Shown here: positions 1 to 64,000 of the stretch, piece by piece | Layout of the letters: each line of letters opens with the position of its first letter | Position numbering within the stretch: position 1 is the first letter of the stretch | Source: Kribbella sp. VKM Ac-2569 | GTDB lineage: Bacteria; Actinomycetota; Actinomycetes; Propionibacteriales; Kribbellaceae | Assembly: GCF_004216905.1 (NCBI RefSeq) | Contig: NZ_SGXJ01000003.1 | Coordinates: 434,001-498,000 of the forward strand | Direction of reading: 5' to 3' | Length of the DNA: 64,000 bases | The notes under the pieces: model-generated | What the model was told of the DNA's origin: nothing | What the model saw: only the letters and a program-made list of their open reading frames with translations | The model's database searches: none | Translations under genes and position numbers: made by a program

Positions 1-371
1 CGAGCGGCTCGAGCTCGGCGCCGAGTGCCAGCAGCAGCGCCTCGTCGAGTGCCCCGTCGTCGAGTGCGCCGGCCGGTGGCGGTTCGGTGCTCGGCCCGGT
101 GTCCGACGTACCGGTCGGCGGCGGGAAGGTGTTCACCGACGCGAAGGTCGTGGTGACGCAGCCGACCGCGGGCCAGTACAAGGGTTTCTCCGCCGTGTGC
201 ACGCACCAGGGCAACCCGATCGGCTCGGTGGAGAACGGCCAGATCGTCTGCCCGTTCCACCAGAGTCACTTCAGCATCACCGACGGCAGCCCGGTCAGCG
301 GACCGGCGCAGACGGCGCTGCCGGCCGTGAACGTCAAGGTCGAGGGCGGCAACATCGTCGAGTCCGCGTGA
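1..371 (+). CDS. Rieske [2Fe-2S] domain protein, C-terminal part (5' end outside window)
   Basis: The open frame enters from the left edge and begins with a Ser/Ala/Pro-rich linker, then a Rieske domain of about 95 residues. The two cluster motifs are visible: CTHQG and, further on, CPFHQS, giving the expected two Cys and two His ligands. Known family members of this layout in actinobacteria are Tat-exported, membrane-attached or secreted electron carriers with a low-complexity tether between signal peptide and domain; the signal peptide itself would lie outside the window. The partner oxidoreductase cannot be seen. The gene ends 33 bases before a strong bidirectional hairpin shared with the convergent protease. 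Confidence 0.85.
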   Translation, partial: SGSSSAPSASSSASSSAPSSSAPAGGGSVLGPVSDVPVGGGKVFTDAKVVVTQPTAGQYKGFSAVCTHQGNPIGSVENGQIVCPFHQSHFSITDGSPVSGPAQTALPAVNVKVEGGNIVESA

Positions 372-404
372 CCACAGGTTGACCACAGACTGAGCGGAAC
401 AGAC

Positions 405-448
405 GAAGGCCCGGCCACCGGGGTGAGGAAACTGGTGGCCGGGCCTTC
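405..448. terminator. Bidirectional terminator hairpin between Rieske gene and subtilisin gene
   Basis: A perfect 15-bp inverted repeat (405-419 against 434-448) with a 14-base loop lies between two convergent genes. GAAGGCCCGGCCACC pairs with its exact reverse complement. There is no long T run on either side, which is common for terminators in GC-rich actinobacteria. Confidence 0.8.
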
Positions 449-463
449 AGCTGGTTGTCAGGA

Positions 464-1672
<1,209 letters not shown>

Positions 1673-1821
1673 GGGCGGAACTCCCTCGAGTCAGCGCAAG
1701 GCCTTGTTGCCTCACGCAAAGGACCTGCGCATCTACCCTGGTCCACACGCTAGGGAGCGCGCCCATCCCAGTCGGGGGTCAAACCGGCCTTATGGGCAAA
1801 CCCGCAATACGACCGCAATCT

Positions 1822-2277
1822 TCAGCTGGTTTGCCGCGCCTGGTGATTGGAATACTTCCGCGTCGCGAACTCGTACGCCTCCCCGATCAACGGCAGCAGC
1901 TGGTCCAGACCGGTTGGGTCGACGATCGCAACCCAATGCTGAGTGGCATAGAACGGATGTGGCATCAGAACGTCACGGGCGGCGTAGTCGTGACCCGAGT
2001 CGAGCACCCAGTCGGCGTCGCGCTCGGTCGGCACCGGTCCGAACAGCGACGTGTACGTCGTCTTGGTGAGGCCGAGGTTGAGACGCCAAGACCCGGGCTC
2101 GTCGAGCCGGGACACCTTCTCGTAGTGGTCGCCTGTGACAATGGTGGCGAACGGTTGCTGCCGCTCCGGTGGCAGGTCGGCGGCCGGGTCGTACAGGTAG
2201 AACAGGTCGTCCTGGGCCTCGAGGACCCGGACGCCGTCGTACGCGCGCATCAGTCGATCCAGTTCTTCAACTCTCAT
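1822..2277 (-). CDS. DUF6194 family protein
   Basis: A soluble protein of 151 residues with no signal peptide or membrane segment. Conserved-looking features are the aromatic FYLYDP segment, the GDHYEKVSRLD segment, the NLGLTK motif, and a C-terminal part with HPFYATQHWVAIVDP. This pattern matches the DUF6194 family of actinobacterial proteins, whose function is unknown. Divergent to uvrC with 82 bases between the starts. No function is assigned. Confidence 0.75.
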   Translation of the reverse strand: MRVEELDRLMRAYDGVRVLEAQDDLFYLYDPAADLPPERQQPFATIVTGDHYEKVSRLDEPGSWRLNLGLTKTTYTSLFGPVPTERDADWVLDSGHDYAARDVLMPHPFYATQHWVAIVDPTGLDQLLPLIGEAYEFATRKYSNHQARQTS

Positions 2278-2347
2278 ACCTTCAAGTCTGTCATTGAAGG
2301 AGCAGTGGAAACTTTGCCGCGATTCCGGATTTGTCGGCGGGCCGAAC

Positions 2348-2353
2348 TAGGGT
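2348..2353 (+). promoter_or_regulatory. -10 element of leaderless uvrC promoter
   Basis: TAGGGT followed by six bases and then the GTG start at 2360. The spacing places the start codon at or next to the transcript 5' end. No recognisable -35 box. Confidence 0.5.
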
Positions 2354-2359
2354 GGTTGA

Positions 2360-4384
2360 GTGGCTGATCCGTCCTCGTACCGTCCCGCTCCGGGATCGAT
2401 CCCCGACTCGCCAGGTGTCTACCGTTTCAGCGACTCCGGCGGCCGGGTGATCTACGTCGGCAAGGCGAAGAACCTGCGCGCCCGCCTGTCGTCGTACTTC
2501 CAGGACCTGGTGAACCTGCACCCGCGCACGCAGGCGATGGTGACGACGGCCGCGAAGGTCGAGTGGACGGTGGTCTCGACCGAGGTCGAGTCGCTGCAGC
2601 TGGAGTACTCCTGGATCAAGGAGTACGACCCGCGCTTCAACGTGAAGTACCGCGACGACAAGTCGTACCCGTGGCTCGCGATCACCCTCAACGAGGAGTA
2701 TCCGCGGGTGATGGTCGGCCGCGGCCAGAAGAAGAAGGGCGTGCGGTACTTCGGTCCGTACAGCCACGCGTGGGCGATCCGGGAGACCGTCGACCTGCTG
2801 CTCCGGGTGTTCCCGATGCGCTCGTGCAGCAAGGGGGTGTTCAACCGGCACCGCCAGATCGGCCGGCCCTGCCTGCTCGGGTACATCGGCAAGTGCGCCG
2901 CGCCCTGCACCGGGCAGGTGACCCAGGAGGAGCACCGGCAGATCGTCGACGATTTCGCCGCGTTCCTCTCCGGCCAGACCGCGACGTACGTGCGCCGGCT
3001 GCAGAAGGAGATGCAGGCCGCGGCCGCTGAGCTCGAGTACGAGCGGGCCGCAAAGATCCGCGACGACCTGGCCGCCCTCGAGAAGGCACTGGCCAAGAAC
3101 GCGGTGGTCCTCGGCGACGGCACCGACACCGACGTGATCGCGCTGAGCGAGGACCCGCTCGAGGTCGCGGTCCAGATCTTCTACGTCCGCGGCGGCCGGA
3201 TCCGCGGTGAGCGCGGCTTCATCGCCGACAAGGCCGACGGTACGGCGAGCACCGGCGACCTGGTGTCCCGGTTCATCCAGCAGACGTACGCCGGGGACTC
3301 GGCCGACGCGATCCCGCGGGAGATCCTGGTCCCGACGATGCCCGAGGACGCGGCCGTGCTGACCGAGTGGCTCGAGGCCACGCGCGGCGCGCGGGTGGAC
3401 ATCCGGGTCCCGCAGCGCGGCGACAAGAAGGCACTGATGGAGACCGTCGAGCGCAACGCGCTGCAGACGCTGACGATGCACAAGACCAAGCGGGCCAGCG
3501 ACCTGACCACCCGCAACCAGGCGCTCGAGGAGATCCAGGCCGCCCTCGACCTGCCCGAGGCGCCGCTGCGGCTCGAGTGCTACGACGTCTCGAACCTGCA
3601 GGGCACCGAGGTGGTCGCCTCGATGGTGGTGTTCGAGGACGGCCTGCCGCGCAAGAGCGAGTACCGGCGGTTCGTGATCAAGGGCGTCGACGGCCAGAAC
3701 GACGTCGCCTCGATCGCCGAGGTCCTGACCCGCCGGTTCAAGCGGCTCCTGGACGAGCGCGCCACCATGACCGCCGACGAGGATCCGAACGGCGCCCTCA
3801 TCGACCCCGAGACCGGGCGCGCCAGGAAGTTCTCCTATGCGCCGGGGCTGGTGGTCGTGGACGGCGGTCCTCCGCAGGTCGCGGCGGCCCGGCAGGCGAT
3901 GGACGAGCTCGGCCTCGGTGACATCCCGGTCTGCGGCTTGGCGAAACGCCTGGAAGAGGTGTGGCTGCCGGACGAGGAAGACCCGGTGATCTTCTCGCGG
4001 ACGTCGGAAGGCCTCTACCTGCTGCAGCGGCTCCGGGACGAGGCGCACCGGTTCGCGATCACGCACCACCGCAACCGGCGGTCGAAGTCGATGGTCGAGA
4101 GCGTCCTCGACGAGGTGCCGGGCCTCGGCGAGGTCCGGCGGAAGACGCTGCTGCGGCACTTCGGGTCGCTGAAGAAGTTGCGGCTGGCCACGATCGACGA
4201 GGTGGCCGATCTGCCCGGTTTCGGGCGCCGTACGGCGGAGTCCGTCGTACTCGCGGTTAACGCTGCCGCAACGAAGGCGGAAACCGGCCGGGCTCCGTCG
4301 GTGAACATGGCCACAGGCGAGATACTGGATGATGACGCCCCGGCGCCGGCCGGGACGCCTGAACGGGGACCCAGGGAGAACTGA
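2360..4384 (+). CDS. uvrC: Excinuclease ABC subunit C
   Basis: UvrC makes the dual incisions of nucleotide excision repair after UvrAB damage recognition. The protein has 674 residues. The N-terminal GIY-YIG nuclease domain (about 14-95) begins with PGVYRFSD and [20 protein letters not shown] motif (about 205-240) contacts UvrB, the C-terminal RNase H-like nuclease includes [12 protein letters not shown] and VVDGGPPQV, and the protein ends with helix-hairpin-helix motifs ([24 protein letters not shown]). The GTG start is chosen because it follows a TAGGGT -10 element by six bases. It heads the conserved uvrC-rapZ-yvcK block, 6 bases before rapZ. Confidence 0.97.
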
Positions 4385-4390
4385 GAACTG

Positions 4391-5257
4391 ATGGACGACA
4401 CGGGCGGCAACCTCATCATCGTGTCCGGTATGTCGGGCGCGGGACGGAGCTCCGTCGCCGACGTACTGGAGGACCTCGGCTGGTTCGTGGTGGACAACCT
4501 GCCGCCGATGTTCCTGACCACCCTCGTCGAGCAGGTCGTCGGGACCGGCGCGGCGCCGCGGCTCGCGGTCGTCGTCGACGTCCGGACCGGCCTGTTCTTC
4601 GAGGAGCTGAGCTCGGCGATCCACGACCTGCGGCTCAAGGGGTACCGGCCGCTGACGTTGTTCCTGGAGGCGTCCGACGACGTCATCGTGCGCCGGCAGG
4701 AAAGCGTCCGCCGGCCGCACCCGTTGCAGGGCGAGGGCCGGCTGCTCGACGGCATCCAGCGTGAGCGCGAACTGCTCGGCGACATCCGGGCCGGCGCCGA
4801 CCTGGTGATCGACACCTCGAGCCTGAACATCCACCAGCTCGCCGCGAAGATCGTGAACGCGTTCGGCGACGAGGAGAACGCGGAGCTCCGGGCGACCGTG
4901 GTGTCGTTCGGGTTCAAGTACGGCATCCCGGTGGACGCCGACGTGGTCGCCGACATGCGCTTCATCCCGAACCCGTACTGGCAGCCCGACCTGCGCCCGA
5001 TGACCGGGCAGGACAAGCCTGTGTCAGACTTCGTGCTCGGCCATCCGCTGGCCCAGCAGTTCCTGCAGAACTACGTGGACGTGCTGGACACCCTGCGGAC
5101 CGGCTACCTGAACGAGGGCAAGCGCTTCGTCACCGTCGCGATCGGCTGCACCGGGGGTAAGCACCGCAGTGTCGCGATGGCGGAGGAGATCGCCCGCAGG
5201 CTGCGCGAGAAGGGGTCACCGACGTTAGTGGTACACCGGGATCTGGGGCGGGAGTGA
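4391..5257 (+). CDS. rapZ: RapZ/YvcJ family nucleotide-binding protein
   Basis: A protein of 288 residues with an N-terminal P-loop GMSGAGRS (about 13-20) and the C-terminal RapZ domain, which includes IGCTGGKHRS, a motif typical of the family. In E. coli RapZ senses GlcN6P and guides RNase E to the GlmZ RNA; in Gram-positives the role (YvcJ) is less clear and linked to nucleotide binding and envelope metabolism. The stop overlaps the next gene's start by four bases (GTGA), so translation with yvcK is probably coupled. Confidence 0.95.
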   Translation: MDDTGGNLIIVSGMSGAGRSSVADVLEDLGWFVVDNLPPMFLTTLVEQVVGTGAAPRLAVVVDVRTGLFFEELSSAIHDLRLKGYRPLTLFLEASDDVIVRRQESVRRPHPLQGEGRLLDGIQRERELLGDIRAGADLVIDTSSLNIHQLAAKIVNAFGDEENAELRATVVSFGFKYGIPVDADVVADMRFIPNPYWQPDLRPMTGQDKPVSDFVLGHPLAQQFLQNYVDVLDTLRTGYLNEGKRFVTVAIGCTGGKHRSVAMAEEIARRLREKGSPTLVVHRDLGRE

Positions 5258-6195
5258 GCCGGGCGCCTCGGGTCGTCGCACTGGGTGGGGGACATGGCCT
5301 GGCCGCATCCCTTTCCGCGCTTCGTCACGTCACCGATCAGCTCACCGCGGTCGTCACGGTCGCCGACAACGGCGGCTCGTCCGGGCGGCTGCGCCAGGAG
5401 CTCGGCGTACTGCCGCCGGGTGATCTGCGGATGGCGCTGGCCGCGCTCTGCCGCGACGACGAGTGGGGCCGGACGTGGGCCGACGTACTGCAGCATCGCT
5501 TCCGCAGCAACGGTGAGCTGCACGACCACGCGGTCGGCAACCTGCTGATCGTCGCGTTGTGGGAGCTGCTCGGCGAGGCAGTCGACGGTCTCGACTGGGT
5601 GGGCCGGCTGCTCGGCGCGGAGGGCCGGGTGCTGCCGATGTCCGCCGTACCGCTGGATATCACCGCACGGGTGCTCGGGCTGGACCCGGCGCATCCGGAG
5701 GCGATCACGGAGATCCGCGGTCAGACCGAGGTGGCGTCGACCGAGGGACATGTCGTCGACGTCGCGCTGGACCCGGCCGACCCGCCGGCCTGTCCCGAGG
5801 CCCTGGTGGCGATCGCGGAAGCGGACTGGGTCGTGGTGGGGCCGGGGTCCTGGTTCACCTCCGTCATCCCTAACCTGCTGGTGCCCGCACTGTGCCGCGG
5901 CCTCGAGCAGACCAGCGCCCGACGACTCCTGACGCTCAACCTGGGAGAGCAGAAGGGGGAGACCGACGGGTTCTCGCCCGAGACGCACCTGGAGGTGCTG
6001 GCCGGGCACGCGCCGGATCTCCGGATCGACGTCGTGCTCGCCGACGCCGGTCACGTGCCCGACCCCGAGTCGCTGCGCCGTACGGCGGAGTCCCTCGGGG
6101 CCGAGCTGGTGATCGCCGACATCGCCGACGAGGACCGCGACCTGCACCACGCCCCGGACAAACTCGCCAAGGTCTACCGGGAGATCTTCAGCTAA
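5254..6195 (+). CDS. yvcK: YvcK family UDP-sugar-binding protein (gluconeogenesis factor)
   Basis: A soluble protein of 313 residues. The N-terminal ALGGGHGLAASL glycine-rich motif and the following VTVADNGGSSGRLR segment are typical of the YvcK/CofD-like superfamily. In actinobacteria the homologue CuvA is needed for cell-wall homeostasis, and YvcK proteins bind UDP-GlcNAc. It starts at GTG inside the rapZ stop. Its last four bases overlap the stop of the convergent sigma-partner gene. In most actinobacteria whiA follows directly; here it lies 3.6 kb away beyond two inserted units. Confidence 0.94.
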   Translation: MSRAPRVVALGGGHGLAASLSALRHVTDQLTAVVTVADNGGSSGRLRQELGVLPPGDLRMALAALCRDDEWGRTWADVLQHRFRSNGELHDHAVGNLLIVALWELLGEAVDGLDWVGRLLGAEGRVLPMSAVPLDITARVLGLDPAHPEAITEIRGQTEVASTEGHVVDVALDPADPPACPEALVAIAEADWVVVGPGSWFTSVIPNLLVPALCRGLEQTSARRLLTLNLGEQKGETDGFSPETHLEVLAGHAPDLRIDVVLADAGHVPDPESLRRTAESLGAELVIADIADEDRDLHHAPDKLAKVYREIFS

Positions 6196-7604
6196 TCGAA
6201 ATCGGCGTCGACGTCCTTCTTGGCGGTGTACACCTGCTTGCCCTGCGCGTCGTACCCGCGCACGCGGACGTTCTGGATGTCGGAGTTCCCGCCGGTCAGG
6301 CCCCAGATGTAGTAGCCGTTCGAGATCAGCGCGCGGGTCGGGCCCTGCTTCGGCAGGTCGACGACGAGCTGCGCGACGCCGTCCGGCACCATTCCGAAGC
6401 TGAAGTCGTCGGCGAACTTCCCGTTCGCCTGTACGGCGCTCCGCGTGTAGTCGTACGCGCCCTTCGCGGTTGGCGCCAGCATGTGGCACCAGGCGTAGAC
6501 CTTCTTGTCGGGTGATATGAGTACGGCGGTGAGCTTGTTGCCGGTGCCCGTCTTGAGCGCGACCTGCCAGTCCTTCGTGACCGGGCCGGCGGCCTTGATC
6601 CGCGGATCCTGTGCACTGCTCCTACCACTGAAGTAGATGTCGTCCACTTCGCGGCACCGCGTGGTGATCTGCTCGTCGGTCAGCGGACTGACCGGCGGCG
6701 GGGGAGCGAGAGCTTTCCGGGTCAGCGGGTCCTTCGTGAGTACGACGTTCGGCGTGATCGGCTCGGCGGTCTTGACCGTGACGCTGTCCGGGACGGGCCG
6801 TTCGGTCGCTGCGGTCGGGAGCGAGGGTCGCGTGTACTCGAAGGTCTTGCGGCCCTGCTCGTCGTACCCGCGGACGTGCCGGACCCGGCCGCTGGTCGAG
6901 GCGTCGAACCCGAGCGAGTAGTAACCGTTCTCGCCGAGTAGTGCCTGCCGCGGTTCGGTCTCGCCGTCGAGGTCGACCAGAACCTCGCGGACACCGTCCG
7001 GAACCCGGTTCGCGACTGCCCCGCTCGGCTTCGTGCCCGAAACGTCGGCCTTGGTGCTGAAACGTCCATAGGACTGCGCCTGCCCGACACTCATCAACGT
7101 GCAGGTGCTGACGATGGACTGGTCCGGCGACAGGAACATCGCCTGCACCCGGTTGCCGGCGCCGGCCTTCACGACGACCTTCCAATTGGCGCCGAGCGGT
7201 TGACCCTTGTCGAAGGAGTTGGCGCCACGCTCGCGCAAGAAGTCAACGTGCTCGTTGTCGGCTTGCTTGCACTGGCTGCGCAGGTTGGCGTCGCTCAGCT
7301 GGCTGACGGGCGGAGGCGTCTGGACGCCATCGCCGGTCTCGTCCTTGATGACGCGACCGGTTGTCGGATCCATCGTGAGCCGCGGGCTGTCCGCCGGGCC
7401 GGTGCTCTCGTTGCGGTTCGCGGACCAGGTCGCGACACCAGCGATGATGACGCCCGTGGTGAGGACGGCGGTGGAGACCGTTGCGATTCGCGTCCTCCGC
7501 ACGGAGCGCCGGGCACGCACGAGCAGATCGTCGACGTCGGTGGTCAGTGGCTGGTCGGTGTCATCGGCGGCAGCGGCCAGCAGGCGTTCGATCTCCGTAC
7601 TCAT
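6192..7604 (-). CDS. Single-pass membrane protein with duplicated extracytoplasmic domain, partner of the ECF sigma factor
   Basis: A protein of 470 residues. The first 40 or so residues are cytoplasmic and charged, one membrane helix follows (about 41-60), and the rest should lie outside the membrane. The outer part is a tandem duplication: about 97-258 and 301-462 align by eye (PPPVS start, a Cys pair 56 residues apart in both copies at 112/168 and 317/373, VPDGV, GYY, RVRGYD/HVRGYD). The ATG at 7604 is preferred over an upstream extension because it overlaps the sigma factor stop (ATGA). That arrangement fits a membrane regulator of the sigma factor, but no classical zinc anti-sigma motif is seen, so the role is inferred. 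Confidence 0.75.
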   Translation of the reverse strand: MSTEIERLLAAAADDTDQPLTTDVDDLLVRARRSVRRTRIATVSTAVLTTGVIIAGVATWSANRNESTGPADSPRLTMDPTTGRVIKDETGDGVQTPPPVSQLSDANLRSQCKQADNEHVDFLRERGANSFDKGQPLGANWKVVVKAGAGNRVQAMFLSPDQSIVSTCTLMSVGQAQSYGRFSTKADVSGTKPSGAVANRVPDGVREVLVDLDGETEPRQALLGENGYYSLGFDASTSGRVRHVRGYDEQGRKTFEYTRPSLPTAATERPVPDSVTVKTAEPITPNVVLTKDPLTRKALAPPPPVSPLTDEQITTRCREVDDIYFSGRSSAQDPRIKAAGPVTKDWQVALKTGTGNKLTAVLISPDKKVYAWCHMLAPTAKGAYDYTRSAVQANGKFADDFSFGMVPDGVAQLVVDLPKQGPTRALISNGYYIWGLTGGNSDIQNVRVRGYDAQGKQVYTAKKDVDADFD

Positions 7605-8107
7605 GAGGCGCTCCTTTCGGTCTGGTCGAGAAGTTCGCGGAGGCGGGTGAGGCCACGGGAGGTCTGGCTCTTCACGCCGCCGACGCCGATGCCGAGGATG
7701 TCGGAGGTCTGTTCGAGGCTGAGGTCGGCGTAGTGCCGCAGTACGACGCACGCGCGTTGACTCGGCGGCAGCGCGCCGAGCGCCTGCACGACGAGCATCC
7801 GGTCGTCGACAATGCCGACCGGATCAGGCTGCGGCGGGGTCTTCTCATCGGTGTCGACGAGCCGTTCCCGTCGCCACGGCTTCCTGGACTGGTCGAACAC
7901 GGCCGTGACCAGGCATTGGTGCGCGTAGCCGTTCAGCCCTTGGGTGCGGTCGATCCGGTGCCAGCGGCGGTACACCTTCACCAGCGCGTCCTGCGCCGCG
8001 TCCTCCGCCCGGTGCCAGTCCCCACACATCAGGTACGCCGTTCTGCGCAGCCGCCGGATCGTGGTCGCGGCGAACTCGGTGAACTCGGCGTCGTCCGGTG
8101 CCTTCAT
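7601..8107 (-). CDS. ECF RNA polymerase sigma factor, SigE-like family
   Basis: A protein of 168 residues with sigma region 2 at the N-terminal half (YLMCGDWHRAEDAAQDALVK) and region 4 at the C-terminal half (LPPSQRACVVLRHYADLSLE, then ILGIGVGGVKSQTSRGL, the helix-turn-helix). This is the compact layout of actinobacterial SigE-family ECF factors. A ribosome site GAGGAGG lies just upstream. The stop overlaps the start of the membrane partner, so the two are co-translated. An ECF-like promoter lies upstream (8135-8163), which would fit autoregulation. Confidence 0.9.
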   Translation of the reverse strand: MKAPDDAEFTEFAATTIRRLRRTAYLMCGDWHRAEDAAQDALVKVYRRWHRIDRTQGLNGYAHQCLVTAVFDQSRKPWRRERLVDTDEKTPPQPDPVGIVDDRMLVVQALGALPPSQRACVVLRHYADLSLEQTSDILGIGVGGVKSQTSRGLTRLRELLDQTERSAS

Positions 8108-8134
8108 ACCCCTCCTCTCAGAACATCGCCGGAG

Positions 8135-8163
8135 TAACGCACTGAGCCCGCCAAAAGGTTGCA
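8135..8163 (-). promoter_or_regulatory. Candidate ECF-type promoter of the sigma factor operon
   Basis: Read on the minus strand: TGCAACC (8163-8157), a 17-base spacer, then CGTTA (8139-8135). An AAC-containing -35 and a CGT-type -10 are usual for ECF promoters. It lies 27 bases before the sigma factor start. Confidence 0.4.
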
Positions 8164-8298
8164 GTTCTCGTAACGGATCCTCTCCGCTTCCGTTGGAGTG
8201 ATCGACCCCGAGACGGCTTGCGTTCGTCGCGAGGGTGATGAAGCGACTGGGTCTGCGAGCGGCCGGCGGTTGTCGGTGGTCGATGGGAGGGTGGTGAG

Positions 8299-9753
8299 AT
8301 GGCGAGGTTCAAGATCCCGGACGGTTGGGTGATGCAGGCATACCGGTACGCGCTGGATCCCACGCCCGCCCAGGAGCGGAGCCTGGCCTCTCACGCTGGG
8401 GCAGCAAGGTTCGCTCGCAACCACATGCTCAGACTGGTGAAGGCGGTGCTGGACCAGCGGGCGGCTGAGCGGTCGTACGGCGTTGCTGAGGCTGACCTGA
8501 CGCCGGGCCTGGGATGGTCGCTACCGGCGTTGCGCAGGGTGTGGAACGCGCGCAAGAACTCGGCGGCGCCGTGGTGGAAGGAGAACTCCAAGGAGGCATA
8601 CAACACAGGCCTGGACTCCCTCGCGAGGTCGCTGGAGGCGTGGTCGAAGTCCCGCGGAGGCAGGCGTGCCGGGCGGCCAGTTGGGTTCCCCCGCTTCCAC
8701 ACCAAGCGTGCGCGCGCGAGCGTCCGGTTCACCACCGGTCCCATCCGGCTCGAGCCCGACCGGCACCACGTCACCCTCCCCAAGCTCGGCAGGATCCGCA
8801 CGCACGAATCCACACGGAAGCTCGGACTCCGCATCGAGAGCGCGACCGCGCGGGTGCTTTCCGCGACGGTTGCCAGGGACAGTGATGGGCGTTGGTACGC
8901 CTCTTTCCAGACTCTCGTACAACGCACCACCACCCGTCCGGCACACGCGGGTATACGGCACGCCGTGGTGGGTGTGGATGTCGGTGTGAAGGACCTGCTG
9001 GTGGTCGCCACTCCGGACGGCGCCGAGGTCGAGCGTGTGCCTGCGCCCCGGAGCCTCGCCAGGGCACAGGTCCGGCTGCGAGCGCTGCAACGCAAGGCCT
9101 CACGCCAGCAGGCCCCGTACGATCCCCAGTCGAAGCAGAAACGGTTGCCTTCCAAGCGGTGGCGACGCACCCAGGCCCTGATCGGTAAAGCCCACGCGCG
9201 CGCCGCGAGCATCAGGCGGGACACTGTGCAAAAGGCCACCACCCGGCTCGCCCAGCAGGTCCTGGTCATCACCGTGGAGACCCTCAACGTCTCGGGCATG
9301 CGGACGGCCGGCGGTGCGCGCAAGCGTGGCCTGAACCGCGCGTTGGCGGATGCCGCTCTCGCGCAGGTACGACGCATGCTCGCCTACAAGACGATCTGGT
9401 ACGGGTCCAGACTGGTCGAAGCCGACCGCTGGTATCCGTCCAGCAAGACCTGCTCGGGATGCGGAAGCCGAAAGCCAAGGCTTCTGCTGGCCGAGCGCAG
9501 TTACGTGTGTGAACACTGCGGCCTGGTCATCGACAGAGACCTGAATGCCGCTATCAACCTCGCGAGACTCGGCGAGGCTCACACCCTGAGTGAACGGAGT
9601 CCCGCCGGGAGTGGCCCGGTTGCAGGACGTGGAGCCACGCAGGAGACCGAACCCGCGCCAGCGGGCGACGCAGCAGGCTGTGAAACGTCAACCCCGCCCC
9701 AGCACCCGCTGGATCAGACGGGGACTGCCTCACCGCAAGGCGAGGCTGCCTGA
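8299..9753 (+). CDS. tnpB: TnpB family RNA-guided DNA endonuclease (IS200/IS605-like)
   Basis: A 484-residue protein with the full TnpB layout. An N-terminal wedge/helical part ([16 protein letters not shown]) is followed by a RuvC-like nuclease. Its three acidic positions are visible: Asp227 in VGVDVG, Glu327 in ITVETLNV and the DRDLNAA motif (Asp412/414). A zinc ribbon (Cys385, 388, 404, 407) sits between the second and third. TnpB cuts DNA guided by an RNA made from the 3' end of its own transposon and helps retain the element. The low-complexity C-terminal tail after about residue 425 overlaps the region that would encode the guide RNA. No TnpA transposase is nearby. GGGAGG lies 8 bases before the ATG. 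The gene appears intact. Confidence 0.92.
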
Positions 9754-9778
9754 TGGAGCAAACCGACGTTCGCTTTGC
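8299..9778 (+). mobile_element. TnpB-only IS200/IS605-type (IS1341-like) element, ends undefined
   Basis: The element consists of tnpB and its right-end hairpins. It has no Y1 or serine transposase, so it would depend on a transposase elsewhere in the genome for movement. The left end could not be fixed by eye because these elements have no terminal inverted repeats or target duplications. It sits between the sigma factor gene and whiA. Confidence 0.5.
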
Positions 9779-9780
9779 CA
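9600..9780 (+). ncRNA. Candidate guide RNA (omegaRNA/reRNA) at the tnpB 3' end
   Basis: By family precedent the TnpB guide RNA overlaps the 3' coding end and reaches the right end of the element. Here two hairpins cluster there. One at 9727-9746 is a GC stem closing a GCAA tetraloop; the other at 9758-9778 has GCAAA pairing with TTTGC and an inner CGA/TCG. The 5' limit is arbitrary. The guide would be the bases just after the true right end, which cannot be fixed from one copy. Confidence 0.3.
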
Positions 9781-9820
9781 GCAGGCAACGGTCTTTGACA
9801 CGGGTGGGAGGATGGCCTTC

Positions 9821-10804
9821 ATGGCGATGACAGCACAGGTGAAGTCCGAGTTGACCAGTATTCAGGTGACGAAACCGTGTTGCCGCAAGGCTGAGGTCTC
9901 GTCGATCCTGCGGTTTGCCGGCGGACTGCACCTAGTGTCCGGACGCATCGTCGTCGAGGCCGAACTGGACAGCGGCGCAGCGGCCAGGCGGCTGCGCAAG
10001 GACATCGCCGAGATCTTCGGTCACCCGTCGGACGTGGTGGTGATTTCCCCGTCAGGCATCCGGAAGCAGACGAAGTACGTCGTACGCGTGGTCCGGGACG
10101 GTGACGCGCTCGCGCGGCAGACTGGACTCGTGGACAACCGCGGCCGTCCGGTCCGAGGGCTTCCGCCCGCGGTCGTGTCCGGTGCGTCCTGTGACGCCGT
10201 GGCGGCTTGGCGTGGCGCGTTCCTCGCGCACGGTTCGCTGACCGAGCCCGGCCGGTCGTCCTCGCTCGAGGTGACCTGCCCCGGACCGGAGGCGGCGCTC
10301 GCGCTGGTCGGTGCGGCGCGGCGGCTCGGGATCGGTTCGAAGGCGCGCGAGGTGCGGAACGTGGACCGCGTGGTGATCCGCGACGGTGACGCGATCGGCG
10401 CCCTGCTCACCCGGCTCGGTGCGCACGAGTCGGTGCTGGCCTGGGAGGAACGCCGGATGCGCCGCGAGGTCCGCGCGACCGCGAACCGGCTGGCCAACTT
10501 CGACGACGCGAACCTGCGCCGCTCCGCACGAGCCGCGGTGGCCGCGGGCGCGCGCGTCGAGCGGGCGCTGGAGATCCTCGGCGACGACGTACCGGACCAC
10601 CTGCAGATCGCGGGCAAGCTGCGGCTGGAGCACAAGCAGGCCAGCCTCGAAGAGCTCGGCCAACTGCACGAGCCGGCGCTCACCAAGGACGCCGTCGCCG
10701 GCCGGATCCGCCGGCTGCTCGCGATGGCCGACAAGCGCGCCAGCGACCTCGGCGTCCCGAACACCGAAGCAAACCTCACGCCGGAGATGCTCGACCCGGC
10801 CTGA
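9821..10804 (+). CDS. whiA: Sporulation/cell-division regulator WhiA
   Basis: A protein of 327 residues: a degenerate LAGLIDADG homing-endonuclease-like N-terminal region ([28 protein letters not shown]) followed by a C-terminal helix-turn-helix domain ([31 protein letters not shown]). In Streptomyces WhiA works with WhiB to activate septation genes; it is present in most Gram-positives. The ATG at 9821 is chosen because GGGAGG ends nine bases earlier and the start [11 protein letters not shown] matches known WhiA proteins; an ATG at 9812 abuts the ribosome site. It is cut off from its usual yvcK neighbour and so must use a nearer promoter. Confidence 0.95.
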
Positions 10805-10812
10805 CCGGATCG

Positions 10813-10821
10813 TTATCCACA
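10813..10821 (+). promoter_or_regulatory. DnaA-box-like 9-mer
   Basis: TTATCCACA, an exact match to the canonical DnaA box, in the short gap after whiA. A second exact copy lies at 51551-51559. A lone box does not make an origin. Confidence 0.3.
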
Positions 10822-10861
10822 ACCGGCTGCGCACGCCTTGCCAGCTCGGTTGGATTGCCGC

Positions 10862-11275
10862 ATGGGCACAGAAAACGAAGAAGAACTGTACAAGCGGCAG
10901 CAGATGGATGAACGGCTCAGGGTCCAGGAGCAGACCCGACAGCAGCAGGAAGCGCTGGCCAAGTTCCGTGAGGCGGAGGCGGCACGAAAGGCGGCCGAGG
11001 ACGCTGCGAAAAAGAGCAGCATGGTTGCTGACCCGGCCGCCGGCGGAGTGTCCTGGCCGGACAACGAGGTGCAGGCTGCGCCGCAGACGGGTATGGACAA
11101 GGTGGCCGGTGCCCTGCGGGTCGGGCAGGCCGGTGATGTGGCCTTCGCGCGGGACCTGCTGAACAGCGGTCAGGCGCCCCTCGGCGGTGTGGCCAAGCCG
11201 GAACAGGCCGCCGACGGCGCGAAGGAAAGCCCGGCGGGGTCACGGGCCGCGAAGCCGGCGCTCGGCCTCGGCTGA
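10862..11275 (+). CDS. Small charged coiled-coil protein, function unknown
   Basis: A protein of 137 residues, not recognised as a named family. The first 50 or so residues are rich in Glu, Gln, Arg and Lys and look like a single coiled coil (ELYKRQQMDERLRVQEQTRQ); the rest is Ala/Gly rich without membrane segments. Codon use resembles the neighbours. No good ribosome site precedes the ATG; an in-frame TTG lies 24 bases upstream. A compact hairpin follows the stop by nine bases. It could be a cytoplasmic structural or accessory protein; nothing in the context decides this. Confidence 0.6.
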   Translation: MGTENEEELYKRQQMDERLRVQEQTRQQQEALAKFREAEAARKAAEDAAKKSSMVADPAAGGVSWPDNEVQAAPQTGMDKVAGALRVGQAGDVAFARDLLNSGQAPLGGVAKPEQAADGAKESPAGSRAAKPALGLG

Positions 11276-11284
11276 TCGAGCGCT

Positions 11285-11337
11285 GACCGCCGGTTGCCTC
11301 CACCCTCGCGTGATTGCGGGGGTGGGACCGGGCGGTC
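11285..11337 (+). terminator. Nested hairpin after the coiled-coil gene
   Basis: GACCGCC at 11285-11291 pairs with GGCGGTC at 11331-11337 and continues inward with GGT/ACC around a one-base bulge. Inside sits a second stem, CCACCC (11300-11305) with GGGTGG (11320-11325). It starts nine bases after a stop codon, so termination is the simplest reading, but it is also in the leader of the M4 protease gene. Confidence 0.5.
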
Positions 11338-11472
11338 GAAGGTTTTCCCGGTGATTCCGGGGTTTTCGAGTCCGATCCGTTCCTTTTGGCGGTCGGCTCG
11401 CCGAGGGTGTGCGTGCCCATTCGCGCACGTCCTGTCCCGGATCGTGCGCGTCTCCCGCCCAAGGAGTAACGC

Positions 11473-12999
11473 ATGAAGCGCATTCATCGCGCCGGTCTGG
11501 CCGCGACCGCGATCGCCGGTCTGGCCGTCGTCACCATCACCGTGAACGTGCAGGCCGCCCAACCCGGTGGCTCCGCCGTGTCCCCGGTGGCCGCTGCCCG
11601 CTCGAACGCCGTACAGCTCGGCATCGGCGACGGCGGCGACCTGGTCGTCCGTGACGTCGTCGTGGACGGCGACGGCAGCAGCCACGTCCGTTTCGACCGC
11701 ACGTACCAAGGTCTTCCGGTCGTCGGCGGCGACGTCGTCGTCCACCAGGACAAGGCAGGCAAGGCCCGGTCGGCGACCGGTGGGGTCGGCAAGCTCGCCC
11801 TGTCCGTCAAGCCTGCCGTCTCTGCCGCGTCCGCGACCGCTGCCACGAAGCAGAAGGCCGGCAAGCAGCAGCTCGTCGTCTTCGTCACGAACGCCGGCCA
11901 TTCCAAGCTCGCGTACAAGGTCGTCAGCGAAGGCCGCAAGGCCAACGGCGAGCCGACCGGCACCGAGACGTACGTCGACGCGCAGAACGGCAAGGTCCTC
12001 GACAGCTGGACCACGGTGAACGACGACCTCGGCAGCGGCACCGGCCTGTACGTCGGCACCGTCGGACTGGACACCACCAAGTCCGGCACCAGCTGGACGA
12101 TGGTCGACCCGGTCCGCGGCGGCAACGCGACGTACAACGCGGGCACGCTGTTCTCCGACGCCGACAACGTCTGGGGGACCGGCAGCAACTCGAACGCGCA
12201 GACCGCGGGCGTCGACGCCCACTACGGCATCGCGAAGACGTGGGACTACTACAAGAGTGTGCACGGCCGCAACGGCATCGCCAACGACGGCAAGGGCGCG
12301 AAGTCGTACGTCCACGACGGCGCGTACGTGAACGCGTCCTGGAGCGACTCCTGCTTCTGCATGCGGTACGGCGACGGCGACGCGAGCCAGGGGATCGGCC
12401 CGCTCGTCGAGCTGGACATCGCCGGCCACGAGATGAGCCACGGCGTCACCAGCCGCTCGGCAGGCCTGCGCTACAGCGGCGAGTCCGGTGGCCTGAACGA
12501 GTCCACGTCGGACATCTTCGGCACGGCCGTCGAGTGGTACGCCGCCAACAGCCAGGACACCCCGGACTACGTGCTCGGTGAGGAGATCTTCACCGACTAC
12601 AACCCGGCGACGAACTACATCCGGCGGCTCGACAAGCCGTCGATGGACGGTGCCTCCGCCGACGCGTGGTCGAAGGGCGTCGGCCGGCTGAACGTGCACT
12701 ACTCGTCCGGTGTCGGCAACCACTTCTTCTACCTGCTGTCCGAGGGCAGCGGCGCGAAGACGATCAACGGCGTCGCGTACAACAGCCCGACGGCCAACGG
12801 CGTCACGGTCACCGGTATCGGCATCACCAAGGCCGAGAAGATCTGGTACCGCGCGCTGACGACGTACATGACGTCCCGGACCGACTACCACGGCGCGCGC
12901 ACCGCGACGCTGAACGCGGCCACGGATCTCTACGGCGCGAGCAGCGCGGAGCGGGCCGCGGTCGACAAGGCGTGGGCCGGGGTGAACGTGCTCCCGTGA
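11473..12999 (+). CDS. Secreted M4 family metalloprotease (thermolysin-like)
   Basis: The 508-residue precursor has a signal peptide (about 1-28), an FTP-type propeptide (about 44-90, with QGLPVVGGDVVVH), a PepSY-like propeptide (about 105-185) and the M4 catalytic domain. Zinc ligands are the HEMSH motif (His319, Glu320 as catalytic base, His323) and Glu343 in GLNESTSD; a late His in NVHYSSGVGNH fits the transition-state residue. It should be an extracellular endopeptidase kept inactive by its propeptide. AAGGAG precedes the ATG. It is transcribed alone and followed by a very strong hairpin. An emfourin-type M4 inhibitor is encoded about 8.4 kb downstream. Confidence 0.94.
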   Translation: MKRIHRAGLAATAIAGLAVVTITVNVQAAQPGGSAVSPVAAARSNAVQLGIGDGGDLVVRDVVVDGDGSSHVRFDRTYQGLPVVGGDVVVHQDKAGKARSATGGVGKLALSVKPAVSAASATAATKQKAGKQQLVVFVTNAGHSKLAYKVVSEGRKANGEPTGTETYVDAQNGKVLDSWTTVNDDLGSGTGLYVGTVGLDTTKSGTSWTMVDPVRGGNATYNAGTLFSDADNVWGTGSNSNAQTAGVDAHYGIAKTWDYYKSVHGRNGIANDGKGAKSYVHDGAYVNASWSDSCFCMRYGDGDASQGIGPLVELDIAGHEMSHGVTSRSAGLRYSGESGGLNESTSDIFGTAVEWYAANSQDTPDYVLGEEIFTDYNPATNYIRRLDKPSMDGASADAWSKGVGRLNVHYSSGVGNHFFYLLSEGSGAKTINGVAYNSPTANGVTVTGIGITKAEKIWYRALTTYMTSRTDYHGARTATLNAATDLYGASSAERAAVDKAWAGVNVLP

Positions 13000-13027
13000 T
13001 CGGGTGAACCTCACCTAGACAGTGATG

Positions 13028-13070
13028 CGAACGGCGGTTTCCGGAGAGACATTCCGGAAATCGCCGTTCG
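13028..13070 (+). terminator. Terminator hairpin after the M4 protease gene
   Basis: An 18-bp stem (13028-13045 with 13053-13070) with a single G-U pair and a seven-base loop, 28 bases after the stop codon. It is the longest near-perfect hairpin I saw in the window. Confidence 0.75.
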
Positions 13071-13104
13071 TCGTACCAGCCAGTGGTCTGGTCTGAAGCC
13101 GTGA

Positions 13105-14223
<1,119 letters not shown>

Positions 14224-14235
14224 CATTCCCGCAAG

Positions 14236-14278
14236 CTTTGCGTCCGAAGAGAGCCCTGGTGCTTCTTCGGGCGCAAAG
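14236..14278 (+). other. Intercistronic hairpin between gap and pgk
   Basis: CTTTGCGTCCGAAGA (14236-14250) pairs with TCTTCGGGCGCAAAG (14264-14278): 15 pairs, one of them G-U, with a 13-base loop. There is no T tract. The ribosome site of pgk follows, so this may stabilise the gap message or partly terminate transcription so that gap is made in excess over pgk. Confidence 0.6.
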
Positions 14279-14303
14279 TTCGTTCTCACGAGGAAGCTGA
14301 ACT

Positions 14304-15497
14304 GTGAAGACCATCGAAGACCTGGGCGACCTGGCCGGGCAGCGGGTGCTGGTCCGGTCCGACCTGAACGTGCCGATCAAGGACGAGGTGATCGGCGACG
14401 ACGGCCGGATCCGCGCGTCGCTGCCGACTCTGGTGAAGCTGGCGAAGGCGGGCGCGAAGGTGATCGTGACCGCGCACCTCGGCCGTCCCAAGGGCGAGCC
14501 GAACCCGAAGTACACGCTGGCCCCGGTGGCGAAGCGGCTCGGCGAACTGCTGCAGCCCGAGGGCATCACCGTGCGGTTCGCCTCCGACGTGACCGGTGAC
14601 GCGGCGCAGACCGCCGTACAGGATCTCGATGAAGGTGAGGTCCTGCTGCTGGAGAACGTGCGCTACGACCCGCGCGAGGAGAGCAAGGACGAGGCTGAGC
14701 GCGGTGCGCTGGCCGACGAGCTCGCGGCGCTGGCCGACGTGTTCGTCAGCGACGGCTTCGGTGTCGTGCACCGCAAGCAGGCCAGTGTGTACGACGTCGC
14801 GCGCAAGCTCCCGCACGCCGCGGGTGGCTTGGTGCTCGCCGAGGTCGACGTACTCAAGAAGCTCACCGAGGACCCGGCCCGGCCGTACGTCGTCGTGCTC
14901 GGCGGCGCCAAGGTGTCGGACAAGCTCGCGGTGATCGACAACCTGATCGCCAAGGCCGACAAGCTGCTGATCGGCGGCGGCATGGTCTTCACGTTCCTGA
15001 AGGCGCAGGGTCACGAAGTCGGCAAGAGCCTGCTCGAGGACGACCAGCTGGACGTCGTCCGCGGCTACCTGAAGGAGGCCGGCGACAAGATCGTGCTGCC
15101 GACCGACATCGTGGTCGCGCCCGAGTTCAAGGCGGACTCGCCGGCCACCGTCGTGGCCGCGGACGCGATCCCCGCCGACCAGCTCGGCCTGGACATCGGC
15201 CCGGAGTCCGCCAAGGTCTTCGCCGCCGAGGTCGCCGCGGCGAAGACGGTGTTCTGGAACGGCCCGATGGGCGTGTTCGAGATGGCGGCGTTCGCCGGCG
15301 GAACCAAGGCCGTCGCGCAGGCGTTGACCGAGGTGGACGGGCTGAGTGTCGTCGGCGGCGGTGACTCCGCGGCCGCCGTACGGCAGCTAGGCTTCGCCGA
15401 CGACGCGTTCGGCCACATCTCTACCGGTGGCGGCGCGTCGCTCGAATACCTGGAGGGCAAGGAGCTCCCGGGTCTCGCGGTACTGGAAGAGGACTGA
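14304..15497 (+). CDS. pgk: Phosphoglycerate kinase
   Basis: The 397-residue enzyme makes ATP from 1,3-bisphosphoglycerate. Family signatures are visible: [11 protein letters not shown] at the N terminus, AHLGRPKG for substrate binding, [12 protein letters not shown] in the hinge region and GGGDSAAAV near the C terminus. Length is normal. GTG start with GAGGAAG about ten bases upstream. One base separates its stop from the tpiA start, so the two are co-translated. Confidence 0.97.
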
Positions 15498-15498
15498 G

Positions 15499-16314
15499 AT
15501 GGCAGGCGACAACTCAGCTGCCCGTACGCCGTTGATGGCGGGCAACTGGAAGATGAACCTGAACCACGTCGAGGCCGTGCACCTGCTGCAGAAGCTGAGC
15601 TGGACGCTGCAGGACAAGAAGCACGACTTCGAGCGGGTCGAGGTGGCGGTGCTGCCGCCGTTCACCGACATCCGTAGCGTGCAGACGCTGGTCGACGGTG
15701 ACCGGATGAAGATCAAGTACGGCGCGCAGGACGTGTCCACGCGCGACTCCGGGGCGTACACCGGCGAGATCTCGGCGGCGATGCTCACCAAGCTCGGCTG
15801 CACCTATGTGCTGACCGGGCACTCCGAGCGCCGGCAGTACCACGACGAGACCGACGAGGTCGTCAACGCCAAGACCACGAAGGCGCTCGAGGCCGGCCTG
15901 GTCCCGATCATGTGCGTCGGCGAGGGCCTGGAGATCCGCAAGGCCGACGGTCACGTCGAGCACTGTCTGGGTCAGATCGACGCTGGGCTGGCCGGGCTGA
16001 AGCAGGACGACGTCCGCAAGGTCGTCATCGCGTACGAACCGGTCTGGGCGATCGGCACCGGCGAGGTCGCGACGCCGGAGGACGCGCAGGAGGTGATCGC
16101 CGCGATCCGGGGCCGGATCGAGGAGACGATCTCACCCTCGGTCGCCGACTCGGTACGGATTCTTTACGGTGGATCGGTGAAGATGGCCAGTGCAGGTGGC
16201 ATCATGGCCCAACCGGATGTCGACGGCTGCCTGGTCGGAGGTGCGAGCCTCCAGGTGGACGAGTTCGCCGGCATCTGCCGTTACCTGGACCTTCAGTTAG
16301 GCTACTCCTCGTGA
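15499..16314 (+). CDS. tpiA: Triosephosphate isomerase
   Basis: The 271-residue enzyme interconverts dihydroxyacetone phosphate and glyceraldehyde 3-phosphate. The N-terminal MAGNWKMN has the catalytic Lys, GHSERR the electrophilic His, and [11 protein letters not shown] the catalytic Glu; LYGGSVK binds phosphate. The ATG at 15499 is one base after the pgk stop; a longer upstream frame only reads through pgk in another phase. The stop overlaps the secG start by four bases. Confidence 0.97.
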
Positions 16315-16544
16315 TTCTCGCTTTCTCGATCGTCGTGATCGTCTGCAGCCTGTTCCTGACGCTGCTGGTGCTGCTGCACAAAGGCCGCGGTGGCGGCCTC
16401 TCGGACCTGTTCGGTGGCGGTGTGTCGTCCAGCCTCGGCGGCTCGTCGGTCGCCGAGCGGAACCTGGACCGGATCACGATCGGCGTCGGTCTGATCTGGT
16501 TCGCCGCCATCGTCGCGCTCGGCCTGCTCTACAAGCTCGGCTGA
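16311..16544 (+). CDS. secG: Preprotein translocase subunit SecG
   Basis: A protein of 77 residues with two membrane helices (about 1-18 and 54-74) around a polar loop containing [15 protein letters not shown], the usual SecG signature. It is the small accessory subunit of the SecYEG channel. GTG start within the tpiA stop (GTGA). The tpiA-secG-rbpA order is common in actinobacteria. Confidence 0.92.
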
Positions 16545-16560
16545 GGGGGAGTAGGTTCCC

Positions 16561-16920
16561 GTGGCTGGTGGTGGCAGTGCGATTCGTGGCAGCCGGGTCG
16601 GTGCCGGGCCGATGGGCGAGGCGGAGCGCGGCGACACCGCGCCCCGGCAGCGCATCGTGTTCTTCTGTGCGAACGGGCACGAGACCGCGACCTGGTTCGC
16701 GGTCGAGGCGTCCATCCCGGAGGAGTGGGACTGTCCACGGTGCGGTCTGCCGACCAGCACCGATGTGAACAACCCGCCCCCGCCGCCGAAGATCGAGCCC
16801 TACAAGACCCACCTGGCCTATGTGAAGGAGCGCCGCTCCGAGCAGGAGGCGCAGGAGATCCTCGACGAAGCCCTCGAGAAGCTCCGCGCCCGCCGCGCCC
16901 GCGGCGAGGTCATCTTCTAG
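16561..16920 (+). CDS. rbpA: RNA polymerase-binding protein RbpA
   Basis: A protein of 119 residues. RbpA binds group 1/2 sigma factors and promoter DNA in actinobacteria and stabilises open complexes. The central core has CANGHETATWFAVEA and DCPRCG, the Cys-containing RbpA core; the C-terminal acidic/basic helix (KERRSEQEAQEILDEAL) is the sigma-interacting part. GTG start preceded by GAGGGGAG. A GC-rich terminator follows 11 bases after the stop. Confidence 0.96.
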   Translation: MAGGGSAIRGSRVGAGPMGEAERGDTAPRQRIVFFCANGHETATWFAVEASIPEEWDCPRCGLPTSTDVNNPPPPPKIEPYKTHLAYVKERRSEQEAQEILDEALEKLRARRARGEVIF

Positions 16921-16931
16921 CAACTACGTCA

Positions 16932-16958
16932 GAGCCCGGACCGACCCGGTCCGGGCTC
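16932..16958 (+). terminator. Terminator after rbpA
   Basis: An 11-bp perfect stem GAGCCCGGACC / GGTCCGGGCTC with a five-base loop, 11 bases after the rbpA stop. Confidence 0.75.
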
Positions 16959-17000
16959 AGACGTTCTTGTACCCCCTGTGGTCGGGTGGGTGCAGCGCGC

Positions 17001-17006
17001 TAGGGT
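17001..17006 (+). promoter_or_regulatory. -10 element of leaderless SMP-30 gene
   Basis: TAGGGT, seven bases before the ATG at 17014; no ribosome site lies between. Confidence 0.5.
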
Positions 17007-17013
17007 CGGCGCC

Positions 17014-18009
17014 ATGAAGACGTCGATCGCGCCTGTTCGCTGGACCCCGCCGCCTGCGCCGCCGGTGCGGCAACCGAAGGGCATCGACGTCGAGGTCGTC
17101 GCGCTGCCCGGCGCAGGCCCCGAGGACACGCTGATCGACGACGACGGCAGCGTCCTCACCGGTCTGTACGACGGCCGCATCCTGCGCGTCAGCGCCGACG
17201 GCAAGACGATCAGCACCCTCGCCGACACCGGCGGCCGGCCGCTCGGTCTGGAGTGGCTGCCGGACGGCAAGGTGCTGATCTGCGACGCGAACCGCGGTCT
17301 GCTGACTCTCGACCCAAGCCTCGACACCGACAACCGGGTTACGACCTTGCTGTCGGACATCGACGGCCGCCCGATGCGGTTCTGCAACAACGCGGACGTC
17401 ACCGAGGACGGCACGATCTACTTCACCGACTCGTCCACCCGGTTCGGCATCGACGAGTGGATGGCCGATCTCCTCGAACACTCCACGACCGGCAGCGTGT
17501 ACCGCCGTACGCCCGACGGGGAGCTCACCCGGCTGGCGACCGGCCGCGGCTTCCCGAACGGCGTGGCGCTCAGCAGCGATCGCCGTACGCTCTTCTGGGC
17601 CGAGACCGCGACGTACGGGCTCTACAAGCTCGACCTCACGACCGAGGGCGCGGAGCCGGTGCAGATCGCGGAGATCCCGGGGCTGCCGGACAACATCGCG
17701 CGTGGCTCGGACGGCCTGATCTGGGTCGCGGTCGGTTCGCCGCGCAACGCCGTACTCGATCTGCTCCTGCCCAAGCACCCGGTGCTCCGCAAGGTCGTCT
17801 GGGCGCTGCCGGACGCGCTGAAGCCGAAGGCCGCGGACATCATCGAGATCCAGGCGTACGACGAGACCGGCGAACTGATCCACGACCTGCGCGCCAAGCA
17901 CCCGAGCTTCCACATGCCGACGGGCGTCCGCGAACGCGACGGGAAGGTGTGGCTAGGAAGCATCGGCACCAGCTCCCTAGCCACATTCCCCACTCCTACT
18001 CGTCCTTGA
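17014..18009 (+). CDS. SMP-30/gluconolactonase or strictosidine-synthase-like beta-propeller protein
   Basis: A cytoplasmic protein of 331 residues with the repeating pattern of a six-bladed propeller: blades show DG-rich turns (YDGRILRVSADGK, LEWLPDGKVLICDANRG, NADVTEDGTIYFTDSS, GFPNGVALSSDRR). The FTDSS and FPNGVA segments resemble the strictosidine synthase-like/SMP-30 superfamily, whose members hydrolyse lactones or esters using a bound metal. The substrate cannot be told. The start is at 17014, seven bases after TAGGGT. The last 14 bases overlap the end of the convergent BCCT transporter gene. Confidence 0.8.
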   Translation: MKTSIAPVRWTPPPAPPVRQPKGIDVEVVALPGAGPEDTLIDDDGSVLTGLYDGRILRVSADGKTISTLADTGGRPLGLEWLPDGKVLICDANRGLLTLDPSLDTDNRVTTLLSDIDGRPMRFCNNADVTEDGTIYFTDSSTRFGIDEWMADLLEHSTTGSVYRRTPDGELTRLATGRGFPNGVALSSDRRTLFWAETATYGLYKLDLTTEGAEPVQIAEIPGLPDNIARGSDGLIWVAVGSPRNAVLDLLLPKHPVLRKVVWALPDALKPKAADIIEIQAYDETGELIHDLRAKHPSFHMPTGVRERDGKVWLGSIGTSSLATFPTPTRP

Positions 18010-19708
18010 GTTCGACCTGGGGTTTGACCACCAGGACGAAGTCCTCGCCGTGGTTGCTGACTCCTTCGATGACCGCAGCCTCGACCGCCTCCGAGCCGAT
18101 CTCGCTGCGCAGCATCAAGGGGTCGGTGCGCAGGTCCTTGGCCAGCGCGACCGCGAGCCCGACCATCACGACCGCGAACGGCAACGCCGCGACGATCGTG
18201 AGGTTCTGCAGGCCTTGCAAGGCGTCCGCGCCACCTCCGCCGGCGAGCAGCATGACCGCCGCCACCGCACCGGTCAGCACGCCCCAGAAGATCACCAGCG
18301 GCTTCTTCGGCTCGATCGCACCGCGCTCGGACAGCGTGCCCATGACGATCGAGGCGGCGTCCGCACCGGACACGAAGAAGATCGCGACCAGCAGGACGAC
18401 GATGACCGTCGTGACCGCGCTGAGCGGGATGTGGTCGAGCATGCCGAACAACTGGCCCTCGGTCGTCGACGCGCCGGCGATGTCCGTGCCGTCACGCTGC
18501 ATATCGATCGCCGTACCGCCGAAGATGCAGAACCACAGCACGCTGACCAGCGACGGCACCAGCAGTACGCCGGTGACGAACTGCCGGATCGTGCGGCCGC
18601 GGCTGATCCGCGCGATGAACATGCCGACGAACGGCGTCCACGAGATCCACCAGGCCCAGTAGAAGACGGTCCAGCCGGACAGCCAGGTGGCCATCGCGTC
18701 GCCGCCGCTGGCCTCGGTCCGCGCGGCCATGTCGGCCAGGTCACGGAAGTAGTCGCCGATCGCGGTCGGCACCAGATTCAGGATCAGCACGGTCGGGCCG
18801 ACCACGAACACGAAGACCGCGAGGACGACGGCCAGCACCATGTTGATGTTCGAGAGCCACTGGATGCCCTTCGCGACGCCGGAAACCGCCGAGGCCACGA
18901 AGGCCGCGGTAAGTACGGCGATCACGCCGACCATGACGGCGTTCCCGGTGTTGTCCAGCCAGCCGAGGATCCGGACGCCGGAACCGATCTGCAGCGCGCC
19001 GAGCCCGAGCGACGCGGCCGACCCGAACAGGGTCGCGAAGATCGCCAGGCCGTCGATCACCTTGCCGATCGGTCCTTCGGTACGGCGTCCCAGCAGCGGA
19101 GCGAACGCCGCGCTGATCAGCTGCGACCGCCCGCGCCGGAACGTGCCGTAGGCGATCGCGATGCCGACGACGGCGTAGATGGCCCACGGGTGCAGGGTCC
19201 AGTGGAACAGCGTGGTCGCCATCGCGGTCTCGAGGGCCTCCGGCGACCCGCCCCCGACGGTGCCGGGCGGGGGACTGGTGAAGTGCGAGAGCGGCTCGCT
19301 GACGCCGAAGAACATCAGCCCGATGCCCATGCCGGCGCTGAACATCATCGCCACCCAGGACACGGTCTTGAACTCTGGTTCCTCGTCGTCCCGGCCGAGC
19401 GGGATCCGCCCGTACCGTCCGGCGGCGAGCCAGATCACGTAGACGACGAAGCCGGAGGCCAGCAGGACGAACAGCCAGCCGGTGTTCTGCTCGACCCATC
19501 CGAGGGCCGAGGTGGACGCCGTACCGAGACCGGTGGCGTCGGCGATGCCCCAGGCGACGAAGGCCAGGGCGATGACCGCGGTGACACCGAAGGTGATGCG
19601 GTCGAGTCCGGAGTCGCGACTTCGACTGCCGGGTGGTGGGGGAGTTGCGATCGCGGGATGAAGTGCGGGGTCTTGGGTGTCTGCCTGGTTGTCGATATCG
19701 ATCGCCAC
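17996..19708 (-). CDS. BCCT family betaine/choline/carnitine transporter
   Basis: A membrane protein of 570 residues with about 12 helices. The family signature WTVFYWAWWISWTPFVGMFI is present, with the aromatic box helices preceding it and GMGIGLMFFGVSEP in the early unwound helix that contacts the trimethylammonium substrate. BCCT carriers take up compatible solutes driven by sodium or protons, often during osmotic stress. The N-terminal cytoplasmic tail is about 35 residues and the C-terminal tail is short. GTG start. It is divergent from an LLM oxidoreductase. Its end overlaps the SMP-30 gene by 14 bases. Confidence 0.92.
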   Translation of the reverse strand: MAIDIDNQADTQDPALHPAIATPPPPGSRSRDSGLDRITFGVTAVIALAFVAWGIADATGLGTASTSALGWVEQNTGWLFVLLASGFVVYVIWLAAGRYGRIPLGRDDEEPEFKTVSWVAMMFSAGMGIGLMFFGVSEPLSHFTSPPPGTVGGGSPEALETAMATTLFHWTLHPWAIYAVVGIAIAYGTFRRGRSQLISAAFAPLLGRRTEGPIGKVIDGLAIFATLFGSAASLGLGALQIGSGVRILGWLDNTGNAVMVGVIAVLTAAFVASAVSGVAKGIQWLSNINMVLAVVLAVFVFVVGPTVLILNLVPTAIGDYFRDLADMAARTEASGGDAMATWLSGWTVFYWAWWISWTPFVGMFIARISRGRTIRQFVTGVLLVPSLVSVLWFCIFGGTAIDMQRDGTDIAGASTTEGQLFGMLDHIPLSAVTTVIVVLLVAIFFVSGADAASIVMGTLSERGAIEPKKPLVIFWGVLTGAVAAVMLLAGGGGADALQGLQNLTIVAALPFAVVMVGLAVALAKDLRTDPLMLRSEIGSEAVEAAVIEGVSNHGEDFVLVVKPQVELKDE

Positions 19709-19834
19709 AGGTAAGTCACGCCTCGCTTAGGCGCGCCTCCGTTCTGTTGTGTCGGGGACAGTGCCTTACGACCGTGTCGAAGATCGTGGCAAAACGCAAC
19801 AATCGTGGTTTCGGCCACAGTCGGTAGGGGTCGG

Positions 19835-19840
19835 TAGGGT
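19835..19840 (+). promoter_or_regulatory. -10 element of leaderless LLM oxidoreductase gene
   Basis: TAGGGT, six bases before the ATG. The bases TCGGTAGGG are repeated directly just upstream (19821-19829 and 19831-19839), so a second -10-like copy lies ten bases earlier. Confidence 0.5.
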
Positions 19841-19846
19841 GCGGTC

Positions 19847-20701
19847 ATGCGTTTCGGGATCGCGATTCTGCCGGAGTACCGCTGGCAGGACGCCGCGCCG
19901 CGGTGGCGGCGAGCGGAGGAGTACGGGTTCGACCATGCGTGGACGTACGACCACCTGACCTGGAGCGGCCTCCAGGACTCACCGTGGTACGGGACGACGC
20001 CGACGCTGACGGCGGCCGCACTGGTCACGTCGACGATCAAGCTCGGCACGTTCGTCACCTCGCCGAACTTCCGGCACCCGCTGGCGCTGACCCGCGACAT
20101 CCTCGCGATCGACGACGTGTCCGACGGCCGGTTCCTGTGCGGGATCGGGGCCGGCGGCAGCCTGGACGCGACGATCCAGGGCGGGCCCGACCTGACGCCG
20201 CGGGAGAAGCAGGACCGCTATCAGGAGTTCGTGCAGCTCCTCGACACCCTGCTCACCACGGACGGCGTCGACTTCAAGGGCGAGTACTTCGCGACGCGCA
20301 ACGGCCGTACGCTGCCTGGTTGCGTCCAGCAACCACGTGTCCCGTTCATCCTGGCCGGCAACGGGCCGCGCTCGCTCAAGTTCGCCGCCAGGCACGGCGA
20401 CGGGTGGATGACGACCGGGGGAGCGGGCAACGACCTGAACAGCTGGTGGGCGTCGGTCGCCGACCTCAGCCACCGCCTCGACGACCTCCTCGAAGGCCGC
20501 CACCTGAACAGGTACCTGTCTCTCGACTCCAAGGTCTACGCGCTCTCCAGCCCGTCCGCCTTCGAGGACGCCGTCGGCCGCGCCGCAGCCCTCGGCTTCA
20601 CCGACGTCATCACCCACTGGCCCCGCACCGAAGGCCCGTACGCCGGCTCCGAGGACGTCCTCGAGCAGATCGCGAGCGACGTCGTACCGCGCTTGCGGTG
20701 A
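19847..20701 (+). CDS. LLM class flavin/F420-dependent oxidoreductase
   Basis: A protein of 284 residues with the luciferase-like TIM-barrel pattern: MRFGIAILPE start, YDHLTW, TSTIKLGTFVTSPNFRHP, the GRFLCGIGAGGS phosphate-binding loop and FILAGNGPRSLKFAARHGDGW. Actinobacterial members use F420 or FMN for hydride transfer; the substrate is unknown. No operon partner; it is divergent from the BCCT gene. Confidence 0.85.
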   Translation: MRFGIAILPEYRWQDAAPRWRRAEEYGFDHAWTYDHLTWSGLQDSPWYGTTPTLTAAALVTSTIKLGTFVTSPNFRHPLALTRDILAIDDVSDGRFLCGIGAGGSLDATIQGGPDLTPREKQDRYQEFVQLLDTLLTTDGVDFKGEYFATRNGRTLPGCVQQPRVPFILAGNGPRSLKFAARHGDGWMTTGGAGNDLNSWWASVADLSHRLDDLLEGRHLNRYLSLDSKVYALSSPSAFEDAVGRAAALGFTDVITHWPRTEGPYAGSEDVLEQIASDVVPRLR

Positions 20702-20724
20702 GACGGTTGCATTGAGATGGCGAA

Positions 20725-20754
20725 AGGGCCACACACCTGGTGGTGTGCGACCCT
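20725..20754 (-). terminator. cspA terminator
   Basis: On the minus strand AGGGTCGCACACC pairs with GGTGTGTGGCCCT around an ACCA loop (two mismatches), followed directly by TTTCGCC. It lies 24 bases past the cspA stop. It would also act on the convergent LLM transcript. Confidence 0.65.
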
Positions 20755-20778
20755 CTCGTCAGTGTGCTGGAAGGGCGA

Positions 20779-20988
20779 TCAGGAACCGATCGCGCGGATG
20801 TTCTCCGCCTGCAGACCCTTCTGGCCCTGGGTGATCTCGAACTCCACGCGCTGGTTCTCGTCCAGCGAACGGAAGCCCGACATCTGGATGGCCGAGTAGT
20901 GCGCGAACACGTCCGCGCCACCGTCATCCGGGGTGATGAAGCCGAAGCCCTTGTCAGCGTTGAACCACTTGACAGTACCGACAGCCAT
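20779..20988 (-). CDS. cspA: Cold-shock domain protein CspA family
   Basis: A single cold-shock domain of 69 residues: [18 protein letters not shown] contains RNP1 (KGFGFI) and DVFAHYSAI contains RNP2. It binds single-stranded RNA/DNA and acts as an RNA chaperone. The start has AGGAG ten bases upstream. A long region without genes precedes it, as is usual for csp leaders. A terminator follows. Confidence 0.95.
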
Positions 20989-21412
20989 TTGTCTATCTCC
21001 TCGATGGCTATTAACAATCCGCGACCCACACCTCATGAGCCGCGCGTCGCCGAAAGGCCCCAGACGACAGACCGGCCATGCAGCACAGCAAAAGTCAGGG
21101 AGTCCAAAACTGCAACGGCATAACTGTAGCCGTTCTGCGCGCTGATGGTAGGGGTGACCACAAACACGTGTCGCTGATTGTCGCGACTCGCTACCCTCCG
21201 TGCACGCACGATTCTGGGCAGCACAGGGCCGGTCCGGAACCGGAAATCCCGCGCCGACCTGCTGTTTCGCGGCCGACGGAACGGACGCGACGATGGCAAC
21301 GAAGGACAATGGCCCGGTACGCCGGGTGATGGGCGCATGATTCTGATCGGAGTTCCCGGCGTGTCGCGCGGCTGTGGACAGCCGTAGGGCGGGGAAGAGC
21401 GAGGAGGCAACA
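20989..21412. other. Gene-free region between cspA and the emfourin-like gene
   Basis: This 424-base gap between two divergent genes has no supported gene; the frames across it lack ribosome sites and family resemblance. It must hold the cspA promoter and probably a long leader. One short inverted repeat is visible, AACGGC (21114-21119) with GCCGTT (21129-21134). I could not place the -35/-10 elements with confidence. Confidence 0.5.
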
Positions 21413-21682
21413 ATGATCGTCAGCGTGACCCGAAGCGGTGGTTTCGCCGGTCTGACCAAGCAGGGCGAGCTGGACACCAGCGGCCAACCGGACGCCGACC
21501 GGCTGGAGGCCGCGGTCCGGGAGCTGGGGGCCAAGGACCTGGGTACCGGCCGGCCGCAGCCGGACCGGTACATGTACCGACTGGAGGTGCGTGACGCCGC
21601 CGACGACGTCACGCAGCACACGGTCGCAGAGCAGGACGTGGACGCGACCACTGCCTGGCTGCTCGACCGCATCCTCAGTTAG
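21413..21682 (+). CDS. Emfourin-like M4 protease inhibitor domain protein
   Basis: A small cytoplasmic protein of 89 residues beginning [20 protein letters not shown], which matches the emfourin (protealysin inhibitor) family pattern TRSGGFAG near the N terminus. Emfourins inhibit M4 metalloproteases and are usually encoded beside their target. Here no M4 gene is adjacent; the only one in the window is at 11473. GAGGAGG lies five bases before the ATG. The stop overlaps that of the convergent hexosaminidase gene by four bases. Family assignment rests on the N-terminal motif and size. Confidence 0.75.
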
Positions 21683-23130
21683 CGCCAGTCGATCTCCGGT
21701 GCCCGGTAGAAGTTGACGCCGAGCACCTCCCAGCGCGGACCCTGCTCGGCCAGCCGCTCGCGGTACGTCGTCCAGTCGAGCGCGGACTCCGGCGACCACC
21801 CCAGCTCGGCGATGCCCGGCAGCCGCGGGAACGTCATGAACTCGACCTTGTCCAGGTCGTCGAGCGTCTCCGTCCACAGCGGCGCCTCGACGCCGTCGAT
21901 CGCACTCGCCGGCACGTTCGGGACCAGCGTGGCCGGGTTCCAGCTGTAGGACTGCTCCACGCTGACCAGGCCGGCCCATGCAAGGCCGAGCGGCGTCTCC
22001 TCGTGGTACTTCATGTCCAGGTACGCCCGGTTCGCGGGGGACAGCACCAGCGTCGCCCCCTGCTCCACTGCCTTCAGCGCCAGCACCTGAGCCTTGGGGT
22101 CCTCGGTACCCCAGTACTGCACGACAGTGCCGGCAGGCAGCGACCCGTCGGCGATCTCGTGCCACCCCATCACCCGCTTGCCGTGCTTCACCACCAGCTC
22201 GGCGGCCTTGGGTACGAAGTCGAGGTACTCCGAGTGCGGCGTCGAGTGGGCCTCGTCCCCACCGAGGTGCAGGAGGTCACCGGGCGTCTGCTCGGCCACC
22301 TCCCGGAACACGTCGTCGAGGAACTCGTACGTCACGTCCTTGTCGATGGCGAACGAGCTGAAACCGACCTCGGTCTCCGTATAGAGCTCTGGCGCTTGGT
22401 CGCCCTTGTTCAGCTCGGGGTACGACGCCAGCGCCGCATTGGTGTGTCCAGGGGTGTCGATCTCCGGTACGACGGTGATGTAGTGCTCCGCGGCGTACTG
22501 GACGAGGTCGGCGTACTCCGCCTTTGTGTAGTAGCCGCCCGCACCGCCGCCGACCTGCTGGCTGCCGCCGTACTCCGTGAGGCGTGGCCAGGAGTCCACC
22601 TGGATCCGCCAGCCCTGGTCGTCGGACAGGTGCAGGTGCAGCCGGTTGATCTTGTAGAGCGACACCAGGTCGATGAAGTGCTTCACCTGGTCGACGGTGA
22701 AGAAGTGCCGGGAGACGTCGAGCATCACGCCGCGGTACCCGTAGCGCGGGGAGTCCGAGATCGTCGTACCGGCGATCTCCCACGGACCCTCCTGCTCGCT
22801 GTCGGCGTCGGCCTTGGCGGGGAGGAGCTGCCGAAGTGTGGTGACGCCGCGGAACAGGCCCTCGGCGGTCGCCGCGATGACGGTCACGCGGGACGCGTCC
22901 GCGCGGAGCTCGTAGCCCTCGGCACCCAGCGACTCCGCGCCGCTGGTGGACAGCGTGATCGTGCCGGTGCCTTCCTGAATCGGCAGCGCGAAGCCAGTCG
23001 AGCGGCGGAGCTGGGCGGCGAACCGGTCGGCGATGTGGGCGGAGGAGTCGGGGACGCCGATGGTGGCGTCGGACTGCAGCGTGAAGGTCTCGTCAGGGAG
23101 CGCCTGCTGCGCCGTGGGCTGCGGAATCAT
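21679..23130 (-). CDS. Beta-N-acetylhexosaminidase, glycoside hydrolase family 20
   Basis: A protein of 483 residues. A GH20b-type N-terminal domain (about 1-125) is followed by the catalytic barrel starting at SPRYGYRGVMLDVSRHFF. The catalytic Asp-Glu pair is in HLGGDEAHS; HLHLSDDQGWR and PEIDTPGHTNAAL are further family signatures. It removes terminal GlcNAc/GalNAc from chitin or glycan fragments by substrate-assisted catalysis. No signal peptide is present, so it should act on imported oligosaccharides. It stands alone, before the fructosamine kinase-like gene on the same strand. Confidence 0.93.
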   Translation of the reverse strand: MIPQPTAQQALPDETFTLQSDATIGVPDSSAHIADRFAAQLRRSTGFALPIQEGTGTITLSTSGAESLGAEGYELRADASRVTVIAATAEGLFRGVTTLRQLLPAKADADSEQEGPWEIAGTTISDSPRYGYRGVMLDVSRHFFTVDQVKHFIDLVSLYKINRLHLHLSDDQGWRIQVDSWPRLTEYGGSQQVGGGAGGYYTKAEYADLVQYAAEHYITVVPEIDTPGHTNAALASYPELNKGDQAPELYTETEVGFSSFAIDKDVTYEFLDDVFREVAEQTPGDLLHLGGDEAHSTPHSEYLDFVPKAAELVVKHGKRVMGWHEIADGSLPAGTVVQYWGTEDPKAQVLALKAVEQGATLVLSPANRAYLDMKYHEETPLGLAWAGLVSVEQSYSWNPATLVPNVPASAIDGVEAPLWTETLDDLDKVEFMTFPRLPGIAELGWSPESALDWTTYRERLAEQGPRWEVLGVNFYRAPEIDWR

Positions 23131-23172
23131 GATCGAAAGTGTTCGCGGCTCCCGGCATTACGTCAAGAGGCT

Positions 23173-23922
23173 TCAATACCGCCTGGCCGACTCGACCGCC
23201 TGTGCCGCGTAGCCCCCGCCGAACAGCACGACATGCACCAGCAACGGGTGCAGCTGGTGCAGCCCGATCCGCTCCTGCCACCCGTCTCTCAGCGGGTGCG
23301 TCTCGTCGTACGCGAGTAGTACGCGGTCCAGCCGTGGTAGCCCGAAGAGCGCGAGCATGGCGAGGTCCGTTTCCCGGTGACCGCCGTGCGCGGCCGGATC
23401 GATCAGGTGTACGCCGTCCGGCGTCCAGAGCACGTTGCCGGACCACAGGTCGCCGTGGATCCGGCACGGCTCGTCGGACGAGTCGTCGTACACACCTGCT
23501 TCCAGACGAGTGCAGATGCGCTCGATGACGTTCAAGTGGATGCCCTGGTCGTGGGCGGCCCGCAGGTACGGTCGAAGGCGCAGGTTCGCGTAGAACTCGC
23601 CCCACGACTCCACTGGCTCCAGTGCGTGCGGCAACGGGATGGTGCCGATGTAGCCGTCGCCACTCCACCCGTCCGGCGGTACGCCGAAGTAGCGCGCGCC
23701 GGCGTCGTGCGTGACAGCCAACCGCCGCCCGAAGACCTCGGCGGCGGACTCCGTCGGCTGGGACATGTGCAACCGGGTCGTCGCCAGCTGAGTGGGGGAG
23801 ACGTGAAGCGGCTCAGCGACCGGCACTCCGCCAGGAACATCCAGCCAGCGCAGACCGGCCGCCTCGACCTCGAAGAAGCCCGCAGGTGCGTCAGACCGGC
23901 TCTTCACAAACGGCGTGGTCAC
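23173..23922 (-). CDS. Fructosamine kinase family protein
   Basis: A protein of 249 residues with the aminoglycoside-phosphotransferase fold. The ATP-binding N lobe holds FVKSRSDAPAGFFEVEAAGL, the catalytic loop is HGDLWSGN and the metal-binding segment is IDPAAHGGHRETDL. The family phosphorylates ketosamines formed by glycation of amines, a repair or salvage reaction. GTG start at 23922, chosen because the protein then begins just before the nucleotide-binding strand as in homologues. This overlaps the end of the upstream MFS gene by 32 bases in another phase, so expression is likely coupled. Confidence 0.85.
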   Translation of the reverse strand: MTTPFVKSRSDAPAGFFEVEAAGLRWLDVPGGVPVAEPLHVSPTQLATTRLHMSQPTESAAEVFGRRLAVTHDAGARYFGVPPDGWSGDGYIGTIPLPHALEPVESWGEFYANLRLRPYLRAAHDQGIHLNVIERICTRLEAGVYDDSSDEPCRIHGDLWSGNVLWTPDGVHLIDPAAHGGHRETDLAMLALFGLPRLDRVLLAYDETHPLRDGWQERIGLHQLHPLLVHVVLFGGGYAAQAVESARRY

Positions 23923-25099
23923 CCCGGCACTCTGGCACGGTCCGTCGCAGCCGGACCAGCAGGGGCTCGCTGAGCATGACAAGAGCCGCGGTTGCGGTCA
24001 GCAAGCCGCCGACGAGTGCGACCGCCCGCACAGTCGTGGTGTCGATCAGCGCGCCGCCCACGAACGCTCCGGCGGCGATGCCGACGTTGAACGCCGAGCT
24101 CGTCCCGGCAGACGCGATGTCGGTGCTGCCCGGGGCAATCTGGAGCGTCCGGCTCTGTACGGCGACTGCGAGCCCGCTGAACGCCAGGCCGATCACCGCG
24201 ATCAGCGCGACCGTCACGACCTGCACCTGTCCCAGCGCGTACAGCCCCAACAGGCCGACCGTGATGAGGCCAAGAGGCAGAACGGTCGCGCCCCACGGAT
24301 ACCGATCCAGCACGCGGCCGACGATCACAGTGCCGGCCAGTCCGCCCGCACCGCTGGCCAGCAGCATCGGACCGAGCACCTCGGGCGAGAACCCGGAGAT
24401 GTCCAGCAAGAACGGCGTGACGTACGTGTTGAACGTCAGGAATCCGGTCACTCCGACGGCGCACGCGATCAGCAGGACGACGTACCGCCGGAGGTCAGGG
24501 GAGCTGCCCCGGCGCGACGGACTATCCGCTACCTCGGTGCGCGGCAGTAGGACGACGATCCCGACGCAGGCGGCCGCTCCGAGCACCGTCATCACCACGA
24601 ACGGCACCCGCCAGCCGGCCTGCTCGCCGAGCCAGGTGCCGAGAGGGATGCCGAGGATCGGCGCCAGCGCCGTACCGATCGCGAGCCGCGCGACCACCCG
24701 GCCGCGAAACTCCGGCGTGAACAGGCTGGTCGCGATCGGCGGGGCGATCGACCAGAACAGCGCCTGTGAGAGTGCGATCACCAGCCGCGCGGCAAACAGC
24801 GTCTCGTACGACGGAGCGGCCGCGGAGAGTGCCGTGGCGGCGGTCAGAACCCCGAGCGTGCCGGCCAGCACGAGGCGGCGGGGCAGGTGGTGGGTGAGTC
24901 GGGCCAGTGGGATGGACGCGAGTACGACGACCGCGGCGTACCCGGTGACGAGGAGGCCGACCTGGGAGCGGGATCGCTCGAGGTCGTCGGCGATCACGGT
25001 CAGCAGACCGATCGGAAGCACCTCGACCGTCACGAACGAGAAGGTCGAAACGCCGAGGAACACCAGTGCGGCGTTTGCTCGGCGGTGCGAGAGAGGCAT
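23891..25099 (-). CDS. MFS transporter, DHA1-type drug or sugar efflux family
   Basis: A membrane protein of 402 residues with 12 predicted helices. Helix 1 begins ALVFLGVSTFSFVTVEVLPIG, the pattern of the Cmx/AraJ-type exporters; the loop 2-3 motif appears as ARLTHHLPRRLV. Likely a proton-driven exporter of drugs, arabinose-like sugars or metabolites. It is divergent to a CGNR-type regulator with 48 bases between the starts, which suggests that regulator controls it. The 3' end overlaps the kinase gene. Confidence 0.88.
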   Translation of the reverse strand: MPLSHRRANAALVFLGVSTFSFVTVEVLPIGLLTVIADDLERSRSQVGLLVTGYAAVVVLASIPLARLTHHLPRRLVLAGTLGVLTAATALSAAAPSYETLFAARLVIALSQALFWSIAPPIATSLFTPEFRGRVVARLAIGTALAPILGIPLGTWLGEQAGWRVPFVVMTVLGAAACVGIVVLLPRTEVADSPSRRGSSPDLRRYVVLLIACAVGVTGFLTFNTYVTPFLLDISGFSPEVLGPMLLASGAGGLAGTVIVGRVLDRYPWGATVLPLGLITVGLLGLYALGQVQVVTVALIAVIGLAFSGLAVAVQSRTLQIAPGSTDIASAGTSSAFNVGIAAGAFVGGALIDTTTVRAVALVGGLLTATAALVMLSEPLLVRLRRTVPECRGDHAVCEEPV

Positions 25100-25134
25100 G
25101 AGTCACCTGATCCCAGTAAAGGTTCGGACAGTGG

Positions 25135-25140
25135 TAGCGT
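25135..25140 (+). promoter_or_regulatory. -10 element of leaderless CGNR gene
   Basis: TAGCGT, seven bases before the ATG at 25148, in the short gap shared with the divergent MFS gene. Confidence 0.45.
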
Positions 25141-25147
25141 CTCATCC

Positions 25148-25828
25148 ATGACCGACAGTTTTCGCGCGGAATACCGCATCGTGGGCGGACATCCCGTTCT
25201 CGACCTGGTGAACACGGTCAGCCCACGGCTGCGGGGCGGCGACCCGGAGCGCGACTACCTCACCTCGCCTTCCGAGCTGATTGCCTGGGCCCGCCGGATC
25301 GAGCTGATCGATCTGCGCGACTACAGCGCCGTCGAAGGCACCTGGCGCTCGGCGCCGGAGCTGGCCGCTAAGGCCCTCAACGCCACGCTGGAGATCCGCG
25401 AGGCGGCGTACGACGTGTTCGCTCCGCGGTCGGCCGGCGCCGTGATCGCGGGCGACGGCGTCAAGCACAGCGAGGGTTCCGCATTCGAGCGGCTGATGCT
25501 GCGGTGGTCGGCCGCCGCCGCCCGGTCGATGCTGATCCCGGATGCGGACCGGGAGCGTGGCATCGCGGAACTGGTGGTCGGGACATCGCCGGCGCAGTTG
25601 ATCCCCGACCGGCTGGTCGTCGCGGCGGTTGAGTTGGTGCGGGGCGTCGAGTTACGCCAGTTGCGGGCCTGCCCGGTCGACGACGGAGGCTGCGGCTGGC
25701 TGTTCCTCGACCGCAGCCGGAACGGTTCGCGGCGCTGGTGCGCGATGGAGGACTGCGGGACGCGGGCGAAGATCCGCAAACTCGGTGCGCGCCGACGTGC
25801 TACCGGCGTACAACAGCTTCAGGGGTAG
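25148..25828 (+). CDS. CGNR/ABATE zinc-finger domain regulator
   Basis: A protein of 226 residues. The N-terminal ABATE domain begins GGHPVLDLVNTVSPR. The C-terminal zinc finger reads GCGWLFLDRSRNGSRRWCAM followed by EDCGTR, so the name-giving CGNR is CGTR here (Asn to Thr); the Cys pattern is kept. The family is thought to be stress-related DNA-binding regulators. Divergent to the MFS exporter. Confidence 0.88.
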   Translation: MTDSFRAEYRIVGGHPVLDLVNTVSPRLRGGDPERDYLTSPSELIAWARRIELIDLRDYSAVEGTWRSAPELAAKALNATLEIREAAYDVFAPRSAGAVIAGDGVKHSEGSAFERLMLRWSAAAARSMLIPDADRERGIAELVVGTSPAQLIPDRLVVAAVELVRGVELRQLRACPVDDGGCGWLFLDRSRNGSRRWCAMEDCGTRAKIRKLGARRRATGVQQLQG

Positions 25829-26002
25829 CGCTCTCGAACCTTCACTGTCAGCGACCGGCTCAGTGGCCGAGAACGCGTGTCGAAAGGTGCGAATTGTCCC
25901 CGCGACCTGTCATCGTAGGCGGCCGGGCCTTCCGACAAGTGGGCCCTGGCCGGACCTGCCCCTTATGAGGAGCAGGCTGACGAAACAGATTGTGGAGGAC
26001 AG

Positions 26003-26419
26003 ATGACGCAGGTGGCAGAGCAGCCGGGCAGTACTGCCGGGCGGCTCGGCTCGGTGGTTCTGGATTGCCCGGACCCGCTCGAGCTCGCCCAGTTCTACTC
26101 GGCGCTGCTGGGGCTGGAGATCGACGAGAACGGTGACGAGGACTGGCGGAGCCTGACCGGCCCGGGGTCGTCGCTGGGGTTCTCGACGCTGGCCTTCCGG
26201 CGCTCGGAGGAGTACGTGCCGGACACGTGGCCCGGCACCGAAGCGCAGGATCTCCACCTCGACCTGATCGTCGAGGATCTCTCCAGCGGGCATGCGACCG
26301 TGGTTGCCCTCGGCGCCGAGCCGCTCGATCCGCTGGACCCGCCGCCCGCTGACAACGCGCGCGGCTGGCGGATCTACGCGGACCCCGCGGGGCACCCGTT
26401 CCGGATCTGCCTCGAGTGA
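26003..26419 (+). CDS. VOC (glyoxalase/bleomycin-resistance) family protein
   Basis: A soluble protein of 138 residues with one beta-alpha-beta-beta-beta VOC pair: GSVVLDCPDPLELAQFYSAL at the start and DPAGHPFRICLE at the end, where the Glu is a usual metal ligand. Many actinobacterial members of this form have no proven enzyme activity. GTGGAGGAC precedes the ATG. A strong bidirectional terminator follows. The 174 bases upstream of the gene hold nothing I recognise. Confidence 0.85.
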   Translation: MTQVAEQPGSTAGRLGSVVLDCPDPLELAQFYSALLGLEIDENGDEDWRSLTGPGSSLGFSTLAFRRSEEYVPDTWPGTEAQDLHLDLIVEDLSSGHATVVALGAEPLDPLDPPPADNARGWRIYADPAGHPFRICLE

Positions 26420-26426
26420 GTCACTG

Positions 26427-26458
26427 AAAAGCCCGCCCCGAACTCGGGGCGGGCTTTT
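26427..26458. terminator. Bidirectional rho-independent terminator
   Basis: A perfect 14-bp stem AAAAGCCCGCCCCG / CGGGGCGGGCTTTT with a four-base AACT loop, ending in TTTT on the plus strand and AAAA/TTTT on the minus strand. It serves the VOC gene and the convergent dioxygenase gene. Confidence 0.92.
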
Positions 26459-26464
26459 CTCATG

Positions 26465-27217
26465 TCAAGAAGCGCCGGAGAACGGGAAGTGGCGGCCCTC
26501 GACGTACTGCGGCCGCGGTTGGTAGCTGTTCACGCCCGGCTCGCCGCGCAGATGGAACGCGCTCGGGTACGGCGACTCCGGATCGGTGATCCTCGTCGAG
26601 GTCGGGATATACCGGATGGTCAGCCCACAGCGCCGATAGGGAGACGTGTTCGCGTTGCTGCCGTGCACGATGTTCGGGTGGTGCACCTCGACATCGCCCG
26701 GCGCGAGCACCATGTCGACGGCCTGCGACTCGTCGACCTCGACCGCGATCTCCTTGCCGAGCACGCTCTCCACGTCGGTGTTGTCGCGCATCCCGGCGAC
26801 CCCGGAGCGGTGGCTTCCCGGGATCACCCGGACGCACCCGTTCTCCGGCGTCGAGTGGTCGATGGCCAGCCAGAGCGTCACCACCTCCATCGGGTCCAGC
26901 GGCCAGAACGCCGCGTCCTGATGCCAGAGCACCGGCTGCCCCGAGTACGGCGGCTTCGAGATGTAGTGGGACGCGAACAGCGCGATGTCCGGCCCGATGA
27001 ACGTCTCGGCGATGTCGACGAGCCGGTCGTCGCTCACCAACCGGACCCAGAACGGGTCGTCACGCAGGTAGATGTGCCCGAGCTGCTCGGGCCGGACCTC
27101 GGGATGCCGGGCCTGCAGCCACTCGACATGATCATTCACTTCCTTGATCAGGTCTTGGTCGATGACGTCGCGGAAGATGACATAGCCGTCGCCGTCTCTC
27201 AATTGTTCTGCGAACAT
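26465..27217 (-). CDS. Phytanoyl-CoA dioxygenase (PhyH) family protein
   Basis: A 250-residue non-haem Fe(II)/2-oxoglutarate oxygenase. The iron-binding facial triad is readable: His99 and Asp101 in LWHQDAAFW and the distal His in HPNIVHGSN; an Arg in RRCGLTIRY fits 2-oxoglutarate binding. Family members hydroxylate lipids, ectoine or natural products; the substrate is unknown. GGAGG before the ATG. Divergent to an AraC-type regulator with 70 bases between the starts, so probably controlled by it. Confidence 0.9.
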   Translation of the reverse strand: MFAEQLRDGDGYVIFRDVIDQDLIKEVNDHVEWLQARHPEVRPEQLGHIYLRDDPFWVRLVSDDRLVDIAETFIGPDIALFASHYISKPPYSGQPVLWHQDAAFWPLDPMEVVTLWLAIDHSTPENGCVRVIPGSHRSGVAGMRDNTDVESVLGKEIAVEVDESQAVDMVLAPGDVEVHHPNIVHGSNANTSPYRRCGLTIRYIPTSTRITDPESPYPSAFHLRGEPGVNSYQPRPQYVEGRHFPFSGAS

Positions 27218-27275
27218 GCCTCCAGCGTCCAGGTACGGCGCGTCTGACGACTAGCAGCGGTACGACGAGAATTTG

Positions 27276-27281
27276 TACTGT
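27276..27281 (+). promoter_or_regulatory. -10 element of leaderless AraC-type gene
   Basis: TACTGT, six bases before the GTG at 27288. It decides the start over the in-frame TTG at 27273, which lies upstream of it. Confidence 0.45.
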
Positions 27282-27287
27282 CTTGAT

Positions 27288-28106
27288 GTGGACCAGATCC
27301 TGCGCTTCGAGGCGCACGCGTTCGGCCGGCCGTACCACGCGGCGCGCGTCCGGATCCCGGCCCGTGCCCGCGACACCGAACTGCACACGCACGCGGACTT
27401 CCACGAGTTCATGGGAGTCGTGTCCGGCAGCGGCGAGCACCTGCTGACCATCGGCGTCGTACCGCTGCGAGCCGGCGACGTCGTCCTGGTCCGGCCGAGC
27501 GACCGCCATGCAGTCCGCGGGGCGACGCCCGACGGTCTGGAGTTCATCAACGTGGCGTTCCCGAGCTCGATCTGGCAAGGGTTCCTTGACCTGACCCGCA
27601 CACCGTCCTGGTCGTCCCGGGGCCCGGTCAGCTTCCATCAGCCGGCCGCGGTGCCGGTCTTCGAGAACGCCCTCGACCGCTTCCAGAACGCCCCGACCGC
27701 CTACGACCTACTGCGCTTCTGGACCGACCTCCTCGACCTGCTCGTACCAGGCCACCCCGGCGGCTCAGGGATCCCGGACTGGCTGGCGAAGGCGTGTACG
27801 TCGATGCGCGCCGAGGAGAACCTCCACGGCGGCGTACCGCGCCTGCTCGAACTCGCCGGCGTCAGCGCCGCACACCTGTCCCGCTCGATGCGCGCGGCGT
27901 ACGGCGTCACACCGACCGCCTTCGTCACCGACCTCCGCCTGGAACACGCCGCATCCTTGCTAGCAGCAACCAACACCACCATCGCCACGATCGCGACCCG
28001 CTGCGGCTTCACCAGCCAGTCCTACTTCACCCGCTGCTTCACCACAGCCCACGACCTCACCCCCACCGCCTTCCGCCACCGCTCCCAACGCGCCTTCGTC
28101 CCCTGA
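27288..28106 (+). CDS. AraC family transcriptional regulator
   Basis: A protein of 272 residues with an N-terminal cupin sensor (HTHADFHEFMGVVSGSGEHLL, then LRAGDVVLVRPSDRHAV) and a C-terminal double helix-turn-helix (AGVSAAHLSRSMRAAYGVTP, then IATRCGFTSQSYFTRCF). AraC members of this form bind a small ligand in the cupin and activate a neighbouring catabolic gene; the divergent PhyH dioxygenase is the likely target. A weak hairpin (28114-28129) follows. Confidence 0.9.
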   Translation: MDQILRFEAHAFGRPYHAARVRIPARARDTELHTHADFHEFMGVVSGSGEHLLTIGVVPLRAGDVVLVRPSDRHAVRGATPDGLEFINVAFPSSIWQGFLDLTRTPSWSSRGPVSFHQPAAVPVFENALDRFQNAPTAYDLLRFWTDLLDLLVPGHPGGSGIPDWLAKACTSMRAEENLHGGVPRLLELAGVSAAHLSRSMRAAYGVTPTAFVTDLRLEHAASLLAATNTTIATIATRCGFTSQSYFTRCFTTAHDLTPTAFRHRSQRAFVP

Positions 28107-28154
28107 CAACCAGCCGGCTTGACAGCCGGGACACAACAATCAGGGGCAACTGAT

Positions 28155-28190
28155 TTGGCGGAATCGAACAAATGTTCTAATATGAGAAAC
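28155..28190 (+). promoter_or_regulatory. LexA-regulated promoter of the DUF222-HNH gene (SOS box in spacer)
   Basis: TTGGCG (28155-28160), 17-base spacer, TAATAT (28178-28183), then seven bases to the ATG at 28191. The spacer and first -10 bases hold TCGAACAAATGTTCTA (28164-28179), one mismatch from the actinobacterial SOS box TCGAAC-N4-GTTCGA. LexA bound here would cover the promoter. Confidence 0.75.
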
Positions 28191-30008
28191 ATGCGAGCGA
28201 GTGTTGGAACCGGGGCAGGCGGCGACCATCGGGTCACCGCTGACACCGGCTCGCGCACCGATGCAGCCCCTCACCGTGACGTCGTGTGTGGTCATTGCAG
28301 ATGCGCCGCTGAGCCGCTGGACGATGGCTACGTCCCAGACGACCTGTACCACCTGACTGGTTCCGGGTCCCCGGATGATGCGCGCTTCGTCACTGAGGAA
28401 GACCAGTTGGACGCAGAGCTGGATGAGTTGCTGGGCCGGAACCGCTACTCGCGGGTGGATGAGTTCGAGTGGCAGGAGTGGGACGGGGTCGAGCAGGACG
28501 AGGCGGAACGGGAGATGTTGCGCCGGGAGGCGCCCGCGTGGGTGTTGTTGCCGCCCGGTGGTGCGCTGGCGGCCGCGTTGGAGGTAACGCGTCCGGGGGC
28601 GATGTCGCCGATGGCGCTGGTGGAGTTGATGAGGGCCGCGGACCGGCTGATCGGCTGGGGGGAGGCGATCAAGGCCAGTGCGATGGCGTCGTTCGTCCGG
28701 CAACGCCGTGCCGAGCATCGCGAGTCGCCCCGCCCGACGCAGATCGATTCCAGGGGCCGCCCGATCGACCCCGGGCGGTCCTGGTACGCCGAGATCGGGC
28801 TGGCGCTCGGGTTGTCGCCGGATACCGTCGGGCGGCGGGTCGAAACGGCGTTGCGTCTGACCTCGACGCTGTCAGCCACCCATACGGCGTTGCGGTGTGG
28901 TGCGCTGACGTGGGGCAAGACTCTGGCCATCTCCGAAACCACCGGCGACCTGCCGGAGGACGCGGCGCGAGCTGTGGAGACGCATGTGCTGAAACGCGCC
29001 GCCAAGCAGACCCATCGGAACCTGCTGGAGTCGTTGCGCCGCCAGGTCGCCAAACACACCGCCGCGCGCGCGGCGGAGGATCACCGTGCCGCCGCGGCCG
29101 AGCGCACCTGCAAGATCGTCCCCCTGGCCAACGGCATGGCAGGGCTGTGGATCGTCCACACCGCCGACAAGATCCAGCAGATGTGGGTCACCATCCAAGC
29201 CATCGCCGCCCTCGCCAAACGCGACACCCCCATCACCGACCCCACTGCCGACGCAGCTGCGTCCGCGGTCGGCCTCACCACCGAGGGCGACACTGCCGGG
29301 GACACGGCGCCGACAGCCAACGACACGGGGCCACCAACAGACAACGCCACCGGCACCGCCGCCAATTCGGGTGCGGGCGCGGACAAGGACGCCCGTACCG
29401 CCGAACAGCGCCGCGCCGATGTGACCGCCGACCTGTTCGAGCGCATCCTCCGCAACGGCCTGGACTGGCTCGGCCGCCGGCTGCCCGACCAGCACCGCCG
29501 CCGCCCGCACATCGAGGTCATCGTCCCCGCCTCCACCCTGCTCGGCATGGATGACGACCCCGCCGAACTCACCGGCTACGGACCCATCCCCGCCGAGATG
29601 GCCCGCCGCGTCGCCGCCGACGGCACCTGGCGCAGGCTCCTCACCGACCCTGCCAACGGCGCCATGGTCGAGGCATCCACCACCCGCCACAATCCTGGTG
29701 CACTCGTCACCGAAACGCTCCTTGCCCGCCACCCCGTCTGCGCCTGGCCCGGCTGCAACCGCACCTCCCGCGAATGCGACCGCGACCACCTCACCCCATT
29801 CGCCCAAACCGGCCGCACGAACCTGTCCGGAATGGCCCCGTACTGCGAGTATCACCACGTCATCAAAGACACCCCCGCCTGGGGCTGGCACACCACCAGC
29901 CACCCCGACGGCTCCATTACCCTGACGACCCCGACCGGCCACCGCTACAGGACAATCCCACCCGCCCGCGGGCCCATCACCCGACAAGCCGACCCTGCAC
30001 CCTTCTGA
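28191..30008 (+). CDS. DUF222 and HNH endonuclease domain protein (13E12-like)
   Basis: A protein of 605 residues. The DUF222 region fills the first two thirds, interrupted by a low-complexity Thr/Ala/Asp/Gly stretch (about 360-405). A C-terminal HNH nuclease domain (about 515-555) has CAWPGCNRTSRECDRDH and YCEYHH. The family is multicopy in actinobacteria (REP13E12 of mycobacteria) and is suspected to be DNA-acting, though its biology is unclear. The ATG at 28191 is chosen because a -10 box lies seven bases upstream; the in-frame ATG at 28182 overlaps that box and the upstream frame runs through the SOS box. It should be DNA-damage induced. Confidence 0.88.
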   Translation: MRASVGTGAGGDHRVTADTGSRTDAAPHRDVVCGHCRCAAEPLDDGYVPDDLYHLTGSGSPDDARFVTEEDQLDAELDELLGRNRYSRVDEFEWQEWDGVEQDEAEREMLRREAPAWVLLPPGGALAAALEVTRPGAMSPMALVELMRAADRLIGWGEAIKASAMASFVRQRRAEHRESPRPTQIDSRGRPIDPGRSWYAEIGLALGLSPDTVGRRVETALRLTSTLSATHTALRCGALTWGKTLAISETTGDLPEDAARAVETHVLKRAAKQTHRNLLESLRRQVAKHTAARAAEDHRAAAAERTCKIVPLANGMAGLWIVHTADKIQQMWVTIQAIAALAKRDTPITDPTADAAASAVGLTTEGDTAGDTAPTANDTGPPTDNATGTAANSGAGADKDARTAEQRRADVTADLFERILRNGLDWLGRRLPDQHRRRPHIEVIVPASTLLGMDDDPAELTGYGPIPAEMARRVAADGTWRRLLTDPANGAMVEASTTRHNPGALVTETLLARHPVCAWPGCNRTSRECDRDHLTPFAQTGRTNLSGMAPYCEYHHVIKDTPAWGWHTTSHPDGSITLTTPTGHRYRTIPPARGPITRQADPAPF

Positions 30009-30065
30009 GCACGATCAGCGTCGGCGCGTCAGTTGGCGCAAGACTCACGTACGCACACGTCCTGA

Positions 30066-30911
30066 TCAGACCGTTGCGAGATATTCCGCGGCGTCGGTCT
30101 GCTTGAACCATTGCGCCCATCCACGTACGTCGGCGTTGAACCGGGAGTCGGTCAGCGACAGGTCCGCGCCGTTCTCCACCAGGAATCGGAGAGTGTTGAG
30201 GGAACCTGTTCCGGCCGCGAGGTGGGCTGCGGTGACGCTGTCCGCCGTAGCCTCGTTGACGGCGAAGCCCAGATCCGCGAGTTGCGGGATGACCTCCCAG
30301 CGCTGCGCGGCGGCCGCCTCGGCGAGCAGTGCGGGGCGGTCGGCCGGTGTGAGCTCACCCGTAAGGGCAGCCGCGAACGGGTCTTCGGCGTGCGCACCGC
30401 GGTAGAAGTCGCGGACAGTGCCCACCTCGGCGCCGTGGTGGATCAGCTCGTCGAGGATGTGCAGCGCGAACGAGGTTCCGTCGTTGTCGGCGTACGGGCC
30501 CGCGATCTCGCCCATCGGCCGGTCGAGGTCCTCCTGGTTGAGCGCGGCGAGGCGCCGACGCCAGATCTCGTACGCGTGATCCAGCGCCTCAAGAGCGGCC
30601 TCGGCAGACCCCGGAACCGCGGGCACATCGTCCGTGGCAACAGGTTCGTGCCCGAACCAGGTCGCCGTGCGTTCGGCCTGCAGCAGGTCGGCGATGTGCG
30701 CGATCCGCCAGGCCAGAGTCGTGAACGGCGGGGGAGCGGGAGGGATCCAGGCCCAGTCCGCGGCGTACCCGTCGTCGGTCTTGCGGACCGACCAGCAGCC
30801 GTCGAACGGTTCCCAGAAGTACTCCTCGTCGGTCAGGCCTTCGACCCTGTCCCGCAGTCGTTGCCACGCGAAGTCCGACAGGTCCAGCAGGTTCTGCGTG
30901 AGGGTCGTCAT
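30066..30911 (-). CDS. DinB-like domain protein with C-terminal ankyrin repeats
   Basis: A protein of 281 residues. The N-terminal four-helix DinB_2/DfsB-like domain (about 1-190) has metal-ligand-type histidines, including ALHILDELIHHGAEVG. The C-terminal 90 residues read as ankyrin repeats (DSVTAAHLAAGTGSLNTLRF, LVENGADLS). DinB proteins are often thiol-dependent S-transferases or damage-linked metal proteins. The ATG at 30911 follows TACGGT (minus strand, 30923-30918) by six bases; a longer upstream frame runs into the divergent regulator gene. The combination with ankyrin repeats is uncommon. Confidence 0.83.
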   Translation of the reverse strand: MTTLTQNLLDLSDFAWQRLRDRVEGLTDEEYFWEPFDGCWSVRKTDDGYAADWAWIPPAPPPFTTLAWRIAHIADLLQAERTATWFGHEPVATDDVPAVPGSAEAALEALDHAYEIWRRRLAALNQEDLDRPMGEIAGPYADNDGTSFALHILDELIHHGAEVGTVRDFYRGAHAEDPFAAALTGELTPADRPALLAEAAAAQRWEVIPQLADLGFAVNEATADSVTAAHLAAGTGSLNTLRFLVENGADLSLTDSRFNADVRGWAQWFKQTDAAEYLATV

Positions 30912-30917
30912 GTGAAC

Positions 30918-30923
30918 ACCGTA
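30918..30923 (-). promoter_or_regulatory. -10 element of leaderless DinB-ankyrin gene
   Basis: TACGGT on the minus strand, six bases before the ATG. Confidence 0.45.
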
Positions 30924-30975
30924 GAGCGACCTGCGGACAGGATCGGTCCGCAGGTCGAGGCAGAATGGACCGATC

Positions 30976-31917
30976 ATGGACACCGCGGCCCGCCTGCTCC
31001 GACTGCTTTCGCTCCTCCAGTCGCGCCCGCAGTGGGACGGTGCCGAGCTGGCGGTGAGGCTCGACGTCACGCCTCGGACCGTACGGCGTGATGTCACCCG
31101 GCTGCGGTCACTCGGGTACCCCGTCGACGCCGAGGCCGGGATCGGTGGCGGCTACCGCCTCGGGCCCGGTGGCCGGTTGCCGCCGCTGCTGCTCGAGGAC
31201 GAAGAAGCGGTCGCGATCGCGGTCGGACTGCGCGTCGCGACGACCACGACGGTGTCGGGGGTCGAGGAGGCGGCGATCTCCGCGCTGGCGAAACTCCACC
31301 AGGTCCTGCCGACACGGCTGCGCGAACAGGTCGCGGCGATCGGCGCGCACACCAGCCAGTTGCCGCAGGGGGAGTTGCCGACGGTCGACGGCGAGGTACT
31401 GGTCCTGCTGGCCGCCGGGTGTCGTGACGTCGAGGGGATCCGGTTCCGCTACCGCACCCACGGCGGCGCCGAGTCCGAGCGGAGCGTCGAACCGCTTCAG
31501 ATCGTCCACACCGGCCGGCGCTGGTACCTGGTCGCCCGCGACCGGGACCGGCGGGCCTGGCGGACCTTCCGGGTCGACCGGATCACGCAGCCCGTGCTGA
31601 CCGGTGCGCGCTACCGCTTCGACGACCCGCCCGATCCGATCGCCCTCGTTGCCGAAGGCACCGGAGTGGCACCGTGGGACATCGTCGCCCGGATCCGGGT
31701 TCAGGCTCCGGCCGCCACGGTGACGAAGATGATCCCGCCGAGTCAGGGCATGGTCGAAGAGCTCGACGCGACGACCTGTGAGGTCCGCTTCGCTGCCAAC
31801 GAACTCGGCCCTCTGGTCGCCCAGGTCTGCCGGATCTATTGGCCGTTCGAGATCCTCGAGCCACCCGAACTGCGCAGCGCCGTCCACGAGCACGCCCGTC
31901 GGCTGCTGGACTCCTAG
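30976..31917 (+). CDS. YafY-type transcriptional regulator with HTH and WYL domains
   Basis: A protein of 313 residues. The N-terminal winged helix (about 1-60) includes LAVRLDVTPRTVRRDVTRLR, and the WYL effector domain (about 140-210) includes RWYLVARDRDRRAWRTFRVD; a C-terminal WCX-like extension follows. WYL regulators respond to nucleic acids or small ligands and often govern DNA-damage or defence genes. Divergent to the DinB-ankyrin gene with 64 bases between the starts. Its stop overlaps that of hrpA by four bases. Confidence 0.9.
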   Translation: MDTAARLLRLLSLLQSRPQWDGAELAVRLDVTPRTVRRDVTRLRSLGYPVDAEAGIGGGYRLGPGGRLPPLLLEDEEAVAIAVGLRVATTTTVSGVEEAAISALAKLHQVLPTRLREQVAAIGAHTSQLPQGELPTVDGEVLVLLAAGCRDVEGIRFRYRTHGGAESERSVEPLQIVHTGRRWYLVARDRDRRAWRTFRVDRITQPVLTGARYRFDDPPDPIALVAEGTGVAPWDIVARIRVQAPAATVTKMIPPSQGMVEELDATTCEVRFAANELGPLVAQVCRIYWPFEILEPPELRSAVHEHARRLLDS

Positions 31918-34900
31918 CTCTCGGCCAGGGCCTTGCGGATGCGTTTCTCGGAGACCGGGTACGGCGTGCCGAGGGTTTGGGCGAAGAGGCTGATGCGGAG
32001 TTCCTCGAGCATCCAGCGGACCTCGAGGAGTTCGGGGCTCGGGTACTTGCCTGTCGGCACCGCGCGGAGCCGCTTGCGGTACTCGTCGGTGAGCATGTCG
32101 ACGACGGCCATCCCGGAGCGGTCGCGCGCCGCGTTGGCGCCGAGCTTGTCGAGGCGCTGCTCCATGCCGCGTAGGTACCGCACCAGATCGGGCAATCGCT
32201 TCGCGCCGGTCTCGGTGATGAACCCCGGATGCACAAGCCCTTCGAGTTGGCCGCGAACATCCGACAGGGCAGCGAGCAACGCCGGGCTCGCCGCGCGGGA
32301 GATCTGCTTGTCCACGGTCCGCGCATGCCCGAGCACCTGCTCGACCTGCTGCAGGATCGTCAGCACGGTGTCCGCGAGGTCCGACCGTACGGCGTCCCGC
32401 AGGATCGAGAACGCGGTCAGATTCCAAGCCGGCCCACCCGCCGCTGCCATCAGCTGATCGACAGCCGCCGCGATCGCATCGTCAAGTAGCTCACCGACGT
32501 TGCGATGCGGACCCGCCATCAACGTCATCTTCTGCTGATTGGTCAGATTCCGCTGTACGACGTCGATCACAGACGGCATCGTCAGCAGAAGAAGCCGTCG
32601 CGTACCCGCCCACATCGCGGCGGCCTGATCGCGCTCGGTCTCCTGCAGCCGGATCGCGACTGTCTTGCCCTCGTCGACGAGTGCCGGGTAGCCCGCGACC
32701 GTCAGCCCGTTGCGGTGCTCGGAGAAGCTGCGGGGGAGATCGCCGAACGTCCAGTCGGTCAGACCGGACTTCTCCAGCCCGCTGACCGCCTTCGACGCGA
32801 CCTGCGAGATCGCGGCCTTCGTCTTCGGCTTCAGCTTCTCCTTCAGCTTGGCGAGATCCTTGCCCTCGGCCACGGTCTTGCGCTTGTCGTCCTCGACCCG
32901 GAACGTCATCCGCAGATGCTCGGGCACCCGCGTCCAGTCCCAGTCCTCCGTCTCGATCACGACGCCGCGTAGCTCCCGCAGGGCGCGCGCCATCGCGTCG
33001 GTCAGCGGCCCGGAGGCCGGGTCGAGCTCGGGGAGGATCTGTCGCGCGTGATCCGGCGCCGGCACGATGTTCCGCCGTACGGCCTTCGGAAGCGACTTGA
33101 TCAGCGTCGTGACCAGCTCCTCGCGGAACCCGGGCACGCTCCACTCGAAGCCGTCCGCGGTGACCTGGTTCAGCACGAGCAGCGGGATGTGCACGGTCAC
33201 GCCGTCGGCGTCCGTGCCGGGCTCGAAGGCGTAGGTCAGGTCGAACGTCATCCCGTTCTGCGTCCAGCGCAGCGGGAACTCGTCCTCCTTGACGTCCGCG
33301 CCCTCGCGCACCACCAGCGAACGCTCGAAGTCGAGCAGGTCGGCGTCGCGCTGCCGCGCCGTCTTCCACCACGTGTCGAAGTGCCGGCCGGTGACGACCT
33401 CGGGGCCGAGGCGCTCGTCGTAGAACGCGAACAGCGTCTCGTCGTCGACCAGCAGGTCGCGTCGCCGGGTGCGCTCCTCGAGCTCCTCGACCTCTTCGAT
33501 CAGCTTGCGGTTCTCGTGGAAGAACTTGTGGTGAGTGTCCCAGTCGCCCTCGACCAGCGCGTGCCGGATGAACAGCTCGCGCGACACCTCCGGGTCGACC
33601 TTCCCGTAGTTCACCTTGCGCCGGGCAACGATCGGTACGCCGTACAGCGTGACCTTCTCGTACGCCATCACGGCGCCGGCCTTGCGTTCCCAGTGCGGCT
33701 CGGAGTACGAGCGCTTGATCAGGTGCGGCGCGAGATCCTCGGCCCACTCCGGCTCGATCTTCGCGTTCACCCGCGCCCACAGCTTCGACGTCTCGACCAG
33801 CTCGGCGGCCATCACGAACTGCGGCGGCTTCTTGAACAGCCCGGAGCCGGGGAAGATCGCGAACTTCGTGCCCCGCGCGCCGAGGTACTGGTGCTGGTTC
33901 GCGGGGTCCTTCATCCCGAGGTGGCTGAGCAGACCGGACATCAGCGCGATGTGCACGCTCTGCGGGTCGGCCGGCTCGCCGCTGTTGAGTTTCACGCCGA
34001 TCTGGGTGGCGACCTGGCGGAGCTGCGCGAAGATGTCCTGCCACTCGCGGACCCGGAGATAGTTCAGGTACTCGCTGCGGCACATCCGGCGGAACTGGTT
34101 GCCGGACAGCTCCTTCTGCTGCTTCTTCAGGTAGCCCCAGAGGTTCAGGTACCCGAGGAAGTCGCTGTTCGGGTCGCGGAACCGGGCGTGCGCCTGCTGG
34201 GCCTGCGCCTCGGCGTCGGTCGGGCGTTCGCGCGGGTCTTGGATCGAGAGCGCGGCGGCGATCACCATGACCTCGCGGACACAGGCGTGTTTGTCGGCCT
34301 CGACGATCATCCGGGCCAGCCGCGGGTCGAGCGGGATCTGCGCGAGCTGCCGGCCGATCGGGGTCAGCCGGCCGCCCTTCGGCGTGTCGATCGCCCCGAG
34401 TTCGGTGAGCAGTTGCAGGCCGTCGGTGATGCTGCGCTTGTCGGGTTCGTCGATGAACGGGAACGCGGCGATGTCACCGAGCCCGATCGCGGTCATCTGC
34501 AGGATGACGGAGGCGAGGTTGGTGCGCAGGATCTCCGGGTCGGTGAACTCCGGGCGGTTGGTGAAGTCCTCCTCGGAGTACAGCCGGATGCAGATGCCGT
34601 CGCTGGTCCGGCCGCTGCGGCCCTTGCGCTGGTTCGCGCTGGCCTGCGACACCGGCTCGATCGGGAGGTGCTGGACCTTGGTGCGGTGGCTGTAGCGTGA
34701 GATGCGCGCCGTACCGGGGTCGATCACGTACTTGATACCGGGGACGGTCAGCGAGGTCTCGGCGACGTTCGTGGCGAGCACGATCCGGCGGTTCGAGTGG
34801 GCTTGGAAGACCCGGTGCTGCTCCGCGTTGGACAGCCGCGCGTAGAGGGGGAGGATCTCCGTCGTACGCCGTTGGTCGCGGAACTTGTCGCTCAACGCGT

Positions 34901-35975
34901 CCGCCGTGTCGCGGATCTCGCGCTCGCCGGACAGGAAGACCAGTACGTCGCCGTCCGCCTCGTACTCGAGCTCGTCGACGGCGTCCAGGATCGCCTGTGT
35001 CTGGTCGCGGTCGATCGTGCGCGGGTCCTCGGGATCGTTGACCGGGCGGTACCGCACCTCGACCGGGTAGGTCCGGCCGGACACCTCGACGATCGGCGCC
35101 GGGGTGCCGTCGGCGGTCGCGAAGTGTGCGGCGAACCGCTCCGGGTCGATGGTCGCCGAGGTGATGATCACCTTGAGGTCGGGGCGGCGGGGGAGCAGGC
35201 GCTTGAGGTAGCCGAGGATGAAGTCGATGTTGAGGCTGCGCTCGTGCGCCTCGTCGATGATGAGCGTGTCGTACCGCGTCAGGTCGCGGTCGCGCTGCAG
35301 TTCGTTCAGCAAGATGCCGTCGGTCATCAGCTTGACCAGCGAGCGCTCGCTGACCTTGTCGGTGAACCGTACGGCGAAACCGATCGTCTCACCGAGCTCG
35401 GTGCCGAGCTCCTCCGCGATCCGCTCCGCGACCGTACGCGCGGCGAGCCGGCGGGGCTGGGTGTGGCCGATCATGCCGTGGATGCCGCGGCCGAGCTCGA
35501 GGCAGATCTTCGGGATCTGGGTGGTCTTCCCGGACCCGGTCTCACCCGCCACGACCACGACCTGGTGGTCCCGGATCGCGGCGGCGATCTCGTCCTTCAG
35601 CTGGCTGACCGGCAGCTCTTCCGGGTACGTGATCTCGGGTACGGCGTTGCGCCGTACGTCGACCCGCCGCTCGGCCTGCTCGACCGCCCCGACCACGTTC
35701 TGCAGCTCCGCGGCCCGCTTGCGAGCGTCCGTCGTACGCCGAACCCGCTCGAGCCGACGCCCAAGATGCTCCCGGTCGTACACCGTCAGATCGTCGAGCC
35801 GAGCCACCACATCAGCAAGATTCAGCTCCCCCTCGGGGCCCGGAGCGGCATCGGTTGCGGCTCCCGGGGCGGCGGCTGGCCGTCCCTTTCCGCCGCGCCG
35901 ACGGCGCCGGCGATTGGCCGGGTCCTGCGAGGGGGCTGGGGATGGACTCGTGGACTCGGTCCGGGCATCAGGCAT
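31914..35975 (-). CDS. hrpA: ATP-dependent RNA helicase HrpA
   Basis: A DEAH/RHA helicase of 1353 residues, normal for HrpA. A basic low-complexity N-terminal tail (about 20-45, NRRRRRRGGKGR) precedes the RecA-like lobes: Walker A GETGSGKT (144-151), DEAH (241-244), and motif VI QRKGRSGRTSDG. Winged-helix/HA2 and OB domains follow, then the long DUF3418 C-terminal region specific to HrpA. In E. coli HrpA rescues stalled or collided ribosomes; the actinobacterial role is assumed similar. It is the longest gene in the window and stands alone. Confidence 0.96.
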   Translation of the reverse strand: MPDARTESTSPSPAPSQDPANRRRRRRGGKGRPAAAPGAATDAAPGPEGELNLADVVARLDDLTVYDREHLGRRLERVRRTTDARKRAAELQNVVGAVEQAERRVDVRRNAVPEITYPEELPVSQLKDEIAAAIRDHQVVVVAGETGSGKTTQIPKICLELGRGIHGMIGHTQPRRLAARTVAERIAEELGTELGETIGFAVRFTDKVSERSLVKLMTDGILLNELQRDRDLTRYDTLIIDEAHERSLNIDFILGYLKRLLPRRPDLKVIITSATIDPERFAAHFATADGTPAPIVEVSGRTYPVEVRYRPVNDPEDPRTIDRDQTQAILDAVDELEYEADGDVLVFLSGEREIRDTADALSDKFRDQRRTTEILPLYARLSNAEQHRVFQAHSNRRIVLATNVAETSLTVPGIKYVIDPGTARISRYSHRTKVQHLPIEPVSQASANQRKGRSGRTSDGICIRLYSEEDFTNRPEFTDPEILRTNLASVILQMTAIGLGDIAAFPFIDEPDKRSITDGLQLLTELGAIDTPKGGRLTPIGRQLAQIPLDPRLARMIVEADKHACVREVMVIAAALSIQDPRERPTDAEAQAQQAHARFRDPNSDFLGYLNLWGYLKKQQKELSGNQFRRMCRSEYLNYLRVREWQDIFAQLRQVATQIGVKLNSGEPADPQSVHIALMSGLLSHLGMKDPANQHQYLGARGTKFAIFPGSGLFKKPPQFVMAAELVETSKLWARVNAKIEPEWAEDLAPHLIKRSYSEPHWERKAGAVMAYEKVTLYGVPIVARRKVNYGKVDPEVSRELFIRHALVEGDWDTHHKFFHENRKLIEEVEELEERTRRRDLLVDDETLFAFYDERLGPEVVTGRHFDTWWKTARQRDADLLDFERSLVVREGADVKEDEFPLRWTQNGMTFDLTYAFEPGTDADGVTVHIPLLVLNQVTADGFEWSVPGFREELVTTLIKSLPKAVRRNIVPAPDHARQILPELDPASGPLTDAMARALRELRGVVIETEDWDWTRVPEHLRMTFRVEDDKRKTVAEGKDLAKLKEKLKPKTKAAISQVASKAVSGLEKSGLTDWTFGDLPRSFSEHRNGLTVAGYPALVDEGKTVAIRLQETERDQAAAMWAGTRRLLLLTMPSVIDVVQRNLTNQQKMTLMAGPHRNVGELLDDAIAAAVDQLMAAAGGPAWNLTAFSILRDAVRSDLADTVLTILQQVEQVLGHARTVDKQISRAASPALLAALSDVRGQLEGLVHPGFITETGAKRLPDLVRYLRGMEQRLDKLGANAARDRSGMAVVDMLTDEYRKRLRAVPTGKYPSPELLEVRWMLEELRISLFAQTLGTPYPVSEKRIRKALAES

Positions 35976-36121
35976 AACCAGACCAGTTTAGGCGTCCCAC
36001 CCCAGCACCTCACCCGGATTACGGGAGACGAACCGCCAGGCCATCACAATCGACCCACCGAGCACATGCCGAGCGGGCAGCGCGGCACCCACGCTCAATT
36101 GTGATGGCCTGGGCGTCCGCG
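35976..36121. other. Intergenic region between the hrpA start and the LLM gene end
   Basis: These 146 bases contain the hrpA promoter region. An imperfect inverted repeat is visible: GGCCATCACAATCGA (36039-36053) with TCAATTGTGATGGCC (36096-36110). GGCCATCACAAT and ATTGTGATGGCC are exact complements 42 bases apart. This could terminate the convergent frames or bind a regulator of hrpA. Confidence 0.4.
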
Positions 36122-36991
36122 TCAGCCGTAGAGGCGTCCGGCCAGTCTCTCGAGCGCAGCGAGCTGCTCGGCGATCGGCGTTCCGATGATGTTGAGGTCC
36201 CAATCGACCCGGGTGACGCCCTCATCGGCGGCGTGCCGCAGGTCGTCCACGATCGTGGCGGGAGTGAAGCCGACCGGGCCTTCGAGCATCGGGTGGGGTT
36301 GCATCGGGCCGGCGCGGAGGATGATCGGACCGGTGCCGCCAGCCTGGTGATACCAGGCGATGGCGGCGCAGGTGGACTCCCAGTCGCGGTGCGCGAGAGT
36401 CAGTCCGTCTGCGATGCGGGCAGCACGTTCGATCGCAGGCTGTGTCACGCCACCGCCGTACAGCATCAGTGGAGCGACCGGCTTCGGGCCGATCGTCGCC
36501 ATCGGCACGGTGTAGTGCTCGCCGCTGAACTCGACCGGATCCGGTCCCCAGCAGGCGCGCAATACGGCGACCGACTCCTCGAACGCAGCTACTCGGCCAC
36601 GGCTCGGGACGCCGGTGGCGACGAATTCCTCGGGCAGCCAACCGAGCGCGAGGCCCAGGTCCATCCGTCCACCGGAGAGCTGATCGATCGTCGCCACCCG
36701 GCGGGCCAGCACGACCGGCTGCTGGAAGAGCGGCACGAGTACGGCGGTGTGCAGGCGCACCCGGCTGGTTCGCGCGGCGACGTACGTGAGGGTTTCCAGC
36801 GCGTCGTACGCCGCCTGCTCCGGCAAGCCGGCGTGGTTCACCCAGTCAGGCGCAGCGGGTATCAGCAGTCGCTCGAACACCGAGACCGCTGCGAAGCCGA
36901 GCTCATCGGCAGCGGTCGCGATCGCGACGACAGCCTCCGGACCGCTCAGCCCGACCAACGGCAGCCCGACGCCAACCTCGGGATAGGTCAT
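36122..36991 (-). CDS. LLM class F420-dependent oxidoreductase
   Basis: A luciferase-like protein of 289 residues: VGVGLPLVGLSGPE at the start, AADELGFAAVSVFERLL, TSRVRLHTAVLVPLFQQP, GGRMDLGLALGWLPEEF and the PLMLYGGG loop. The ATG is chosen over a GTG 14 codons upstream because MTYPEVGVGLP matches the usual family start. Substrate unknown. It is on the same strand as hrpA but separated from it by 130 bases. Confidence 0.84.
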   Translation of the reverse strand: MTYPEVGVGLPLVGLSGPEAVVAIATAADELGFAAVSVFERLLIPAAPDWVNHAGLPEQAAYDALETLTYVAARTSRVRLHTAVLVPLFQQPVVLARRVATIDQLSGGRMDLGLALGWLPEEFVATGVPSRGRVAAFEESVAVLRACWGPDPVEFSGEHYTVPMATIGPKPVAPLMLYGGGVTQPAIERAARIADGLTLAHRDWESTCAAIAWYHQAGGTGPIILRAGPMQPHPMLEGPVGFTPATIVDDLRHAADEGVTRVDWDLNIIGTPIAEQLAALERLAGRLYG

Positions 36992-37070
36992 CCACAGATC
37001 CTTCCGATCCGGAGCACCCCGAAGGTGCCCCACTCATTCATCGGTCGGAGCGGACGCCCGCTTCTTGCGA

Positions 37071-37475
37071 TCAGTCGTGGGGGGACGGGACCTTGACGGC
37101 GAGGACCGGGACGGGGGATTCGAGGAGTACTCGCTGGGCGGTGCTGCCGAGAATCAGTTTGCCGACCGGGCTGCGGCGGCGGAGGCCGAGGACGATCAGG
37201 CCGACGTCCTCGGCGGCGGCTGCTTTCAGGAGTGCGCCGGCCACGTCGCCCTCGGAGACGGCCTGCTGGATCGTCACCTCGACGCCGTGCTCGCGCAGCT
37301 TGGCCTCGGCGGCCGCCAACTCGTCGGCGTTGGCGTACCGGGCGTCGATGTAGGCGTCGCCCCGGCTCGTGTTCAGCAGCAGGATCGAGGCCCCGCGCAG
37401 CTCGGCCTCGGCCGCCGCGGCAGTCAGCGCGGCCTCACCCTCGGGCGTTGGTACGTATCCGACGAGAATCTTCAC
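37071..37475 (-). CDS. Universal stress protein (UspA family)
   Basis: A single Usp domain of 134 residues: MKILVGYVPTPEGEAAL start and the nucleotide-binding type motif GKLILGSTAQRVLLESPVPVL at the end. It sits 15 bases downstream of tctA on the same strand, so it probably shares the transporter transcript. Small Usp proteins next to TTT or TRAP transporters are a known pairing and may sense ATP/AMP. Confidence 0.88.
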   Translation of the reverse strand: MKILVGYVPTPEGEAALTAAAAEAELRGASILLLNTSRGDAYIDARYANADELAAAEAKLREHGVEVTIQQAVSEGDVAGALLKAAAAEDVGLIVLGLRRRSPVGKLILGSTAQRVLLESPVPVLAVKVPSPHD

Positions 37476-37490
37476 GTGCCCACTCTCCCA

Positions 37491-39056
37491 TCAATCGTCC
37501 TCGCCGAAGGTCAGGCGGTCGCGGGTGGGTTGGGTTCCGCGGATGCGGGCGACGATGCGCGGCAGGTACGGGACGAAGAGTGCGAGCACCGTCAGCACGA
37601 TGATCACCGCGCTCAGCGGGCGGGTGACGAACACGCTCGCGTCGCCGTTCGAGATCACCAGCGACCGGCGGAATTGCTCCTCCATCGTCGGCCCGAGGAT
37701 CACGCCGAGGATCACCGGCGCGATCGGGAAGTCGAGCTTCCGCATGAAGAACCCGACCACGCCGATCACGAGCGCCATCAGCACCTCGTAGCCGGAGCCG
37801 GACAGCGAGTACACCCCGAGGCACGCGAAGACCAGAATCCCGGCATACAGCAACGGCCGGGGGACTTTGAGGACTTGGACCCAGATCTGGATCAGCGGCA
37901 GGTTCATGATCAGCAGGATCAGGTTGCCGATGTACAGCGACGCGATCAGCGTCCAGACCAGCGTGCTCTGGTCCTCGAACAGCTGCGGCCCCGGCTGCAC
38001 ATTGAAGATCTGGAACGCCGCAAGCATCACCGCGGCCGTCGCCGACGTGGGCAGACCGAGTGTCAGCAGCGGTACGAGCACACCCGAGAAGGACGCATTG
38101 TTCGCCGCCTCCGGTCCCGCCACGCCCTCGATCGCACCGTCGCCGAACTCATCGCGACCCTTCTTGCGCGCCTGCCGCCGCTCGATCGAGTACGACAGGA
38201 ACGTCGGTACTTCGGCGCCGCCGGACGGGATCGCCCCGAACGGGAACCCGAGCGCGGTGCCCCGCAGCCACGGCTTCCACGACCGGCCCCAATCCGACTT
38301 GGTGAGGTACCCGGTCCGCAGCCGGCGGCCCTTTTCCAGTACGGCGGGACGCTCCGGAGTGGACCGTAGCTTCGAGGCCACGTGCAACGTCTCGCCGATC
38401 GCGAACAACCCGACGATGACGATCACCACGTCGATCCCGTCCAGCAGCCGCAGCGTGCCGAACGTGTACCGCGGCGCGCCGGACAGGCTGTCGAGACCGA
38501 TCAGCCCGATGAACAACCCGACCACCAGCGACAGCAGCCCGCGCACCAGCGAGTGCCCGACGATCGCGGTCACCGCGACCATCGCGAGCAGTGTGATCGC
38601 GAAGTAGTCGGTCGCCTGGAAGTGGCTCGCCAGGCTCCCGATCGGCTTCGCGACGAACGTCAGCAGCACGGTCGAGATCGTCCCGGCCACGAACGACCCG
38701 ATGGCCGCCGTCGCCAGCGCCGCCCGGGCCCGGCCCTTCTGCGCCATCTTGTGGCCCTCGATCGCGGTCGCCACCGAGGCCGACTCGCCGGGGGTGTTGA
38801 TCAGGATCGACGTGGTCGAACCGCCGTACATCGCGCCGTAGTAGATGCCGGCGAACATGATGAAGGCGCCGATCGGGTCGGAGAAGTTGAACGTGATCGG
38901 CAGCAGCAGCGCGATCGTCAGCGCCGGGCCGATCCCGGGCAGGATGCCGACGAGCATGCCCAGGGTCACGCCGAGGATCGCCCACAGCAGGTTCATCGGG
39001 TCGAGCACGGTGCCGAAGCCGTGCAGGAGGTCACCGAAAACACTCAAGCCGATCAC
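37491..39056 (-). CDS. tctA: Tripartite tricarboxylate transporter, large permease TctA
   Basis: A membrane protein of 521 residues with about 11-12 helices. The conserved TctA loops are visible: [20 protein letters not shown] and [19 protein letters not shown], plus [20 protein letters not shown]. It is the main translocation unit of the TTT family for citrate and related carboxylates. The start overlaps the tctB stop by four bases. Confidence 0.95.
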
Positions 39057-39577
39057 AGGCCCAGCACCCCTCCCGGCAACGAGATGTCGAGGAACTGCGT
39101 GAACGCGATATACACGACAACTGTGAGTACGACGGCCACCACGATGTCCCGTACCAGCTGCCGGCTGCCGAGCACCCGGGCCGCTGCGAAGAACAGCAAC
39201 GCGGTGGCGATCAGATACCCGAGTGGGACGACGAGCAGCGCGTAGAGAACGAGCAGTGCGGAAACCGCCACCGGCTCGAACCAGCTGCGATCGGTTGCGC
39301 GGGCCGTCTTGGGCGACCGGAGTCCTTCAAGCAGGTACGCAATCGACAGCACCAGCCAGGCCGACGTCACGAGCAGCGGAAAGAACCGCGGACCGGCTGG
39401 GTCGAAGCCCTTGGGGCTGCGGATGTCGAACACGCCCACCAGGAACGTCGCGCTCAACACGATCAGCACCAGTGCCGCAATGATCCGCACCAGCCGCGAA
39501 GCCTCGACCTCGACATCAGACGCCTTGACCGCTTCTTCGACTGCTTCCCCTGAGACTGCTTCCTCTGAGGTGCTCAC
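39053..39577 (-). CDS. tctB: Tripartite tricarboxylate transporter, small permease TctB
   Basis: A membrane protein of 174 residues with four helices and an acidic N-terminal tail (about 1-28). Size and position between tctC and tctA identify it as the small TTT subunit, which is poorly conserved in sequence. Both ends overlap neighbours by four bases, so the operon is translationally coupled. Confidence 0.9.
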
Positions 39578-40587
39578 AGGATCCCCAGCTCCTTCTCCAG
39601 GCCCTGGACGCGGGTGGTTTCCTCGGCGATGAACTTGGTGGCGTCGTCACCGGTCTTGAAGAAGTCGGTCCAGCCGTTCTTCTTGCGGATCTCGGCCCAT
39701 TCGGGCGACTGGTTCACCTTGGTCACGAAGTCGATCAGCCGTTGCCGGTCCGCGGCCGGTACGTCGGGCGGTGCGACGATCGCGCGCCAGTTCTGGACCT
39801 CCGCGTCGTACCCCTCGGACTTCATCGTCGGGAGCTGCTTGCCGTTCAGCGTGACCGGCTCGGTGCCGGAGGTGGCGAGGACGCGCATCTTGCCCGCGGT
39901 GATCTGCTCCTCGAACTCGCTCAGCCCGGAGATGCCGACCGTCACGTCGCCGGACAGGATCGCTGCGGTGGCCTCGCCGCCGCCGGAGTAACTGATGTAC
40001 TTCACCTTCGACGGGTCCGCGCCGGCCGCCTTCACCAACGTGCCCGCGGTGATGTGGTCGGTGCCGCCGATCGTGCCGCCGCCCCAGCTCACCTTCGACG
40101 GGTCGGCCTTGTACATCTCGACGAGGTCCTTGAGGGACTTCAGCGGCGAGTCCGACTTCACCACCAGCACCTCTTGTTCGGCGGTGAGCGTCGCGATCGG
40201 CGTGGTGTCCGAGACCGTGATCTCCGACTGGTTCAGGGTGAGGGCGCCGACCATCACCAGGCCGGTGATCATCAGGGTGTGCGGGTCCTTGCGGTTCTTC
40301 GTGACCAGCTTGGAGATGCCGACCGCGCCGCCGGCGCCGGTCACGTTCACCACGGAGACCGCTCTCTCACCGAGCAGCTTCTTCTCCTGGACCACGTGCT
40401 GGAACTGCCGTGCGGTCAGGTCCCAACCACCACCAGGCGCGGCCGGGACCATGATCTCGACGTTGCGGCTCGGGAAATCGCCGGCGACGCTGCCGCCGTC
40501 GAGGGTCTTCTCCAGGGCTGAGCAGCCGCTGGCTAACAAGCTGACCGTGAGACCCGCGGCGACCAGCACCGTGCGGGGTCGCGACAT
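39574..40587 (-). CDS. tctC: Tripartite tricarboxylate transporter substrate-binding lipoprotein TctC (Bug family)
   Basis: A protein of 337 residues with a lipoprotein signal peptide (lipobox LLASGC, acylated Cys22) and the Bug fold: FPSRNVEIMVPAAPGGGWDLTARQF, where the AAPGGG loop binds the carboxylate, and VSWGGGTIGGTDH. It captures the substrate outside the membrane and delivers it to TctAB. CTCAGGAGG precedes the start. First gene of the tctCBA-usp operon, divergent to an IclR regulator. Confidence 0.94.
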   Translation of the reverse strand: MSRPRTVLVAAGLTVSLLASGCSALEKTLDGGSVAGDFPSRNVEIMVPAAPGGGWDLTARQFQHVVQEKKLLGERAVSVVNVTGAGGAVGISKLVTKNRKDPHTLMITGLVMVGALTLNQSEITVSDTTPIATLTAEQEVLVVKSDSPLKSLKDLVEMYKADPSKVSWGGGTIGGTDHITAGTLVKAAGADPSKVKYISYSGGGEATAAILSGDVTVGISGLSEFEEQITAGKMRVLATSGTEPVTLNGKQLPTMKSEGYDAEVQNWRAIVAPPDVPAADRQRLIDFVTKVNQSPEWAEIRKKNGWTDFFKTGDDATKFIAEETTRVQGLEKELGIL

Positions 40588-40694
40588 GGAGCTACCTCCT
40601 GAGGGCGAGGGGGGTCACTGCGGGCGACCGTAGCAGCATTCCATCAGGAGGTACAGAGATTCCGTTGTGTGGCACGGCGGGTTATCGTCGGGCC
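40588..40694. promoter_or_regulatory. Divergent control region of tctC and the IclR gene
   Basis: A 107-base gap. ATTCC occurs at 40638-40642 and again at 40659-40663, a direct repeat 21 bases (two helical turns) apart. TATCGT (40683-40688) lies six bases before the IclR ATG and TACGGT lies on the minus strand toward tctC. The repeats are candidate IclR half-sites only. Confidence 0.35.
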
Positions 40695-41465
40695 ATGAGT
40701 GAAGGTGACGGAGTACGGAGTGTGCACCGGGCGCTGGACCTGCTCGAGCGGTTCGACGACGAGCATCCGACCTGGTCGCTGGCGGCGCTGACGGCGGCGA
40801 GCGGGCTGCCGAAGACGACGGTCCTCCGGCTCGTGACCACGCTCGAGCAGCGCGGTCTGGTCGCGGCGATCGGCCCGGGCAAGTACGCGATCGGTCCTGG
40901 TTTCCTGCGCTGGTCCCGGTTGAGCAGCGCGACGATGGAGATCCCGCCGGCGGTCCGTGCGGCGATGGGGAAGCTGTCGGCCGACACGGGCGAGACAGCG
41001 AACCTGTACATCCGCGTCGGCCGGACCCGGGTCTGTCTCGCGCAGGCGCCGGGCTCGCTGAGCGTCCGGCACATGGTGGTCGTCGGCTCGTCGATGCCGC
41101 TGTGGGGTGGATCCGCGTCGAAGGTACTACTCACGGATCCACCGGTGCTCGACGTCGATCCGTCGCTGATAGAGGAGCTCGCGCTGGAGGCGCCGCGGCA
41201 GCCAGGGTTCGCGAAGAAGCTGCGGGCCGCGGTCACGGACGCGGCGGCGCGCGGATTCGCGGTCAGCCACGGTGAGCGCGAGCTCGGCGCTTCGGGCGTC
41301 GCAGCTCCGGTACGGCGTACCGACGGGCGGGTCGTTGCGGCGATCGCGATCGGTGGGCCGACGACCCGGTTCAGCGACGACCGGTTGCCGCCGTACATCA
41401 CCGCCGTACGGCGCTGCGCGGAGACGATCATCCGGACCGGGTGGAGCGGTTTCAGTGGGTCCTGA
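40695..41465 (+). CDS. IclR family transcriptional regulator
   Basis: A protein of 256 residues with a winged helix (about 8-65: LAALTAASGLPKTTVLRLVTT) and the IclR effector-binding domain (ETANLYIRVGRTRVCLAQ, GFAVSHGERELGASGVAAPV). It probably senses the substrate or a CoA-pathway intermediate and controls both the downstream CoA-transferase/lyase genes and the divergent tct operon. Its last 11 bases overlap the start of the CoA-transferase gene. Confidence 0.92.
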   Translation: MSEGDGVRSVHRALDLLERFDDEHPTWSLAALTAASGLPKTTVLRLVTTLEQRGLVAAIGPGKYAIGPGFLRWSRLSSATMEIPPAVRAAMGKLSADTGETANLYIRVGRTRVCLAQAPGSLSVRHMVVVGSSMPLWGGSASKVLLTDPPVLDVDPSLIEELALEAPRQPGFAKKLRAAVTDAAARGFAVSHGERELGASGVAAPVRRTDGRVVAAIAIGGPTTRFSDDRLPPYITAVRRCAETIIRTGWSGFSGS

Positions 41466-42666
41466 CGCGGATCTGCTTGCCGGTGTGCGGGTGCTCGACC
41501 TGACGAACGTGCTCGCGGGGCCGTTCGCTGGCTACCAACTGGCCTTGATGGGGGCCGAGGTGATCAAGGTCGAGGTGCCCGGGTCGGGCGACCTCGCCCG
41601 GAATCTCGGCGGCGACCCGGACCTGTCCAAGGACGGGCTCGGCGTCTCGTTCCTCGCCCAGAACGCGGGGAAGCGCTCTCTCACGCTCAACCTGAAGAGC
41701 GCCGACGGTTGCGAGGTCTTCGAGCGGCTGGTCCGCGAGGCGGACGTGCTGCTGGAGAACTTCCGGCCGGGAGTGCTCGAACGGCTCGGCTTCCCGGTCG
41801 ACGTACTGCGGTCGCTGAATCCGGGACTGGTGTACTGCGCGGTCTCGGGGTTCGGCCAGACCGGGCCGATGCGCGGACGGCCGGCGTACGACCAGATCAT
41901 CCAGGGACTGTCCGGGATCATGAGCGTCACGGGAACGCCGGAGACCGCGCCGATCCGGACCGGTTTCCCGATCGCGGACACGCTCGGCGGGTACGCGGCG
42001 GCGTTCGCGATCTCGGCGGCGCTGGTGAAACGGGAACGGACCGGGGCCGGGAGTTTCCTCGACGTCTCGATGCTGGAGACCGCTGTTGCGGCGATGGGAT
42101 GGGTGGTCTCGGACTACCTGGTCGCCGGCCGGAAACCCGGTGCCATGGGCAACGAGAACGCGACCTCGGCGCCGTCCGGCACGTTCCGGACCGCGGACGG
42201 GGCGCTGAACATTGCGGCCAACAAGCAGGAGCAGTACGTCGAACTGTGCACGGCGTTGGGCCGCCCGGAGCTGATCACGGACGAGAGGTTCGAGTCACGG
42301 GAGGCCCGCAAGGTGCACCGCGCCGAGCTGAAGGATGAACTCGAGAAAACGCTCTCTCAGCGTTCCGCGGAGTACTGGGACGAGTTGCTCGCGGAGTCCG
42401 GCGTACCCGTCGCGCCGGTGCTGAACGTCGAGCAAACGCTCTCTCTGCCGCAGCTCGCCCAGCGCGAGCTCCTGCACACGGTGGAGATGCCCGACGGACG
42501 GGACCGCGAACTGCGCGTGCTCGGCAGCAGCGTGCACGTGGACGGCGGGCCGGTCGGACCGTCGACACGTCCACCGCGTCTGGGTGAGCACACCGACGAG
42601 ATCCTCGCCGAGCTCGGATACACCCCGGACGAGATCGCGGAACTACGAGCAAAGGGAGCTACATGA
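41455..42666 (+). CDS. CaiB/BaiF (class III) CoA-transferase
   Basis: A protein of 403 residues. Family motifs: VRVLDLTNVLAGPFAGYQLA at the start, GAEVIKVEVPGSGD for CoA binding, LLENFRPGVLERLG, and RGRPAYDQIIQGLSG holding the catalytic Asp146 that forms the acyl anhydride. Enzymes of this class move CoA between carboxylic acids. The GTG at 41455 is used because the protein then begins a few residues before the conserved LAGVRVLDL. It overlaps the IclR stop and is followed at a four-base overlap by the citryl-CoA lyase gene, which suggests citrate or a similar tricarboxylate as the acceptor. Confidence 0.92.
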   Translation: MGPDADLLAGVRVLDLTNVLAGPFAGYQLALMGAEVIKVEVPGSGDLARNLGGDPDLSKDGLGVSFLAQNAGKRSLTLNLKSADGCEVFERLVREADVLLENFRPGVLERLGFPVDVLRSLNPGLVYCAVSGFGQTGPMRGRPAYDQIIQGLSGIMSVTGTPETAPIRTGFPIADTLGGYAAAFAISAALVKRERTGAGSFLDVSMLETAVAAMGWVVSDYLVAGRKPGAMGNENATSAPSGTFRTADGALNIAANKQEQYVELCTALGRPELITDERFESREARKVHRAELKDELEKTLSQRSAEYWDELLAESGVPVAPVLNVEQTLSLPQLAQRELLHTVEMPDGRDRELRVLGSSVHVDGGPVGPSTRPPRLGEHTDEILAELGYTPDEIAELRAKGAT

Positions 42667-43448
42667 GCACCGAGGCCGCAGATTGGTGGGCAACGGGGAT
42701 CTCGGACATCGAGCCCGGCGTGATCCGGTTTCACGGTTACCCGATCGAGCAGCTGATCGGCGGCGTCACGTTTCCGCAGATGATCTGGCTGATGATCCGC
42801 GGTGAGCTGCCGACGCCGGGGGAGGCGCGGCTGCTCGAGCAGACTCTGGTAGCCGCGGTCGACCACGGCCCGCAGGCGCCCTCGATCGCCGCCGCCCGGA
42901 TGGCGGCCTCCTGCGGGCTGGCGCTCAACAACGCGATCGCCACCGGCGTGAACCTGCTCGGCGACGTTCACGGCGGCGCCGGACAGGAATGCCTTGAAGT
43001 CTTGTACGACCTGCGTCGCACGGTCGACGCCGGCATCGACCCGACGACCGCCGCGCAAGAGCTCGTTGCCTCGTACAAGGAACGCACGGCGTACGTCCCT
43101 GGCTTCGGCCACCGCTTCCACCCGCGCGACCCGCGGCGCGACCCGCTGATCGCCGCCGCCCAGCAAGCAGTTGCCGACGGCACCATCAGCGGGGAGCACC
43201 TGGAGATCGCGCTCTCCCTGGAATCCGTCCTCGCTCCGGTTCCGATGAACGTCGACGGTGCCACGGCGACCATCTACGCCGAGCTCGGCCTCCCCGCCGA
43301 ACTCGCCCGCGGCCTCTTCATCCTGTCCCGCTCCGTCGGCCTGCTCGCCCACGCCCACGAGCAGCAACAAGAACCGACACGCATCAAGGGCCCGCTCCCG
43401 AAGACAATCATCCCCACCTACACCGGCCACCCCCCGCGCTCACTCTGA
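42663..43448 (+). CDS. Citryl-CoA lyase-like protein of the citrate synthase superfamily
   Basis: A protein of 261 residues, shorter than citrate synthase and similar in size to stand-alone citryl-CoA lyases and the C-terminal part of ATP-citrate lyase. All three catalytic residues of the fold can be placed: His103 in LLGDVHGGAGQE, His150 in GFGHRFHPRDPR and Asp198 in MNVDGATATIY. It should cleave citryl-CoA to acetyl-CoA and oxaloacetate. Its ATG overlaps the CoA-transferase stop by four bases. The exact acyl-CoA (citryl, methylcitryl or related) is inferred from context. Confidence 0.85.
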   Translation: MSTEAADWWATGISDIEPGVIRFHGYPIEQLIGGVTFPQMIWLMIRGELPTPGEARLLEQTLVAAVDHGPQAPSIAAARMAASCGLALNNAIATGVNLLGDVHGGAGQECLEVLYDLRRTVDAGIDPTTAAQELVASYKERTAYVPGFGHRFHPRDPRRDPLIAAAQQAVADGTISGEHLEIALSLESVLAPVPMNVDGATATIYAELGLPAELARGLFILSRSVGLLAHAHEQQQEPTRIKGPLPKTIIPTYTGHPPRSL

Positions 43449-43453
43449 CCGGT

Positions 43454-43459
43454 TAGGGT
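43454..43459 (+). promoter_or_regulatory. -10 element of leaderless LLM gene
   Basis: TAGGGT six bases after the lyase stop and seven bases before the ATG at 43467. The LLM gene can therefore be transcribed apart from the citrate module. Confidence 0.5.
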
Positions 43460-43466
43460 CGACTGC

Positions 43467-44249
43467 ATGGTCGAACTCCAGGTGGTCCTCCCAGACGAGT
43501 CGGCATCGATGCCGCCCGAGCGACTGGTCGAGCTGGCCATCGCCGCGGAGGACTTGGGCTACGGCACGGCCTGGTTGCCCGACCACCTCCTCCCGCCGGG
43601 TGAGTTCGGCCCGACGTACGGCGGTGTGTACGAACCTCTCGTCACGATCGGGTACCTCGCGGCGCGCACGAGCCGGATCCGGTTCGGGACCTCGGTGCTC
43701 GTCCTGCCGATGCGCAGCCCGTACGTGGTCGCCAAGCAGGCGGCGACGCTGCACCGGTTGTCCGGCGAGCGCGTCGTACTGGGGATCGGCGCGGGGTGGG
43801 CGAAGGCTGAGTTCGCCGCCGTCGGTACCGTCTTCGAGGAGCGTGGCCGCCGTACGGACGAGTCGCTCGGGATCATCCGTGATCTCTTCGAGGGCCGGGA
43901 CCGCGGCGGGGTGTTCGAGCCCAAGCTCCGGGCGCCGCTCCCGATCATGATCGGCGGTACGACGGTGCCCGCGTTGCGCCGCGCCGCGCGGTACGGCGAC
44001 GAATGGCAGGGGCTCAACCTGGACGGCGCGGGGTTCGCGGAGGCCGTGTCGCGACTGAGGTCGTTCGGCGACCGGCCGGTGAAGGTCGGCACGCGGCTCG
44101 ACTGGTCGAGCGGCGATCCCGATCCGGTCGTCGCCACGGCTCACGAGCTCGTCGACGCCGGGGCGGAGACTGTGGCGGTGTCCTTCGGGGACGAGAGCAG
44201 TGCGTTGGACCGGATGACGAGGTTCCGGAAACTCTTCACGGCGGGCTGA
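43467..44249 (+). CDS. LLM class flavin/F420-dependent oxidoreductase
   Basis: A luciferase-like barrel protein of 260 residues: AAEDLGYGTAWLPDHLLP, TSRIRFGTSVLVLPMRSPYV, GERVVLGIGAGWAKAEF and PIMIGGTTVPALRRAARYGD. Shorter than most relatives but with a complete core. Substrate unknown. The last 14 bases overlap the 3' end of the convergent acyl-CoA ligase gene. Confidence 0.85.
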   Translation: MVELQVVLPDESASMPPERLVELAIAAEDLGYGTAWLPDHLLPPGEFGPTYGGVYEPLVTIGYLAARTSRIRFGTSVLVLPMRSPYVVAKQAATLHRLSGERVVLGIGAGWAKAEFAAVGTVFEERGRRTDESLGIIRDLFEGRDRGGVFEPKLRAPLPIMIGGTTVPALRRAARYGDEWQGLNLDGAGFAEAVSRLRSFGDRPVKVGTRLDWSSGDPDPVVATAHELVDAGAETVAVSFGDESSALDRMTRFRKLFTAG

Positions 44250-45840
44250 GTTTGCCGCGCAGGACCTTGCCGGTCGCGTTGCGCGGGAACTCGTCGAGGA
44301 CCACGATCTGGCGCGGCGTCTTGTAGCGCGCGAGGTTCGCCTTCACGTGCGTCAGCAGTTCGTCCTCGGTCGCCGGCGAGTGGAGTACGACGTACGCGAT
44401 CAGCCGCTGGCCGAACTCGTCGTCGGGGACTCCGGCAACGACCGCTTCGGCGACCGCGGGATGCGCGGCGAGGCACTGCTCGACCTCGACCGGGTACACG
44501 TTCTCGCCGCCGGACACGATCATGTCGTCCTCGCGGCCGTCGACGTACAAGCGCCCGGCCGCATCGACGTGACCGAGGTCGCCGGTGCTCATCCGCCCGT
44601 CGACGACGGTCTTGCTCGAACCGTCCGAGTACCCGCCGAACACCAGCCCGCCGCCCGCGAAGATCCGCCCGGTCGTGCCGGTCGGCACCGTGCGGTCCTG
44701 GTCGTCGAGGATCCGGATCGTGCTGCCGAGACAGGGGCGCCCGACCGTCCCGGGCGCGGCGAGCAGGTCGGCGGAGGTTGCGATCGTGGCGATGCCGACC
44801 TCGCTCGACCCGTACGCGTCGCACAGCACCGGCCCGAACCGTTCGATGAACCGCTCGGCCAGCGGCGCGCCGAGCTGGGACGCGCCCGAGATGACGGCCC
44901 GCAGCGAGCGCAGGTCGTACTCCGCGATGGCATTCGGACCGAGATCGAGCATTCGGCGCAGCATCACCGGTACGGCGACGATCGCGCCAGCGCGGGTCGC
45001 CTCGACGTCGGCGAGCAAGGTCGGGGCGTCGAACCGCGGTCGCAGGACAAGCGGCGAGCCGAGGAACAACGCGAGCATCGAGGTGAGCAGACCGAGCCCG
45101 TGGAACAGCGGCGGGCACACGACCATCGGCTCACCCGCCCGCAGCCCGAACCGGCTGAGCGCACTCCCGGTCAACCCCGCCAACCCGACCGCGGTCGGCA
45201 CCCGAGGCGCCGCCTTGGGAGTGCCGGTCGTCCCCGAGGTAAGGATCGTGATGTGCCCAGCCGTCGAAGGCGCAGGTGCCGACGGCGCCACACTCTCAGC
45301 AAGCTCAGCCAAATCAGAGACGACCGATGGAATGCCTGCCGGTGGGGCGAACTCGGAGTCATGGACCAGAAGATCCGGCCGGTGCCGTTCGAGAACGGCT
45401 TGCAGTTGCGGCGGTGCGAACTCGGTGTTCACGAACAGGACGTCCGCGCCGACCCGCGACGCCGCCAGTGTCGCCTCGAGGAATCCGCGGTGGTTGCGGC
45501 ACAGGACCGCCACCTTGCTCCCGGCAACGATCCCGTACTGCGCCTGCATCCCGGCCGCGATCCGCTCGCACCGCCGGTCCAGCTCGGCGTACGTGATCTC
45601 GTCGTTCCCGGAGATCACGGCTGCCCGCTCCGGGTACCGGATCGCCGCGATCACCCCGAGCGCCGCCATCGACTGACCCCAGGTCCGCAGCGCCCGCTCG
45701 ATCCGCACGAGCTGCGCCGGCCCGGCAGACCGCCACACCCCGGACTTGATCAGCGCGACCGACAACCCGCCAACCTCGGCCGCACTCTGCACCAGCCACT
45801 CCGGCGGACGCAGCGGCGGGATCGGGCGGATCGTCCTCAT
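44236..45840 (-). CDS. Class I adenylate-forming acyl-CoA ligase
   Basis: A protein of 534 residues. The P-loop TSGTTGTPKAAPR, the YGSSE motif, STGDLGHVDAAGRLYVDGR with the adenylate-binding Asp, GGENVYPVEVE, and the C-terminal catalytic Lys in ATGKVLRGKL are all present. It activates a fatty or aromatic acid with ATP and CoA. The N-terminal 60 residues are longer than in plain ligases. Last gene of a three-gene minus-strand operon, two bases after the SDR gene. Confidence 0.92.
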   Translation of the reverse strand: MRTIRPIPPLRPPEWLVQSAAEVGGLSVALIKSGVWRSAGPAQLVRIERALRTWGQSMAALGVIAAIRYPERAAVISGNDEITYAELDRRCERIAAGMQAQYGIVAGSKVAVLCRNHRGFLEATLAASRVGADVLFVNTEFAPPQLQAVLERHRPDLLVHDSEFAPPAGIPSVVSDLAELAESVAPSAPAPSTAGHITILTSGTTGTPKAAPRVPTAVGLAGLTGSALSRFGLRAGEPMVVCPPLFHGLGLLTSMLALFLGSPLVLRPRFDAPTLLADVEATRAGAIVAVPVMLRRMLDLGPNAIAEYDLRSLRAVISGASQLGAPLAERFIERFGPVLCDAYGSSEVGIATIATSADLLAAPGTVGRPCLGSTIRILDDQDRTVPTGTTGRIFAGGGLVFGGYSDGSSKTVVDGRMSTGDLGHVDAAGRLYVDGREDDMIVSGGENVYPVEVEQCLAAHPAVAEAVVAGVPDDEFGQRLIAYVVLHSPATEDELLTHVKANLARYKTPRQIVVLDEFPRNATGKVLRGKLSPP

Positions 45841-45842
45841 CG

Positions 45843-46715
45843 CTACTTCCCGCCTCCGGTACGCCGGAAGTACTGCTCGAGCAACCGATCCGTCGGCACC
45901 CGCAACAGATTGCCGAGGGCATCAGCCGGCCGGACGAACGGCGGCGTGATGTTGTGCGGGCGCTCCGCGACCGCCGTACACACCTGATCGGCCGCCTGCT
46001 CCGGCGTCAGCCCCGGCATCTTGTTGAGCAGCGGCGTCGGCTCACTCATCCGCGTGTGCACCAGGCCCATGTAGACAGTCGACGTCGTCACCCCGTCGCC
46101 GCGCACCTCCTGCGCCACGCACCGTAGCCACACGTCGAACGCGCTCTTCGACGCCAGGTACGCCGACCAGCGCGCCATCGGCGGCGTACGGACGCCGGCC
46201 GTCGACACGTTCACGATGTGGCCGGACCCGCGCTCGCGCATCGACGGCAGCAGCTCGAGCACGAGCTTGGCCGGCCCGAGGTAGTTCACCGCATTGGTCC
46301 GCTCGATGTCGTGGAACCCCTGGTACGTGTCCGCGATCGATCGCCGGATCGACTTACCCGCGTTGTTCACGAGTACGTCGACCCGCTCGTGCTCGGCCAG
46401 CACGGTCCGCACGAGCTCCTCGATCGCTGCCGGGTCGGCGAGGTTCGCCGGGTACACGTACGCCGTCCCGCCACGCGACCGGATGTCGTCCGCCACGAGC
46501 TGCAACTGGTCCGCTGTACGCGCCACGAGCAGCACCGTCGCCCCGGCAGCGGCCAGCCGCCGCGCGGTCGCCTCACCGATCCCGTACGACGAACCAGTCA
46601 CCAGAACCACCTTGCCCCGGACGGCAGCGGCCAGCCGTTCGTCCGAGATCCCGGTCCGCCCATTCGTCAACGCGACGAGCAACGGCCACCCCAGAGCACG
46701 CTTCCCAGTCACCAT
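45843..46715 (-). CDS. Short-chain dehydrogenase/reductase
   Basis: A protein of 290 residues with Rossmann motif TGSSYGIGEATARR, NNAG structural motif and the active-site Ser with YLASK (Tyr-x3-Lys). The N-terminal 35 residues before the Rossmann motif could be a membrane-contacting segment. Flanked by a hydrolase and an acyl-CoA ligase in one operon, so a lipid or ketone/alcohol substrate is plausible. Confidence 0.9.
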   Translation of the reverse strand: MVTGKRALGWPLLVALTNGRTGISDERLAAAVRGKVVLVTGSSYGIGEATARRLAAAGATVLLVARTADQLQLVADDIRSRGGTAYVYPANLADPAAIEELVRTVLAEHERVDVLVNNAGKSIRRSIADTYQGFHDIERTNAVNYLGPAKLVLELLPSMRERGSGHIVNVSTAGVRTPPMARWSAYLASKSAFDVWLRCVAQEVRGDGVTTSTVYMGLVHTRMSEPTPLLNKMPGLTPEQAADQVCTAVAERPHNITPPFVRPADALGNLLRVPTDRLLEQYFRRTGGGK

Positions 46716-46725
46716 GCGCCCGACA

Positions 46726-47520
46726 TTACCCGCTGGTAGCGATTTGCGGCAGGCGTTGTAACCATTCGCGGATCAGGGCGCCGAACAGGGCGGGTTGTTC
46801 GAGTTGGAGGTTGTGGCCGGCGACGTCCAGTACGGCGTACGTCGCGCGCGGGTAGTGGGGGAGCAGGCCGTACTGGTCCTCGTACCCGGTCACAGCGTCC
46901 TGCCGGCCGCACACGATGAGGGACGGTCCGTCGTACGGCGGACCGCTCTCCGGTGCCGTCGACAGCGCCCAGTTCTTCTGGATGCGTTCGAGCGCCGCCG
47001 TGTCGGCGACCGCGAGACCCGGCGCCACATCCGAGCGGTACGCCGCCAACGCCTCGGCGGTCTGTACGACGGCCAGCTCGGTGAAGTCCTCGCCCTCGGT
47101 CAGCGATTCGAGCACGCCCGGCTCGGAACGCAGTACGGCGTGTTCGGGCAGCTTCCGGTCCTTGTGCCAGAGCGTGCCGACCGAGCAGATCAGTCCGATA
47201 CCGAGGATCTGCTCGGGCCGCTCGGCGACCAGGCCGCGGGCGAGATACCCGCCGTACGACTCGCCGATGAGCACGAACGGCTCGTCGCCGATCTGCTCGT
47301 CGATGAACGCGCGCACCGCCGCCAGGATGCCGTCGGAGCTGTCGATGTCGCCGGCCGGGCTCTCACCCATCCCGGGCAGGTCGGGGTAGAGGCGGCGGTA
47401 GCCGGGCAGCTCGGTGAAGATGGGCTCCAGGCAGCCGGTCATCAGCCGATGGTCCGGCGTCCAGCCGTGCAACGCGAGAACCGGTACGCCGTCGCCGAAG
47501 GACACATGGTGCAGGGTCAT
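46726..47520 (-). CDS. Alpha/beta hydrolase
   Basis: A protein of 264 residues. The nucleophile elbow is GESYGG, the oxyanion region HGWTPDH, the acid Asp in CGRQDAVTGY, and the base His in VAGHNLQLEQP. Likely esterase or lipase-like. The ATG at 47520 begins MTLHHVSFGDG just before the first strand; the upstream extension lacks support. First gene of the hydrolase-SDR-ligase operon; ten bases before the SDR gene. Confidence 0.88.
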   Translation of the reverse strand: MTLHHVSFGDGVPVLALHGWTPDHRLMTGCLEPIFTELPGYRRLYPDLPGMGESPAGDIDSSDGILAAVRAFIDEQIGDEPFVLIGESYGGYLARGLVAERPEQILGIGLICSVGTLWHKDRKLPEHAVLRSEPGVLESLTEGEDFTELAVVQTAEALAAYRSDVAPGLAVADTAALERIQKNWALSTAPESGPPYDGPSLIVCGRQDAVTGYEDQYGLLPHYPRATYAVLDVAGHNLQLEQPALFGALIREWLQRLPQIATSG

Positions 47521-47553
47521 GGGGCAAGTTGTAGCAACTCCTCCCGACAGTTT

Positions 47554-47559
47554 TAGAGT
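47554..47559 (+). promoter_or_regulatory. -10 element of M24 peptidase gene
   Basis: TAGAGT, five bases before the ATG at 47565; a leaderless or near-leaderless start divergent to the hydrolase operon. Confidence 0.4.
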
Positions 47560-47564
47560 CAGGC

Positions 47565-48695
47565 ATGGCTCGTCGCTCAGCACTCCCTCCCGTCCATGAT
47601 GTCGCCGTCCTTCGCGCCCGCCTGGACCGTGCCCGTGAGGCCGCGGCCGGCACCGGTCTGGTGATCACGCCAGGCTCGGACCTGCGCTACCTGATCGGTC
47701 AGCCGGGCGGCTCGCTCGAGCGCCTCACCACGCTGGTGATTCCGGCCGACGGCGCCCCGGCACTCGTCGTACCGAAGCTGGAAGCGCCCGGGTACGACGA
47801 TCTGTCGCTGGCCGAGCTGGGCGTCGACATCGTCACGTGGGTGGACGGCGTCGACCCGTACAACCTTGTGGCCGAGCGGCTGAGCGGCGCCGAGCGGGTC
47901 GCGGTCAGCGACTTCACGCCGGCGCTGCACGTCTTCGGGTTCCGGGACGCGCTGCCGAAGGCCGAGCAGGTGCTGGCCGGGCCGATCGTCCGTGAGTTGC
48001 GGATGCGGAAGGACGCGGCGGAGATCGAGGCGCTGCGGAAGGCGGGCGCGGCGATCGACCGCGTGCATGCCCGCGTCGGAGAGTGGCTGCGTCCCGGCCG
48101 GACCGAGGCGGAGGTCGGATCCGACATCGCGGCCGCGATTGTCGAGGAAGGCCACACCGAGGCGGACTTCGTGATCGTCGGCAGCGGCCCGAACGGGGCG
48201 AGCCCGCACCACGCCCTGTCCGACCGCGTGATCGAGGCCGGCGACGTGGTCGTCGTCGACATCGGCGGTCCGGTTGCCGAGGGCTACAACTCCGACTCCA
48301 CGCGGACGTACGCCGTGGGTACGCCGCGGGACGCCGACGTCGCCGCGACGTACGCCGTACTGCAGGAGGCTCAGCAGGCCGCGGTGGATGCTGTTCGGCC
48401 CGGTGCGACCGCGGAGTCGATCGATGCCGCCGCGCGGGACGTCATCACGGCGGCGGGCTTCGGCGACTACTTCATCCACCGGACCGGGCACGGGATCGGG
48501 CTCGACGTTCACGAGGAGCCGTACATCGTCGCGGGCAACGAGCTGACGCTCGAGCCCGGTATGGCGTTCAGCGTCGAGCCGGGCATCTACCAGGCCGGGC
48601 GCTGGGGTGCGCGGATCGAGGACATCGTCGTGGTGACGGCGGACGGCGTCGAGTCGATGAACAACCAGCCGCATGACCTGGTCGTTCTGACCTAA
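47565..48695 (+). CDS. M24 family metallopeptidase (Xaa-Pro aminopeptidase-like)
   Basis: A protein of 376 residues. A creatinase-type N-terminal domain (about 1-145) and a pita-bread catalytic domain. Metal ligands are visible in order: Asp in VVVDIGG, Asp in NSDSTRT, His in HRTGHGIGLDVHEEPY, Glu in LEPGMAFSVEPGIY and Glu in RIEDIVVV. It should be a cytoplasmic dipeptidase or prolidase. The stop overlaps that of the convergent GlxA-type regulator by four bases. Confidence 0.93.
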   Translation: MARRSALPPVHDVAVLRARLDRAREAAAGTGLVITPGSDLRYLIGQPGGSLERLTTLVIPADGAPALVVPKLEAPGYDDLSLAELGVDIVTWVDGVDPYNLVAERLSGAERVAVSDFTPALHVFGFRDALPKAEQVLAGPIVRELRMRKDAAEIEALRKAGAAIDRVHARVGEWLRPGRTEAEVGSDIAAAIVEEGHTEADFVIVGSGPNGASPHHALSDRVIEAGDVVVVDIGGPVAEGYNSDSTRTYAVGTPRDADVAATYAVLQEAQQAAVDAVRPGATAESIDAAARDVITAAGFGDYFIHRTGHGIGLDVHEEPYIVAGNELTLEPGMAFSVEPGIYQAGRWGARIEDIVVVTADGVESMNNQPHDLVVLT

Positions 48696-49678
48696 CCTGC
48701 CCGGAACGTCTTGCGGTAGGCGAGCGGGGACACGCCCATCTCGGACCGCAGGTGGTGTCGCAAGGAGGCCGCCGTACCGAGGCCGGCCTCCTCAGCGACG
48801 CGGTCCACCGACAGGTCGGTCGTCTCCAGCAGTTGGCACGCGTGCCGTACGCGCTGCTGCAGCAGCCAGGTGCCGGGCGACTGTCCGGTCTCGGCCTTGA
48901 AGCGCCGGCTGAACGTACGCACGCTCATCCGCGCATGCTCCGCCATCGCCGCGAGACTGATGTCCTCACCGAGCCGTTCGAGCGCCCACGCCCGCGTCGG
49001 CGACGTACCTTCACTGCCTTCCTCAGGTACGACGCGCTCGATGTACTGCGACTGCCCGCCGTCACGCCACGGCGGTACGACGCAGTGCCGGGCGGCCCGG
49101 TTGGCGACCTCGCTTCCGAAGTCCCGCCGGATCAGGTGCAGGCAGAGGTCGACGCCCGCGGCCAGGCCGGCCGATGTGAGTACGTCGCCGTCGTCGATGA
49201 ACAGCTTGTCCTCGTCGAGCTTCACCTGTGGGTACACGCTGCGGAACAACTCGGCCCGCTCCCAGTGCGTCGTCGCCGGCCGCCCGTCCAGGTAACCGGC
49301 CGCGCCGAGGACGAACGCCCCGGTGCAGATCGAGGCGATCCGCGTGCCCGGCCGGATGGTGGCGAGCGCAGCGGCGAGGTCGTCGGGCAGCGTGCCTTCG
49401 TACCGCGGCTGGGGGATATAGGTTCCTGGGACGATCACCGTGTCCGCCTCGGCGAGGGCCTCGGGGCCGTAGTCCGGGACGAGGTTGAACCCGGCGCCGG
49501 CCCGCACCGGACCGCCGAGTCCGCAGATGCGGATGTCGTACAACTTGGTGCCGTCGGCCTTGGTCGCGGCGCCCAGGACGGTCGGCGGGATGGTCAGGTC
49601 GAACCCGACCACCGGCTCGAGCGCGAGAACGGCGACCACGTGCGGACCGACGGCGGCCAGATGACGAGTCATGGCCAT
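48692..49678 (-). CDS. GlxA-type regulator: DJ-1/PfpI domain plus AraC helix-turn-helix
   Basis: A protein of 328 residues. The N-terminal DJ-1/PfpI-like domain (about 10-180) has the nucleophile-elbow-like SICTGAFVLGAAGYL and the following TTHWER motif. The C-terminal AraC DNA-binding domain (about 225-325) has MAEHARMSVRTFSRRFKAET and VAEEAGLGTAASLRHHLRSE. The class senses small metabolites such as amines or amino acids. Divergent to an MFS carrier with 65 bases between the starts, its likely target. Confidence 0.9.
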   Translation of the reverse strand: MAMTRHLAAVGPHVVAVLALEPVVGFDLTIPPTVLGAATKADGTKLYDIRICGLGGPVRAGAGFNLVPDYGPEALAEADTVIVPGTYIPQPRYEGTLPDDLAAALATIRPGTRIASICTGAFVLGAAGYLDGRPATTHWERAELFRSVYPQVKLDEDKLFIDDGDVLTSAGLAAGVDLCLHLIRRDFGSEVANRAARHCVVPPWRDGGQSQYIERVVPEEGSEGTSPTRAWALERLGEDISLAAMAEHARMSVRTFSRRFKAETGQSPGTWLLQQRVRHACQLLETTDLSVDRVAEEAGLGTAASLRHHLRSEMGVSPLAYRKTFRAG

Positions 49679-49743
49679 ATCTTGACATATGTTGTCTATC
49701 TGGCCACTAGTTCGATGACGATCGAACCCTCATCCTTGATCGG
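49679..49743. promoter_or_regulatory. Divergent control region of the GlxA-type gene and MFS gene
   Basis: An unusually AT-rich patch. TTGACA, a consensus -35, is at 49682-49687 on the plus strand, and GACATATGTTGTC (49684-49696) contains the inverted pair GACA/TGTC. No convincing -10 was found at 16-18 bases. Confidence 0.35.
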
Positions 49744-51018
49744 GTGACGCAGATTCTGGAGACGAAGAAGGCTCCCCGGGTGCACCTGGCCTGGGCGGTC
49801 GCTGTGGTCGGGTTCGTGACGCTGATCGGTGCGGCCGGGTTCCGGTCGGTGCCGAGTGTGCTGCTCGATCCGCTGCACGAGGAGTTCGGGTGGTCGCACG
49901 CGACGATCTCGGCGGCGGTGTCGATCAACCTGCTGCTGTTCGGCGGGATCTCGCCGTTCGCCGCCGCGCTGATGGACCGGCTCGGGCTGCGGAAGGTGGT
50001 CAGCGGCGCACTGGTCCTGATCGCGCTGGGCAGCGGCCTGACCGTCTTCATGACCGCGTCCTGGCAGCTGCTGCTGTGCTGGGGCCTTCTGGTCGGCATC
50101 GGCACCGGGTCGATGTCGATGACCTTCGTAGCGACGATCACCGGGCGCTGGTTCGTACACCGTCGCGGTCTGGTGACCGGGATCCTCACAGCAGCCGGTG
50201 CGACCGGCCAGCTGATCTTCCTGCCACTGATCGCGTCTCTGGCGTCGAACTACGGCTGGCGGGTGCCCGCGCTCGTAGCAGCCGGCGCAGCGTTGGCCGT
50301 CGTACCGCTGGTGCTGTTCTTCCTGCGGGACTACCCGAGTGACGTCGGGCTGCGTGCGTACGGCGCCCCAGAGGGCAGTACGGCGGGGCAGCGGGTGGAA
50401 ACGACCGGTAGCAGTGCCATGCGAGCGCTCAACGCCCTGCGAATGGCAGCCCGGCGGCCCGCGTTCTGGATGCTGGCGGGCGGGTTCGCGATCTGTGGTG
50501 CGTCGACGAACGGTCTGATCGGGACGCACTTCGTGACGGCGGCGCACGACCACGGCATGCCGCCCACGACTGCCGCGTCGCTGCTCGCGCTGGTGGGCGT
50601 GTTCGACGTGGCCGGGACGATCTTCTCCGGGTACCTGACCGACCGATGGGACCCGCGGTACCTGCTCATCGCCTACTACTCGCTGCGCGGCCTGTCGCTG
50701 CTGGTGCTGCCGTCGCTGCTCGGACCGAGCGCTGCGCCGAGCACCTGGGTGTTCATCATCTTCTACGGGCTGGACTGGGTGGCGACCGTGCCGCCGACCG
50801 TGGCGCTGTGCCGCGAGTGGTTCGGCGAGGACGGGCCGATCGTGTTCGGCTGGGTGTTCGCGTCGCACCAGGTCGGCGCGGCGCTGGCCGCGACCGGCGC
50901 CGGGGCGATCCGGGACGCGCAGGGCAGCTACAACCTGGCGTGGTACCTGGCCGGCGGGCTCTGCGCGGCGGCCGCGTTGATGTCGGCAAGCATCGGACGC
51001 CGCCTCGTAACCGCCTGA
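49744..51018 (+). CDS. MFS transporter, OFA/monocarboxylate-like
   Basis: A membrane protein of 424 residues with 12 helices. Helix 1-2 region RSVPSVLLDPLHEEFGWSHA and the following ISAAVSINLLLFGGISPFAA resemble the oxalate/formate and monocarboxylate-type MFS group; the cytoplasmic loop is ALMDRLGLRKVV. Probably moves an organic acid. GTG start in the gap shared with the GlxA-type regulator. Confidence 0.88.
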   Translation: MTQILETKKAPRVHLAWAVAVVGFVTLIGAAGFRSVPSVLLDPLHEEFGWSHATISAAVSINLLLFGGISPFAAALMDRLGLRKVVSGALVLIALGSGLTVFMTASWQLLLCWGLLVGIGTGSMSMTFVATITGRWFVHRRGLVTGILTAAGATGQLIFLPLIASLASNYGWRVPALVAAGAALAVVPLVLFFLRDYPSDVGLRAYGAPEGSTAGQRVETTGSSAMRALNALRMAARRPAFWMLAGGFAICGASTNGLIGTHFVTAAHDHGMPPTTAASLLALVGVFDVAGTIFSGYLTDRWDPRYLLIAYYSLRGLSLLVLPSLLGPSAAPSTWVFIIFYGLDWVATVPPTVALCREWFGEDGPIVFGWVFASHQVGAALAATGAGAIRDAQGSYNLAWYLAGGLCAAAALMSASIGRRLVTA

Positions 51019-51031
51019 CTCTTTCCGCTAG

Positions 51032-51049
51032 CCTCGATATAAGTTGAGG
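51032..51049. promoter_or_regulatory. soxR: SoxR operator upstream of soxR
   Basis: CCTCGATATAAGTTGAGG, an 18-base dyad with CCTC/GAGG arms that resembles the SoxR box CCTCAAGTTAACTTGAGG. It lies 15 bases before the soxR start, so autoregulation is expected. Confidence 0.7.
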
Positions 51050-51064
51050 TTGGAGGGATGAGCG

Positions 51065-51544
51065 ATGGATATCGAGCCGGGTGAGTTGACGGTCGGGCAG
51101 CTGTCGCAACGCAGCGGCGTGGCGATCTCGGCTCTGCATTTCTACGAGCGTCAGGGGCTGATCCTCAGTCGCCGTACGTCGGGGAACCAGCGCCGCTACA
51201 AGCGGGACACGTTGCGGCGGGTGGCGTTGGTCAGGATCGCCCAACGGGTCGGCGTACCGCTGGCGGAGGTGGCCGCGATCCTCAAGCTGCTGCCGGAGAA
51301 CCGGACGCCGACGCGCGCTGACTGGGAGCGCATCTCGGAGTGCTGGCAGGCGGAGCTCGACCGCCGCATCGTGCACCTCGAACAACTCCGCGACGACTTC
51401 AAGGACTGCGTCGGCTGCGGCTGCCTGTCCATCGACCGCTGCGCCCTCGCCAACCCCCACGACACCCTCGCCAGCACAGGCCCCGGCGCCCGCCGCCTGG
51501 TCACCCCCGCCGGAGAACCCTGCCACCCGGGCAAGTGCGCCTGA
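51065..51544 (+). CDS. soxR: Redox-sensitive MerR-type regulator SoxR
   Basis: A protein of 159 residues with a MerR winged helix (about 8-75: LTVGQLSQRSGVAISALHFY), a dimerisation helix, and the four-cysteine [2Fe-2S] motif Cys115-x2-Cys118-x-Cys120-x5-Cys126 (CVGCGCLSIDRC). In actinobacteria SoxR responds to redox-active natural products rather than superoxide and switches a small regulon. GGAGGG precedes the ATG by seven bases. An SoxR box is directly upstream. The C-terminal tail is longer than in E. coli and contains two more Cys. Confidence 0.95.
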   Translation: MDIEPGELTVGQLSQRSGVAISALHFYERQGLILSRRTSGNQRRYKRDTLRRVALVRIAQRVGVPLAEVAAILKLLPENRTPTRADWERISECWQAELDRRIVHLEQLRDDFKDCVGCGCLSIDRCALANPHDTLASTGPGARRLVTPAGEPCHPGKCA

Positions 51545-51550
51545 GCACGG

Positions 51551-51559
51551 TTATCCACA
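51551..51559 (+). promoter_or_regulatory. DnaA-box-like 9-mer
   Basis: TTATCCACA between the soxR stop and recQ, identical to the copy at 10813-10821. Confidence 0.3.
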
Positions 51560-51599
51560 GGTCGGCGGGCAGGGCCGAGTATTTGGGGGTTGGGGCGTC

Positions 51600-51605
51600 T
51601 AGGGT
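51600..51605 (+). promoter_or_regulatory. -10 element of leaderless RecQ-like gene
   Basis: TAGGGT, seven bases before the ATG at 51613; it decides the start against longer upstream frames that run through soxR. Confidence 0.5.
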
Positions 51606-51612
51606 CGTCGGC

Positions 51613-53739
51613 ATGGGCGAGACTGCGGCGATGCTGACTCTGACCGACGACCGGGCGAAGGTTGCGGGTGACCTGATCCGGGCGATCGCGGGCGACGAGG
51701 CGCGGCTGCGGACGGATCAGGAGACCGCTGTTGCCGCCTTGTGCGAGGCGGCGGCGCGAGTGCTGGTGGTGCAGGCGACCGGCTGGGGGAAGTCTGCGGT
51801 CTACTGGGCCGCGACGGCGATCCGGCGGGCCGAAGGTTTCGGGCCGACACTCGTGGTCTCACCGCTGCTGTCGTTGATGCGTGACCAGGTCGCCGCGGCC
51901 AGCCGGGCGGGGCTCCGCGCCGCGACCCTGAACTCGAACAACATCGACGAGTGGTCAAACATCGAACACGACCTGCGCTCCGGCGCGGTCGACGTCCTGC
52001 TGGTCTCCCCGGAGCGCCTGGCGAACCCAGGCTTCGGACGGCGCGTGCTGGACGGTCTGGCCGGTCAGATCGGTCTGCTGGTCATCGACGAAGCCCATGC
52101 GGTGTCGGACTGGGGCCACGACTTCCGCCCGGACTATCGCCGGGTGTCCGAGGTGCTGCAGCAGCTGAACCCGAAGACGCCGGTGCTGGCGACCACAGCG
52201 ACCGCCAACTCGCGCGTGACGGAGGACGTCGCGAAGCAGCTCGGTGAGTCGACGCTGGTACTGCGCGGTCCGCTGGCGCGATCGAGTCTGCAGCTCGCGG
52301 TCGTGGACGCGCTGTCGCCGCTGGATCGGTTCGCGTGGGTCGTCGACGTGCTGCCGACGCTTCCCGGATCGGGGATCGTGTACGCGTTGACGGTCGCCGA
52401 TGCGCAACGGCTTGCCGCGGTGATCCAGGAGGTCCACGGGCGAGATGTGCCGGTCGCGGCGTACACAGGTCAGCTGGAGGCGGGGGAGCGGGAGCGGCTC
52501 GAGGACGCGCTGCGCGCGAACCAGTTGAAGGCGTTGATCGCGACCTCGGCGCTCGGGATGGGGTACGACAAACCGGACCTCGGGTTCGTCGTGCATGTCG
52601 GGTCGCCGCCCTCACCGGTCTCGTACTACCAGCAGGTCGGTCGTGCCGGGCGCGGCATCGATCACGCGGTGGTGGCGCTGCTGCCGTCCGACGCGGACGC
52701 CGGCGTGTGGGACTACTTCGCGACCGCGACGATCCCGGTGCCGGAGAACGTGCAGCGGTTGCTGCGGGCGCTGGAGAGCTACGGGCCGGATCAGCCCGCG
52801 ACCGTGCCGGCATTGGAGGCCGAGACCGGACTGCGCCGGACCCGGGTCGAGCTGATGCTGAAGCAACTCGCCGTGGACGGAGCCGTCGACCGGGTCGAGC
52901 GCGGATGGGTCCGGACCGGCGCCGACTGGACCTTCGACGCGGCGCACTACGACGGGATCGTGTCGGTACGACGGCGCGAGGCCGACATCATGCGCGCGTA
53001 CACCCGCGGCGATCGTTGTCTGATGCAACTTCTCCAGGAGTCCCTGGACGACCCGTCGGCGGAGCCGTGCGGCCGCTGCTCCGTCTGCCTGGGCGCTCTG
53101 CCTGAGCCGTTGGTGGAGCGGCCCGATCCGGAGACCGTCGCGACCATCACACGGTCGCTGCGCGGCGAGGTCCACGTCCTGGAGACGCGGAAGATGTGGC
53201 CGGGCGGCGCGTTCGGCGCCCGCGGGAAGATCCCACCCGCCCTCTCCGCCGAGCCGGGCCGCATCATCGTGTACGCCGACGCGCCCGAGTGGCGCGAGGT
53301 GTTGCAAGGTGCGTTCAGCGGCTCGCCCACACCGGATGCTGTCGAGGCGTTGCAGGCCGGTGCCGTCGCGGCACTGTCGCGGTGGCGTGGTTCGTGGTCG
53401 GCCCGCCCCGATGTCGTCGTACCGCTTGCTGCCGGGGGTTATCGGGAGCTCACGTCGGCGGTTGCCGATCATGTTGCCGGGGTCGGGCGGTTGGAGCGGG
53501 CCGAGTTGACCATCGACCGGACCGGCTACACCGACGACCTGTCGTCGGCCGAGGAGGCGAAGGTCTGGCGGGACGGTCTCCAGGTGGACGGCGCCACCGC
53601 CCAGGCCGTCACAGCACGCATTGTGCTGCTACTGGTCGACTCCACCTCGTCCCAGTGGCCGGTCACGGTGGCCGCGGCCAAGCTCCGCGAAGCAGGTGCA
53701 GCCGCCGTCCTCCCATTGGTCATCCACAAGCGCCCGTAG
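51613..53739 (+). CDS. RecQ family ATP-dependent DNA helicase with C-terminal phosphoribosyltransferase-like region
   Basis: A protein of 708 residues. Helicase motifs: Walker A ATGWGKS (55-61), IDEAHAVSDWGHDFRPDYRR (motif II and aromatic loop), TATAN (III), and YYQQVGRAGRGID (VI). A zinc cluster with CGRCSVC follows in the RQC region (about 480-495). The last 45 residues, IVLLLVDSTSSQWPVTVAAA and LREAGAAAVLPL, copy the PRPP-loop pattern of type I phosphoribosyltransferases, with Ser-Thr-Ser in place of the usual Asp-Thr/Ser-x-Thr-Thr-Gly, so it may be catalytically altered. No HRDC domain is seen. Confidence 0.9.
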   Translation: MGETAAMLTLTDDRAKVAGDLIRAIAGDEARLRTDQETAVAALCEAAARVLVVQATGWGKSAVYWAATAIRRAEGFGPTLVVSPLLSLMRDQVAAASRAGLRAATLNSNNIDEWSNIEHDLRSGAVDVLLVSPERLANPGFGRRVLDGLAGQIGLLVIDEAHAVSDWGHDFRPDYRRVSEVLQQLNPKTPVLATTATANSRVTEDVAKQLGESTLVLRGPLARSSLQLAVVDALSPLDRFAWVVDVLPTLPGSGIVYALTVADAQRLAAVIQEVHGRDVPVAAYTGQLEAGERERLEDALRANQLKALIATSALGMGYDKPDLGFVVHVGSPPSPVSYYQQVGRAGRGIDHAVVALLPSDADAGVWDYFATATIPVPENVQRLLRALESYGPDQPATVPALEAETGLRRTRVELMLKQLAVDGAVDRVERGWVRTGADWTFDAAHYDGIVSVRRREADIMRAYTRGDRCLMQLLQESLDDPSAEPCGRCSVCLGALPEPLVERPDPETVATITRSLRGEVHVLETRKMWPGGAFGARGKIPPALSAEPGRIIVYADAPEWREVLQGAFSGSPTPDAVEALQAGAVAALSRWRGSWSARPDVVVPLAAGGYRELTSAVADHVAGVGRLERAELTIDRTGYTDDLSSAEEAKVWRDGLQVDGATAQAVTARIVLLLVDSTSSQWPVTVAAAKLREAGAAAVLPLVIHKRP

Positions 53740-53774
53740 CGGTAACGCTTCGGGCGACGCGCGGGTGCGGCCGG

Positions 53775-55067
53775 TCAGGTCGTTACGGGTTTGCGCCATC
53801 GCTCGAGGGTTTCCGACCAGGTAGTGACGTGCTCGTCGAGTTCGGCGAGCACGGCGTGCTGGTGTGCGGCCACATCGTGCGTCTCGTTGCGGTCTTCGGC
53901 GAGGTCGAACAGGAACCGTCCCGGCTGCTGGTGTGCGCCGAGGCGCTCGACCGGATCGACGACAAGCTTCCAACGTCCGCGGCGTACGGCCAGCTGACCT
54001 TCGTACCCCCACGTCAGCACCCGGCCGGAATCCCCATCGGCTCCGGACAGCACGGGCCGCAGGTCCGTCCCGTCGAGATCGGCGTCCGGCTCGAGGCCGG
54101 CGGCGGCCAGGAGCGTGGGCGTGACGTCCATCATCATCGCTGGCACGTCGCAGGTCACTCCGGCCGGCAGGGCGGCCGGCCAGGACCAGATCCCGGGCAC
54201 CCGGATGCCGCCTTCGAACACCGACCCCTTGTGGCCGCGCAGTCCGCCGGTGGACCCACCGGCATAGGCGATCTCCTCACCGCCCAGCCAGTTCCGCTCT
54301 TCGGCGGACGGGCCGTTGTCGGACGAGAAGAAGATGATCGTGTCATCCAGGCGGCCGGTCCGCCGCAGCACCTCGACGATGCGCCCGACGCCGTCGTCCA
54401 CCCGGCTGATCATCGCGGCCATGACCTGCTGTTCCCACGGGAGATGGGCGAATTTGTCCATCGCGTCCGCGGGGGCGTGCATCGGATAGTGCGGGGCGTT
54501 GTAGGACACGTAGCACAGGAACGGTTCCGCCGTACCCTCGATGAACTCGACGGCCTGGTCGGTGATCAGGTCGGTCAGGTACTCGCCGTTCTGCCAGATC
54601 TCCGTGTCGTCCGACCACAGGTCGTGGATGGGGTATCGCACGCCCCAGTACATGATGTGCGAGTAGTAGTCGACGCATCCGGCCCGGAACCCGAAGTGAT
54701 GATCGAAGCCGTGCCGGAGCGGAGCGGAGCCGGGCTCGACGCCGAGATGCCACTTCCCGAACACCGCGGTCTTCCAGCCGGCCGCCGCCAGTGACGATGC
54801 GACCGTGGTCTGCGGCGGCAGACCGTGAGTAGTCCGTTGGGCGCCCAGGATCGACTCGACTCCGGCGTGGGCCGGGTGCCGGCCGGTCAGCAGCGAGGCG
54901 CGTGACGGTGAGCAGACCGGCGAGTTCGAGTACCAGTCGGTCATCCGGATCCCGCGTGCGGCCAAGGCATCGATGTGGGGCGTTCGGACGTCCGGGCTTC
55001 CGTAACAGCCGAGGTCACCCCACCCCAGGTCGTCCGTGTAGACGATCACGATGTTCGGTCGGGTCAC
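53775..55067 (-). CDS. Type I sulfatase (formylglycine-dependent)
   Basis: A protein of 430 residues. Asp12 and Asp13 in YTDDLGWGD bind calcium. Cys52 in CSPSRASLLTGRH is the residue converted to formylglycine. FSSDNGPSAEERN and GHKGSVFEGGIRVPGI are further active-site motifs. There is no signal peptide, so it works in the cytoplasm on imported sulfated sugars. Its maturation enzyme is not in the window. The start overlaps the LacI stop by four bases; last gene of the five-gene operon. Confidence 0.94.
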   Translation of the reverse strand: MTRPNIVIVYTDDLGWGDLGCYGSPDVRTPHIDALAARGIRMTDWYSNSPVCSPSRASLLTGRHPAHAGVESILGAQRTTHGLPPQTTVASSLAAAGWKTAVFGKWHLGVEPGSAPLRHGFDHHFGFRAGCVDYYSHIMYWGVRYPIHDLWSDDTEIWQNGEYLTDLITDQAVEFIEGTAEPFLCYVSYNAPHYPMHAPADAMDKFAHLPWEQQVMAAMISRVDDGVGRIVEVLRRTGRLDDTIIFFSSDNGPSAEERNWLGGEEIAYAGGSTGGLRGHKGSVFEGGIRVPGIWSWPAALPAGVTCDVPAMMMDVTPTLLAAAGLEPDADLDGTDLRPVLSGADGDSGRVLTWGYEGQLAVRRGRWKLVVDPVERLGAHQQPGRFLFDLAEDRNETHDVAAHQHAVLAELDEHVTTWSETLERWRKPVTT

Positions 55068-56095
55068 TGCAAGCTCACTCCCATGGTCGGATTCGGCCGT
55101 ACTTCGATCTGCCCGGTCGGCAGTAGCCGAGTCACGGGAGTGGTGCCGGAGGTTCCGTCGATCCGCGCCGTGAGCAGTTCGACGGCGTCGCTCACCAGCA
55201 GGCTCAGATCAGCGGCCACCATGGTTAGAGGCACCGGCGACAGGAAAGCCGCATCGATCTCTTCCGAGCAGACGACCTCGACGTCGGCGCTTTCCAGCAC
55301 CACCCCGTGGAGTACGCCCAGTAGCAAGAGACCGGTCGTGGTGACCACTGCGGTGGGCGGCTGATCTGACCGCAGCATGGCGACCATCGCTTCGGTGGCG
55401 GTGTCGGCCACCAGGTGCCCGACACTCACCAGTTCTGGATCGGCTGTGGTGCCGTGCCGGGCCAGGATGTCGTTCCAGGCGGCGTAGCGCCGCGAACCCG
55501 GGTCGGTGTCCACCTCGCCGCCGATGAAAGCGATCCTGCGATGGCCGCGCGCCCACAGGCCTTCGATCAGGTCGGCCATGGCGCGGTAGTAGTCGAACGT
55601 GACGACATCGGCGACCACGCCGCTCGGTATCCGGTCGACATAGACGATCGGGACGCTCGACATCCGTGAACGCTCACCGAGCACGTCGCCGTTGGCCGGC
55701 ACCACGAAGAGCCCGTCGACGCGCCGGCTGGACATCTCCTTGATCAGATGTCTCTCCCGAACCCACTCCTTCTGCGTCACCGACACCATAAGTGTGGAGC
55801 CATGGTCTTGTGCCGCCCGGTCCAGCTCCGCGATCAGGGTGCTGAAGTAGTGCGACTCGACAGCGTCGACCAGCAGACCCCAGGTCATCGACCGTACGCC
55901 GGGGCGGACCGTTCGCGCCGACGCGCTCAGCACGAAGTCCAGTTGGGTGACCGCGCGCCGGACCCGCTCGGCCGCATCACCCGACACGACCGCCGTGCCG
56001 TTCAGCACCCGCGACACGGTGGACATGCTGACGCCGGCCAGGGCGGCGACATCCTTGATCGTCGGTGGCTTCCGCTGAATGTTCCTGCCACTCAT
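55064..56095 (-). CDS. LacI family transcriptional regulator
   Basis: A protein of 343 residues. The N-terminal helix-turn-helix and hinge read TIKDVAALAGVSMSTVSRVL (about 11-30) and the periplasmic-binding-like sugar-sensing domain follows. The ATG at 56095 gives the usual short leader before the HTH; it is two bases after the permease stop. LacI members bind CG-centred palindromes; two such sites lie before the operon (59195 and 59273). It probably senses the imported sugar or its desulfated product. Confidence 0.92.
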   Translation of the reverse strand: MSGRNIQRKPPTIKDVAALAGVSMSTVSRVLNGTAVVSGDAAERVRRAVTQLDFVLSASARTVRPGVRSMTWGLLVDAVESHYFSTLIAELDRAAQDHGSTLMVSVTQKEWVRERHLIKEMSSRRVDGLFVVPANGDVLGERSRMSSVPIVYVDRIPSGVVADVVTFDYYRAMADLIEGLWARGHRRIAFIGGEVDTDPGSRRYAAWNDILARHGTTADPELVSVGHLVADTATEAMVAMLRSDQPPTAVVTTTGLLLLGVLHGVVLESADVEVVCSEEIDAAFLSPVPLTMVAADLSLLVSDAVELLTARIDGTSGTTPVTRLLPTGQIEVRPNPTMGVSLQ

Positions 56096-56097
56096 CG

Positions 56098-56952
56098 TCA
56101 CTCCTTCACGCTCCCGGTCGCCAGACCGGAGACCAGCCGTCGCTGGGCCACCGCAAAGAGGACAATAGTCGGAACGGACGCCACGACCGACGCACACATG
56201 ACGAGGTCCCATTGCGTCGTGAACTCGCCGAAGAAGTTGGACAATCCGACCTGCACAGTCTTCATCCGGTCATCGGTCATCAGCACCTTGGCGAACAGGT
56301 ACTCCTCCCACGACATCACGAAACTGTTGATCGCGACGGTGGCGACGCCGGGCCAGGCAATCGGGAAAACGACCCGGAACAGCACCCCCAAGGTCGAGCA
56401 TCCGTCGATCCGCGCAGCCTCGTCGAGACCCTTGGGTACCGTGTCGAAGTACCCCATCATCAGGTACGTCGCGAACGGCAGCGTGAGCGCGACGTAGGCG
56501 ATGATCAGGCCCTGGTAGGTGTTGAGCAGATGGAGCTCGGAGAAGAACAGATAGAGCGGCGTGATGAGAATGACGAACGGAAACAGGTGCACCGCGATCA
56601 CGAGCACCATGAAGACGCGCTTACCGCGGAACTCGAACCGGGAGAAGGCATAGCCGGTGAGACAGGAAACGAACACCGACACCACCATCGCGACCAGTGC
56701 GACGATCGCACTGTTCACCACGTAGCGCCCGAAGGCCGAGCTGGCGAATAGGCCGCGGAAACCGTCCAGCGTCAGGTGCTGCGGCAGGATCTGGTTCAGG
56801 TCGAACATCTCGCCGGCCGGCCGGAACGAGGTCAGCACCATCCAGGCGAACGGGAAGACCATGGCTGCGAGGACGACGGCCACGGCGGCCAGCACGACCG
56901 CGTCCCCGGTCCGGGCCCGGAGCCTTCGTCGTCTGAGAACGTCGGCGGTCAT
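56098..56952 (-). CDS. ABC sugar transporter permease, MalG/LacG type
   Basis: A protein of 284 residues with six helices and the EAA cytoplasmic loop EAARIDGCSTLGVLFRVVFP that contacts the ATPase. Second permease of a carbohydrate (CUT1) importer. The ATG at 56952 overlaps the stop of the first permease by four bases; an upstream in-frame extension lies inside that gene. No ATPase gene is in the operon, so a shared MsiK-type ATPase is likely. Confidence 0.92.
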   Translation of the reverse strand: MTADVLRRRRLRARTGDAVVLAAVAVVLAAMVFPFAWMVLTSFRPAGEMFDLNQILPQHLTLDGFRGLFASSAFGRYVVNSAIVALVAMVVSVFVSCLTGYAFSRFEFRGKRVFMVLVIAVHLFPFVILITPLYLFFSELHLLNTYQGLIIAYVALTLPFATYLMMGYFDTVPKGLDEAARIDGCSTLGVLFRVVFPIAWPGVATVAINSFVMSWEEYLFAKVLMTDDRMKTVQVGLSNFFGEFTTQWDLVMCASVVASVPTIVLFAVAQRRLVSGLATGSVKE

Positions 56953-57872
56953 GCTCTCGCCCTCCGCTGCAGCACTCCGAGGTAGACCAGTGAGAAGACG
57001 ACCATGCAGGCAGACATGAGCAGCCCGATCGCGGCGCCCGATCCCAGCTGGTTGTCGACGAAGGCGGCCGAGAACAGTTGCGTCGCCAGGACCTGCGTGT
57101 ACGTCCCCGGCCCGCCGCCGGTGGTGAGCCACACGTAGACGAAGTTGTTGAAGGAGTTGATCGTGATCATCAGCGCGACGACACCGAGCACTGGCCGCAG
57201 ATTGGGCAGCGTCACGTACAGCAGCGAACGCAGACGCCCGGCGCCGTCGATCGCGGCGGCCTCGTACTGGTCGTGCGGGATCGCCTGCAAGCCGGCCATC
57301 AGCACGATGATCACGAACGGCAGCTCACGCCAGGAGATGATCGCCACGATGCACCACCAGACCGTGCTCGTCTGACCGAGGAAAGGCACACCCTGGTCGA
57401 TGAGCCCGAAGCGCATCAGAAGCTGGTTGAGCAGACCCGCCTGACCGTCGAGCAGCCAGCGCCAGGCCGCGACCGCCACGGTCGGCGGGATCATCCAAGG
57501 GATGAGCACGAGCGTCCTGGTGAGACCTACCAGCCGCAGCCGGCGCAGGACCGATGCCTGCAACAGCAGCGCGATGCCCAGCCCCAGAACGAGACGGATG
57601 GCGACCGTGACGAGCGTCAGCCAGAGCACGGTGTTCTTGAGGCTGCTGAGTGTGAGTGGGTTCTTCAGGACGGAGCGGAAGTTGCCCGCGCCGACGAACT
57701 GCCCGTCGCCGAGGGCGTCGTACGGCGTCACGTCGTGCAGGGACAGCCAGATGTTGTACGCGGCCGGCACCGCGAAGAGCAGGATCAGGATCGTGACGCC
57801 CGGCGCGATCAGCCCGTACGGCGTCAGTCGTCCGGACGGGCCCCGGCGCCGGAGCGACAGGGCGGCGCTCAC
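56949..57872 (-). CDS. ABC sugar transporter permease, MalF/LacF type
   Basis: A protein of 307 residues with six helices and the EAA loop EAAAIDGAGRLRSLLYVTLP. Partner of the MalG-type permease in a CUT1 importer. GTG start within the stop of the binding-protein gene (GTGA overlap). Confidence 0.92.
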   Translation of the reverse strand: MSAALSLRRRGPSGRLTPYGLIAPGVTILILLFAVPAAYNIWLSLHDVTPYDALGDGQFVGAGNFRSVLKNPLTLSSLKNTVLWLTLVTVAIRLVLGLGIALLLQASVLRRLRLVGLTRTLVLIPWMIPPTVAVAAWRWLLDGQAGLLNQLLMRFGLIDQGVPFLGQTSTVWWCIVAIISWRELPFVIIVLMAGLQAIPHDQYEAAAIDGAGRLRSLLYVTLPNLRPVLGVVALMITINSFNNFVYVWLTTGGGPGTYTQVLATQLFSAAFVDNQLGSGAAIGLLMSACMVVFSLVYLGVLQRRARA

Positions 57873-59143
57873 CGCGATTCCAGCTCGCTCGTGATCTGGC
57901 TGATGATGTTCGCGGCTGCAGTGTGACTGTCGGTCTGACCCGAGTACACGGCGCCGAACTGGGCGTTGGTGATCTTGGTCAGCGTGGTGACCGGCACCGG
58001 ACCGCTGATGTAGCGGCCGAAGGTCTTGGCGTGCGGCAACTGCTGCTGGTAGCCCTCTTCGCCTGCCGGAACCTTCATCTTCGTGAGCACCGTGGTGGCC
58101 GCGGGATATTGGGCGATCTTCGTGAAGGCCTCGGCACTGTTCAGGTACTTCAGGAACTCCCAGGCCTGATCCGGATGGTCAGTGGCGGCATTGATCCCGA
58201 GCATCCGCCCGCCCAGGTGGGTGGCGCCGTCCTTCAATCCGTCCGGGACCGGCGCGGTCTTCAGCGTCGGATCGGCGGCCTTCGCCTTGCGGAACGTCTG
58301 GGGCGCCATCAGGGTCATGGCGCAGGTTCCCTTGGCCAGGCCGTCCACGAGTTGCGGGTCGGTCAGCGACTCCACCGCGATCATCGACTTGGCGGTCGCG
58401 CCCGACGCGAAGAGATTGTTGAACCAGTCGATCTCGGACTGCAGCGCTTCCTGGGTCACGCCGACCTTCCAGCGGTCGCCGTCCTTGGTGACGAGGGTCT
58501 GGCCGTGGGACCAGAGGTAGTAGTTGATCGGGAACCACTGGCCGGAACCAGGTCCGCTCGCACCGGTGAAACAGAATCCGGATCGCTTCGCCTTGGCGTC
58601 GCTCAGCTTCGTTGCGGCACCGGCCAGTTCGTCCCAGGTCGTCGGTGGCTTCAGTCCGGCGGCGGCCAGCAGTTCGGGCCGGTACGCCAGCGCGAAGGTG
58701 TCGACGGTCCAGGGCAGCGCCCAGGTCTTGTCGTCGAACTTGGCCAGGTCCAGCGCCAGGTACTGGTCGAGCGGCGTCTCCGGCGGAGTCTTCCCGGCGA
58801 ACTCGTCGAGAGATTTCAGGATCTTGGGCTTGGCGAGGTCCTTCACGTTGACGTTGGCGATCTGAACGACGTCCGGACCCGAGCCCGAGTTGGCTTCGCG
58901 CGCGAACTGCTGGGCGCTGTCCGGGCCGGTCAGCGTCTCGAGCTTGACCTGGATGTCGGGATGCTTGTCGTTCCATGCCTTGACGACTGCCTGCAGCCCG
59001 CCGATCTCGGTCGGCGGATCGAACTGACGGAACGCCAGCCGCACGGTTCCGTCGCTCGACCCGCCGCCGGAGCCGCCGCAGCCGGCCAGGGCCAGCGGGA
59101 CCGCCAGTACTGCGGTGGCCACGGCCAGCACGATTCGCCTCAT
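57869..59143 (-). CDS. ABC sugar transporter substrate-binding lipoprotein
   Basis: A protein of 424 residues with a lipoprotein signal (lipobox LALAGC, Cys22) and a Gly/Ser linker, then the cluster 1 extracellular solute-binding fold: VKAWNDKHPDIQVKLETLTG, LPWTVDTFALAYRPELLAAA, PTTWDELAGAATKL. It would capture an oligosaccharide, probably sulfated given the operon sulfatase. AAAGGAG precedes the ATG. First gene of the operon. Confidence 0.93.
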   Translation of the reverse strand: MRRIVLAVATAVLAVPLALAGCGGSGGGSSDGTVRLAFRQFDPPTEIGGLQAVVKAWNDKHPDIQVKLETLTGPDSAQQFAREANSGSGPDVVQIANVNVKDLAKPKILKSLDEFAGKTPPETPLDQYLALDLAKFDDKTWALPWTVDTFALAYRPELLAAAGLKPPTTWDELAGAATKLSDAKAKRSGFCFTGASGPGSGQWFPINYYLWSHGQTLVTKDGDRWKVGVTQEALQSEIDWFNNLFASGATAKSMIAVESLTDPQLVDGLAKGTCAMTLMAPQTFRKAKAADPTLKTAPVPDGLKDGATHLGGRMLGINAATDHPDQAWEFLKYLNSAEAFTKIAQYPAATTVLTKMKVPAGEEGYQQQLPHAKTFGRYISGPVPVTTLTKITNAQFGAVYSGQTDSHTAAANIISQITSELESR

Positions 59144-59185
59144 GCCCGTCTCCTTTCGACCCCCGCGCCAATTCTTGTCCGCCGG

Positions 59186-59214
59186 ACGTTAGTCTGAAAA
59201 CGTCGTCATGACAA
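59186..59214 (-). promoter_or_regulatory. Promoter of the sulfatase/ABC operon with LacI-type operator in the spacer
   Basis: Minus strand: TTGTCA (59214-59209), 17-base spacer, TAACGT (59191-59186). The spacer contains TGACGACGTTTTCA (59208-59195), a 14-base CG-centred near-palindrome of LacI type. It lies 42 bases before the lipoprotein start. Confidence 0.7.
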
Positions 59215-59272
59215 TGGGTCGGATTGGCGCAAAAGGCTGGTTGAGACGGGATATTCATCGACAATCAGGCTG

Positions 59273-59286
59273 TGACAACGTTTTCA
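59273..59286. promoter_or_regulatory. Upstream LacI-type operator copy
   Basis: TGACAACGTTTTCA, one base from the palindrome TGAAAACGTTTTCA, centred 78 bases upstream of the copy in the promoter. The spacing would allow a repression loop. Confidence 0.6.
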
Positions 59287-59311
59287 TCGGTCCAGCCCGA
59301 GACCTGCTGGG

Positions 59312-60103
59312 CTACTTCGTCGCGACCGGCCGCGGGCTGGTCTCGACGAGGGACTTGAGGTCCGCGATCAGTCGCGGCCAGCCGTCCTGAATCATGGTCC
59401 GGATCACGCTGTCCGGTTCGAAGCCGCTGTGGATCACAGTGAGCTTGACCTGGCCGTCGGCCGGCTCGAGCTCGAACGTTGCCGTCGACAACGGCTCGCG
59501 GCTGATCCGCTCGTATGTCGCTTCGTCGATGTCGTACTTCTTCGCGAACTCGGGTGTGATGTGGTGCCAGGCGTAGGACAGCCGCGTGTACGGCGTGTGC
59601 TCGACCACCACCTGCCCCGGTCCGGAGATCACGACATCGCCCTGGTGCCACACCATCGGGGAGCCGGGCTTCCAGTCGGTCTCGTGGTGGAGCTGCCAGT
59701 ACTGCTCGGTGAACGCCGGTTCGGTCAAGGCCTGCCACAACCGCTCGGGCGTGGTCCGGATGTAGGTGGTGTAGACGAAATCGTTGTCTGTCACTTCAGC
59801 CTCCAAAGCCGTCTTGAGATCGGCGAACAGCTGAACCCGCCGACGGTCGTACTGATGGATCCAGCGATCGGCGATGGCGTTGATCGGCTCCGCGTTCAGG
59901 TGGTGCAGCTTCTCCCGGCCGCGCCACACGGTGCTGACGAGGTTTGCGCTCTCCAGTACGGCGAGATGCTTGCTGACGGACTGCCGCGCCATGTCGAGCT
60001 CGGCGCACAGCTCGCGTAGCGTCTGCCCGTTGCGCGCGTTCAGCAGGTCGAGCAGCCGTCGCCGGCTGGGATCCGCGAGCGCCCGGAACACCTCGTCGTC
60101 CAT
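59312..60103 (-). CDS. ArsR-type helix-turn-helix fused to an SRPBCC (AHSA1-like) domain
   Basis: A protein of 263 residues. The winged helix (about 1-85: FRALADPSRRRLLDLLNARN, then ELCAELDMARQSVSKHLAVL) is joined to a START-like ligand-binding domain (about 105-255: YIRTTPERLWQALTEPAFTE, then WHQGDVVISG). These two are often separate neighbouring genes; the fusion suggests a one-component sensor for a hydrophobic molecule. No metal-binding Cys cluster is seen. The promoter carries two palindromic operators, so it is probably self-repressing. Confidence 0.9.
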   Translation of the reverse strand: MDDEVFRALADPSRRRLLDLLNARNGQTLRELCAELDMARQSVSKHLAVLESANLVSTVWRGREKLHHLNAEPINAIADRWIHQYDRRRVQLFADLKTALEAEVTDNDFVYTTYIRTTPERLWQALTEPAFTEQYWQLHHETDWKPGSPMVWHQGDVVISGPGQVVVEHTPYTRLSYAWHHITPEFAKKYDIDEATYERISREPLSTATFELEPADGQVKLTVIHSGFEPDSVIRTMIQDGWPRLIADLKSLVETSPRPVATK

Positions 60104-60122
60104 CGCATTCCGATCGCTTCAT

Positions 60123-60138
60123 GCAGCCTTCTGGCTGC
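60123..60138. promoter_or_regulatory. ArsR operator copy 2 (downstream of -10)
   Basis: GCAGCCTTCTGGCTGC: the same GCAGCC-N4-GGCTGC arms as the copy in the promoter spacer, centred 29 bases away, near the transcription start. Confidence 0.65.
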
Positions 60139-60144
60139 CTTTCC

Positions 60145-60174
60145 AACATAGGCAGCCAATTGGCTGCATGTCAA
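60145..60174 (-). promoter_or_regulatory. Promoter of ArsR-SRPBCC gene with palindromic operator in the spacer
   Basis: Minus strand: consensus TTGACA (60174-60169), 18-base spacer, TATGTT (60150-60145). The spacer holds the perfect 16-base palindrome GCAGCCAATTGGCTGC (60152-60167). A dimeric regulator bound there would block the promoter. Confidence 0.8.
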
Positions 60175-60205
60175 CCATCGCATCGTCGAAGAAGGCGATT
60201 GACGG

Positions 60206-61015
60206 GTGGGTGAGGATAAGGAGGTGGAGATCACGAGCCTGGGCTATCGCACCGACCTGTTGCTGCTGGAGCTGAGTGGAAGCACCTTCCACGACACCGG
60301 CGAGTACGTCGTGATCCGTACGCCGGCCAACCCCGGCTTCTGGTGGGGCAACTTCCTGCTGTACCGCACGCCGTTCGCCCCGGACGACACCAAGATCCGC
60401 CTCGACGACTTCCGCCGGGAGTTCCCGGACGCCGACCATGTTGCCATCGGCATCGATACCGTCGACGGCGAGATCGGGGCCGAGGACGAGCTGACCGCCG
60501 CCGGGTTCACAGTCGACGGCAGTGTCGTGATGACGGCCGATCGGGTCCTGCAACCGCAACGGCCCAACGCGGACTCGACGTACCGCTTCCTGAGCACTGA
60601 CGACGACTGGGAGCAGCTGTACCACCAGAGCCTCGCCACCGCGTCCATGAAGGTCGACGCGGCGTACGAGGAGTTCACCCGGCGCAGGTTGGCGGCGAAG
60701 CGCGAGCTGGTCGACGCCGGTCACGGGAAGTGGTTCGGCGCGTTCGACGGGGATCGGCTGCAGAGTGCGCTCGGGTTGATGTTCGACGGCAAGGGGCTGG
60801 CCCGGTTCCAGGATGTGCAGACGTCCCCGGAGCACCGTGGTCGCGGGCTGGCGACCACGCTCGTCCACCACGCGTCGACGTACGGGCTGACCGAAGGCGG
60901 TGCGCGGACCCTGGTGATGGTCGCGGATCCGGAGTACCTCGCGATCCGGATTTATCGCTCGCTCGGATTCACCGACTCGGAGACCCAGCTCGGGTTCGCG
61001 AAGCCGCCTGCGTGA
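60206..61015 (+). CDS. GNAT family N-acetyltransferase
   Basis: A protein of 269 residues. The N-terminal half is a degenerate GNAT-like domain; the C-terminal half has the acetyl-CoA loop QTSPEHRGRGLATTLVHHA and the closing IRIYRSLGFTDSETQLGF. The substrate is unknown. GTG start at 60206; an alternative GTG eight codons later sits too close to its own AAGGAGG. The upstream gap contains the divergent ArsR promoter. SDR and MerR genes follow closely. Confidence 0.86.
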   Translation: MGEDKEVEITSLGYRTDLLLLELSGSTFHDTGEYVVIRTPANPGFWWGNFLLYRTPFAPDDTKIRLDDFRREFPDADHVAIGIDTVDGEIGAEDELTAAGFTVDGSVVMTADRVLQPQRPNADSTYRFLSTDDDWEQLYHQSLATASMKVDAAYEEFTRRRLAAKRELVDAGHGKWFGAFDGDRLQSALGLMFDGKGLARFQDVQTSPEHRGRGLATTLVHHASTYGLTEGGARTLVMVADPEYLAIRIYRSLGFTDSETQLGFAKPPA

Positions 61016-61037
61016 CCCCACATGAAACAGTAGGTCC

Positions 61038-61781
61038 ATGACTGACGGACGTGGGGTTGTGCTGGTCACAGGTGGGAGTCGCGGAATCGGCGCGGCCGCC
61101 TCGCTCGCTCTTGCGGCGGACGGTTGGGATGTCGGGGTCAACTACCGGACGCAGGCCGATGAGGCCGCCCAGGTCGTGAAGGCGTGTGAGGAACGCGGTG
61201 GGCGCGCGATCGCAGTCCAGGCGGACGTTACCGAGGCCGATCAGATCGAGCGGCTCTTCGACACGGTCACATCTGAGCTGGGCCCGATCAGCGCGGTGAT
61301 CAACAACGCCGGTGTCGTCTCGCCGGCCGGGCGGGTCGCTGAGTACGACGCCGAACGGCTCGACCGGGTGTTCCGGATCAACGCGATCAGCGCGTTCCTC
61401 GTCGCCGGCGCCGCGGTCCGCCGGATGTCGACGGCGTACGGCGCCGACGGTGGCGTCATCGTGAACATCTCCTCGCGCGCGGCGGTACTCGGGTCGGCGG
61501 GCGAGTACGTCGACTACGCGGCGAGCAAGGCTGCCGTCGACGCGCTGACGACCGGCCTGGCCAACGAGGTCGCAAAGGAGGGCGTTCGCGTCCTCGGGGT
61601 CCGACCAGGCCTGATCCAGACCGACATCCACGAGCCCGGCCGCCTGGACCGTCTCGGCGCGACCCCGCCGCTGGCCCGCCCCGGCAAGCCGGAGGAGGTC
61701 GCCGAGGTGATCGCCTTCCTCGCCTCGAACCGCTCCTCCTACATGACCGGTACGACGGTCGACGTCTCGGGCGGCCGATAA
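61038..61781 (+). CDS. Short-chain dehydrogenase/reductase (FabG-like)
   Basis: A protein of 247 residues with the glycine motif TGGSRGIGAAASLAL, NNAG, catalytic Ser in NISSRA, and YAASK (Tyr-x3-Lys). The acidic residue that selects NAD is not obvious and NYRTQADEA suggests NADP. Typical 3-oxoacyl reductase or sugar dehydrogenase length. It lies three bases before the MerR-type gene, so the two are likely co-transcribed. Confidence 0.92.
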   Translation: MTDGRGVVLVTGGSRGIGAAASLALAADGWDVGVNYRTQADEAAQVVKACEERGGRAIAVQADVTEADQIERLFDTVTSELGPISAVINNAGVVSPAGRVAEYDAERLDRVFRINAISAFLVAGAAVRRMSTAYGADGGVIVNISSRAAVLGSAGEYVDYAASKAAVDALTTGLANEVAKEGVRVLGVRPGLIQTDIHEPGRLDRLGATPPLARPGKPEEVAEVIAFLASNRSSYMTGTTVDVSGGR

Positions 61782-61784
61782 CGG

Positions 61785-62519
61785 ATGGGACTGCGGCCGG
61801 TAGACCTCGCGCGCCGGGCCGGGGTATCGACTCAGCTCGTCCGCAACTACGAGGCGGCCGGGATTCTGCCGCCCGCGCCACGGTCGGACACCGGCTACCG
61901 CCAGTACGGTCCCGAGCATGTTGCGGCGTTGCTGACGTACCGCGCGCTCGCGCCCGGTTTCGGCGCCGAGACCGCCACCGAGATCATGCGCGCCGTCCAC
62001 AACGGCGACGAGGCGCTCGCCTACAGACTGGTGGACGCGGCCCACGCCGCCCTGCACGAGCAGCGACTCGCCACGGACGCCGCCAGTGAGGCCCTCGGCG
62101 CGCTGGCCGCGGAGTACGTCGACGAGCAGCCGGTCACCGGCCCGTCCCTACTCGTCGGCGAACTCGCCCACCGCCTTGGCATCCGTACGTCGGCCCTCCG
62201 CGTCTGGGAGGCCGCCGGCCTGCTCTCGCCGACCCGGGAACCGGGGACGAAGTACCGGCGGTACGGCCCCGAGGAAGTGCGCGACGCGCGGATCATCCAC
62301 ATGCTCCGCCAGGGCCGGTACTACTTCGAGCAGATCAAGCCGGTCCTCGACGGTCTGCGCCGTACCGGCAGCACCGACGCGCTGCGCACCGCGATCGCCG
62401 AGCGCCGCGCCGCCCACGACCGTCAAACGAAGGCGATGCTGTACGGCGCTGCGCTGCTCCACGAGCTGATCACTGCGGGACAGCAAGACGCGTCGGCACC
62501 GACCGCCCTCGCACAGTGA
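61785..62519 (+). CDS. Tandem MerR-type regulator (two MerR HTH domains)
   Basis: A protein of 244 residues with two MerR-like DNA-binding domains: LRPVDLARRAGVSTQLVRNY (about 3-70, with GYRQYGPEHVAALLTYRAL) and VGELAHRLGIRTSALRVWEA (about 124-190, with KYRRYGPEEVRDARIIHML). The stretch between them is helical. No metal-binding Cys are present. The two helix-turn-helix units would let one chain contact both operator halves. The last 50 bases overlap the end of the convergent cyclase gene. Confidence 0.87.
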   Translation: MGLRPVDLARRAGVSTQLVRNYEAAGILPPAPRSDTGYRQYGPEHVAALLTYRALAPGFGAETATEIMRAVHNGDEALAYRLVDAAHAALHEQRLATDAASEALGALAAEYVDEQPVTGPSLLVGELAHRLGIRTSALRVWEAAGLLSPTREPGTKYRRYGPEEVRDARIIHMLRQGRYYFEQIKPVLDGLRRTGSTDALRTAIAERRAAHDRQTKAMLYGAALLHELITAGQQDASAPTALAQ

Positions 62520-64000
62520 CCAGGTCGCTCTGCCGCCACTGATCGGACTCTCCCGGCGCCGCCTTCTCAACCGCGGTCATCGACGCGATGAGCCGCCCGG
62601 GCGCCGTCTTGGCCAGTTCGCTCAGCCGCGCCGCCTCGTTCACCGGGTCCCCGATCACGGTGTACTCGTGCCGCCGTACGTCGCCCACCGTGCCGGCCAC
62701 CACGATCCCCGCGGTGACACCGATCCCCGCGGTTGCCTCCGGCAACTCGTCGGCGAGCCGCCGGGACAGCTCCCGCCCCGCGGTCAGAGCGCTGCCCGCC
62801 GGATCCGCCAGCTCGGCCGGCGCCCCGAAGACCGCCAGTACCGCGTCACCGGCGAACTTGTTCACAAACCCGCCCTGCCGGTCCACCTCGGCGACCACGA
62901 TCGCGAAGAACCGATTGAGCAACTGCACGACCTGGGCCGGCGGCCGCTGCGCCGCGAGCTCGGTTGATCCGACCAGGTCGACGAACAGCACCGCGGCGTA
63001 CCGTTCCTCGCCACCGAGGCTGTCGCTAGTCAGTGCCTCCTGAACAACGTCAGGCCCGACGTACCTCCCGAACAGATCCCGGATCCGCTCCCGCTCGCGC
63101 AGCCCGTCCGCCATCCGGTTGAACCCAGCCTGCAGCGACCCCAGCTCGGTGCCGTCGAACACCGGGATGCTCACGTCGAGCCGTCCCTCGCCGATCAGGT
63201 TCAACGCGTCCCGCACCGATCGCACCGGCGCGACCACGGACTTCGCCGACAACCAGGTGAGCAGGCAACCGTTGCCGAGCGCCACGATGCCCAGGGCAAG
63301 AATCACGACCGACAGCCGGGTCGAGGTGACGTCACCCTCGATCAGCGCGAGTACGGCGGCCAGCATCAGGCCCGCCACGGGCACGCCGGAGCCGACCGCC
63401 CAGAAGAACACCGTGCGGGCCTTCAACCCGGCCGCGAGCAGCCGCCGCGGTGGTGGCGAGTCGACGAGGGCTCGTGCGGCGATGGGCCTGAGGGCGAACT
63501 CGGTGAGCAGGTACGAGACCGCGGAGGTGACGATCATCCCGTCGACCACGGTGAGCGCGACCCGGAGTGCGTTCTCCGGCTGCAGGATCACCGTCATCAC
63601 CGTGAACAGCACGGCGGCGCCGAACCAGAGCAGCACCTCGATCAGGGTGAGTCGCAGCGGCAGTTGCAGCGTGGCGATCTGCTCCCGCCGGCTGGCCGGC
63701 CGCTCCAGGTCGATCCAGCGGGTGACCCGCTTCGTCAGGCGGCTGCTCCAGACGTAACAGACCCCCATCGCGAGGAGGAAGTACGCCGGGATGGCGATGG
63801 CGTCGATGAGCTGGAGCTGGTCGACCAGCGACGGACCCGGCAGCACGAAGACGGCGAGGACGAAGGTGACGAAGGCACCGATCAGGTTGGTGCCGATCGA
63901 GAACACGGTGAGCAGCAGGTGAAGGCGGATCCGCAGCCGTTTCGTGCTCTGGTCGGCCGGACCGAGCAGCCAGGATCCGAACGGGCGCCGTTTCAGCACC
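62470..64000 (-). CDS. Membrane adenylate/guanylate cyclase (class III), possibly 5'-truncated by window edge
   Basis: At least 509 residues, running to the right edge. Six membrane helices (about 25-240) lead into a HAMP domain (VAPVRSVRDALNLIGEGRLD and beyond) and a class III cyclase domain (about 330-500). The metal Asp is in LFVDLVGSTELAA, substrate Lys and second Asp in VNKFAGDAVLAVFGAP, and the transition-state Asn in DPVNEAARLSEL. The layout matches Rv1318c-type 6TM-HAMP cyclases. A GTG at the last codon visible may be the start, or the gene may extend beyond. Its 3' end overlaps the MerR-type gene by 50 bases. Confidence 0.9.
   Translation of the reverse strand, partial: VLKRRPFGSWLLGPADQSTKRLRIRLHLLLTVFSIGTNLIGAFVTFVLAVFVLPGPSLVDQLQLIDAIAIPAYFLLAMGVCYVWSSRLTKRVTRWIDLERPASRREQIATLQLPLRLTLIEVLLWFGAAVLFTVMTVILQPENALRVALTVVDGMIVTSAVSYLLTEFALRPIAARALVDSPPPRRLLAAGLKARTVFFWAVGSGVPVAGLMLAAVLALIEGDVTSTRLSVVILALGIVALGNGCLLTWLSAKSVVAPVRSVRDALNLIGEGRLDVSIPVFDGTELGSLQAGFNRMADGLRERERIRDLFGRYVGPDVVQEALTSDSLGGEERYAAVLFVDLVGSTELAAQRPPAQVVQLLNRFFAIVVAEVDRQGGFVNKFAGDAVLAVFGAPAELADPAGSALTAGRELSRRLADELPEATAGIGVTAGIVVAGTVGDVRRHEYTVIGDPVNEAARLSELAKTAPGRLIASMTAVEKAAPGESDQWRQSDLVTVRGRSVPTRLAVPQ

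What the first reader, a model, noticed from the sequence alone, without database searches (positions are those of the whole stretch)
8299..9778. Intact lone TnpB with candidate guide-RNA end between a sigma factor operon and whiA
Seen: all RuvC acidic residues and the zinc ribbon are present, no TnpA is nearby, and two hairpins (one with a GCAA tetraloop) cluster at the 3' end. Known: TnpB uses a guide RNA from the right end and can be kept after losing mobility. Inference: either an active selfish nuclease or one kept for another use next to a developmental regulator.
Basis: partly seen in the sequence, partly recalled or inferred. Interest (0 to 1): 0.55.

Follow-up and report, generated by a model that had tools for sequence, protein, structure and literature searches.

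The report
DNA-damage-wired RNA-guided transposon nuclease
An RNA-guided DNA-cutting enzyme left behind by a bacterial jumping gene has lost its transposase and, like several of its relatives, now sits behind what looks like the switch that actinobacteria use to turn on DNA-repair genes.

Summary
In detail: 8299-9753 encodes an intact IS607-type TnpB, with no IS607 TnpA found in the genome. The guide-RNA end is real: Rfam RF03015 at 9682-9750, with covarying hairpins ending at a conserved AACGG right end. Empty sites in other Kribbella place the insertion between a sigma-operon promoter and whiA; the predicted guide is the whiA leader. K. soli shares the insertion (tnpB dN/dS 0.19; RNA end 137/138 identical).

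TTGTCGGTG-N8-GAGGGT (8270-8292) ends 6 nt before the tnpB ATG and matches the PafBC/RecA-independent DNA-damage promoter (RecA-NDp). In this genome the motif also precedes uvrA, dinB and AlkZ-type genes, and pafABC is present. Among 78 related TnpB loci, 17 of 32 without TnpA carry it with a correctly spaced start codon, against 1 of 37 with intact TnpA; it appears in at least four places on the TnpB tree. Best reading: TnpBs that lost their transposase were repeatedly rewired to the DNA-damage response, probably as RNA-guided homing/retention nucleases. Induction, cleavage and homing are inferred; nothing was tested at the bench.

The parts
8190..8196 (.). Left flank CCGTTGG with insertion core GG (8195-8196); also the likely -35 side of the divergent sigma-operon promoter (inference)
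   Evidence: Empty sites read CCGTTGG|GTCTTTGAC in G017, G022, G029, G033
8197..8269 (+). Left end of the element; exact boundary uncertain between 8197 and about 8213
   Evidence: Absent from empty sites; 10 substitutions and 3 gap columns in 8197-8298 against K. soli, no substitution in 8270-8298
8270..8278 (+). -35-like half TTGTCGGTG of the predicted RecA-NDp/PafBC promoter
   Evidence: Matches the published consensus tTGTCRgtg-8nt-TannnT (PMC5656591, passage); 8270-8298 identical in K. soli
8287..8292 (+). -10-like half GAGGGT, 6 nt before the tnpB ATG: predicted leaderless start
8299..9753 (+). tnpB, IS607-type RNA-guided nuclease, 484 aa, catalytic residues intact
9654..9791 (+). Predicted guide-RNA (omega/reRNA) scaffold overlapping the tnpB 3' end; 137/138 identical in K. 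soli
9682..9750 (+). Rfam RF03015 Transposase-2 RNA match
   Evidence: 65.8 bits, gathering 42.7
9727..9746 (+). Hairpin with GCAA tetraloop
9747..9787 (+). Terminal hairpin (9747-9752 with 9782-9787) next to the right end; its 3' arm lies outside the RF03015 match
   Evidence: 76.7% of cells pair in register, 27-45% when slid; helix 4
9788..9791 (+). Conserved right end ACGG with GG core 9790-9791
   Evidence: Alignment A1, 25 sequences
9790..9811 (+). Predicted guide: whiA leader sequence up to its first ATG (9812)
   Evidence: Position after the right end; first 20 bases of the target differ by 0-3 in all 28 empty Kribbella sites examined; first 12 nt unique in the genome

Best explanation
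This is an IS607-derived element (about 8197-9791) that lost its serine-recombinase transposase but kept an intact TnpB nuclease and its guide RNA. Predicted working: DNA damage raises single-stranded DNA, which activates PafBC; PafBC directs RNA polymerase to TTGTCGGTG-N8-GAGGGT; a leaderless tnpB transcript is made, and its 3' end becomes the guide RNA carrying about 16-20 nt of whiA leader as guide. The complex would cut any copy of the whiA leader that lacks the element (incoming DNA, a recombinant, an empty sister), and recombination, favoured during the same repair response, would copy the element in. That is an RNA-guided homing/retention nuclease. The same wiring appears in at least four places on the tree of TnpB relatives, mostly TnpA-less. 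Shown by sequence: intact nuclease residues, RNA end, insertion site, promoter motif and its association with TnpA loss. Inferred: induction, cleavage, homing.
For: Nuclease intact. Guide-RNA end by Rfam and covariation. GG-cored insertion between empty-site halves; GG targets and GG termini are published for IS607 (PMC6188088, passages). Promoter: the own genome has 30 exact motif hits against 2 for the reversed control; 13 of these 30 have ATG/GTG 6-7 nt downstream (my count); of 15 downstream ORFs scanned, 6 are repair or nuclease types: UvrA, DinB, two AlkZ-like, RNase_T+GIY-YIG and a metallophosphoesterase. pafA, pafB and pafC are present. In 78 TnpB loci, best score >=10/12 with a start 5-8 nt on: 17/32 without TnpA, 3/9 degraded TnpA, 1/37 intact TnpA (that one, L015, lies inside tnpA coding); antisense 0/78; shuffles 0/640, 0/180 and 0.14%. 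Fisher p=5.7e-5 on an earlier scoring, 16/32 against 4/46. Tree: 6 parsimony changes against a shuffled mean of 16.3, minimum 12. Purifying selection after insertion: tnpB dN/dS 0.187, dS 0.14, close to sigma 0.16 and whiA 0.18. Motif-bearing TnpBs keep D/E/D except frame-broken L016. PafBC activation by ssDNA is published (PMC11804915, passages).
Against: No expression, RNA or cleavage data. 15 of 32 TnpA-less loci score below 10, so the wiring is not universal. The -10 half matches 2 of 3 specified bases. Loci are not independent; four or more origins is a small number. Motif thresholds were set after seeing the first cases, although the consensus itself is from print. dN/dS rests on one species pair. 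The insertion is patchy: on the whiA-region tree, empty G017 groups with G000 ahead of filled G024, so loss or allelic exchange must be invoked. The TAM is unknown: only GG is shared by the three left flanks read.
Confidence: 0.6

Rival explanations
1. Ordinary stranded IS607 remnant: TnpB still active or slowly decaying, the upstream motif a coincidence.
For: 15 of 32 TnpA-less relatives score below 10 for the motif; only 2 of 38 Kribbella genomes carry this insertion.
Against: dN/dS 0.187 after insertion and a 137/138 identical RNA end; promoter identical in K. soli; motif association with TnpA loss and 0/640 shuffles.
Confidence: 0.17
2. Host-benefit defence: damage-induced TnpB cuts incoming plasmid, conjugative or phage DNA, or is part of a damage-triggered response.
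For: PafBC is activated by ssDNA (PMC11804915, passages), which also enters during conjugation (general knowledge); TnpB cutting of element-free plasmids is published as a gene drive (PMC11870625, passages).
Against: The only predicted guide is the chromosomal whiA leader; its first 12 nt occur once in the genome; no second guide was seen in 5000-13500.
Confidence: 0.1
3. Regulator of whiA (TldR-like, or by reading through from the damage promoter into whiA).
For: The guide overlaps the whiA leader, and tnpB is co-directional and just upstream of whiA.
Against: Catalytic residues intact, unlike nuclease-dead TldR; in the occupied chromosome the guide match follows the right end, not the original left flank; relatives with the same promoter sit at unrelated places.
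Confidence: 0.06
4. Still mobile in trans with a TnpA from elsewhere, so TnpB mainly protects against loss on excision.
For: Patchy presence and clean empty sites in near relatives; right end AACGG kept.
Against: No IS607 TnpA in G000 or G024 at E<=1e-3; a single close copy in each.
Confidence: 0.07

Closest known systems
IS607 TnpB with its right-end RNA (NF038280; reRNA work in PMC11061315 and PMC8612924, passages)
   Same: Nuclease family, guide RNA from the element's right end, GG-cored insertion
   Different: No TnpA; a DNA-damage-type promoter stands upstream instead; RNA of the RF03015 type
PafBC / RecA-NDp regulon of actinobacteria (PMC5656591, PMC8223512, PMC11804915, passages)
   Same: Consensus promoter and spacing, near-leaderless starts, repair genes with the same motif in this genome
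   Different: The member here is a transposon-derived RNA-guided nuclease; no held paper with both TnpB and PafBC was found
TldR, nuclease-dead TnpB regulators (PMC13418256, seen in search listing only)
   Same: TnpB relative kept without a transposase
   Different: Catalytic residues are intact here
Homing endonucleases; TnpB as a gene drive in plasmids (PMC11870625, passages)
   Same: Cuts element-free alleles so that the element gains (proposed here)
   Different: Predicted timing by the DNA-damage response; no transposase in the element

Membership tests
IS607-type TnpB | Family HMM above curated cut-off | tested here: met
   NF038280 487 bits, cut-off 350
IS607-type TnpB | RuvC D/E/D and zinc ribbon | tested here: met
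   D227, E327, D414; C385/388/404/407
IS607-type TnpB | Right-end guide RNA (sequence and structure) | tested here: met
   RF03015 hit and covariation; the transcript itself is not testable here
IS607-type TnpB | RNA-guided cleavage with a TAM | not testable with these tools
   Needs biochemistry; left flanks share only GG
Complete IS607 element | TnpA serine recombinase | tested here: not met
   No TnpA upstream; none in G000 at E<=1e-3
Complete IS607 element | GG-cored insertion | tested here: met
   Filled and empty sites; the G-run of the nearest empty sites differs by one G
RF03015 Transposase-2 RNA | Score above gathering threshold | tested here: met
   65.8 against 42.7 bits
PafBC (RecA-NDp) regulon | tTGTCRgtg-8nt-TannnT upstream of the gene | tested here: met
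   9/9 of the -35 half, 8-nt spacer, 2 of 3 of the -10 half
PafBC (RecA-NDp) regulon | PafBC encoded in the genome | tested here: met
   Pup ligase, WYL/WCX protein and HTH_PafC protein within one 10-kb stretch
PafBC (RecA-NDp) regulon | Damage induction lost without pafBC | not testable with these tools
   Needs RNA work
TldR | Inactivated RuvC | tested here: not met
   D/E/D intact

The most novel reading that the evidence does not exclude
In actinobacteria, transposase-less TnpBs have repeatedly become members of the PafBC DNA-damage regulon and act as damage-timed, RNA-guided homing nucleases: cells make the nuclease when single-stranded DNA and recombination are plentiful, cut the element-free allele, and repair copies the element in. 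Because DNA cutting itself makes ssDNA, the circuit could be self-reinforcing.
Probability: 0.45. Interest if true: 0.82.

Novelty: new variant of a known kind. Interest (0 to 1): 0.66.

Why it matters
Why TnpB genes persist after losing their transposase is open. A promoter change seen in at least four places on the TnpB tree, towards the same stress response, gives a direct, cheap test (mitomycin C with and without pafBC) and a mechanism, homing timed to recombination, for how RNA-guided nucleases survive outside transposons. It also supplies a set of predicted damage-inducible, GC-rich TnpB/guide-RNA pairs.

Tried and rejected
A special partnership with the sigma-factor operon was rejected: that operon stands next to whiA in close Kribbella relatives without the insertion. 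A nuclease-dead regulator was rejected. Perfect LexA boxes (TCGAACATATGTTCGA) upstream of L018 and L019 show damage-type control there of another kind; no other locus of 78 had a convincing one. NCBIfam gave no name for the two WYL proteins; Pfam did. RNAalifold alone kept only 10 pairs, so a named structure was counted instead. RF03015 was not found above threshold in the more distant motif-bearing loci L150-L153, L223-L226 and L229, nor in the second Kribbella group L008, L009, L012-L014 and L016; five of that group were still aligned in A1. Literature: searches for TnpB+PafBC (0 papers), TnpB with SOS/DNA-damage words, lone/homing, domesticated/TldR and mitomycin showed in their listings no report of damage-inducible TnpB. 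The ISDra2 paper found no irradiation-induced expression of its transposase (PMC2806898, passages). A mycobacterial study reports nine transposases and a resolvase overexpressed in a recA mutant after mitomycin C, unnamed in the passage seen (PMC8151990). 'Transposase-2 RNA' was found in no held paper.

Limits of the counts: the 78 loci are the window, the genus hits, order hits and class hits. L155 was left out as the second half of broken L148; L020 is the same place as L007; the loci were scanned for the motif only (12 of 22 of them). In the tree 76 of 78 were used (L188 and L216 too short), and L015/L017 were labelled as lacking the motif because theirs lies inside tnpA coding. For loci where the match began far into the query (for example L175, L198, L210, L211, L218, L219) the start was estimated from query position. 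Of 30 motif hits in the genome, 15 downstream ORFs were scanned. Empty sites were read in 28 of the 36 genus genomes without the insertion.

Full report
What was checked. The reading frame 8299-9753 is an IS607-type TnpB, with homology to solved TnpB structures (best 9j09, E 8.8e-45). Its RuvC residues D227, E327 and D414 and four zinc cysteines are in place. The window lies in a Kribbella genome: the nearest named match is K. soli, 95% identical in protein (the same place as G024). The own genome has one such gene and five distant TnpBs of 33-35% identity, and no IS607 TnpA at E<=1e-3.

The RNA end. Rfam RF03015 matches 9682-9750 at 65.8 bits. It also matches the 3' ends of L020, L022 and L023 among 20 loci, of 11 of 20 loci (L154, L149, L174, L187, L186, L180, L155, L181, L175, L157, L156) and of 6 of 20. 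An alignment of 25 ends shows a near-invariant AACGG terminus. Counting a structure made of the two Rfam stems, a short inner stem and a further terminal hairpin gives 85.5% paired cells, 16 of 21 pairs with changes on both sides, and a covariation score of 0.376 against 0.143 in shuffles, with 0 of 500 shuffles reaching it. The terminal hairpin pairs 76.7% in register and 27-45% when slid. Between the window and K. soli the RNA segment is 137/138 identical, with no synonymous change in the last 31 codons, while tnpB as a whole has dS 0.14.

Insertion site. All 38 genus genomes have whiA; I read the upstream region of 30 of them, G000 and G024 filled and 28 empty. G017, G022, G029 and G033 read CCGTTGG directly followed by GTCTTTGAC. 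In the window the element stands between CCGTTGG (8190-8196) and GGTCTTTGAC (9790 on). Other Kribbella elements end in the same CAACGG or CGACGG and are consistent with insertion at GG in the two cases for which empty sites were aligned, L009 and L014. IS607 transposition into GG without duplications is published (PMC6188088, passages). The exact left end stays uncertain by up to about 17 bases. The predicted guide (flank after the right end, as shown for ISDra2 in PMC8612924, passages) is the whiA leader; its first 12 bases occur once in the genome, and the first 20 bases of the target differ by 0-3 positions in the 28 empty sites.

Age and selection. The window and K. soli share the insertion; tnpB dN/dS is 0.187 (27.5 nonsynonymous and 49.5 synonymous differences), with dS 0.14 close to sigma (0.16), whiA (0.18) and yvcK (0.21). 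So the gene has been kept by selection for a long time at one place. Against simple descent: on the tree of whiA and downstream DNA, empty G017 groups with G000 (support 1.0) and filled G024 lies outside. In the last 106 columns left of the site the two filled alleles differ at 13, filled against empty at 22-28, empty against empty at 14-15. Either the element was lost cleanly in some lineages or the allele has moved by recombination.

The promoter. Six bases before the ATG ends TTGTCGGTG-N8-GAGGGT (8270-8292). The published RecA-independent (P1, RecA-NDp) consensus is tTGTCRgtg-8nt-TannnT, dependent on PafBC (PMC5656591, passages). The genome has 30 exact matches to TTGTCRGTG-N9-A-N3-T against 2 for the pattern read backwards. 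Thirteen of the 30 are followed by ATG or GTG 6-7 nt on (my count). Of 15 downstream ORFs scanned, six are UvrA, DinB, two AlkZ-like glycosylases, an RNase_T/GIY-YIG protein and a metallophosphoesterase; the other nine are mixed: GNAT, RibD_C, two ABC transporters, a luciferase-like enzyme, an aldo/keto reductase, a PNPOx-like protein, a YgjP-like protein and one with no family. Pup ligase, a WYL/WCX protein and a PafC protein are encoded together. The 29 bases 8270-8298 are identical in K. soli, while 8197-8298 as a whole has 10 substitutions and 3 gap columns.

The comparison. I collected 78 TnpB loci from genus, order and class searches and scored TnpA with a small profile. Best motif score of at least 10 of 12 with a start codon 5-8 nt on: 17 of 32 loci without TnpA, 3 of 9 with degraded TnpA (L017 inside tnpA coding, L196, L197), 1 of 37 with intact TnpA (L015, inside tnpA coding); antisense strand 0 of 78; dinucleotide shuffles 0 of 640, 0 of 180 and 0.14%. 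An earlier scoring gave 16 of 32 against 4 of 46, Fisher p 5.7e-5. On the TnpB tree (76 loci) the motif needs 6 changes against a shuffled mean of 16.3 and minimum of 12. The window pair has degraded-TnpA L148 and TnpA-bearing L174/L175 as nearest relatives; the second Kribbella group is sister to TnpA-bearing L156/L157; L196/L197 group with TnpA-bearing L199; L150-L153 and L223-L226/L229 form a fourth place. In the second Kribbella group, L014 sits inside the first codons of a gene (read by me as a helicase; no family search was run) whose empty alleles carry their own TTGTCGGTG-N8-TGAGAT or near variants. That element seems to use the host's promoter. Fifteen of 32 TnpA-less loci do not reach the score, so the rule is not general.

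Reading. TnpB elements that lose TnpA tend to come under a DNA-damage-type promoter and keep an active-looking nuclease. The simplest purpose is homing or retention timed to recombination. PafBC responds to ssDNA (PMC11804915, passages), which is present at broken forks and, by general knowledge, during conjugation. TnpB as a gene drive against element-free plasmids is in print (PMC11870625, passages). No held paper joins TnpB and PafBC, and related searches listed none; most subscription papers are not in the library. Promoter activity, RNA and cleavage remain to be tested.

Noticed in passing
L018, L019 (unnamed Kribbella genome G008), about 200 bases upstream of tnpB: Perfect LexA SOS box TCGAACATATGTTCGA followed by the start of what looks like a 13E12/DUF222 HNH gene (recalled, not searched), then a tnpA remnant and tnpB: a second kind of damage-type control of TnpB.
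   Followed up: partly
L014 (G021), upstream of tnpB: TnpB element inserted within the first codons of a gene, likely a helicase, whose empty alleles carry a RecA-NDp-like promoter; the element appears to borrow it.
   Followed up: partly
Second Kribbella group L008, L009, L012, L013, L016: A short leaderless ORF (ATGCCTGACGA... or near variants) starts 6 nt after the motif; in several copies its stop seems to overlap the tnpB start (translational coupling?).
   Followed up: no
window 9792-9811 and whiA leaders of 30 Kribbella genomes: TCTTTGACA stands just upstream of whiA in all 30; in L064 and L071 a GGGTCTTTGACAGC unit is repeated. A possible conserved regulatory element of whiA.
   Followed up: no
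window 6192-8107: SigE-family ECF sigma factor and a 519-aa ORF with no Pfam match stand between yvcK and whiA; the same sigma-gene start is seen upstream of whiA in close relatives.
   Followed up: no
L220 (G550): A lone TnpB directly downstream of what looks like another element's guide-RNA end, with a motif of score 10 further upstream.
   Followed up: no

Follow-up and report, generated by a model that had tools for sequence, protein, structure and literature searches.

The 13E12 genes of Mycobacterium tuberculosis provide the closest described precedent for the locus considered here. Four papers place these genes in the LexA regulon and report their induction by DNA damage (PMC4181829, PMC5005354, PMC6443821, PMC8151990), and one of the four also describes RecA-dependent HNH genes in this organism (PMC8151990). 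The papers drawn upon for M. tuberculosis cite Davis 2002 or Smollett 2012. The preliminary description of the present locus had mentioned a link between mycobacterial 13E12/DUF222-HNH genes and LexA, and this link is found in print (PMC4181829, PMC5005354, PMC6443821). The REP13E12 members Rv0515, Rv1702c, Rv3074, Rv3776 and Rv0336 resemble the gene discussed below in that they are described as DUF222 genes, are present in multiple copies and have an SOS box at the start. A second precedent is M. tuberculosis lexA, a LexA-controlled gene that is reported to be leaderless, i.e. its transcript and translation starts coincide (PMC2897130). The predicted start of the Kribbella gene is likened to it; lexA differs in that it is not a DUF222 gene. 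Thus LexA control of 13E12 genes is known, and what is new here is another DUF222 case with a clearer anatomy.

The window, i.e. the whole stretch of 64 kb that was analysed (G000:C3:434001-498000), comes from the 8.43-Mb genome of a Kribbella species. It contains a DUF222 gene, and a true LexA operator very probably overlies the core promoter of this gene, which would be leaderless; this assessment leaves aside what the protein does. Sequence comparison provides the operator, the promoter, the start codon, their fixed spacing and the motif held in common with lexA, recA and dinB. The features are listed in Table 1.

Table 1. Features of the DUF222 locus, in window coordinates
Feature	Position	Strand	Basis or remark
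Insertion of ~1.96 kb (promoter and gene), flanked by an AraC-type gene and a DinB_2-ankyrin gene	28107..30062	+	Right end approximate
In-frame extension of the longer open reading frame, judged untranslated	28119..28190	+	Closed by stops in 22/23 homologues
-35 hexamer TTGGCG	28155..28160	+	Sequence; block kept in 19 aligned Kribbella promoters
Predicted LexA operator (SOS box) TCGAACAAATGTTCTA	28164..28179	.	13/14 against TCGAACANNTGTTCGA
-10 hexamer TAATAT	28178..28183	+	First two bases are the operator's last two
ATG start codon, predicted transcript 5′ end (leaderless)	28191..28193	+	7 nt past the -10; box +25 to +27 in 23/23 homologues; in-frame stops upstream
DUF222 gene, 605 aa	28191..30008	+	PF02720, 43.2 bits (cut-off 24.4)
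Helical core, residues 153-291, similar to the DNA-binding domains of ParB, Noc and KorB	28647..29063	+	AlphaFold2 and VIA-align
HNH-like zinc/beta-beta-alpha region, C517-H556	29739..29858	+	Weak PHROG HNH match, residues 507-559, E 0.003

The preliminary description had placed TCGAACAAATGTTCTA between TTGGCG and TAATAT with an ATG seven bases after the -10, and the sequence bears out both the box and the position of the ATG. The box differs from TCGAAC-N4-GTTCGA at one position and lies in a 17-nt spacer, and the heptamer GAGAAAC separates TAATAT from the start codon, a distance within the ~6–8 nt expected of leaderless genes. The single G to T departure is explained by the overlap of the two signals, since TAATAT begins with this T; GTTCTA replaces GTTCGA almost universally in Kribbella homologues. 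The hexamers match the sigma-70 consensus at 8 of 12 positions and a generic promoter scan gives no call; the promoter is called because the hexamers are conserved among Kribbella homologues, where the consensus for the -35 region is GATTTGGCT (19 aligned promoters). The M. tuberculosis 13E12 genes may differ from the arrangement seen here, where the operator sits between the -35 and the -10 and has bases in common with the latter.

Could the box have arisen by chance, as a palindrome that happens to fall in a promoter of the usual kind? It is the single site in the 64-kb window with fewer than two mismatches, but when two mismatches are allowed seven sites appear against 3.9 expected. This count is near chance, and therefore the window alone is weak evidence. 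Homologues decide the matter. The preliminary description had proposed that a lack of the box before homologues would speak against the LexA reading; its conservation is in fact strong, and all 23 homologues from named Kribbella genomes with an intact start region have it. The box matches 11–13 of 14 positions, its distance to the ATG is kept, and most of these genes lie at unrelated loci. The only conserved columns in the aligned promoters are the -35, the box, the -10 and CATG. The box of one homologue (L072) reads TCGAACAGGTGTTCTA, and at 12/14 the match is slightly poorer in L174, the nearest orthologue at 96% identity. Together with the distribution of the box among paralogues described below, this conservation rules out a chance palindrome, which is scarcely credible. 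Another Kribbella DUF222 gene (L353) has two tandem SOS-like boxes upstream.

The homologues also bear on the start codon. A longer frame is real, with 629 aa from a TTG at 28119, and it reads through the operator. In 22 of the 23 homologues an in-frame stop lies 6–30 nt upstream of the ATG, and in most cases the TAA within the -10 serves as this stop; the frame stays open in the window gene because its ATG sits one base further on. The in-frame stops point to 28191 as the start, as the preliminary description had argued, and the comparative evidence for this position is strong. Another in-frame ATG, at 28182, was considered and rejected: it lies inside the -10 and is out of frame in two relatives (L077, L091).

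A PF02720 search finds 17 DUF222 genes in the same genome, and the comparison of paralogues that had been proposed earlier divides them cleanly. All ten members of one subgroup carry a box of 13–14 of 14 at the start, and none of the seven other genes does (Fisher p=5.1e-5). The ten box-bearing genes all score low against the Pfam model, and the two sets split at 100/100 support in a tree in which long branches meet. Two layouts can be distinguished among the ten. In layout A (the window gene, L020 and a frameshifted copy, L009) the box is between the -35 and the -10, the latter is TAATAT, and the ATG follows 6–7 nt on. In layout B (L010, L011, L012, L013, L014, L017 and L018) the -10 lies ahead of the box, and the box takes in the start codon, as in TAGAAT-CGAACAC-ATG-TTCGAG. 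A -10-like hexamer ends 6–7 nt ahead of the ATG in all 17 DUF222 genes, whether a box is present or not (TGTATT in L012), which suggests a leaderless promoter common to the whole set, upon which the operator has been overlaid in two registers. The frameshifted copy (L009, C4:432318-433939) retains an intact SOS promoter, has its frameshift ahead of the HNH region and appears as a pseudogene.

At the level of the genome, CGAACANNTGTTC has 28 strand-specific matches (19 sites) compared with three in a reversed control, and DUF222 start codons account for eight of the 19 sites. The motif also precedes lexA (L065), recA (L025) and the Y-family polymerase gene dinB (L061), all named by Pfam, as well as an imuA′-like gene (L023) that has no Pfam match. 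The start codon of dinB falls within its box. The genes lexA, recA and dinB form the classical autoregulated SOS set. The occurrence of one motif before these three genes and before the DUF222 genes, in conjunction with the published LexA control of 13E12 relatives, supports a LexA link of the box. A different repressor may be envisaged, and PMC8151990 speculates that ArsR proteins occlude SOS boxes in M. tuberculosis. The presence of the motif before the organism's own lexA, recA and dinB makes the use of the box by an ArsR-type protein or another such repressor very unlikely.

From this anatomy we infer LexA binding, induction and a leaderless 5′ end. In the undamaged cell a LexA dimer on 28164–28179 would extend over the spacer into the -10, covering its first bases, and block RNA polymerase. 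DNA damage would activate RecA and lead to LexA self-cleavage, and transcription would then start at or beside 28191, with the AUG as the 5′ end of the mRNA.

The preliminary description had termed the product a DUF222-HNH nuclease. The DUF222 assignment stands, and the PF02720 match spans residues 192–504. The nuclease label has to be softened because Gly547 (29829–29831) occupies the position where the HNH Asn is expected, and Gly, in one case Asp, is found there in all clade members with a readable motif. The protein has no match to the Pfam HNH domain and lacks the H-N-H catalytic motif, and so can be termed HNH-like only. The clade, found only in Kribbella, differs from the M. tuberculosis 13E12 genes in both its genus restriction and this Gly. 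DUF222-HNH proteins of another genome of the phylum, G053, keep the full H-N-H motif, and the HNH part of one of them matches Cas8-HNH fusions in the PDB, where sequence relatives of the window protein were not found.

AlphaFold2 gives a confident model for residues ~110–343 only. The full-length model is poor elsewhere, and the HNH region is therefore given no structural reading. Whether taken alone or within the full model, the helical core has members of the ParB family (ParB, Noc, Spo0J, KorB) in all of its best 14 rows, with VIA-align Z values of 9.8–6.5 and rmsd mostly 2.3–3.5 over ~100 residues, although Z runs high for helical folds and a single clade supplied both models. Foldseek E-values for the core are weak (0.2–0.4), a weak helix-turn-helix Pfam match lies inside the same stretch, and a profile search of PDB sequences gave no ParB-type relatives of the core. 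The predicted core thus resembles a ParB-like DNA-binding domain, and this is a lead and not proof. Unlike ParB, Noc or KorB, the protein has no visible CTPase domain and is fused to the HNH-like region.

These features bear on what the protein may do. One reading holds that in the Kribbella clade it is a nuclease-dead DNA-binding regulator. The loss of the HNH Asn and the ParB-like core fit this, but the zinc cysteines and both histidines are invariant or nearly so in the clade, as they would be in a working domain, and a dead regulator is rather unlikely on balance. A damage-triggered suicide or abortive nuclease has a possible parallel in the M. smegmatis HNH DNase MSMEG_1275, which is lethal when over-expressed (PMC9416677); the N272A substitution abolished killing by that enzyme, whereas the Kribbella clade has Gly for the Asn, and the best PADLOC family match is only E 0.008. 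Such a role is decidedly unlikely, and an anti-phage system was rejected on the same PADLOC result. Equally improbable is a DNA-repair nuclease. SOS co-regulation would suit it, and 13E12 genes have been hypothesized to take part in a system resembling mismatch repair (PMC4181829). However, the layout A clade is patchy, being present in 21 of 38 Kribbella genomes with 0–12 matches each, one copy (L009) is a pseudogene and the insertion loci vary, which is unlike a core repair gene.

The AraC-type and DinB_2-ankyrin genes that flank the DUF222 gene are directly adjacent in ten Kribbella genomes, which represent empty sites, and a DUF222 gene lies between them in three (G000, G024 and G029). The G029 flanks share 93% identity with those at the window locus, but its DUF222 gene only 84–86% with the window gene, and it is about as close to the paralogue L020; the greater divergence of the gene suggests that it was replaced at this locus. 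In near-identical copies at unrelated loci the common sequence reaches 45–115 bp ahead of the ATG, and its other limit is at or close to the stop codon. The shared upstream segment indicates that the SOS promoter travels with the gene, and to judge from these alignments promoter and gene disperse as one unit. Inspection of the unit ends by eye showed no terminal repeats or target duplication. Carriage by phages or plasmids was considered and rejected: partial matches occur in five unannotated phage contigs, DUF222 carriage was not confirmed in viral contigs, and one plasmid match was found.

The segment just upstream of the SOS promoter (~28126–28152) is also the site of other insertions. G024 has an IS481-like insertion of 1450 bp there, the family being named by eye, and in G029 an APH-like gene is accompanied by a similar IS end. 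The APH segment of G029 recurs (98%, 1.1 kb) upstream of the box of the paralogue L009, at the C4 locus of the window's own genome (L131).

The protein may bind DNA at specific sequences and carry an HNH-type module, either a nuclease or a former one. Its gene and promoter would form a self-contained unit that spreads and is exchanged from locus to locus, with expression at a time when recombination proteins are also induced. This account is put forward tentatively and is somewhat less likely than not.

A survey of the class, in which 511 bp upstream were searched, finds a box of at least 12/14 in 44 of 91 DUF222 upstream regions, from 21 of 41 genomes, compared with 1 in 1820 shuffles; the sample favours high-scoring DUF222 genes with several per genome, and 48% is no clean rate. 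SOS control thus does not extend to every DUF222 gene, since about half of those sampled across the class and seven of the 17 here are boxless. A search of 396 genomes of the phylum finds the composite TANNNTCGAACNNATGTTCGA, an operator with the start codon inside, in 37 (reversed control, 0). The identified genes behind it are mostly DUF222/HNH but also include UvrD-type helicases, and layout B is thus an SOS design of general use, which DUF222 genes share with others. The UvrD/Rep-like helicase genes with a start-codon-embedded box are L118 and L128, called by Pfam, and L116, L119, L122 and L123, called by sequence. In G053 (2.5 Mb) there are 31 such composites, and all 20 DUF222-HNH genes carry a perfect palindrome with an embedded ATG; its SOS regulon looks dominated by one family.

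Two other sequences recur near DUF222 starts. The block TGTCGGTGGG is found in the -35 region of SOS-boxed and boxless DUF222 genes alike (L002-L007 in the same genome, and also L107 and L233), in distant genera. The palindrome CCCTTG-N3-ATAAGG has nine exact matches in the 8.43 Mb, all 50–70 bp before DUF222 starts. It precedes both SOS and non-SOS genes (L002, L004, L005, L007, L010, L011 with one mismatch, L013, L014, L017 and L018) and is missing before the window gene. It is present in 32 of 38 Kribbella genomes, is nearly absent from a reversed control and is rare outside the genus. The palindrome is a possible recognition site or unit end. A more speculative proposal is that DUF222-HNH genes are single-gene selfish units of actinobacteria, which combine a ParB-like site-specific DNA-binding domain with an HNH module, carry their own leaderless SOS promoter and spread by damage-linked recombination, and that in Kribbella the product of many of the copies recognizes CCCTTG-N3-ATAAGG; we consider this rather unlikely.

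We found no paper that describes the pattern across the phylum, a start codon embedded in the operator, the base common to the -10 and the operator, or the dispersal unit; most of the subscription literature was outside the search, so that novelty is unproven. The findings extend a few observations on M. tuberculosis 13E12 genes to a broad rule, by which large DUF222 subgroups in many actinobacteria appear wired to DNA damage via a leaderless promoter, and in actinobacterial DUF222 subgroups the operator often holds the start codon itself. They also fix the start positions of many genes for which the annotation may be wrong on this point. Moreover, they make the role of 13E12/DUF222 proteins directly testable, i.e. 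which DNA is bound, whether it is cut, and whether the units spread after damage.
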